From contig JALHON010000015.1 in NCBI GenBank assembly GCA_022842985.1, positions 1 to 34,035 on the forward strand: a stretch of 34,035 nucleotides of DNA, given 5' to 3'. The notes beneath the pieces were generated by a model, which saw nothing but the letters and a program-made list of their open reading frames with translations, ran no database searches and was not told the DNA's origin. How positions within the stretch are numbered: the first letter of the stretch is position 1; the number at the start of each line of letters is the position of its first letter. The translations under genes and the position numbers were made by a program. Positions 1-34,035 of the stretch are shown here, piece by piece. This DNA comes from Acidobacteriota bacterium. GTDB lineage: Bacteria; Acidobacteriota; Vicinamibacteria; Vicinamibacterales; UBA2999.

Positions 1-1
1 C

Positions 2-208
2 GACGGCCTGCTGCGCGTGGCCGCGCTCGCGGCGCAGCCGCGTGCCGGCGACCACGCCGGGGTCTTCGATCCATGGGCCTATCCGGGATTATCGGCCGCG
101 CTCGCCTGCCGCGCGATCGCGCTCGCCGGCGGACGCTGCCTGCGCGGCCCCGGCGCCACGATCGTGCGCGTCGAGTTCCCCCTCACGACGGACGTGGCCA
201 CGACGTGA
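2..208 (+). CDS. C-terminal fragment of a probable sensor histidine kinase (end of HATPase domain); 5' end outside window
   Basis: Frame open from base 2. The tail 'VFDPWAYPGLSAALACRAIALAGGRCLRGPGATIVRVEFPL' resembles the G2 box and end of HATPase_c (FxPF..GLGLALxxxIxxxHGGxxxxxGxGxTFxxxLPL). Confidence 0.5.
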   Translation, partial: DGLLRVAALAAQPRAGDHAGVFDPWAYPGLSAALACRAIALAGGRCLRGPGATIVRVEFPLTTDVATT

Positions 209-222
209 CGGCGGCAACGCGC

Positions 223-591
223 TCAGGCACGCGCGGCGGCCGCCAGCCGGCGAATCTCGGCCACGAGGTCGTCGGGATCGCAGGGCTTGACGATGAGGCT
301 GTCGAAGCCGGCCGCGCGCGCGTCGGCAGGACTGGTGCGCGAATGGCCGGTGGCGGCGATGAGCGGAATGTGACGCGTGGCGGCATCGGCCCGCAGAGCC
401 TGCGCCACTTCGCCGCCGCTCAGTCCGGGCATCTGCAGGTCCATCACGATGACGTCGGGCCGCGTCTGTCGCGCCTTCGCCAGTCCGGCCACGCCGTCGG
501 TCGCCGTGCTCACGGAGAAGCCGGCCGCGCTCAGGAAGAGTTCCCACACCTCGAGCGCATCCGCGTAGTCGTCGACGAGCAATACGTGCAC
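223..591 (-). CDS. Single-domain response regulator (REC / CheY-like)
   Basis: VHVLLVDDYADALE...DVIVMDLQMPGLSGGEV...PLIAATGH...GFDSLIVKPCDPDDL: acidic pair, phospho-Asp, conserved Lys. Start taken as GTG at 591; the longer 238-aa ORF has non-REC-like N-terminal sequence. Confidence 0.85.
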   Translation of the reverse strand: MHVLLVDDYADALEVWELFLSAAGFSVSTATDGVAGLAKARQTRPDVIVMDLQMPGLSGGEVAQALRADAATRHIPLIAATGHSRTSPADARAAGFDSLIVKPCDPDDLVAEIRRLAAAARA

Positions 592-781
592 GGGGCTCCT
601 GTTCGGGCGACGCGTCACGTGCGTCGGGACACCCCCAGCATACGCCTCACGCCAGCCCGCGCCCGGCGATTCCTCGCCCGTCCAGGCGGCCGCCGGCCAG
701 ATCAGCGCCGAGCCGCGCGTCGAGACGCCGCTCACGAAGCGTCTCGCGCACATCACGGGCAGGCCGGCACGGGAGCTCGTC

Positions 782-3058
782 ATGCGCGCGGATGAGCTCA
801 GCACGAAGGTCGCCTCCTGGTGGCGCTGGCCGTTCATCGCCGGCATCGCGATTCTCGGCACGCTCGGGGCGATGGCCGCCTCGCAGTACAACGAGTTCAC
901 GCGCGCCTCCGCCGATATCGAACACGCCGAATCGGTCACGCGAGCCGTCGACGATCTGATGGCGGTGCTCGTGAATGCCGAGACCGGCTACCGCGGCTAT
1001 CTCCTGAGCGGCAACCCGATCTTCCTCGAGCCGTATCGCGGCGTGAACGCGAACGCGCGCACGGCCATGATCACGCTCACCGGCCTCGTCGGCGACGACG
1101 TGCGCCGGCGCGACGATCTGAGCCGGCTGGCCGGCCTGGTCGAGCAGCGTCTGTACGACATGGAGGGCAACCTCTCGCGCTTCGACGCCGGCCGGCGCGA
1201 GGACGCCGTCGCGAACATCCGCACCGCCAATGGCAAGCGGATCATGGACCAGATCCGCCTCGTCGGCGGCACGCTCAAGTCGGAACAGCGCGCCGTGACG
1301 TCGAACCGCGCCGCCCAGGCCGTGTCGGCCGCGCGCGCCGCCCGCGGCTTCGGCATCGCCGCCGGATCGATGGTGCTGCTCCTGAGCTTTCTCGGCTGGG
1401 CGCTCAGCCGCACGATGGAACAGCGCCGGCAGGAAGTGACCGCGGCGACCATCGCGCGCCTCGAAGCCGAACGCGATGCCACGGCGAGCGCGGCGGATCT
1501 CGCCCGCAGCGAGAGCTTCAACCGCACGCTGCTCGACAGCTCCGCCGACTGCATCGCCGTGCTCACACCGGGCGGCGACGTCAGTTACCTGAACCTCGCC
1601 GGCGAACGCCAGCTGCTCCACGGCGACACCACCACCTGGCAGCGCGTGGCGTTCCCGGCCTTGTGGCCCGGTCACGCCGATGCGGCCAGCGACGCGATGC
1701 GCGTCGCCATCGGCGGCGGCGAGGGCCGCTTCGTGGCCAGCCACGAACTGCCCGGCGGAGGGCGGCGCTGGTGGGACGTTATCCTCACGCCGGCCCGCGA
1801 CGCCGGGGGCCAGGTGCTGCGCCTCGTGGCCACGGCGCGCGACGTCACCCAGCAGCGCCTCGCCGACGAAGAGCGCCTGGCGTTGCTCGCACGCGAGCGG
1901 GCGGCCCGGTCGGAGGCCGAACGGGCGGCGCGCATCAAGGACGACTTCGTGAGCACGCTCTCGCACGAACTGCGCACGCCGCTCAACGCCATCCTGGGCT
2001 GGGTCGGCGTGCTGCGGCACGATCAGCAGCCCGGCACGCTCGCCAGGGCCCTCGACGTCATCGACCGCAACTCGCGGCGGCAGTCGCAGATGATCGACGA
2101 CCTGCTCGACATGGGCCGCATCCTCTCGGGCAAGATGCGCCTCGAAGTGCAGCGCGTCGAACTGGCGACGGTGATCGAGGAGGCCATTCTCTCGGCGCAG
2201 CCCTCGGCCGACGCCAAGGAGGTGCGCCTGCTGAGGACGCTCGGCTCGGCGGCGATCGTGCGCGGAGATTCGGGCCGCCTGCAGCAGGTGGTGTGGAACC
2301 TGCTGAGCAACGCCATCAAGTTCACGCCGCGCGGCGGCCAGGTGCAGGTGACCCTGCGCAAGGTCAACAGTCAGGTGCATCTGCAGGTGAGCGACACCGG
2401 CGCCGGCATCGCACCGGATCTGGTGGAACACGTCTTCGATCGCTTCCGGCAGGGCGATGCCTCGACCACGCGGCGTCACGGCGGCCTCGGGCTGGGCCTG
2501 TCGATCGTGAAGAGCCTCGTCGAGCTCCACGGCGGATCGGTGGACGCGGCGAGCGACGGCGAAGGAACCGGCGCCACCTTCACCGTGCGGCTGCCGCTCG
2601 CGCTCGCCTCGACGCAGCACGAGTCGCACGTGGAAGGCCCGTCCGCGGGGACGCCGATGGCGGCCTCGCTGACCGGCCTGCGCGTGCTGGTGCTCGACGA
2701 CGAGGAGGACGCGCGCGACGTCGTCACGCGCCTGCTCGAAGGTGCTGGTGCGACGGTGACGTCGGCGGGCTCGGCGGCCGACGCCCAGCAGCTGCTCGAA
2801 GACGGCCTCGTCCCGGATGTGGTCGTGAGCGATGTCGGCATGCCCGAGCGCGACGGCTACGACTTCATCCAGGCCGTGCGCCGCATGCCGCCGCCGCTGC
2901 GCACGGTGCCGGCGGCCGCGCTCACCGCGCTCGCCCGCCTCGAAGACCGAAAGCGCGCGCTGCTCTCGGGCTTCCAGACCCATCTGGCCAAGCCCGTGGA
3001 CCCGGCCGAACTCGTGGCCACCGTGGCCAGCCTCGCCGGACGCACCGGCCGCGCGTAG
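782..3058 (+). CDS. Hybrid sensor histidine kinase (TM, CHASE3-like, PAS, HisKA, HATPase, REC)
   Basis: 758 aa. CHASE3-like 'ETGYRGYLLSGNPIFLEPY', H-box 'LSHELRTPLNAILGW', N-box 'NLLSNAIKFTP', G boxes 'DTGAGI...GLGLGLSIVKSLVELHGG', REC 'VLVLDDEEDARDVV...VVVSDVGMPERDGYDF...LAKPVDP'. Confidence 0.92.
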   Translation: MRADELSTKVASWWRWPFIAGIAILGTLGAMAASQYNEFTRASADIEHAESVTRAVDDLMAVLVNAETGYRGYLLSGNPIFLEPYRGVNANARTAMITLTGLVGDDVRRRDDLSRLAGLVEQRLYDMEGNLSRFDAGRREDAVANIRTANGKRIMDQIRLVGGTLKSEQRAVTSNRAAQAVSAARAARGFGIAAGSMVLLLSFLGWALSRTMEQRRQEVTAATIARLEAERDATASAADLARSESFNRTLLDSSADCIAVLTPGGDVSYLNLAGERQLLHGDTTTWQRVAFPALWPGHADAASDAMRVAIGGGEGRFVASHELPGGGRRWWDVILTPARDAGGQVLRLVATARDVTQQRLADEERLALLARERAARSEAERAARIKDDFVSTLSHELRTPLNAILGWVGVLRHDQQPGTLARALDVIDRNSRRQSQMIDDLLDMGRILSGKMRLEVQRVELATVIEEAILSAQPSADAKEVRLLRTLGSAAIVRGDSGRLQQVVWNLLSNAIKFTPRGGQVQVTLRKVNSQVHLQVSDTGAGIAPDLVEHVFDRFRQGDASTTRRHGGLGLGLSIVKSLVELHGGSVDAASDGEGTGATFTVRLPLALASTQHESHVEGPSAGTPMAASLTGLRVLVLDDEEDARDVVTRLLEGAGATVTSAGSAADAQQLLEDGLVPDVVVSDVGMPERDGYDFIQAVRRMPPPLRTVPAAALTALARLEDRKRALLSGFQTHLAKPVDPAELVATVASLAGRTGRA

Positions 3059-3149
3059 TCGCCGGAGGGTCGCCGGCGGCGGGGCGAAATCGCCGACAAT
3101 ACGGCTGGGGGCGGTTCCGGACGGGCCGCCGTTCAGGAGGAAGCGCACC

Positions 3150-3488
3150 ATGAGCCTCGTGCTCCACGGCGGTCACGGCAAGAGCCTGTTCGTTGCGCAG
3201 GGCAGCATCCGCATCGTGCAGGAACACCTGGCGGAACGCCGCGACAAGGCGATTCTCATCCGCCACATCTCGGCCGTCGAGGTGAAGAAGCCGGGCGCGT
3301 TCGACGGCTACATCCAGTTCTCGTTTGCCGGCGGCACACCGCACGATGCGAGCGGCACGTTCACCGGCGGCGCCTTCGACGCCGCGCGCGACGAGAATTC
3401 GGTCACCTTCGCCACCCTCGAGGACTACGACGTGGCGCTCAAGATCAAGGTGTTCGTGGAAGGCTGGACGCCGCCCACCGGCGCCTGA
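3150..3488 (+). CDS. Small DUF4429/PH-like domain protein
   Basis: ATG at 3150 preceded by 'caggagg'. MSLVLHGGHGKSLFVAQGSIRIVQ...RHISAVEVKKPGAFDGYIQFSFAGG...VTFATLEDYDVALKIKVFVEG is PH-like. The 218-aa ORF starting at 2832 is an unneeded extension. Confidence 0.7.
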   Translation: MSLVLHGGHGKSLFVAQGSIRIVQEHLAERRDKAILIRHISAVEVKKPGAFDGYIQFSFAGGTPHDASGTFTGGAFDAARDENSVTFATLEDYDVALKIKVFVEGWTPPTGA

Positions 3489-3552
3489 GCGGCCGTGGCG
3501 CGACGGCCGCGCGTCTTGACTTGTGTGCACCGCGGCGGCTACGGTCACGCGC

Positions 3553-5049
3553 ATGTCCGTGCCCACGCTCAACCGCCGTGAACTGCTCGCTGCCGCCGGC
3601 GCCGGCGCGGCCGCCGCCCTCTTCGACACGCGCGCCGAGGCGCAGCCGGCAGGCGGCACCGGCGCGATCGTGTTCACCAACACCACCGTGGTCACGGTGG
3701 ATGACGTGCAGCACAACGTGGCCCTCGCGGTGGTCGACGGCCGCATCGCCGCCATTGGCCCCACGGCCGAGGTGCAGGCGCGGTATCCGCGCGCCGAGGT
3801 CTACGATGGCCGCGGCAAGGCGCTGCTCCCCGGCCTCATCAATTGCCACGCCCACCTCGCGCAGACGCTGTCGCGCGGGTTCAACGAAGACTTCGGCTTC
3901 CCGAACAGCTACAAGCTGGCCGTGCAGCCGACGAGCCTCGTCTCACGCGACGAAGCCACGCTCTTCGCGGTGGTGGGCGCGCTCGAGGCCATCCGCACCG
4001 GCAGCACCACCGTGGTCGAGAACGTGGGCGGCACGGCGGCCACCGCGGCGTCGCTGGCGAAGACGGGTCTGCGCTGGGTGTTCGCCGAGTCGGCCACGGA
4101 CCGCGAAGGCGGCTCGCCGATGTCGCCCGAGATCCTCGCCCGCGGCGAGGCGCCGCGCTTCTCACCGAAGATGCGCGACGAGGGCCTGCAGCGCATCACG
4201 GACCTCCACAGCGCGTGGCACGGCAAGGAGAACGGACGCATCAGCGTGTTTCCCGCGGCCGCGCTGGCCGAGAACTCGTCGCCCGAGTTGCTGAAGGCCG
4301 TGCGCGCGTTCGCCGAGAAGCACGACCTCGGCTACACGATCCACCTCTCGCAGAGCACCGCCGAAGTGGCCTACATGCGGAAGCACCACGGCGTGAGCCC
4401 GGTGGGCTTTCTGGGCCGCCACGACTTCCTGTCGTCGCGTCTCTTCGCCGCGCACTGCCGCTACGTGGACGACGCCGATATCGCGCTGCTCGCGAAGACC
4501 GGCACCATCGTGTCGCATCAGGCGGCGATGGCCGCCAACCGCGGCGTGATTCCGCCGATTCCGGCGCTGCGTGCCGCTGGCGTGCCGATTGCGATGGGCA
4601 CCGACAACAACACGACCGACCTCTTCGAGGTGCTGCGCGTGGCGCTGCTCACCGAACGCATCCGCCGCGACGACGCGTTTCCCGGCGTGCAGCCGCAGCC
4701 GGAGGACATCCTGGCCGACGCCACGCTCGGCAGCGCCCGGGCCGTGCGTCAGACGGCGGCGATCGGCTCGCTCGAAGTGGGCAAGAAGGCCGACCTCCTC
4801 GTGCTCGATACGCAGCGCATCCACATCGTGCCGGCCGTGCGCATCGTGTCGGCGTGGATCCACAACGGCCAGCCGAACGACATCGAGTCGGTGATGATCG
4901 ATGGCCGCTTCGTGATGCGCGATCGCAAGATCACGACCGTGGACGAAGCCGCGATCATCGCCGAGGCCGACAAGGTCGGCAAGCGCGTGTGGGCGGCCGT
5001 GGAGAAGGCCGGCGCCATCACCATTCCGCGCCTGCCGCGCCCGAAGTAG
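3553..5049 (+). CDS. Tat-exported metal-dependent amidohydrolase (cytosine/guanine deaminase and chlorohydrolase-like superfamily)
   Basis: Tat-like leader MSVPTLNRRELLAAAGAGAAAALF. Metal motif INCHAHL; further motifs YTIHLSQS, FAAHCRYVDDAD, AMGTDNNT, and C-terminal 'GSLEVGKKADLLVLD'. Confidence 0.85.
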   Translation: MSVPTLNRRELLAAAGAGAAAALFDTRAEAQPAGGTGAIVFTNTTVVTVDDVQHNVALAVVDGRIAAIGPTAEVQARYPRAEVYDGRGKALLPGLINCHAHLAQTLSRGFNEDFGFPNSYKLAVQPTSLVSRDEATLFAVVGALEAIRTGSTTVVENVGGTAATAASLAKTGLRWVFAESATDREGGSPMSPEILARGEAPRFSPKMRDEGLQRITDLHSAWHGKENGRISVFPAAALAENSSPELLKAVRAFAEKHDLGYTIHLSQSTAEVAYMRKHHGVSPVGFLGRHDFLSSRLFAAHCRYVDDADIALLAKTGTIVSHQAAMAANRGVIPPIPALRAAGVPIAMGTDNNTTDLFEVLRVALLTERIRRDDAFPGVQPQPEDILADATLGSARAVRQTAAIGSLEVGKKADLLVLDTQRIHIVPAVRIVSAWIHNGQPNDIESVMIDGRFVMRDRKITTVDEAAIIAEADKVGKRVWAAVEKAGAITIPRLPRPK

Positions 5050-5057
5050 CGGGAACG

Positions 5058-6371
5058 CTAGGCCGGCAGCACTACGCCGCGCACCTCGCCGAAACCGATC
5101 GACGCCGCGCCGTCGCGGCTGGCGCGGGCGCGGATGATGACCTCGTCGCCGTCCTCCAGGAACGTGCGCGTGTTGCCGGTGGCGAGTGTCACCGGCGTCT
5201 TCCCGCCCTGCGAGATCTCGAGCAGGCTGCCGAAGCCGTCGGGCGTGGGCGCGGAGATGGTGCCCGTGCCGAGCAGATCCCCCGGCCGCAGGTTGCAGCC
5301 GTTGCTCGCGTGGTGTGCCACGAGCTGTGCCACCGTCCAGTAGAGATGCCGCGCGCTGCCGATCGAAAGACGGTGCGGTGCCAGGCCCGCCGCCGCAAGA
5401 CACGGCGTCATGAGCAGCACCTCGAGTTCGATGTCGAGCGCACCGGTCTCCTGATCGTCGGTATCGAGCAGGTAGGGCAGCGGCGCCGGGTCGCCCTCCG
5501 GCCGCGCCGGCTGCGGCACGCGGAACGGCGCGAGCGCTTCTGGCAGCACGATCCACGGCGAGATCGACGTGGCGAAGTTCTTGGCGAGGAACGGCCCGAG
5601 CGGCTGGTACTCCCACGCCTGCAGATCGCGCGCCGACCAGTCGTTCAGCAGGCAGAAACCCGCCACGTGGCGGCCGGCCTCCCCGATCGGAATCGGCGTG
5701 CCGAGCTCGTTGCCCGGGCCGATCCAGATGCCGAGTTCGAGTTCGTAGTCGAGACGCCGCGACGGGCCGAAGCTGGGCTCGGCATCGTTCGGGCCCTTGC
5801 GCTGGCCCTGCGGACGCCGCACCGGCGTGCCCGACGGGCGGATCGACGAGCTGCGCCCGTGGTACCCGATCGGCACGTACTTGTAGTTCGGCAGGAGCGG
5901 CTGATCCGGCCGGAACTGTTTCCCGACGTTCATCGCGTGATGGATGCCGGCGTAGAAGTCCGTGTAGTCGCCGATGTCGGCCGGCAGATGCAGGCGGCAG
6001 TCGCGCGCCGGATGCAGCAGCGGCTCCACGGCCGCCCGCGCCGGCGCGCCTTCGACGAACAGCGCATGCAGGGCGAGGCGCAGCGACTGCCGTGCCTCCG
6101 GTCCCGCCGCGAGGAATGCATTGAGGCGCGGCTGCGCCGCCAGCTCCGCGGCGGATGCGGCGTCGCCGTGGAAGAGTCCGGCGCGCTGCGCCGCCGCCAG
6201 GTCGAGCACGTAGTCGCCAATGGCCACGCCGCCCCGCGGCACGGTCTCCCCCGGCGGCGTCACGACGCCAATCGGCAGGTTCTGCAGCGGGAAATCGGCG
6301 TGGCCGTTGGCCGAGGCCACCCAGCTTCGCCGCGCCGGGTCGTGCGTGTGATCGAGGAGCGTGTGCGCCAC
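5058..6371 (-). CDS. fahA: Fumarylacetoacetase
   Basis: 437 aa. FAH motifs DYTDFYAGIHHAMNVGKQFR, YVPIGYHGRSSSIRPSGTPVRRPQGQ, YELELGIWIGPGN, FCLLNDWSARDLQAWEYQPLGPFLAKNFATSISPWIV, GDLLGTGTISAP. Confidence 0.95.
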   Translation of the reverse strand: MAHTLLDHTHDPARRSWVASANGHADFPLQNLPIGVVTPPGETVPRGGVAIGDYVLDLAAAQRAGLFHGDAASAAELAAQPRLNAFLAAGPEARQSLRLALHALFVEGAPARAAVEPLLHPARDCRLHLPADIGDYTDFYAGIHHAMNVGKQFRPDQPLLPNYKYVPIGYHGRSSSIRPSGTPVRRPQGQRKGPNDAEPSFGPSRRLDYELELGIWIGPGNELGTPIPIGEAGRHVAGFCLLNDWSARDLQAWEYQPLGPFLAKNFATSISPWIVLPEALAPFRVPQPARPEGDPAPLPYLLDTDDQETGALDIELEVLLMTPCLAAAGLAPHRLSIGSARHLYWTVAQLVAHHASNGCNLRPGDLLGTGTISAPTPDGFGSLLEISQGGKTPVTLATGNTRTFLEDGDEVIIRARASRDGAASIGFGEVRGVVLPA

Positions 6372-6391
6372 GGAGCCGTCCGTTCCTGCCG

Positions 6392-7735
6392 TCAGGGTTT
6401 GCTGGGATCGAAGTGTTTCTTGAGCTGCCGGCCATACTTCGCGTAGGCCTGCTGCTTCGCATCGGTGCCAGCCGCCCAGGCGGTGACCTTCTGCGGAAAC
6501 CGTGTCTCGAACATGAACGCCATCGTGCCTTCGAGCTTCTTCGGCTTGAGCTCCACGTTGCTCGCCGTCTCGAAGGCCTCTTCATCCGGCCCATGCGGCA
6601 GCATCGTGTTGTGCAGTGAGAAGCCGCCAGGCACGAAGCCCTGCGGCTTGGCATCGTACTGCCCGTAGACGAGACCCATGAACTCGCTCATCACGTTCAT
6701 GTGGTACCAGGGCGGACGGAACGTGTTCTCGGCCACCAGCCAGCGATCCGGGAAGATCACGAAGTCGATGTTCGCCGTGCCGGGTGTTTCGGACGGCGAG
6801 GTCAGCACGGTGAAGATCGACGGGTCCGCGTGGTCGTAGAGCACCGGGCCCACCGGCGAGTAGCGCCTGAGGTCGTACTTGTAGGGTGCGTAGTTGCCGT
6901 GCCACGCCACGACATCGAGCGGTGAGTGGTCGAGGGCCGCCTGCCACAGCGCACCGCCGAACTTCACGTACATCGTCGAGGCCGCGTCGCGATCCTCGTA
7001 GGCCGCCACCGGCGTGAGGAAGTCGCGCGGATTGGCCAGGCAGTTGGCGCCGATCGGCCCGCGATCGGGCAGCGTGAACGCGCCGCCGTAGTTCTCGCAG
7101 AGATACCCGCGCGCCGGGCCATCGGGCAGCTCGACGCGGATCTTCACGCCGCGCGGAATCACCGCCACTTCGCCGGGTTCGATGTCGATGATGCCGAACT
7201 CCGTCCAGAGGCGCAGCCGGCCCGACTGCGGCACGAAGAGCAGCTCGCCATCGGCGTCGTAGAAGTACTCGTCCACCATCGAGCGGGTGACGAGGTACAC
7301 GTGCGCGCCCATGCCGGCCTGCGCGCCGGCGTCGCCGGCGGTGGTGATCGTGCGCACGCCTTCGACGAACGAGACGGGCTGCTCGGGCAGCGGCACGGGT
7401 CCCCAGCGCATCGGCGCGATCGGCACGTCCACTTCATGGCACGGCGCCGTGCGCCAGAGGCCGATGTCGGCCTTCTGGAAGTCGCCGAAGTGCGCCACGG
7501 TCGGACGGATGCGATACAGCCACGAGCGTTCGTTCGTGGCCCGCGGCGCCGTGAACGGCGAGCCGCTCAGCTGCTCGGCATAGAGCCCGTAGGCGCACTT
7601 CTGCGGCGAATTGCGGCCGATGGGCAGCGCCCCCGGCAGCGCCTCCGTCTCGAACCCGTTCCCGAACCCCGACATGTATGAAGGGGACTGTCCCCAATCT
7701 GGGCCTGGCCTGACTTGTGGCAGTTTCTGCGTCAT
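6392..7735 (-). CDS. hmgA: Homogentisate 1,2-dioxygenase
   Basis: [37 protein letters not shown]...[46 protein letters not shown]. Start ATG 7735 overlaps the Rieske stop (ATGA); an alternative start is ATG at 7675. Confidence 0.95.
7683..7695. repeat. Palindromic element GGGGAC-T-GTCCCC within the hmgA 5' coding region
   Basis: Perfect 6-bp arms around one T; encodes part of 'PDWGQSPS' of HmgA on the minus strand. Confidence 0.7.
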
Positions 7736-8060
7736 GACGTGTGCTCCTCGGGGGCCGGCAGATCGACGTAGATCGTGTCGTCCTCGACCTTCACCGCATA
7801 CGTGCGGAGGCGGCGGTCCGTGACGCTGCCATCGGGCTCGCCGGTCCGGATGTCGAAGAGTGCATGATGCATCGGGCACTCGACGTAGCCCTGCACCACG
7901 CACCCGTGGGTCAAGAGCGCCCCCATGTGCGGGCAGTTGTTGTTCGTGGCATAGACGCCGCCGTCGAGCGCGAAGAGCGCCACGGGATGGCCGTCGAGGC
8001 GCACCCCGAGCATCTCCTTGCCCGCCAGGTCGCCGCGGGCCGCGGCACGCACCCAGGCCA

Positions 8061-8061
<1 letters not shown>
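7732..8061 (-). CDS. Rieske [2Fe-2S] ferredoxin
   Basis: Rieske ligands CPH...CPMH in '[36 protein letters not shown]'. The start shares its A with the HPPD stop (TGATG). Confidence 0.92.
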
Positions 8062-9170
<1,109 letters not shown>

Positions 9171-9183
9171 CGGAACTCTCCGT

Positions 9184-10071
9184 CTAGCGGGACGCGAGCG
9201 CGTCGAACTCGTCGACGGGCTCCTGGAACGAACACGACCCGAAGCTCACCAGGTGGTGAGACCGCGTGTCGCGCAACATCGACAACGGGAATCGTTCGCC
9301 GCCCCAGCGCACGGCATCCGCCGTGAACTCGAGCGTGGCGGCATCGGTCAGCTGCAGCAGCGCTTCGGCCGTGGCCACGGGCCGCCCGGCGCGCAGCGCC
9401 GCCGTCGCCAGCAGCACGTTCAGGTAGCCATACATCGGCGCGGCAGCCGCGCCGGCCTCGTAGGTGAGGCGATAGGCGCCGCGCACCGCGTGATGCAGGC
9501 CCGCCGTGGCCTTGAAGGTGACCTTGTGACGCACGGTGGCAGCCAGGAAGCCGGCAAGCGCGGCCGGCGTAGGAAACGCGTCCGCCGTCACACCACCCGT
9601 GCGGATCTTGGCGCGCAGCCCGAGGGCGGCGATGCGGGCGAGCCAGCGATCCGCGTCGGGGCCAGGGGCCACTTCGACATAGAGCTCGATGCCGGCGCCG
9701 AACTGCGCCGCCAGCCAGTCGATGCCATCGAGCGCGGCCGGCTTCGCTTCCACCGTGTCGACGCGGGCGCGATGCCGCGACAGCGCGTTGTTGAAGGTGG
9801 CGACCGCCGCCGCGTCGTCGTCCACGCCGTCGCGCACGATGGCGCTCAGGCGCCACTCGGCACGGTCCGCGGGCAGGGGGGCGAGCGCCGCCGCCAGCTC
9901 CTGCAGGCGCGAGGCCGGCACGACGAAGCGGCCGAGCATCCACGCGTGATCGCCGGCGCGGGCGGCCTCGTATTCCGCCACGGCCGCGGCCATCGCGCGG
10001 CCGGCCGGCGGGAAGAGGCCCGCGTAGTCGACGACCCCGGCGAGCAGGGCGGTCGTGCTGGGGCGCTGCAT
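9184..10071 (-). CDS. Uncharacterised protein, first gene of the tyrosine catabolic operon
   Basis: 295-aa ORF, 13 bp upstream of hppD and co-directional. Conserved-looking blocks VVDYAGLFPPAGRAM, AKIRTGGVTADAFPTP, FKATAGLHHAVRG, MYGYLNVLLA, VSFGSCSFQEPVDE. Confidence 0.8.
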   Translation of the reverse strand: MQRPSTTALLAGVVDYAGLFPPAGRAMAAAVAEYEAARAGDHAWMLGRFVVPASRLQELAAALAPLPADRAEWRLSAIVRDGVDDDAAAVATFNNALSRHRARVDTVEAKPAALDGIDWLAAQFGAGIELYVEVAPGPDADRWLARIAALGLRAKIRTGGVTADAFPTPAALAGFLAATVRHKVTFKATAGLHHAVRGAYRLTYEAGAAAAPMYGYLNVLLATAALRAGRPVATAEALLQLTDAATLEFTADAVRWGGERFPLSMLRDTRSHHLVSFGSCSFQEPVDEFDALASR

Positions 10072-10104
10072 CCTCTTACTGTGGCAGCGGCCGTTTCATC
10101 TGTC

Positions 10105-10135
10105 CAATACCAATGAACGCCATGATTGATAATTG
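10105..10135. promoter_or_regulatory. Candidate regulator-binding dyad in the hppD-operon/LysR divergent intergenic region
   Basis: CAATACCAAT-gaacgccatg-ATTGATAATTG: CAAT/ATTG arms in an A+T-richer patch between divergent genes, as typical for LysR-type regulators. Confidence 0.35.
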
Positions 10136-10141
10136 TGGACT

Positions 10142-11038
10142 ATGAATTTGCCGTCGCTCGAGCTGCGTCATCTCCGCTACTTCCGCCGCGTCGTGGACGA
10201 GCTGCACTTCGGCCGCGCCGCCGCCCGTCTGGCCGTGTCGCAGCCCACGCTGAGCGTCCAGATCCGGCAGCTCGAGGCCATCGTGGGCGGACGCCTGTTC
10301 GAGCGGCACACGCGCCAGGTGACGCTGACCGACGCCGGCCGCGCCCTCGACGAGGCGGCCCGCCGCATCCTGCGCGACGTGGACACGGCGCTCGACGCCA
10401 CACGTCAGGCGCAGGCCGGGCAGGTGGGCGTGCTGCGCGTGGGCTTCGGGCCCACGCTGATGCTCTCAACACTGGGCCAGGTGGTGCGCGCCTACCGGCA
10501 GCGGCACCCCGGCGTGCGCATCGACCTGCGCGAGCTGCCAACGAGCGAGCAGCTCACCGCGCTCGTGCACGGCGATCTGGACGTGGGTTTCGTGCGCGGC
10601 GCCGACACCGACCCGCGCCTGCACGTGGAGCTCTTCGCGAAGGAGCCGCTGCTCATCGCGCTGCACCGCGACCATCCGGCGGCCGGCGCCACGCGCGTGC
10701 CGCTCGCGGCGCTGGCGCAGGACCCCTGGGTGCTCTTCCCGCGCGCCATCGCACCGCAGCTCCACGAACACGTCATGCGTCTCTGCCAGCAGGCCGGCTT
10801 CACGCCCAACGTGACGCAGGAAAGCCGCGAGGTCTACACCACCGTGGGCCTCGTCGGTGCGGGCGTGGGCGTGACGATCATTCCCGAGACCGTGCAACGG
10901 ATGTCGTGGACCGGTGTCGTGTACAAGCCGATTCCGCGGGCCAGTGTCCGCCTGTCGATGGTGCGCCCGAGCGGTCCGGTGCGGCCGGTGGTCGAGACGT
11001 TCCTCGCAGTGGCGCGGAAGGCGGCCGCGCGTGCGTGA
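10142..11038 (+). CDS. LysR-family transcriptional regulator
   Basis: LELRHLRYFRRVVDELHFGRAAARLAVSQPTLSVQIRQLEAIVGGRLFERHTRQVTLTDAG HTH plus LysR substrate domain. ATG at 10142. Confidence 0.93.
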   Translation: MNLPSLELRHLRYFRRVVDELHFGRAAARLAVSQPTLSVQIRQLEAIVGGRLFERHTRQVTLTDAGRALDEAARRILRDVDTALDATRQAQAGQVGVLRVGFGPTLMLSTLGQVVRAYRQRHPGVRIDLRELPTSEQLTALVHGDLDVGFVRGADTDPRLHVELFAKEPLLIALHRDHPAAGATRVPLAALAQDPWVLFPRAIAPQLHEHVMRLCQQAGFTPNVTQESREVYTTVGLVGAGVGVTIIPETVQRMSWTGVVYKPIPRASVRLSMVRPSGPVRPVVETFLAVARKAAARA

Positions 11039-11090
11039 GCCCTACGCAAGGAGCGGCTGGTCCGGGCCCGTCACCGGCTACACTGGAACC

Positions 11091-11303
11091 GTGGACGTGA
11101 CGCAAGAGCATCTCGGGCCGGATCAGCTGGCATGGCTCCGCCATTCGGAGGCGCTCTGGACGCGCGCACATCGATTGGCCGCCGCGCACCCCGAACACGA
11201 CGTGTCGGACCTGTATCACGCCTTGCGGCATCTCGAACTGGCGCCGTCCGAACGCCTCCGCCTGGGACTGAGCCGTGCCAGACTTCGCGCTGACCGAGCC
11301 TGA
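11091..11303 (+). CDS. Small helical protein, partner of the downstream nucleotidyltransferase-fold ORF
   Basis: GTG start; 70 aa 'VTQEHLGPDQLAWLRHSEALWTRAHRLAAAHPEHDVSDLYHALRHLELAPSERLRLGLSRARL'. Overlaps the next ORF by 29 nt. Confidence 0.6.
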   Translation: MDVTQEHLGPDQLAWLRHSEALWTRAHRLAAAHPEHDVSDLYHALRHLELAPSERLRLGLSRARLRADRA

Positions 11304-11739
11304 GCGCCGCCTGCTCGCCGCGCTGAATGCGCGGGGCATCCGGTTCCTCGTGATTGGTCTCGGTGCCGCTCTCATCGAGGGTGCCCCGGTTGCGACCCTC
11401 GACGTCGACCTGTGGCTGGAACGGGTGGACGACCCGCGACTACCCGAGGCCGCCCGAGACGCCGGGGCCTTCTGGGTCTCCGGGTTCGGCGTGCAGCCTC
11501 CGGCCTTCGGTGGGGATGGCTTCGAACGACTCTATGTCCTGTTGACGGCCCACGGTCTGTCGGCCTTCGATGTCGAATACGCAAGCGCCGTCGCGCACAC
11601 GATCGATGGCATCTCCGTCCGCGTTCTTCCACTGCACCGCGTTGTCGAGAGCAAGCGCGCCACGAACCGGCCCAAAGACCGCGCCGCCCTGCCGATTCTC
11701 GAAGCGACGCTGCTCGCACGGAACGACCGCGACCAGTGA
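11275..11739 (+). CDS. Nucleotidyltransferase-fold protein (MNT/AbiEii-like)
   Basis: RFLVIGLGAALIEGAPVATLDVDLWLE: NTase-like G-x-G...T-D-x-D arrangement. C-terminal 'RVVESKRATNRPKDRAALPILE'. Confidence 0.65.
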   Translation: MPDFALTEPERRLLAALNARGIRFLVIGLGAALIEGAPVATLDVDLWLERVDDPRLPEAARDAGAFWVSGFGVQPPAFGGDGFERLYVLLTAHGLSAFDVEYASAVAHTIDGISVRVLPLHRVVESKRATNRPKDRAALPILEATLLARNDRDQ

Positions 11740-11784
11740 GTCTGCCCGGGCCGAGCGCACGCGCCCTCTCACGCGCTGACGCGC

Positions 11785-12141
11785 CTACTGCGCGGCCTGC
11801 TTCTTCAGCGTGTCGCGAATCTCCGCGAGCAGCGCCTCGGTGGGTGACGGCGGCGGCGTGAGCCGCGCGGCGAAGCGGTTGAACGGCACGACGATGAAGA
11901 AGTAGAGCGCCGCGGCCTTGATGAGGAAGCTGATGACGTTGTTCAGGAAGCTGCCGAGGCCGATGCTGCCCACGCGCAGGGCCGAGAAATCCGGCTGACC
12001 GCCCAGCATGCCGATCATCGGTGTAATCAGGTCCTTGACCAGCGAGTTGACGATCTCGCCCACGGCGGCGCCGATGATGACGCCGACGGCCAGGTCGATG
12101 ACGTTGCCGCGCGCGATGAAGTTCTTGAATCCCTGAAGCAT
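11785..12141 (-). CDS. mscL: Large-conductance mechanosensitive channel
   Basis: MLQGFKNFIARGNVIDLAVGVIIGAAVGEIVNSLVKDLITPMIGML...FLNNVISFLIKAAALYFFIVVPFNR. Confidence 0.95.
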   Translation of the reverse strand: MLQGFKNFIARGNVIDLAVGVIIGAAVGEIVNSLVKDLITPMIGMLGGQPDFSALRVGSIGLGSFLNNVISFLIKAAALYFFIVVPFNRFAARLTPPPSPTEALLAEIRDTLKKQAAQ

Positions 12142-12253
12142 TCCGGCCTCCTGTTGATGTCCCCGGGTGTGACCCGGCGGAGTCTAGCGAAGTCACGTCA
12201 CGGCACTGTGGCGGTGGCCGGACCCGCGCTGGACGCCTCCCAAGGGAACAAGT

Positions 12254-12292
12254 TGTAGACCGTCTACGTCTCAGGGCTGTAGACGGTCTACA
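12254..12292. promoter_or_regulatory. Two tandem palindromic operators upstream of padR
   Basis: TGTAGAC-C-GTCTACG (12254-12268) and perfect TGTAGAC-G-GTCTACA (12278-12292), offset by 24 bp. The second ends 3 bp before the PadR ATG (12296). Confidence 0.75.
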
Positions 12293-12295
12293 TCC

Positions 12296-12652
12296 ATGCC
12301 ACGCACCCCTGACAACTCGCGCCTGGACCTGCTCCAGGGCACCCTCGACATGCTCATCCTGCGCACCCTGCAGTGGGGCGCGCAGCACGGCCACGGCATC
12401 GGCCAGATGATCCGCTCGCAGTCGGACGACCTGCTCAAGGTCGAAACCGGCTCGCTCTACCCGGCGCTGCACCGCCTCGAGAAACGCGGCTGGCTGAGCG
12501 CGAAGTGGGGCATCAGCGAAGCCAACCAGCGCGCGAAGTACTACGCGCTCACCGCCGCCGGCAAGGCGCAGCTCGTGCGCGAGCAGGATCGCTGGACGCA
12601 GCTCGTCCACGCGATCGGCCGGATCATGCAGCCGGTAGACGGCAAGGAGTAG
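12296..12652 (+). CDS. PadR-family transcriptional regulator
   Basis: LDLLQGTLDMLILRTLQWGAQHGHGIGQMIRSQSDDLLKVETGSLYPALHRLEKRGWLSAKWGISEANQRAKYYALTAAGKAQL. Confidence 0.95.
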   Translation: MPRTPDNSRLDLLQGTLDMLILRTLQWGAQHGHGIGQMIRSQSDDLLKVETGSLYPALHRLEKRGWLSAKWGISEANQRAKYYALTAAGKAQLVREQDRWTQLVHAIGRIMQPVDGKE

Positions 12653-12656
12653 CGCC

Positions 12657-15281
12657 ATGCGGCCCGACCAGCGTGAGATCGACGACGAAATCCGCGGCCA
12701 CATCGCGCTCGCCATCAAGGAGCGCGTGGACCGCGGCGAGGATCCGGAGGCGGCGCGGCGCGCGGCCTGGGCGGAGTTCGGCTACCTGCCGCAGGTGCGC
12801 GAATCCGTGCGCCAGGTCTGGTACAGCCGCTGGTTCGATGCCGCCTCCGACTTCGCGCGCGACATGCGTGTGGGCGTGCGGTCGCTCTCAGGTGCGAAGG
12901 GCCTGGCGCTCGCCGTCGTCGTCACCCTTGGCCTCGGCATCGGGGCGAACGCGGCGATCTTCAGCGTGGTGCGCGGCGTGCTCCTCACGCCGCTCGTGAA
13001 CCGCGACGAGGATCGCCTCATCTACATCCGCCAGAGCGCGGCCACACCGGGCGCCGAGAACATGACGTTCTCCGTGCCCGAGATCGCGGACCTTACGGCA
13101 CGCGTCACCTCGGTCGCAGCCTTCGGCGACTTCTCCACCATCGACTTCACGATGATCGGCATCGGCGAACCGCGCGTGGTGCATGCCGGCGTCGTGAGCG
13201 GCTCGTTCTTCGACGTGATGGGCCTGCGGCCGGTGCTCGGCCGCCTGCTGCAGCCAACGGACGATGGCCCCGGCGCCGCAGGCGCTGTCGTGCTCACGCA
13301 TCGCTTCTGGTCCACGGCGCTCGCGAGCGATCCGGGCGTGCTCGGCAGGACGATTCGCCTCGATACGCGCACGGCCACGGTGGTGGGCGTGCTCGAACCG
13401 TCGGTGCCGTATCCGGTGGATACCGAGATCATCGCCAACGTCGTGACGAGCCCGCACCATCTGGACGCGATGATGGTGACCGGCCGCACGCACCGCATGA
13501 CCGAACTCTTCGGCCGGCTGAAGCCTGGCGTCACCGTGGCGCAAGCGCGCGCGGAGTTGCAGGCCGCACATGCCGCCATCCGCAGCACGCACCCGGACGA
13601 CTACGCCGGCCGAGCCGACGTGGGCGTGAGCGTGCGCACGCTGCGCGAGCAGATCGCGACGCCGGCGCGCACCATCCTGCTGCTGCTCCTCGCCACGGCT
13701 GGTGTGGTGTTCGTCGTGGCCTGTTCGAACGTGGCGAACCTGATCCTGGCGCGTTCGGTGCGCCGTGAAGGTGAACTCGCCGTGCGCGCGGCCCTCGGCG
13801 CGAGCCGCGGGGCGCTGCGGCGCACGCTCCTCGCCGAAAGCCTCGTGCTCTGCGGCGCCGGTGCGATCGTGGGCGTGCTGCTGGCTGGTCCGCTCGTGAC
13901 GTTCGTGGCGCGTTTCGCCGCGCGATATTCCGTGCGCGCGCTCGACGTGACGATGGACATGAGCCTGCTCTGGATCGGTGTGGCCCTCGCCATGGCCGCG
14001 TCGGTGCTGCTGGCGTGGATTCCCCGCCTGCCTGCCGCCGAGAGCTCCACGAGCGGCTCGCTCGCCACCACTGGTGGGCTCCGCATCACGCCGGGCACGA
14101 ACCGCCGGCTGCGGATCTTTGCCACGGCGCAGGTGGCCTTCTCGTTCGTGCTGCTCGTGGGCGCCGGCATGCTGCTCGCGGCGCTCGTGTCGCTGCAGAC
14201 GACCACATCTGCCGCCAACGCGGCGACGGTGCTCGCGATCGACGTGCCGCTCCCGCTCGAGGCCGCGGGCCCGAAGACCCTCGCGTTCGCGGACGAGGCG
14301 ATGCGGCGCATCGGCGCGCTGCCTGGCGTGTCGCGCGTGGCCATGGGGAACGTGGTGCCGTGGCGCGACCTCGGCAAGTTCGGCCCGTTTTCGTTCGGCG
14401 CTGAGGGCTACTCACCCGCCGATGGCGCCGATCAGCCGCTGGCGGTGTTGCGGAACGTGACGCCGGGCTACTTCGCCACACTCGGTGTGCCGCTCGTGGC
14501 CGGCCGCGACTTCACCGACGACGACCGCGGACGCGGCGAGCCGGTGGCGATCGTGAGCCAGACGCTGGCCACGCGCCTTTTCCCGAACGGCGAGGCCGTG
14601 AATCGGCTGATCTGGTGGACCGACCCGGTCCTGGGGGATGCGAAGCGCCGCATCGTGGGCGTAGCCGCGGACCTGAACGACGACAGCGTGCTGCCGCTGC
14701 CGGCCATGACGATCTACCACCCGCTGCGTCAGCTGCCCTTCGGCGGACGGCTCTTCGTGCAGGCGGCCGGCGGCGACCCGTACGCGCTCGTGCCGGCCAT
14801 CACCCGGGCGATCCACGAGATCTCGGCCGAGCAGCCGGTGGAGCGTGCGGCCACGCTCGCCGACGTGCGCGCCGCCCTCATGACGCCCGACCGCGTGAAC
14901 GCGTTCGTGGTCACGGGCTTCGCCGGCGTGGCGCTGGCCATCGCGATCGTGGGTGTGGCCGGCGTGCTCGCGTTCAGCGTGAGCGCGCGCACACGCGAGT
15001 TCGGCGTGCGCCTGGCGATCGGCTCGACACCGCGCGATCTGCTCACGGCGGTGCTGCGCGAGGGCGTGGGCATCGTGATCGTGGGCATCGTAGCCGGCGT
15101 GGGCCTGGGCTACGGGCTCGCGGCCGTGGGGGCGAGTTACGTGGACGGGCTGCGCCTGCCGGGACTGGTACCGGTGGCGGGCGCCGCCAGCGTGCTCGCG
15201 GTGGCGGCCGTGGTGGCGGCGCTGCTGCCGGCACGACGGGCCTCGCGCGTGGATGTGCTGCGCGCGCTCAGAACGGAATAG
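12657..15281 (+). CDS. MacB/FtsX-type ABC permease, ADOP-like (orphan permease next to PadR)
   Basis: 874 aa with an N-terminal 'EIRGHIALAIKERVDRGEDPEAARRAAWAEFG' prefix, then 'SLSGAKGLALAVVVTLGLGIGANAAIFSVVRGVLL'. Two FtsX-like TM blocks. Starts 4 bp after padR; no ATPase gene adjacent. Confidence 0.92.
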   Translation: MRPDQREIDDEIRGHIALAIKERVDRGEDPEAARRAAWAEFGYLPQVRESVRQVWYSRWFDAASDFARDMRVGVRSLSGAKGLALAVVVTLGLGIGANAAIFSVVRGVLLTPLVNRDEDRLIYIRQSAATPGAENMTFSVPEIADLTARVTSVAAFGDFSTIDFTMIGIGEPRVVHAGVVSGSFFDVMGLRPVLGRLLQPTDDGPGAAGAVVLTHRFWSTALASDPGVLGRTIRLDTRTATVVGVLEPSVPYPVDTEIIANVVTSPHHLDAMMVTGRTHRMTELFGRLKPGVTVAQARAELQAAHAAIRSTHPDDYAGRADVGVSVRTLREQIATPARTILLLLLATAGVVFVVACSNVANLILARSVRREGELAVRAALGASRGALRRTLLAESLVLCGAGAIVGVLLAGPLVTFVARFAARYSVRALDVTMDMSLLWIGVALAMAASVLLAWIPRLPAAESSTSGSLATTGGLRITPGTNRRLRIFATAQVAFSFVLLVGAGMLLAALVSLQTTTSAANAATVLAIDVPLPLEAAGPKTLAFADEAMRRIGALPGVSRVAMGNVVPWRDLGKFGPFSFGAEGYSPADGADQPLAVLRNVTPGYFATLGVPLVAGRDFTDDDRGRGEPVAIVSQTLATRLFPNGEAVNRLIWWTDPVLGDAKRRIVGVAADLNDDSVLPLPAMTIYHPLRQLPFGGRLFVQAAGGDPYALVPAITRAIHEISAEQPVERAATLADVRAALMTPDRVNAFVVTGFAGVALAIAIVGVAGVLAFSVSARTREFGVRLAIGSTPRDLLTAVLREGVGIVIVGIVAGVGLGYGLAAVGASYVDGLRLPGLVPVAGAASVLAVAAVVAALLPARRASRVDVLRALRTE

Positions 15282-15296
15282 ACCCGCGGTCGGGCG

Positions 15297-15530
15297 TCAG
15301 CTGATCGAGAAGCGGCGGCGCACGGCCTTCACATGCCCGTGCCCGTCGGGCACGAGCTCGTGCGTGACGCCCGCCGGCATCTTGCCGCGGCCCGCCGGCA
15401 CGGCCTGCCCCGTCTTGACGAGCATCTCGAGATAGGCGGCCTCGTCCGCGGACGCGGCCGCCGGCTTCGCCTTCTTCGCAGTTTTCGAGGGCGACGATTT
15501 CACGGGCGCACGTTTCGTCGGCTTGGGCAT
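15297..15530 (-). CDS. Small protein with Lys/Ala-rich N-terminus
   Basis: 77 aa MPKPTKRAPVKSSPSKTAKKAKPAAASADEAAYLEMLVKTGQAVPAGRGKMPAGVTHELVPDGHGHVKAVRRRFSIS. Directly downstream of and co-directional with the metalloprotease. Confidence 0.65.
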   Translation of the reverse strand: MPKPTKRAPVKSSPSKTAKKAKPAAASADEAAYLEMLVKTGQAVPAGRGKMPAGVTHELVPDGHGHVKAVRRRFSIS

Positions 15531-15569
15531 GGCACGGTCCTTCCCGATAGTACCGCGCCTTGCCAGCCG

Positions 15570-17117
15570 TCAGCAGCACTCGAAGGCGATGCGCCTGAGC
15601 TCGGCCGCACCGTTTGCCGCCGGCGCCAGGTAGTGCGTGGCGTGTTTCCGCGTCTTCGACAGTGCGGCCACGAGCCCGCGCTTTGCCTGCGTCGTGCTGC
15701 CCATCGAGACGCGGCCACGCACGATGAGCGCTTCGCAGAAGGCGTGCAGCTCGGTAGACCGCTGCACGCCGGTCGTGTCACGGGCCGCCATGCCGGCCAT
15801 CATCGTGACGGGTGCCACACCGGCGTCGTCCACCGGCGCGGCCGAGACGTAGAGCGTCTTGAGGCCCAGGCCCAGCGAGCCGGCATCGATGGCGATGCGC
15901 ACCGCGCGATCGCGACTGCCCGCCGCCCGCGCCACCTGGCGTCCGCCACTCGAGGCAGAGAACCGTGCCGCCGCCGCGGCCGCACGCGCGCTGCCCACGC
16001 CGAGTGTGCCCGGCGCCGCAAGCGACCCCACGGGCATCAGATTACGGCGCACGAAGGCGGAGGTGAGCGCCTCCGCGTACTTGCCGCCGAAGAGCTCGCC
16101 GTCGGCCAGCACGATCTGCTCGGCCACCGACTGGAAGAACTTCGAGCTGACCGACGCCTCCACGACGGCGCGCGCCAGCAGGCGGCCCATGTCGGCCGTG
16201 GCCTGTTCCACGTCGTCACTGGACGGCGACGCCGCCAGCGTCAGCACCATGCCGCCGAGCGCTTCGAGAAACGCGCCCGTGAATACGCGCGACAGGTTGT
16301 GCGGTGCGCGCGTGAGCTGCGAAGCCGGGCCCGACGCCGGCAGCGTGAGCGGGTCCACGTACAGGAACGAGTTGGCCGCGTTGCGCAGGCTGTCGCGATC
16401 GACCGCCGCGGGCGACCGCTGGCGAATCGCGAAGCCGAGCTGCTCGGCCACGCGCGACACCGACGAGTTGCGCCGCAGGTTGCCGTCGGTTTCCTCGAGC
16501 ACCGCCTGACGCACGGTGGGCAGTTGCAGCGCGGTGAGGATGGCGCTCATGTCGCCGAACGATTCGTGGAACGCCGCCGCCTCGATCGACGCGATCTCGA
16601 AGAGCACCGGCTTCAGCGTGTCGAGCACGGCGTGACCCAGTTCGTGCGCCACCACGTCCGGACTCTCACCCGAAAACACGGTGACGTTGCGGCCGGTGGT
16701 CACGTCGCGCACGGTGTCGTGGAAGAACGACAGGCCCTGCTTGATGTCTTCGGCCGGGAAGTCTGTGCGCGCGTAGTAGGCGTTCAGGTCCACGCCGTCG
16801 TCGAGACGCACGGGCAGCGAGGCCCCCACGTTCTTGTGCCACGCTTTTGCGCCAGCGGCGGCCCAGAACGCCGCGGAGCGCCGCAGCGCTTCGGCGGCCG
16901 TCCAGTAGCGGAAGCCGGCGCTGCCCACGCTGCGGATGCGGGCCTCGGGCGCCGTGGCCGGGGCGATGATCTTCGTGCGCAGGGAGCGGCCGGGCATCGA
17001 CGGCGCCGGGCGCTGCAGGATGGGCAGGCCGCCCATCGGATCGGTCTGCCAGGCCTGGATGGTGGCGCGCTTCGCCGCCGGACGTTTCGCCCGCTTCGCC
17101 GTCGTCTTCTTGCTCAT
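15570..17117 (-). CDS. Gluzincin-like zinc metalloprotease with Lys/Arg/Ala-rich N-terminal tail
   Basis: HELGHAVLDTLKPVLFEIASIEAAAFHESFGD: HExxH followed by ExxxD as in M4/M36-type peptidases. N-terminus MSKKTTAKRAKRPAAKRAT. Confidence 0.75.
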   Translation of the reverse strand: MSKKTTAKRAKRPAAKRATIQAWQTDPMGGLPILQRPAPSMPGRSLRTKIIAPATAPEARIRSVGSAGFRYWTAAEALRRSAAFWAAAGAKAWHKNVGASLPVRLDDGVDLNAYYARTDFPAEDIKQGLSFFHDTVRDVTTGRNVTVFSGESPDVVAHELGHAVLDTLKPVLFEIASIEAAAFHESFGDMSAILTALQLPTVRQAVLEETDGNLRRNSSVSRVAEQLGFAIRQRSPAAVDRDSLRNAANSFLYVDPLTLPASGPASQLTRAPHNLSRVFTGAFLEALGGMVLTLAASPSSDDVEQATADMGRLLARAVVEASVSSKFFQSVAEQIVLADGELFGGKYAEALTSAFVRRNLMPVGSLAAPGTLGVGSARAAAAAARFSASSGGRQVARAAGSRDRAVRIAIDAGSLGLGLKTLYVSAAPVDDAGVAPVTMMAGMAARDTTGVQRSTELHAFCEALIVRGRVSMGSTTQAKRGLVAALSKTRKHATHYLAPAANGAAELRRIAFECC

Positions 17118-17215
17118 GCCATGGCCTCCTGCCCTTCATGGGGACGGACTCGGCGCCGGGGTTTCGTACCGCGGCGATTGCTTCCCGGCCACGTCCGCCG
17201 TATCGTGGCGACGTG

Positions 17216-18508
17216 ATGTCCACATTCTCCACCCGCGCCACCCGCCGTTCCGTGACGATTGCACGCTTCGTGCTGACCACCGCCCTCGTGGCACACGCGG
17301 GAGCCGCCAGCGCGCAGACCTCCACCGCCACGCCGATGCCCACGCCCGGGCAGGTCTTCCGCACGGCCCAGCACGACTTCCGGCTGGAAGTGGTGGCGAT
17401 GCTGCAGCACCCGCACTCGATCGCGTTCACGCCCGAAGGCGACATGCTCATCACCGAGCGTCCCGGCCGGCTGCGCATCGTGCGGCAGGGCAAGCTGCTG
17501 CCCACGCCCGTGGCCGGCCTGCCCGACGTGCTCTTCCTGGGCAACGGCGCCACGGCGCAGGATGGCCGCGAACAGGCCGGGCTGCGCGACGTGGTGCTGC
17601 ATCCCCAGTTCGCGTCGAACCGGCTGCTCTATCTGAGCTACGTGAAGCCGGGCCCGAACGGCTACGGCAACCTGGCGGTGGCGCGGGGACGCTACGAGAA
17701 CGATCGCCTGACGAACGTGCAGGACATCTTCGTAGCCAACGCGCCCGGCAACGGCACCAACCGCAGCTCGATGTGGGGCGGACGTATCGCCTTCGACAAG
17801 GCCGGCTACCTCTTCGTGACGCTGGGCGATCGGCAGTGGCCGGCGGTGGCGGACCTCAATCGCCATCCCGCGCAGGACCTGCTCACGCACAACGGCAAGA
17901 CGGTGCGTCTGCACGACGATGGCCGCGTGCCGAAGGACAACCCCTTCGTGGGCAAGCCGCACGCGCTGCCCGAGATCTGGACGCTGGGCCATCGCAACGC
18001 GCAGGGCATGGCCTTCCACCCCACCACCGGCGATCTCTTCCAGAACGAACACGGCCCGCAGGGCGGTGACGAGATGAACGTGATCGTGCCCGGCATGAAC
18101 TACGGCTGGCCGGTGATTGGCTACGGCGTGAACTACACGACGGGCCTCGCCATTCACGAAGGCACGCACAAGGACGGCATCACGCCGCCGGCGCACGTGT
18201 GGGTGCCGTCGATCGGCGTCTCCGGGATGATCTTCTACACCGGCGATCGCTTCAGCGGCTGGAAGGGCGACATGCTCGTAGGCGGCATGAGCGGCCAGCG
18301 GCTGGTGCGCATGCGCATGAGCGGCACGCGCGTGCTGGCCGAAGAGATTCTGATTCAGGGCATGGGCCGCATGCGCGACGTGCAGCAGGGGCCCGACGGC
18401 GCGATCTACGTGTCGATCGACGCCAACGTGCGCGGTGTTGACGGCGAAGCCACGCCCGTCTACCGGCTCGTGCCGGTGGAGCGCGCGGCGACGGCGACGA
18501 AGCGCTGA
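17216..18508 (+). CDS. PQQ-dependent sugar dehydrogenase (glucose/sorbosone dehydrogenase family), secreted
   Basis: Signal peptide; 'LQHPHSIAFTPEGDMLITERPGRLRIV', 'GLRDVVLHPQFASNRLLYLSYVKPG', 'LPEIWTLGHRNAQGMAFHPTTGDLFQNEHGPQGGDEMNVIVPGMNYGWPVIGYG'. Confidence 0.93.
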   Translation: MSTFSTRATRRSVTIARFVLTTALVAHAGAASAQTSTATPMPTPGQVFRTAQHDFRLEVVAMLQHPHSIAFTPEGDMLITERPGRLRIVRQGKLLPTPVAGLPDVLFLGNGATAQDGREQAGLRDVVLHPQFASNRLLYLSYVKPGPNGYGNLAVARGRYENDRLTNVQDIFVANAPGNGTNRSSMWGGRIAFDKAGYLFVTLGDRQWPAVADLNRHPAQDLLTHNGKTVRLHDDGRVPKDNPFVGKPHALPEIWTLGHRNAQGMAFHPTTGDLFQNEHGPQGGDEMNVIVPGMNYGWPVIGYGVNYTTGLAIHEGTHKDGITPPAHVWVPSIGVSGMIFYTGDRFSGWKGDMLVGGMSGQRLVRMRMSGTRVLAEEILIQGMGRMRDVQQGPDGAIYVSIDANVRGVDGEATPVYRLVPVERAATATKR

Positions 18509-18528
18509 GCAGGCTCGAGCGAGCGGCG

Positions 18529-20862
18529 CTACGGCACGCCGAAGGTCACGGCGTAGGAGTACGACTCGCCGACCTGCCGCAGGCCGGGCTGCACCGAGCC
18601 AATGGAGGCACCGACGCCCGACATGACACTGACGCAGATTTCACCAGCGGGGGCGAGCAACGTGCCCGACGGCTGCGTTGTGCCATTCGCCAGGTCCGTC
18701 GAAAACCGGGTGATGCGCACGCCCGGCGAGATCGTGAAGTTGACGGTGGTGGGCTGGCTCAGCCGCACACATGACCCATCCAGAATGCTCACGGAGACCG
18801 TGGCCGAACCGCCGTTCGCGCCGGAGCCAGGATTGGTCTGCACTTGACCGGCGGAGACGCCCGACCCAAAGAGCTGTATTGAGGACGGGTTGGTCTGCAC
18901 GGCGCTTCGGCTCGCGCTGCCAGACGCCGAGGCGCGCGGCTGCGCACCGACGGACAACTGGCCGCTCAGCAGGCCGCTGTTGAGCGACTGCGAGACGAGG
19001 GCTGCGGTGCTGACGTTCTGGTCGAACGACTGGCCGTTGCCAATCACGCCGAAAGATGCGACCGCCGACGCCGTGACCCTCAGGAACCCGCTCGTGAACG
19101 TGACCGTGCCGCCTGACGGCCCGGCCACCGGCACCACCCGCGTGACCAGCGGCAGGCCGAGGTCGGTCGCCACGGCCGTGATCGTCAACTGCATCGAGGT
19201 CTGCCCCGGGTTCAGCACCACGGTGATCGGGCCGGTGATCGGCGTGGGGACGATACCGCCGGCCGGAGTGGCCGAGCCGTTCGTGGCCGTCACGGTCGCC
19301 ACGACCGGCATGCCCTGCGCGACGACGCCGTCGGTGAATCGCACCACGATCGAGGTCAGCACGTTACCCGGGGTGGGACCCGACGGCGCCGCCATCACCA
19401 CCGCCTCGATCTCCACACGCGCGCAGTAGGTCGGGGTGCGGTCGAGGCCAAACGTCAACTCGTACAGAGCGTTGGCCACGGTTACGCTGCTGATTTGGAA
19501 GGCCGCGTTGGGCTTGTTCTGCAGGCACGCGGCGTTCCGGCGCTGCTCGTAGGCGTCAGTGCCGAAGAACATCCGCGCGTACACGGTATCGAGCTGGGTC
19601 GCGAACGGCCGCGAGGGCGGGCCGCTCCACGGGTTGCCGAAGAGCGAGCTGTAGATGGCCGTGAAGGCCAGCAGGTCGGGGTAGTTCACCTCGACCGCCT
19701 CGTCAGCACCAGCCCCGCCCGACTCAGCCAGCGCGGCCCGCGGCTGGATGCCCTCCTGAAGCCACAACTGCAGGTAGACACTGGCGCTGGACTTGAGGTC
19801 GTCCAGGTCGGTGGCGAGCACGTAGACCGCTTCGAGCAGTTCACAGTACTGGGCCATCTGCGGCGAGCTCGGGTCGCCGCAGATGGCGTTCAGATTCTGG
19901 ATCTCCACGGCGAACAAGTTGGAGAAGTGCGGCGCGGCGAAGGTGATCCTGGAGCCGCTGACGGTGGCCGGCACGATCTCGACGGCGGTGCCGTCATCAC
20001 GCGTGATGACGCCCACGTAGCCACGCGGGGCCGGCGTGGTGCCGGGTGGAAGCGTGAGCGCGAGCGACACGGGTGCGTTGAAGCGGGCACCCGACGGCGA
20101 CGCCCGCACGCCACCCACGAAGGCCATGCCTGGCGGCAGGTTCGCGACCGCGGTGAGCGGGGCGAGCGTGACCGGTGTGGCGGCGGCCAGGGCCCCGGCG
20201 GTGAAGGTGAGCGCGAAGGTGGTGCCGTTGGCCGCGTTGGCCGCGAGCGTGCCGCCGGCCGGGCCGAGGCTGGCCGTAGCGGCGCGCGACGTATCCACGG
20301 TGGTGGCCACCGGCGGACGCACGGTGAACGTGGCGATGTCGAGCGCCAGCACCTCGCCGCCGCCGAGCGCGCCGTCGTTCAGCGCACCAGACGTGAGCAG
20401 CGCGAAGTAGATGGTGTACGTGCCAGGCACGTCGGTGCGCGTGAAGGTGAAGAAGCGCGGGTTGGTGAATCGCAGGGAGGCGCTAAGGTTCAGCCCCCGC
20501 ACCACCGGCACGAGGGACCGCAGGTTGCCCAACTGCCCGGCCACCAGACCACCAGGGGTGATCGACAGCGCCGTGCGGCCATCAGGGGCGACGGCGATCA
20601 TCACCGCGTCGGCCACTGGCTGGCTGCCGGGTGTGAGCACGTTCACGCCCAGCACGACCGGCTCGCCGCTGGCGACGCTCGTGCGGTTGACGGTGACGTC
20701 GAACACCGGCTGAGCCATGGCCACCGCGGGCACGGCGACGAAGGCAAGCGCCGCCATGCCAACGCGGCACGCTCGGAGGATGTTCAGCCAGCTCAGGGGC
20801 ACGGAGTCTCCACGGTGGTTGCCGGCGACGGCCGGCGGGTGCGATATGCTCGGCGGCATCAT
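18529..20862 (-). CDS. Secreted beta-rich protein with Ig-like and ZU5-like segments
   Basis: Hydrophobic leader ending 'AMAQP'; 'ASLGPAGGTLAANAANGTTFALTFTAGALAAATPVTLAPL' resembles ZU5-type domains; long Thr/Val/Ser-rich remainder. Only 4 Cys seen. Confidence 0.7.
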   Translation of the reverse strand: MMPPSISHPPAVAGNHRGDSVPLSWLNILRACRVGMAALAFVAVPAVAMAQPVFDVTVNRTSVASGEPVVLGVNVLTPGSQPVADAVMIAVAPDGRTALSITPGGLVAGQLGNLRSLVPVVRGLNLSASLRFTNPRFFTFTRTDVPGTYTIYFALLTSGALNDGALGGGEVLALDIATFTVRPPVATTVDTSRAATASLGPAGGTLAANAANGTTFALTFTAGALAAATPVTLAPLTAVANLPPGMAFVGGVRASPSGARFNAPVSLALTLPPGTTPAPRGYVGVITRDDGTAVEIVPATVSGSRITFAAPHFSNLFAVEIQNLNAICGDPSSPQMAQYCELLEAVYVLATDLDDLKSSASVYLQLWLQEGIQPRAALAESGGAGADEAVEVNYPDLLAFTAIYSSLFGNPWSGPPSRPFATQLDTVYARMFFGTDAYEQRRNAACLQNKPNAAFQISSVTVANALYELTFGLDRTPTYCARVEIEAVVMAAPSGPTPGNVLTSIVVRFTDGVVAQGMPVVATVTATNGSATPAGGIVPTPITGPITVVLNPGQTSMQLTITAVATDLGLPLVTRVVPVAGPSGGTVTFTSGFLRVTASAVASFGVIGNGQSFDQNVSTAALVSQSLNSGLLSGQLSVGAQPRASASGSASRSAVQTNPSSIQLFGSGVSAGQVQTNPGSGANGGSATVSVSILDGSCVRLSQPTTVNFTISPGVRITRFSTDLANGTTQPSGTLLAPAGEICVSVMSGVGASIGSVQPGLRQVGESYSYAVTFGVP

Positions 20863-20927
20863 GGCCTCGCGGTGACGCCCCTCGCGCCACCATAAAAGGG
20901 TGCCCTGCGCCTGCCCGCCAACCCGTT

Positions 20928-21911
20928 ATGCGCCTGCGCCCGTTCACTGCCGCCAACCTGCGTCGCTGCGCCTCGATGTTGCCCCCCGGGTTCGGCATCG
21001 ACGAGCCCTTGCGCGCGCGACTGCCCGAGATCTGGCACACGCTCAATCGCAGCCATCTGCTGCTGGGCTCGGTCACTGACGACACGGCCGTGCCCGACGA
21101 CCCCGTGTCGGCATTCGGGATGTCGGTGTGTCTCGCCCCGGCGTTCGTGGACGACTGCCTGAGCCGCGCCGAACCCTACATGGCGATGGCGGTGTACCGC
21201 GCCATCGAAGCCCGGCACTCGCCGGTGCTCAGCGTGCGCGACATCGCACGGGCCAACGCGGGCGACGGCCTGCACGTGCTGGTGCTGCACTACTGGCAGG
21301 ACGATCTCGACCCGGCGCATCCGCGGGGCCAGGCCCTCATGGCGGCCGGACACATGGCCTTCCGCCTGGCGCACGAGGGCTTCCGCATCAACCGCGTGTT
21401 GTGGGAAGCCTACACGCCGCAGCAGGTGGCGCTGCTTGGCGCCGGCGGCTTCGTGGAGAAACAACGGTATGGGTCAGCCGGCACCGACGGCCCGTGGCTC
21501 ATGGGCATCGAGCGTGGCGACGAGGCCAGCCAGTTACTCGGCTCGACCGGCGCCTTCCTGTTCCGCAATGCGGCGCCCCGCTTCGGATTCTCGCTCACCG
21601 AGCAGCGACTGCTGCACGGCTGCCTCGTGGGCAGCAGCGACGCCGACGCGACGGTGGCGCGGTCGCCGAACACCATCAAGAAGCTGTGGCAGAGCATCTA
21701 CGCCCGCGTCGAGGCCGTGAATCCCGAAGTGCTCAGCCCGGGTGGGACCCCTGGCGACCACGACTCACAGACACGCGGCCCTGAGAAACGCCGGCATCTG
21801 CTCGACTACCTGCGGTTTCATCTGGAAGAGCTGCGGCCACACGCGCGGCCCCCGGCGCAGAGACGCCGTCGTGGGACATCCGCGGGGAATACGGGCGCTA
21901 GGCTGGCGTAG
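20928..21911 (+). CDS. Regulator with C-terminal LuxR-type HTH and uncharacterised N-terminal domain
   Basis: 'FGFSLTEQRLLHGCLVGSSDADATVARSPNTIKKLWQSIYARVEAVNPEVL' resembles GerE/LuxR HTH. The N-terminal ~200 aa has no recognised sensor motif. Confidence 0.6.
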   Translation: MRLRPFTAANLRRCASMLPPGFGIDEPLRARLPEIWHTLNRSHLLLGSVTDDTAVPDDPVSAFGMSVCLAPAFVDDCLSRAEPYMAMAVYRAIEARHSPVLSVRDIARANAGDGLHVLVLHYWQDDLDPAHPRGQALMAAGHMAFRLAHEGFRINRVLWEAYTPQQVALLGAGGFVEKQRYGSAGTDGPWLMGIERGDEASQLLGSTGAFLFRNAAPRFGFSLTEQRLLHGCLVGSSDADATVARSPNTIKKLWQSIYARVEAVNPEVLSPGGTPGDHDSQTRGPEKRRHLLDYLRFHLEELRPHARPPAQRRRRGTSAGNTGARLA

Positions 21912-21938
21912 CAGCCTCCGACCAGGTCCGCACTCGTG

Positions 21939-22208
21939 ATGGAAGCGACGCCAATGGACACCACGCCGACGCAGCCCCTGTCGTTCGAAGACTGGTTCAG
22001 GGAAGTGGATACGTTGTGTCAGCGCCACCTGCTCTGTACGTGGCACGACCTCTGTGGCGACGAACCGCCGCTGCGGCAGTCGCACGAAATGGGCGACACG
22101 CCGATGGCCTTTGTCGAGTGGTGGGCCCAGAAGTACGAGCTGATCTGGATCGACCCGAACGACAAGTGGAGTTTGTGGACGCTCGGAACGACGCGAAGCC
22201 GCGGCTAG
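21939..22208 (+). CDS. Small hypothetical protein
   Basis: MEATPMDTTPTQPLSFEDWFREVDTLCQRHLLCTWHDLCGDEPPLRQSHEMGDTPMAFVEWWAQKYELIWIDPNDKWSLW: balanced composition, real-protein-like. Confidence 0.5.
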   Translation: MEATPMDTTPTQPLSFEDWFREVDTLCQRHLLCTWHDLCGDEPPLRQSHEMGDTPMAFVEWWAQKYELIWIDPNDKWSLWTLGTTRSRG

Positions 22209-22225
22209 AGGCGTGAGGCGGTGCG

Positions 22226-25200
22226 TCAGCCAGCCGCCACTCTGGCGCTCCGGAAGAAGTCTTCCGGCATGGCGTAGCGCAGCTTCCATGTGATTGCGAT
22301 CGGCCGACTGCCTTTGTGCGACACATACTCAGCCGGCCCAAGGCAGGTGTACGCCGCCGTTCTGCCGTCCTCGTACTTGCGGTGCCGGACGAAGAGGATC
22401 ACGTTGGTGTTGCCCGTTCTCTGGCGCAGGTACCGCTGGCCCGTCTCGGACTCGACGGATGTCTGCGACTGCGACTCCCAGTGGAAGAGTTCCGGCGAGA
22501 TCGCGTAGTCGCGATACATGGTTGACGGCGAGTAGTGCCCCTCCGTTTTCTCAAGCGTCACGAAGAACAGGTCAGTGTTGGTCTCTCGGTCGAAGTACAC
22601 GCCGGCAACAAGCGGGATCGCCTTCTCAATTGTCGTGGCGCCGAAGGCCGCAAGCACCTCGTCGCGTGTTGCTCGGCCATGGACGCCGAGTGGCACGTGG
22701 TGGCGCCAGCCTAGGCTCTGATCGAGCGGCCGCGGGGCATGGACGGCTCGGTCGTCGAGCACCTGCATCAACTCCGCCAACTCGCGAGCCACGGCCGGGT
22801 GTTCCTGCAGTCGCGCCATCGATTCGCGAAGCGATGTCGATGGATCTTTGGCCCCCCAGAGTCCGTAGTGCAGTCCGACAAGAATGCGGCCCTCGGGCGT
22901 CGACTCGTCGAGTTCCTGCTCAGTCAGCGCACCTAGGCCGGCGCGCCTGTAGAGGTCCAAGCGAACGGGCTCATCCACGTGGAGCAGTCGCCCCATCGCC
23001 CTGATGAGTCTGTCTTCATCTGGCCCATCGGCCTCGACCTCAAGACCCGCGGCACGTCGCAAGCGCGACCAGGACCAGCCCGCCGTGCGATAGACATCCC
23101 CCAGATCAAGAGCGGCCTTGTCGAGAAAATACGCGAGCGTGATTCCGTTGGCATCACCGCCCTGTTCGGCCCACTCCGACGCTACTGCTCTGAGTTCTGC
23201 GGCAAGACTGGCGAACGTCGATCCGACGCTCTGCTTAATGTTCGCGAGAACAACGTCCGTGACCACGCGATCGAGCTGAATGGAGCAGCCCGAAGGCAAT
23301 GTGGGAAATCCCTGCTCGACTTGACGGATCAGCTCCGACCGGTGCCCACCGATGAGCGCGCGGAGCCGCAGGTCGAACCTGAACTTTCGGTGAGCTTGCC
23401 CCACGAAATCGAGCACGGTGAGGCACGGCTTGTCGTCCATGCGCCGCAGACCACGGCCCAACTGCTGGAGGAAGACGAGGGCGCTTTCCGTCGGCCGCAG
23501 GAACAGCACCGTGTCCACTTCGGGCACGTCCACACCTTCGTTGAACAGGTCGACGCAGAACACGACGTTGACGGTCTTGTTGCGAAGCTGGCGGAGGGCG
23601 CCTTCGCGCTCACCCGAGGAGGAGTCTGCCGAGACTGCCACCGAGGGAATCTCGCGACGGGAGAATTCACGGGCCATGAACTCGGCGTGCGCGACACTGA
23701 CGCAGAATCCGAGCGCCCGCATGGCACGCGGGGCCACGAGCTTGTCCGTGAGGGCCGCGACGACCAGGTCGACGCGCTTCTGATCGCCCGTGTAGACCTT
23801 TTCGATTTCGGCCTGAACGTAACCGCCTTTCGCCCACTGCACTCGGGACAGATCGACCCCGTCACTGATACCGAAATACTGAAACGGGCACAGCAAGCCG
23901 CGCTCCAGTGCGTCCCAGAGCCGCAGCTCGACGGCGATGCGGTTGTCAAACCAGCCCAAGACGCTTTGCCCGTCTGTTCGCTCTGGCGTCGCCGTCAGGC
24001 CGAGCAGCACACGCGGCTTGAGATGGTCGAGGAGGCGCTCGTACGTGGCAGCGGCGGCACGGTGAAACTCGTCCACCACGACGACGTCGTACGCTTCAGG
24101 CTTGATGTCGTCGAGCGGAATCTGCGCCAGGGACTGCACAGACGCGAAGACATGCCGGTCGTCTGTCGGCTTCAGGCCGTCAACGAGCAGCTGACCAAAC
24201 TGGTAGTCCTTGAGCACTGCCCGGTACGCGGTCAGGCTCTGTTCAAGAATCTCTTTCCGATGCGCGACGAACAGCAGACTCGGGTTCTGAATGAACTTCC
24301 GGATCTGCAGGTAGTCGAACGCTGCCACCATCGTCTTGCCAGTGCCAGTTGCCGCGACGACAAGATTTCGATATCGGCCATGCCGCTCACGTTCCACGGT
24401 GAGGGCCTGCAGCATCTCTCGCTGAAACGGATAGGGGTGCAGGTCGAAGTGCAGAATCGGCGTCTCAACCGTCTGGGGCGTCGCGCGGACGGCCCGGTCA
24501 AACCTTTCGGCGTCGCGTGCCGGGTCGTACGACTCGTAGTCGGGGTCGGCCCAGTAGCTGTCGAAAGCTGCCTTGAACTTGTCGAGGAGGTCTGGCGTCG
24601 AGGCTTGCGCAAGGCGCACGTTCCACTCCACGCCGTCGAGCATGGCGCTGTGGGTCAGATTCGACGAACCGATGAACGCCGTCGAATACCCCGTGCCTCG
24701 CTCGAACAACCACGCCTTGGCGTGAAGCCGGGTCGTGCGTGTGTCGTACGACACCTTCACGCGCGCCCCGATACCCACCAGCCAATCGAGCGCTTTTCGT
24801 TCAGTCGAACCCGTGTAGACCGTGGTGATGACACGCAGGGGCTTGCCGGCCGTGCAGAACGCCTCGAGCGCCGGCCGTATCATCCGCAGACCGTTCCAGC
24901 GGACGAACGCGCACAAGAGGTCGATGCCGTCGGCGGAATGGATCTCCCGCTCGATCGCCGCGCCCACAGAGGGTTGGTCGCGCGCATTGACCAGCAGGTC
25001 CGCCGCGTCAAGAGGCACAAGCGGCCGTCGGAGCGCAGTGGCCGCCGCGTTCAGACGCCCAGCCTCGCGCACCTCTCGCAAGATAGAGAGCGGGGCAACC
25101 AGAGCCTCTGCCGGTTCGGGCGCAGCGCCTTGAGGCACGCCACGAATCGACGTCAGCAGCTCGTTGCACAGTTGCGCCTGAGCCGCCAGTCGCGTGGCTT

Positions 25201-25381
25201 CTGGAAGCGACCGGAGCGCACGCTCAACGAGTCGGCGCACGTGCTCAGCCACGGCGCGATGTGCGTCGGCTGCATCCGCGGGCTGTAAGTCCACCAAGCC
25301 GTCGCCGAGTTCCGCGATGGCTTCTTACAGTTCACGCGTGACGAGTGTTTCGTAGAGCCCGGGCACCAAGCGCAGCGTCAC
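22226..25381 (-). pseudogene. PLD-like nuclease / SF2 DEAD-family helicase / DUF3427-type protein, with in-frame TAA near its N-terminus; intact ORF is 22226..25297 from a TTG
   Basis: PLD 'RLHAKAWLFERGTGYSTAFIGSSNLTHSAML'; Walker A 'AATGTGKTMVAAF'; Walker B 'VVVVDEFHRAA'; 'GLTATPERTDG'; motif VI 'QQLGRGLRR'; C-terminal 'HHVPLGVHGRATRDEVLAAFG...GNTNVILFVRHRK'. Upstream same-frame GTG (25381) with AAGGAG reads MTLRLVPGLYETLVTREL*EAIAELGDGLVDLQP..., stop TAA at 25325-25327. Confidence 0.75.
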
Positions 25382-25512
25382 GCACGTCTCCTTCAAGGCG
25401 AGTCGAAGCGGCCGGCCATAGCGTAGCCCGATCGTTGTCGCCGCACACCAGCCGATCCGGGCTTACACTGACATCAGATCCATCGATCGCGATCTCTCAA
25501 GGAGTCGACACC

Positions 25513-25821
25513 ATGGCCAAGCTCAAAGACGTCACCAAGTCCGTAGCCACGCGCGCGAAAGCCGGCAAGAAGGCCGTGTCGGCCGCCGTGAAGACGGCGT
25601 CGAAGGCCGTCAGCAAGGCGAAGGCCGATACGTCCCGCGCCGTCACCAAGGCCCGCGCGGGCGCGTCGAAGCTCGCGGCCAAGGCCGCCGTGAAGCTCGC
25701 CCCCACGCCGTCGCGCAAGAAGAAGGTCGCGCGCGCCCTGGTTGCCGCGGGCGCCGTCGTGGGTGCCGCCGCCGTGGCCGCCGCGTCGGTCTCTGCCGCG
25801 CGTTCGCGCAAGCAGCGCTAG
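25513..25821 (+). CDS. Histone H1-like Lys/Ala-rich protein with C-terminal hydrophobic segment
   Basis: MAKLKDVTKSVATRAKAGKKAVSAAVKTASKAVSKAKADTSRAVTKARAGASKLAAKAAVKLAPTPSRKKKVARALVAAGAVVGAAAVAAASVSAARSRKQR. 'aaggag' 10-15 nt upstream of the ATG. Confidence 0.8.
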   Translation: MAKLKDVTKSVATRAKAGKKAVSAAVKTASKAVSKAKADTSRAVTKARAGASKLAAKAAVKLAPTPSRKKKVARALVAAGAVVGAAAVAAASVSAARSRKQR

Positions 25822-25846
25822 CGCGCACGCTCTCGCACGACCGCCG

Positions 25847-27028
25847 ATGACTCTCCGAGCCGGTGTTTTCGCGGCGTGCGCCGTTCTGTTCGGGCTGTGC
25901 CTTGCGGCCAGCCCGGCTGTGCGCGCGCAGACCGCACCCGCGCTCGGGGTCACGGCTACCACCGTCACCCTCGGCATCGAAGACACCGTCAACTCGTTCT
26001 CGACAGACGAAGAGAACCTCGGCTTCCGCCTGGCCTTTCAGGAAGCCAACGCCGCCGGCCCCATCCACGGTCGCACCATCACGTGGAAGGGCTACCCGCG
26101 GAAAGGCGGCGACGCCGCGGCCGAGGCCGTGGCCAACGCCACGCGCCTCATCGACGTGGACGGCGTGCTGGCGCTCGTGAACTGGGGCGGGCCGCAGTCC
26201 ATGACGCTGCGCACCCTCACGGCGGAGCGTCGCGTGCCCTACCTCTTCCCGCACACGGCGCTCGTGTCGTCCGAGGGGCAGCGGTATCTCTTCACGTCGT
26301 TCCCCCGCTTCGAAGGGGAGGCGGCGGTGATGTTCCCCTACCTCGCCCGCGAGCGGAAGCTCACGCGCCTCGGCATCATTCACGACGTCAACGCCTACGG
26401 GCAGTTGTTCCGCGAACGCCTGACCGCGCTGGCCCCGACGGGCGGCTACACCGTGGTGGGCAACGTGCCGGTGGATGCGCGCGACCCCGCGGACCTCACC
26501 GCAGGTCTGAAGCGCCTCGTGGATGCCGGCGCCACCGCGGTGGTGATGGCGCTCTACCCCGCGCAGGGGAAGAAGGTGGTGGAAGCGAAGGGCGCCCTCG
26601 GCTGGACCGGCACGCTCGTGCCCGTGGGTCCGCTCACGGACGAACAGTTCCTGAAAGTGCCGGGCGACCACGCCAATGGCGCGCTGGGCTTCTGCTACTA
26701 CCCCGACCCCGACGAAAGCCCCGAGCCGGGGGTGGCGGCCTACCGCGCCGCCATGGCGCGCTTCCACCCGGGGCGTCCGCGCAACCGCTACTCGCTCTAC
26801 GGCTATGTCTACGGGCGGCTGGTGGTCGAGGGGCTGCGGCGCGCCGGACGCGACCTGACGCGCGACCGCCTGGTGGACGCGCTCGAGAGCCTGCGCGACT
26901 GGGACGCGGGCGGCATCATGCCCCCGGTGTCGTTCTCCGCCACGGACCATCACGCCCAGCCCGCCGGCTTCGTCTGCACCCTGGACGGCGGACGCTTCCG
27001 CCCGCTGAGCGGCTGGATCACCCCGTAA
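25847..27028 (+). CDS. Periplasmic (branched-chain amino acid-type) substrate-binding protein, Peripla_BP_6-like
   Basis: Signal peptide MTLRAGVFAACAVLFGLCLAASPAVRAQ; 'LGFRLAFQEANAAGPIHGRTITWKGY', 'LGIIHDVNAYGQLFRERL', 'RYSLYGYVYGRLVVEGLRRAG'. Confidence 0.87.
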   Translation: MTLRAGVFAACAVLFGLCLAASPAVRAQTAPALGVTATTVTLGIEDTVNSFSTDEENLGFRLAFQEANAAGPIHGRTITWKGYPRKGGDAAAEAVANATRLIDVDGVLALVNWGGPQSMTLRTLTAERRVPYLFPHTALVSSEGQRYLFTSFPRFEGEAAVMFPYLARERKLTRLGIIHDVNAYGQLFRERLTALAPTGGYTVVGNVPVDARDPADLTAGLKRLVDAGATAVVMALYPAQGKKVVEAKGALGWTGTLVPVGPLTDEQFLKVPGDHANGALGFCYYPDPDESPEPGVAAYRAAMARFHPGRPRNRYSLYGYVYGRLVVEGLRRAGRDLTRDRLVDALESLRDWDAGGIMPPVSFSATDHHAQPAGFVCTLDGGRFRPLSGWITP

Positions 27029-27089
27029 CGCTCGGCCCCTCCAGGCCCCTCAGCTGGCCGGGGAATCTCCCGCACCCGCCCTTTCTGAG

Positions 27090-27109
27090 GCTGGGGACGT
27101 TTCCCCAGC
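27090..27109. terminator. Strong hairpin (possible terminator or member of a GGGGAC-type palindrome family)
   Basis: GCTGGGGA-CGTT-TCCCCAGC: 8-bp perfect stem, 62 bp after the SBP stop. No T-tract follows. Confidence 0.5.
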
Positions 27110-27275
27110 GCCCACGCCTTCTCATCGCGTTCTCACGAAAAACGGCCGGAATGGCTCGTGTCTATTCCGGTACGGATTTCGCTCGACAGTGGTGCCACTG
27201 CCGGCACGGGCCGGTTTGACCGTGGAATTTTCCTTCGGGGGCGTGTCGTTCCCGGGGTTGACGAGGGAGTTCACG

Positions 27276-28682
27276 ATGGGTGGAACCACACTTCGACTTG
27301 GCTGCGCGGCGCTCGCCGCGGCCGGCCTGCTCACTGCCTCAGGGACAGCCTTCGCGCAGGCGCCGAAGTCGCCGTCCCGAACGGTGACCTTCTCCAAGGA
27401 CGTCGCGCCGATCTTCCAGGCCAAGTGCCAGTCGTGCCACGAGCCCGGGTCCATCGCCCCGATGTCGCTCGTCACGTTCCGCGAGGCGCGGCCGTGGGCG
27501 AAGTCGATCAAGAACCGCGTGGAAGCCAGGCAGATGCCGCCCTGGCACATCGACCGCAGCGTCGGCGTGCGGGAGTTCAAGAACGACAGCTCGCTCTCGG
27601 ACGACGAGATCGCCACCATCTCCGCCTGGGTCGATCAGGGCGCGCCGGAAGGCAACCCCGCCGACTTCAAAGCCAAGCCGGTCACCCAGGGCATGTACTG
27701 GCAGGCGGAGCGCGACGGCTACGGACCGCCCGATCTGGTCATCACCGCGCCGATGCAGACGATGCCGGCCGTGAACCAGGACGTGTGGTGGCGCCCCTCG
27801 CAGGAGATCCCGATCACCGAGCCCCGCTGGGTGCGCATGGTCGAGATTCGTCCGGCCAACCTGCAGGGCCGCAAGATCCTGCATCACTCGATCGCCTATC
27901 ACGTGCTCAGCCCCGACAACGTCGCCGCGGTGAACACCGGCATCGCCGTGGGCGGCCGGTCGGTCAACGCGTCGAACACGGCCGACCTCGTCAACCGCCG
28001 TCCGCAGCTGATGGAATGGGCCATCGGCAAGGGCTACGACCGCTTCATGGACGGCACCGGCAAGCTCATCATGCCGGGCGAGAAGATCTCGTGGGACCAG
28101 CACATCCACGCCGCCGGTGAAGAGATCACGAGCGCCTCGCAGATCGGCCTGTGGTTCTACCCGAAGGGTCAGGAGCCCACCAAGCGCAGCTACCTCGTGG
28201 GCTTCACGGGTCTCAAGAACGGCACCGCCGGACTCGACATTCCGCCCAACTCCGTCGCCTACACCGAGGGCTACAACCTGCTGAAGGAGAACACCCTCAT
28301 CACCAACTTCCAGCCGCACTTCCATCTGCGCGGCAAGGCGATGATGGTCGAAGCCATCCTGCCCGACGGCACCACGGAAGTGGTCAGCTACGTGAAGGAC
28401 TTCAACTTCAACTGGATGACCAACTACATCTACAAGGACGAGGCGGCGCCCGTGTATCCCAAGGGCACGATCATCAAGGTGGCCGCGTACTACGACAACA
28501 CGAAGGCCAACAAGAGCAACCCGGATCCGGACCAGTGGGTGGGCTGGGGCGACCGCACGGTGGACGAGATGGCGCACGCCTGGATGAACGTCGTGTATCT
28601 CTCGGACGACGAATACAAGGCGCTGGTCGAGAAGCGCAAGGCCCAGAAGGCCTCGGCCACTGACGCGCGCGAGCGCCGTTAA
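27276..28682 (+). CDS. Secreted c-heme protein with PHM-like (copper type II monooxygenase-like) region
   Basis: Signal peptide; heme c motif CQSCH (27426-27440); PHM-like ligand candidates ILHHSIAYHV, QPHFHLRGKAMMVEAILPDGT, TVDEMAHAWMNVVYL. Confidence 0.75.
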   Translation: MGGTTLRLGCAALAAAGLLTASGTAFAQAPKSPSRTVTFSKDVAPIFQAKCQSCHEPGSIAPMSLVTFREARPWAKSIKNRVEARQMPPWHIDRSVGVREFKNDSSLSDDEIATISAWVDQGAPEGNPADFKAKPVTQGMYWQAERDGYGPPDLVITAPMQTMPAVNQDVWWRPSQEIPITEPRWVRMVEIRPANLQGRKILHHSIAYHVLSPDNVAAVNTGIAVGGRSVNASNTADLVNRRPQLMEWAIGKGYDRFMDGTGKLIMPGEKISWDQHIHAAGEEITSASQIGLWFYPKGQEPTKRSYLVGFTGLKNGTAGLDIPPNSVAYTEGYNLLKENTLITNFQPHFHLRGKAMMVEAILPDGTTEVVSYVKDFNFNWMTNYIYKDEAAPVYPKGTIIKVAAYYDNTKANKSNPDPDQWVGWGDRTVDEMAHAWMNVVYLSDDEYKALVEKRKAQKASATDARERR

Positions 28683-28694
28683 GGAGACACGGAC

Positions 28695-29627
28695 ATGCAG
28701 TCATCCCGCATCGCCGGTTTCTTCCTCGGCCTCGGCCTCGCCATGATTGGCGCCGCCGTGGCTCACGCGCAGTCATCGCAGATCCTGCCCAGCTATCCGA
28801 AGCTGGCCTTCGGCGGCACGATCTCGCCGGCCTACGACGGCTGGTACGACAACCCGGACGGTACCCGCACCTTCCTGATGGGCTACTACAGCCGCAACTG
28901 GGAAGACCCGATCGAAGTGCCGATCGGGCCGAACAACCACTTCGAGCCGGGACCGCCCGATCGCGGGCAGCCCACGCACTTCATGCCGAACCGCAACTTC
29001 GGCATGTTCTCGGTCACCGTGCCCAAGGGCAACAAAGAGAAGCTGTGGTGGGTGCTCACGGTGAACGGCGTGACGCAGCGCGTGCCGATGTCCGACACGC
29101 CCGACTACAACATCACGCCGCAGCACTCGTCGGAAGAAGGTCCCGACGGCCGGTACAACTACCCCGCCGTGCTGCGCTTCTCCGAGAACGGGCCGAAGTT
29201 CCAGATGGCGCTGGCCACGCAGGAGAACGCCATCCAGCGCGTGGCGATCGCGGGCGTGCCGATGACGATCGACTTCTGGGTGGACGACGACGCGCTGCAC
29301 TCGAGCGGGTCGAACGCGCCGACGAGCGGCCACGAGCCGATGGTCGAGATGGTGATCAACAAGTACCGCGGTCCCGGCAAGGTCACCGTGAGCAGGGACC
29401 ACCACAAGCTCACGGTGCTCAAGGGCGGCAAGCCCGGCGAGCCGTTCTCGGCGAAGGGGTCGACCACGGTGACCTTCAGCGAGCCCGGTGAGTACCAGAT
29501 CCACGTCACGGCCAACGACCTCTCGGGTCCTGGCGGTGGCGCGTCGGGCTGCTGCTGGACGACCGGCCTCTTCAAGGTGTCGGTGAAGCCGGCCGGCGGC
29601 GCGCCGCCCACCGGCGGGCGCCAGTAA
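28695..29627 (+). CDS. Secreted protein of unknown function, co-transcribed with the c-heme/PHM-like protein
   Basis: Signal peptide MQSSRIAGFFLGLGLAMIGAAVAHAQ; 'FLMGYYSRNWEDPIEVPIGPNNHFEPGPPDRGQPTHFMPNRNFGMFSVTVP'. The SD (taaggag) overlaps the upstream stop; 12-bp gap. Confidence 0.85.
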   Translation: MQSSRIAGFFLGLGLAMIGAAVAHAQSSQILPSYPKLAFGGTISPAYDGWYDNPDGTRTFLMGYYSRNWEDPIEVPIGPNNHFEPGPPDRGQPTHFMPNRNFGMFSVTVPKGNKEKLWWVLTVNGVTQRVPMSDTPDYNITPQHSSEEGPDGRYNYPAVLRFSENGPKFQMALATQENAIQRVAIAGVPMTIDFWVDDDALHSSGSNAPTSGHEPMVEMVINKYRGPGKVTVSRDHHKLTVLKGGKPGEPFSAKGSTTVTFSEPGEYQIHVTANDLSGPGGGASGCCWTTGLFKVSVKPAGGAPPTGGRQ

Positions 29628-29650
29628 GCGCTCTTCGCCTCGACTCCGGA

Positions 29651-30094
29651 CTACTTCCTCGTTTCAGGTCGGGTGGCATGTCCCTGCCGCCCGGCCACTT
29701 TTTTCGTACGGCTCGTCGTACGGCCGTCGCCCCGCCCCCGTCCACCAAGGTCGTCGGTCACCTCGTAGGCTTCGCGCAGCCAGTCGGTGAGCGGCGCTTC
29801 CACCTCGTCCCGATGCCGCACGTGGATGATGTGCGACACCTTCACGCGCGAGGTCGCGGCCGTGCGCCGCACGAGCGGGCTCTTCACCGTGCGGCCCAGG
29901 AACACGCAGACCTCGAGGCGGGTCGCTCTCGGACGCACGAAGGCGTAACAGGCCTTGCGCGCGAACATGATCGAGTTGTGCGAGGCGTAGATGCGCTGAT
30001 CGCCGAACTCGGCGAGCGTCTCGCGCAGCCGCTCCCAGGCCTCGCGCAGATCCTCGGGCAGATCGCGGGTGAGCGCCGCTTCGGTCGTGAGCAC
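29651..30094 (-). CDS. DUF5655-like protein
   Basis: GTG start at 30094; 'LRETLAEFGDQRIYASHNSIMFARKACYAFVRPRATRLEVCVFLGRTVKSPLVRR...KVSHIIHVRHRDEVEAPLTDWLREAYEVT'. The 251-aa ORF N-terminus is out-of-frame shadow of the cyclase gene. Confidence 0.65.
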   Translation of the reverse strand: MLTTEAALTRDLPEDLREAWERLRETLAEFGDQRIYASHNSIMFARKACYAFVRPRATRLEVCVFLGRTVKSPLVRRTAATSRVKVSHIIHVRHRDEVEAPLTDWLREAYEVTDDLGGRGRGDGRTTSRTKKVAGRQGHATRPETRK

Positions 30095-30096
30095 GG

Positions 30097-31134
30097 CTAG
30101 AAGGTCGCGAGCGCGTTCACGGGAAAGCCCGTGCCGCCGGTGACCGGCACCGGCGCCACCGTGAGCATGAACTCCCAGCGCTTCTGTGCGGCGGCGAGCG
30201 TACCGAGCGCCTCCAGATCCTGATTGTCGAGGATGTTGAGGCCGAGGGCCGTGATGGCCAGTGTGTGCACCGGCAGGCCCACGCCTTCGACGAGCGACGG
30301 CACGACGTCGAGCGCGTCGTCGCTGCCGATGAGCGCCACACCACGCGCCTTGAGCCACGCGCCCACGGACGCATGCAGGCCGGCGGCGTTCTGGCCCACG
30401 TTCCACGGCCCCTTCTCGGCGCGACGCGCCCAGCGGCCCGTGCGGATGAGCAGCGCGTCACCCGGGCCCACCTTCATGCCGGCGCGCTTTTCCCACGCTT
30501 CAAGGTCCTCGACGAAGATCGGCGTGCCGGGCTCCAGATACGGCACCCCCTTGAGCCGCGGGATGTCCATCAGGATTCCGCGCGTCACGTAGCCGTTCCG
30601 GAAGCTCTGGATGCCGAGTTTCGTGCAGCCCTTCTCGGTGTTGACCTCGGCGCGGCTGTAGCCGTTGTAGGTCTGGTCCTTGTAGAGGATGTGACAGAGC
30701 GCGTCGAGGTGGCTGTGCGCGTAGCCGTGATACGAGACGCGGTAGGTGTCGGTGGTGAAGCCGCGGTTCATCGTGTGTTCGAAGGGGCTCGCGTTGTCGG
30801 GATCGCGCTCGGTGATGGGCGAATGCGCGAGCCCCACCGACTGCCCCGCGCGCACGAGCGCGGCCGCCTGCTTTCGCTTGGCCGGCGTGATGAGGTTGAG
30901 CGTGCCCAGTTCGTCGGTCGCGCCCCAGCGGCCCCAGTTCTTCACCTGATGGAAGTAGGCGTCGAAGTCCGCGTTCGTCACCGGGTAGCGCGCAGCCGAC
31001 GGGCCGGGCGACAGGATGGGCGCCGCCGGAGCGGGCGCCTGGGGCGCCTGTGGAGACTGTGGCGCCTGGGCCAGCGGCGAGGCCATCAGGGCGAGTCCGG
31101 CAACGACGGAGGCAGCAAGGGTGGGCACGCGCAT
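30097..31134 (-). CDS. Secreted cyclase-family (kynurenine formamidase-like) metal hydrolase
   Basis: Signal peptide from MRVPTLAASV (31134); 'YHGYAHSHLDALCHILY' metal motif; 'GDALLIRTG', 'GLHASVGAWLKARGVALIGSDDALDV'. Confidence 0.88.
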   Translation of the reverse strand: MRVPTLAASVVAGLALMASPLAQAPQSPQAPQAPAPAAPILSPGPSAARYPVTNADFDAYFHQVKNWGRWGATDELGTLNLITPAKRKQAAALVRAGQSVGLAHSPITERDPDNASPFEHTMNRGFTTDTYRVSYHGYAHSHLDALCHILYKDQTYNGYSRAEVNTEKGCTKLGIQSFRNGYVTRGILMDIPRLKGVPYLEPGTPIFVEDLEAWEKRAGMKVGPGDALLIRTGRWARRAEKGPWNVGQNAAGLHASVGAWLKARGVALIGSDDALDVVPSLVEGVGLPVHTLAITALGLNILDNQDLEALGTLAAAQKRWEFMLTVAPVPVTGGTGFPVNALATF

Positions 31135-31198
31135 GCGCGCCAGTCTACGGCAGGATCGGCCGCGGCGGAGGCACCGCGGCCCTGCTAAGATCGCGAAC

Positions 31199-31426
31199 AT
31201 GACGGCACGTTCCGCCGACGCGGACGCACTCTTTCGCGAAGAAGTCGCCCGCGCCAGGGCGATGGATCCGGCGGCGCGTCTTCTGGCCGGCCCGCGGCTG
31301 TTCGAGCGGGCCTGTCGTGTGATGGCCGACGGTGTACGTCATCGTCACCCTGACCTCTCATCCGATCAGGTGCTCGCGCGGGTTGGCGAGCAGTTGGCCC
31401 GCGTGCGGGCACTCGACGGCCGGTGA
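31199..31426 (+). CDS. Small helical protein, partner of the downstream nucleotidyltransferase
   Basis: 75 aa 'DADALFREEVARARAMDPAARLLAGPRLFERACRVMADGVRHRHPDLSSDQVLARVGEQLARVRALDGR'. Stop overlaps the next start (GTGA). Confidence 0.75.
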   Translation: MTARSADADALFREEVARARAMDPAARLLAGPRLFERACRVMADGVRHRHPDLSSDQVLARVGEQLARVRALDGR

Positions 31427-31983
31427 CTCCTGACGACGCGGTCGTCGCGGTATTCCGGGCGCTCGACGCCGCAGGTATCGCGTACATGGTCGTGGGCTCG
31501 CTCGCCTCGAATTTCCACGGCATCCCGCGATCCACACAAGACGCCGATTTCGTCGTCCAGCTCGAACCGGGCCAGCTGACGCGGCTCGAAGCGGCGCTCC
31601 CGTCGGAGCTCAGCCTTCAGTCGCAGGGTGGATTCGAGGCCGTCACGGGCACGACGCGCTACCTGATCACCGTCACCGGCAGCGCCTTTGTGTGCGAGCT
31701 GTTCGTGCTCAGCAACGATCCACACGATCAGGACCGCTTCCGCCGCCGGGAGCTCGTGCGGGTGCTGGCGCAGAACGCCTATGTCGCGTCCGCCGAAGAC
31801 ATGGTGATCACGAAGCTCCGATGGGCTCAGGAGGCCGGACGTTCGAAGGATCGGGACGACGTCCGGAACATCCTCGCGGTGCGCGGGCCGGAGCTCGACT
31901 GGGCCTATATCGCCGCATGGACCGCGCGACACGGCACCGCGGCCCTGCTCGCCGACATCAGGGCGTCGCTGCCAGCGAACTAG
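31423..31983 (+). CDS. Nucleotidyltransferase-fold protein (MNT-like)
   Basis: 'GIAYMVVGSLASNFHGIPRSTQDADFVVQL' (GS...G.pRxTxDxD) with C-terminal 'AEDMVITKLRWAQEAGRSKDRDDVRNIL'. Confidence 0.85.
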   Translation: MTPDDAVVAVFRALDAAGIAYMVVGSLASNFHGIPRSTQDADFVVQLEPGQLTRLEAALPSELSLQSQGGFEAVTGTTRYLITVTGSAFVCELFVLSNDPHDQDRFRRRELVRVLAQNAYVASAEDMVITKLRWAQEAGRSKDRDDVRNILAVRGPELDWAYIAAWTARHGTAALLADIRASLPAN

Positions 31984-32008
31984 GGCGCACCTCGTGGTCC
32001 TGCCGAAC

Positions 32009-32048
32009 GGGGTCAGACCCCTTACGAATTCGTAAAGGACCTGTCCCC
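32009..32048. repeat. 40-bp composite palindromic element (REP-like)
   Basis: GGGGTCAGACCCC-TTACGAATTCGTAA-AGGACCTGTCCCC: inner perfect 14-bp palindrome TTACGAATTCGTAA; whole unit is symmetric at 16 of 20 positions. Confidence 0.75.
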
Positions 32049-32070
32049 ACGTACGCGAGAATCGCCGCCT

Positions 32071-33214
32071 ATGACCCGCATCCTCTCCGCCCCGGTGCTC
32101 GCCGCGTTCGTCGTGCTGTTCGATGTCGCCGCTCCGGCGGCGGGTGACGACGGCCAGCGGCTGCTCACGATCGACCACTACGTGCGCGTCACGTCGAAGG
32201 TACCGTCCATCAGCGGGCAGCTCGCCCAGATCTACGTGCGCGAACGGGTCAGCGCCGGCGTGGCGCTGCGCGGCGCCCCGGCCGCCGACAAGGTCGTGCT
32301 CTTCGTGCACGGCGCCGGCACGCCGGCCGAGGTGGCCTTCGACACGCCGATCGGCACGCACAGCTGGATGGTGTATCTGGCCGAGGCGGGCTTCGACGTG
32401 TTCTCGATGGACACGACCGGCTACGGCCGCTCGACGCGTCCGGCGCCGATGAACGACCCGTGCAATCTGGCGGAGGCGCAGCAGGCGCAGTTCGTGCCGA
32501 GCCTCATCGCCGCGCCGTGCAAGGCCACCTATCCCGGGCAGCTCACGAGCCTGACCTCCGACTGGCACGACATCGACGCGGCCGTGGACTACGTGCGGAA
32601 GATCCGCGGCGTGAGCAAGGTCAGCCTTGGTGGCGTGGTCGCTCGGCGGTCCGCGCGCCGGCGGCTACGCGGCCCAGCATCCCGAGAAGGTGCAGCGCAT
32701 GGTGCTCTTCGCGCCCGCCTACAACCGCACCGCGCCGGCCACGCCGCCCGCGCTGCCGAACCCCGGCGTGGTCTTCAACACGCAGTCGCGCAGCGAGTTC
32801 ATCGCCAACTGGGATCGCCAGGTGGGCTGCACGGATCAGTACCAGCCGGCCGTGCGCGACGTGGTGTGGGCCGAGATGCTGGCCTCCGATCCGGTGGGCG
32901 CCACGTGGGGCACGGGCGTGCGCCGCGCGCCCTCCACCACGACCTTCGGCTGGAACCAGGCGTCGATCGGCGGCACGAAGATTCCCACGATGATCATCGC
33001 CGGCGCGCTCGACAAGCAGGTGCCGCCCGATCGTGTGAAGGCGGCCTACGACGACCTCGGCGCCACGGACAAAGTGCTCGTGGATCTCGCCTGCTCGTCG
33101 CACAACGCGATGTGGGAACGGAATCACCTGCTGATGTTCAAGGCGTCGCTCGACTGGCTGTCGAAGGGCGCCGTGGGCGAACAGACGAGCGGCGTCATCC
33201 GGCTCGGCTACTGA
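32071..33214 (+). pseudogene. Secreted alpha/beta hydrolase interrupted by a +1 frameshift
   Basis: Frame 1 (32071-~32628) gives signal peptide, 'VVLFVHGAGTPAEVAF...MDTTGYGRS...AVDYVRKIRGVSKVSL'; frame 2 (from ~32627) continues 'VAWSLGGPRAGGYAAQHPEKVQRMVLFAPAY...MIIAGALDKQVPPDRV...SSHNAMWERNH'. Removing one T of 'agccttggtggcg' joins them. Confidence 0.85.
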
Positions 33215-33261
33215 CGATCGCCATTGCCGGTCCGCGCCGGCTGCGATAGTCTCGGGGCGTC

Positions 33262-34035
33262 GTGGCTGATTCCCCCAGCCGGACAGATACCCCCAGTCTG
33301 TCGCGGGAACTTTCGGATCTCGTTCTCGAACTCTCGGTCGCCGTTCACAAACACGCGATGTATCCGCCGGGCCATCCGGCGCTGGCACGCGTCGCCGACG
33401 GGGTATTGCAGCGCCTTGCGCGCCTGTTCGTCGATCGCGAGCAGGTCGCGATCGGCGTCGCCCGCCGGCAGTTGATCGTGGAAGGTGTGGCCACCGACCA
33501 GGCGCATCCGGTGCTGCGGCGGCTGGCCGAATCCCTGCACGCCCATCAGCTCGGCGCGGTGAGTCTGCTGCGCGGGGCCGAGGTCTTCGAGATCAGTGCC
33601 GCACTGCGGGTGCTGGCGACGGAACCCGACCAGGGCGGCGCGATCGGCCTCCTTCCGGCGGAGACGCGGCCGTCGTGGCCACACATCCGCCTGCATCCCC
33701 TGACCTTCGACAATCTGGCGATCGTCTCGGGGCCCGAGGGCGAGGCCCCCGCGGGTGCGCGCAGCTCGCACGGCGCGGAGCTCTGGCTCGGGCTGGCCCA
33801 GGCGGCGCTCGCCGGCGATGGGCCGCGCGAGGCGCAGGCGGCCACCGCTGACACGGCGCCAGAAACACTGGCGCGCGCCATCGACGCGCATACCGGTGCG
33901 CAGGCCTACGACCAGGTGATCGCGGGCTATCTGCTGCAGATCGCGCAGGCGCTGCGGTCGGCCAGTGGCGCCGAGGCCGACGCGCTGCGGGCGCGCACGT
34001 CGGGCCTTATCTCCGCGCTGCAGCCGGCCACGCTG
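33262..34035 (+). CDS. Uncharacterised protein, 3'-truncated by window edge (likely alpha-helical)
   Basis: GTG at 33262; open to the last base: VADSPSRTDTPSLSRELSDLVLELSVAVHKHAMYPPGHPALARVADGVLQRLARLFVDREQVAIGVARRQLIVEGVATDQAHPVLRRLAESLHAHQLGAVSLLRGAEVFEISAALRVLA... Not listed in the supplied ORF track. Confidence 0.75.
   Translation, partial: MADSPSRTDTPSLSRELSDLVLELSVAVHKHAMYPPGHPALARVADGVLQRLARLFVDREQVAIGVARRQLIVEGVATDQAHPVLRRLAESLHAHQLGAVSLLRGAEVFEISAALRVLATEPDQGGAIGLLPAETRPSWPHIRLHPLTFDNLAIVSGPEGEAPAGARSSHGAELWLGLAQAALAGDGPREAQAATADTAPETLARAIDAHTGAQAYDQVIAGYLLQIAQALRSASGAEADALRARTSGLISALQPATL

What the first reader, a model, noticed from the sequence alone, without database searches (positions are those of the whole stretch)
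27276..28682. Fusion of a c-type heme motif with a PHM-like copper monooxygenase region
The sequence shows a secreted protein with CQSCH near the N-terminus followed by candidate ligands in the order known for peptidylglycine alpha-hydroxylating monooxygenase: an HH pair (ILHHSIAYH, codons 27882-27887), HxH (QPHFHLRGK, 28317-28325, comparable to PHM HTHHLGK) and Met in DEM (28569-28571). PHM uses ascorbate to reduce its coppers. A covalently attached heme in the same chain could be the built-in electron donor, giving an undescribed periplasmic oxidase or monooxygenase.
Basis: partly seen in the sequence, partly recalled or inferred. Interest (0 to 1): 0.62.

Follow-up and report, generated by a model that had tools for sequence, protein, structure and literature searches.

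The report
Heme-fused bacterial PHM-type copper monooxygenase
A soil Acidobacteriota gene encodes a secreted protein that joins a small heme-carrying electron carrier to a two-copper oxygen-activating enzyme of the kind animals use to make peptide hormones and noradrenaline, which suggests bacteria power this chemistry with a built-in heme instead of vitamin C.

Summary
ORF 27276-28682 encodes a secreted 468-aa protein: signal peptide, a one-heme c-type cytochrome domain (CQSCH, with M87 as likely distal ligand), then a PHM/DBM-type dicopper domain. A profile of 26 homologues finds rat PHM in the PDB at E=1.7e-13. AlphaFold plus Foldseek returns DBH and PHM as the top 31 solved structures. Across 128 homologues the heme residues are 99-100% and the copper ligands 96-98% conserved. 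In a copper-domain search of the phylum, all 27 newly fetched proteins carry the heme motif at the same place, so the fusion is the family's normal architecture. The family is large, often ten or more copies per genome. A homologue of the next gene (28695-29627, secreted, Ig-like) sits beside the enzyme in 75 of 80 loci and is probably a partner. PHM's disulfides and peptide-binding residues are absent, so it is probably not a peptide amidase. Heme-to-copper electron flow and the substrate are inferred, not shown. Pfam already detects the copper domain in some relatives; I found no description of this fusion.

The parts
27276..28682 (+). Cytochrome c - PHM/DBM-type copper monooxygenase fusion gene (468 aa)
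   Evidence: ORF and translation; family profile match to rat PHM E=1.7e-13; AF2 and Foldseek
27276..27356 (+). Sec-type signal peptide, MGGTTLRLGCAALAAAGLLTASGTAFA (residues 1-27), predicted by eye
   Evidence: sequence; residues 1-30 low confidence in AF2
27375..27665 (+). c-type cytochrome domain, residues about 34-130
   Evidence: PF13442 E=1.8e-5, just under the cut-off; helical in AF2
27426..27440 (+). CQSCH heme attachment motif, C51 C54 H55
   Evidence: 127-128 of 128 homologues
27534..27542 (+). MPP motif, M87 probable distal heme ligand
   Evidence: 128 of 128; aligns with the MPGF segment of cytochrome c6
27723..28601 (+). PHM/DBM-type dicopper domain, residues about 150-442
   Evidence: mostly beta in AF2; DBH/PHM Foldseek hits; profile alignment
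27882..27887 (+). H203-H204, counterparts of PHM CuH ligands H107-H108
   Evidence: 126 of 128 conserved; aligned HH to HH
28101..28103 (+).
   Evidence: 126 of 128; aligned to LQVHY
28317..28325 (+). H348-x-H350, counterparts of PHM CuM ligands H242/H244
   Evidence: 125 of 128; aligned to VHTH
28569..28571 (+). M432, counterpart of PHM CuM ligand M314
   Evidence: 123 of 124 with a residue there; DEM aligned to DEM
28680..28694 (+). Junction: AAGGAG overlaps the TAA stop and precedes the next ATG, so the two genes are probably one operon
   Evidence: sequence
28695..29627 (+). Partner gene P0002: secreted 310-aa all-beta Ig-like protein with near-invariant CC pair (C286-C287) and GQPTHF motif
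   Evidence: homologue beside the enzyme in 75 of 80 fetched loci; conservation; AF2 pLDDT 77; no confident PDB relative

Best explanation
It is a periplasmic, self-wired member of the PHM/DBM superfamily of two-copper monooxygenases. Shown here: the protein has the PHM/DBM fold and sequence signature with all six copper ligands, and it carries an N-terminal c-type cytochrome domain that is conserved together with them. Inferred: the protein is exported, heme is attached at CQSCH by the cytochrome c maturation system, and the heme takes single electrons from periplasmic donors (other cytochromes c or a quinoprotein dehydrogenase). It passes them to CuH (H203, H204, H276), replacing ascorbate. 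CuM (H348, H350, M432) activates O2 and hydroxylates a C-H bond of a substrate that is probably not a glycine-extended peptide. The Ig-like protein encoded next (28695-29627) probably acts as partner subunit or as substrate or scaffold binder.
For: Profile A5 against PDB: rat PHM 1.7e-13 and human DBH 7.8e-12, with six of six ligands aligned to PHM. Profile A4, made without the later sequences, finds DBH at 1.1e-6 with five ligands aligned. Foldseek top 31 are DBH/PHM. Relative L151 passes the cut-offs of both Pfam copper monooxygenase domains and also matches a cytochrome c model. Heme and copper residues are co-conserved in 128 homologues. All 27 proteins newly fetched by the copper domain alone carry C..CH in the same place. 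Two cytochrome c assembly protein matches lie in the same genome. Conserved two-gene unit. In some loci a PQQ dehydrogenase follows on the same strand (L097, L099, L103), which could be an electron source or the next catabolic step.
Against: No biochemical data. The electron path was not measured (no coordinates; a heme-to-CuH distance was not obtainable). Foldseek superpositions are loose as rigid bodies (rmsd 6-9 A, TMq 0.35-0.46), so interdomain geometry and the open or closed state of the copper cleft are untested. The query alone does not reach any Pfam or PDB match for the copper domain. PHM peptide-binding residues and disulfides are absent, so activity could have changed.
Confidence: 0.62

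Rival explanations
1. Same copper monooxygenase, but the heme does not feed the copper. It takes electrons from a dehydrogenase or serves docking, while copper is reduced by a small molecule or another protein.
For: PHM and DBM work without heme (established knowledge). Two degenerate paralogues keep the heme but have lost all copper ligands (L080:5724-6869, L083:5841-6980), so the heme domain can be kept for its own reasons.
Against: The copper domain was not found without the heme domain in the phylum sample (27 of 27); strict spacing and co-conservation.
Confidence: 0.17
2. Not a monooxygenase: an O2- or H2O2-consuming oxidase/peroxygenase, or a NO/nitrite-handling enzyme, using the same copper sites.
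For: Substrate-binding residues of PHM are replaced; heme c plus copper is common in respiratory periplasmic enzymes (general knowledge).
Against: All six ligands of both PHM coppers are kept, including the unusual CuM methionine; I know of no oxidase with this fold.
Confidence: 0.15
3. A copper-binding or electron-transfer protein without catalysis, for example copper handling or storage.
For: Large paralogous families with unknown function; secreted Ig-like partner.
Against: Two distinct three-ligand sites retained exactly, and ligands mostly lost as blocks when lost, fit catalysis better than storage.
Confidence: 0.06

Closest known systems
Peptidylglycine alpha-hydroxylating monooxygenase (PHM, PDB 1phm/1opm)
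   Same: Copper domain homologous, E=1.7e-13 with a family profile; all six copper ligands aligned; HH, HxH and DEM motifs shared
   Different: N-terminal cytochrome c domain where PHM has none; no cysteines in the copper region in 122 of 128 homologues, so no PHM-type disulfides; counterparts of peptide-binding R240/N316/Y318 are Q/H/W
Dopamine beta-monooxygenase (human DBH, PDB 4zel)
   Same: Best Foldseek hit (1.3e-12); profile hit 7.8e-12; an extra domain N-terminal of the copper core
   Different: DBH carries a DOMON domain there (general knowledge), this protein a c-type cytochrome; bacterial and periplasmic; no disulfides
Pfam PF01082/PF03712 copper type II ascorbate-dependent monooxygenase
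   Same: Many Acidobacteriota homologues ring PF03712, and L151 passes both cut-offs
   Different: The window protein itself is not detected; the family name's ascorbate dependence is not supported here
LPMO driven by the cytochrome domain of cellobiose dehydrogenase (functional analogue, general knowledge)
   Same: Heme protein supplies electrons to a copper monooxygenase
   Different: Separate chains, heme b, unrelated copper fold

Membership tests
PHM/DBM copper type II monooxygenase superfamily | Significant sequence homology to PHM or DBM | tested here: met
   Profile A5 vs rat PHM 1.7e-13, human DBH 7.8e-12; A4 vs DBH 1.1e-6. The window protein alone did not reach it
PHM/DBM copper type II monooxygenase superfamily | CuH site of three His (H107, H108, H172 in PHM) | tested here: met
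   H203, H204, H276 aligned and 98% conserved
PHM/DBM copper type II monooxygenase superfamily | CuM site His-x-His plus Met (H242, H244, M314 in PHM) | tested here: met
   H348, H350, M432 aligned and 96-98% conserved
PHM/DBM copper type II monooxygenase superfamily | PHM-like twin beta-sandwich fold | tested here: met
   AF2 pLDDT 83, pTM 0.81; top 31 Foldseek hits DBH/PHM. Relative placement of the two domains not verified
Eukaryotic PHM/DBM catalytic core | Conserved disulfides of the catalytic core | tested here: not met
   No Cys in the copper region in 122 of 128 homologues; only C51 and C54 in the mature window protein
Peptidylglycine hydroxylase (PHM proper) | Peptide carboxylate-binding R240, N316, Y318 | tested here: not met
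   Counterparts Q346, H434, W436, conserved as such in the close subfamily
PHM/DBM copper type II monooxygenase superfamily | Ascorbate as reductant; substrate hydroxylation | not testable with these tools
   needs purified enzyme
Small c-type cytochrome domain | C-x-x-C-H plus downstream Met ligand in a small helical domain | tested here: met
   PF13442/PF00034 matches just under cut-off, 22 of 23 homologues; M87 invariant and aligned to cytochrome c6 MPGF. Heme binding itself not testable here

The most novel reading that the evidence does not exclude
A very large, uncharacterised bacterial class of PHM/DBM-type monooxygenases in which a covalently attached heme c replaces ascorbate, working as a two-gene unit with an Ig-like partner and expanded to ten or more copies per genome for different substrates in Acidobacteriota.
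Probability: 0.55. Interest if true: 0.78.

Novelty: new variant of a known kind. Interest (0 to 1): 0.62.

Why it matters
PHM and DBM are textbook animal enzymes. A review of metalloproteomes lists both only in what reads as the eukaryotic column of its copper-protein table (PMC7435645). A bacterial branch hard-wired to heme c would give a single-chain system in which electron entry into CuH can be followed optically through the heme. That would make the long-debated electron transfer from CuH to CuM directly testable. It also points to an unexplored oxidative capacity in abundant soil bacteria.

Tried and rejected
Chance motif matches: rejected, homology shown by profile. Ordinary cytochrome c protein with an unrelated C-terminal domain, as Pfam and NCBIfam suggest for the single sequence: rejected by profile and fold searches. 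Hydrazine synthase similarity: only the short CxxCH segment, rejected. Peptide amidation: PHM substrate residues are not kept; NHL beta-propeller neighbours with a PAL-like look occur in only a few loci and none was seen next to the gene in this window, so not adopted. Partner P0002 as an enzyme: only weak Ig-like structural matches. Single-sequence PDB search with a closer relative (L046) found nothing. Literature searches found no paper on the fusion, but the library is open-access only.

Full report
WHAT IS THERE. The ORF 27276-28682 (+) encodes 468 residues. The N-terminus MGGTTLRLGCAALAAAGLLTASGTAFA-QAP reads as a Sec signal peptide (inference from sequence), followed by VTFSKDVAPIFQAKCQSCH. 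The stop codon TAA overlaps AAGGAG, followed by the ATG of the next gene at 28695, so the two are probably co-transcribed. The window lies in a 4.97 Mb genome assembly of 469 contigs. The closest named relative is an Acidobacteria MAG (RBC068, 94% identical protein), and the other relatives are mainly Acidobacteriota, including Vicinamibacteria and Terriglobia/Bryobacterales.

WHY A SINGLE-SEQUENCE LOOK MISSES IT. Scanned alone, the protein matches only cytochrome c models, just under the curated cut-offs, and no solved PHM. The same genome holds about eight further homologues, and one of them (contig C386) rings Pfam's Cu2_monoox_C weakly. Aligning paralogues shows ten metal-type residues invariant: C51, C54, H55, M87 and H203, H204, H276, H348, H350, M432. 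In a broader set, 27-68% identical to the query, they are 10 of only 21 invariant columns.

HOMOLOGY TO PHM AND DBM. A profile of 23 homologues found human dopamine beta-hydroxylase among all PDB sequences at E=1.1e-6, aligning HH, the third His and H-x-H. Adding homologues from elsewhere in the phylum raised this to rat PHM at 1.7e-13 and DBH at 7.8e-12. That alignment pairs vHHvlvf with vHHmLlF, lqvHy with LQVHY, tPHmHlrGk with RVHTHHLGK, and dEM with DEM, that is, all six known copper ligands of PHM (ligand numbers from established PHM structures). Relative L151 passes the cut-offs of both Pfam domains PF01082 and PF03712 and also matches a cytochrome c model. AlphaFold2 on the window protein (pLDDT 83, pTM 0.81) and Foldseek on PDB give DBH and PHM as the first 31 hits, E 1.3e-12 to 3e-8, probability 1.00. 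Whole-chain superposition is loose (rmsd 6-9 A), so the relative position of the domains is not established.

THE FUSION IS THE RULE. In 127 deduplicated full-length homologues plus the query, heme residues are 99-100% and copper ligands 96-98% conserved. The few losses come mostly as blocks: two paralogues (in L080 and L083) lost all copper ligands but kept the heme, and one (in L070) lost only the CuM site. Because that set was partly collected through a heme-domain pattern, I repeated the test with the copper domain alone. PF03712 searched over 297 genomes of the phylum gave hits in 45, and all 27 newly fetched proteins carry C..CH about 140 residues before the HH pair and match the full-length family profile. 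The one apparent exception in an earlier set, L042, has its heme motif in another reading frame upstream, which looks like a frameshift. Whether heme-less versions exist in other phyla was not tested.

PARTNER GENE. A homologue of the next gene (P0002, 28695-29627) lies beside the enzyme in 75 of the 80 loci L061-L140, usually directly downstream and sometimes directly upstream. With stricter gene calling it is still by far the commonest neighbour, and no other neighbour family exceeds 14 loci. In this genome it accompanies six copies of the enzyme, the window's and five paralogues (L002-L007). It is secreted (signal peptide by eye), all-beta, with near-invariant CC (C286-C287) and GQPTHF motifs, weak Ig-like structural matches only and no Pfam family over its cut-off.

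DIFFERENCES FROM PHM. No cysteine is left in the copper region in 122 of 128 sequences, so PHM's core disulfides are missing. The counterparts of PHM's peptide-carboxylate ligands R240, N316 and Y318 are Q346, H434 and W436, and these are themselves conserved in 77-88% of the 128-sequence set. I therefore file it in the PHM/DBM superfamily but not as a peptidylglycine hydroxylase.

HOW IT PROBABLY WORKS. Heme c (His55/Met87) would take electrons from a periplasmic donor and reduce CuH; CuM would activate O2 and hydroxylate an unknown substrate. The genome contains two cytochrome c assembly protein matches. Three loci (L097, L099, L103) have a PQQ dehydrogenase immediately after the pair on the same strand. 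That fits either an electron source or oxidation of a hydroxylated product, but it is only a hint. My confidence: fold and superfamily about 0.97; heme bound, about 0.9 (motif plus conservation); monooxygenase chemistry, about 0.75; heme as the physiological reductant of copper, about 0.65.

NOVELTY. The kind (PHM/DBM copper monooxygenase) is known, and Pfam names some relatives. I found no paper describing the heme-fused bacterial form (open-access library only). A metalloproteome review lists PHM and DBM in what reads as the eukaryotic column only (PMC7435645).

Noticed in passing
L080:5724-6869, L083:5841-6980, L070:2451-3701: Degenerate paralogues just upstream of an intact copy (L080, L083) keep the heme domain but have lost all copper ligands; the one in L070 lost only the CuM ligands.
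   Followed up: partly
L097:3988-6213, L099:10393-12591, L103:10397-12649: PQQ-dependent dehydrogenase directly after the enzyme-partner pair on the same strand; the gene family occurs in 14 loci at varying distance.
   Followed up: partly
L099:6748-7812, L111:3941-5281, L097:411-1736: NHL beta-propeller genes near the enzyme; the one in L099 has PHG, PTDV...DGH..N.RI and PHAL motifs reminiscent of peptidyl-hydroxyglycine lyase (PAL), the second half of animal PAM.
   Followed up: partly
L009, L043, L047, L049, L051, L060, L109, L129, L130: A second branch of the same heme-copper family carries C-terminal TPR repeats (checked by Pfam for L009; by eye for the rest).
   Followed up: partly
L139 (title Bifidobacterium breve), L063 (Reyranella), L078/L130 (Acidimicrobiia), L129/L136 (Cyanobacteria): Homologues of 46-73% identity sit in MAG contigs titled as other phyla; these are more likely mislabelled or contaminated bins than real transfers.
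   Followed up: no
L042: Apparent frameshift between the heme part and the copper part of an otherwise normal member.
   Followed up: partly
window 28965-28982 and 29550-29555: Partner P0002 has a conserved GQPTHF motif and a conserved vicinal CC pair followed by W; possible metal or disulfide site of unknown role.
   Followed up: no
window 28107-28109 (H278) and 28575-28577 (H434): H434 (two residues after ligand M432) and H278 (two after ligand H276) are present in 99 and 75 of 128 homologues though not in PHM; they could tune the copper sites.
   Followed up: no
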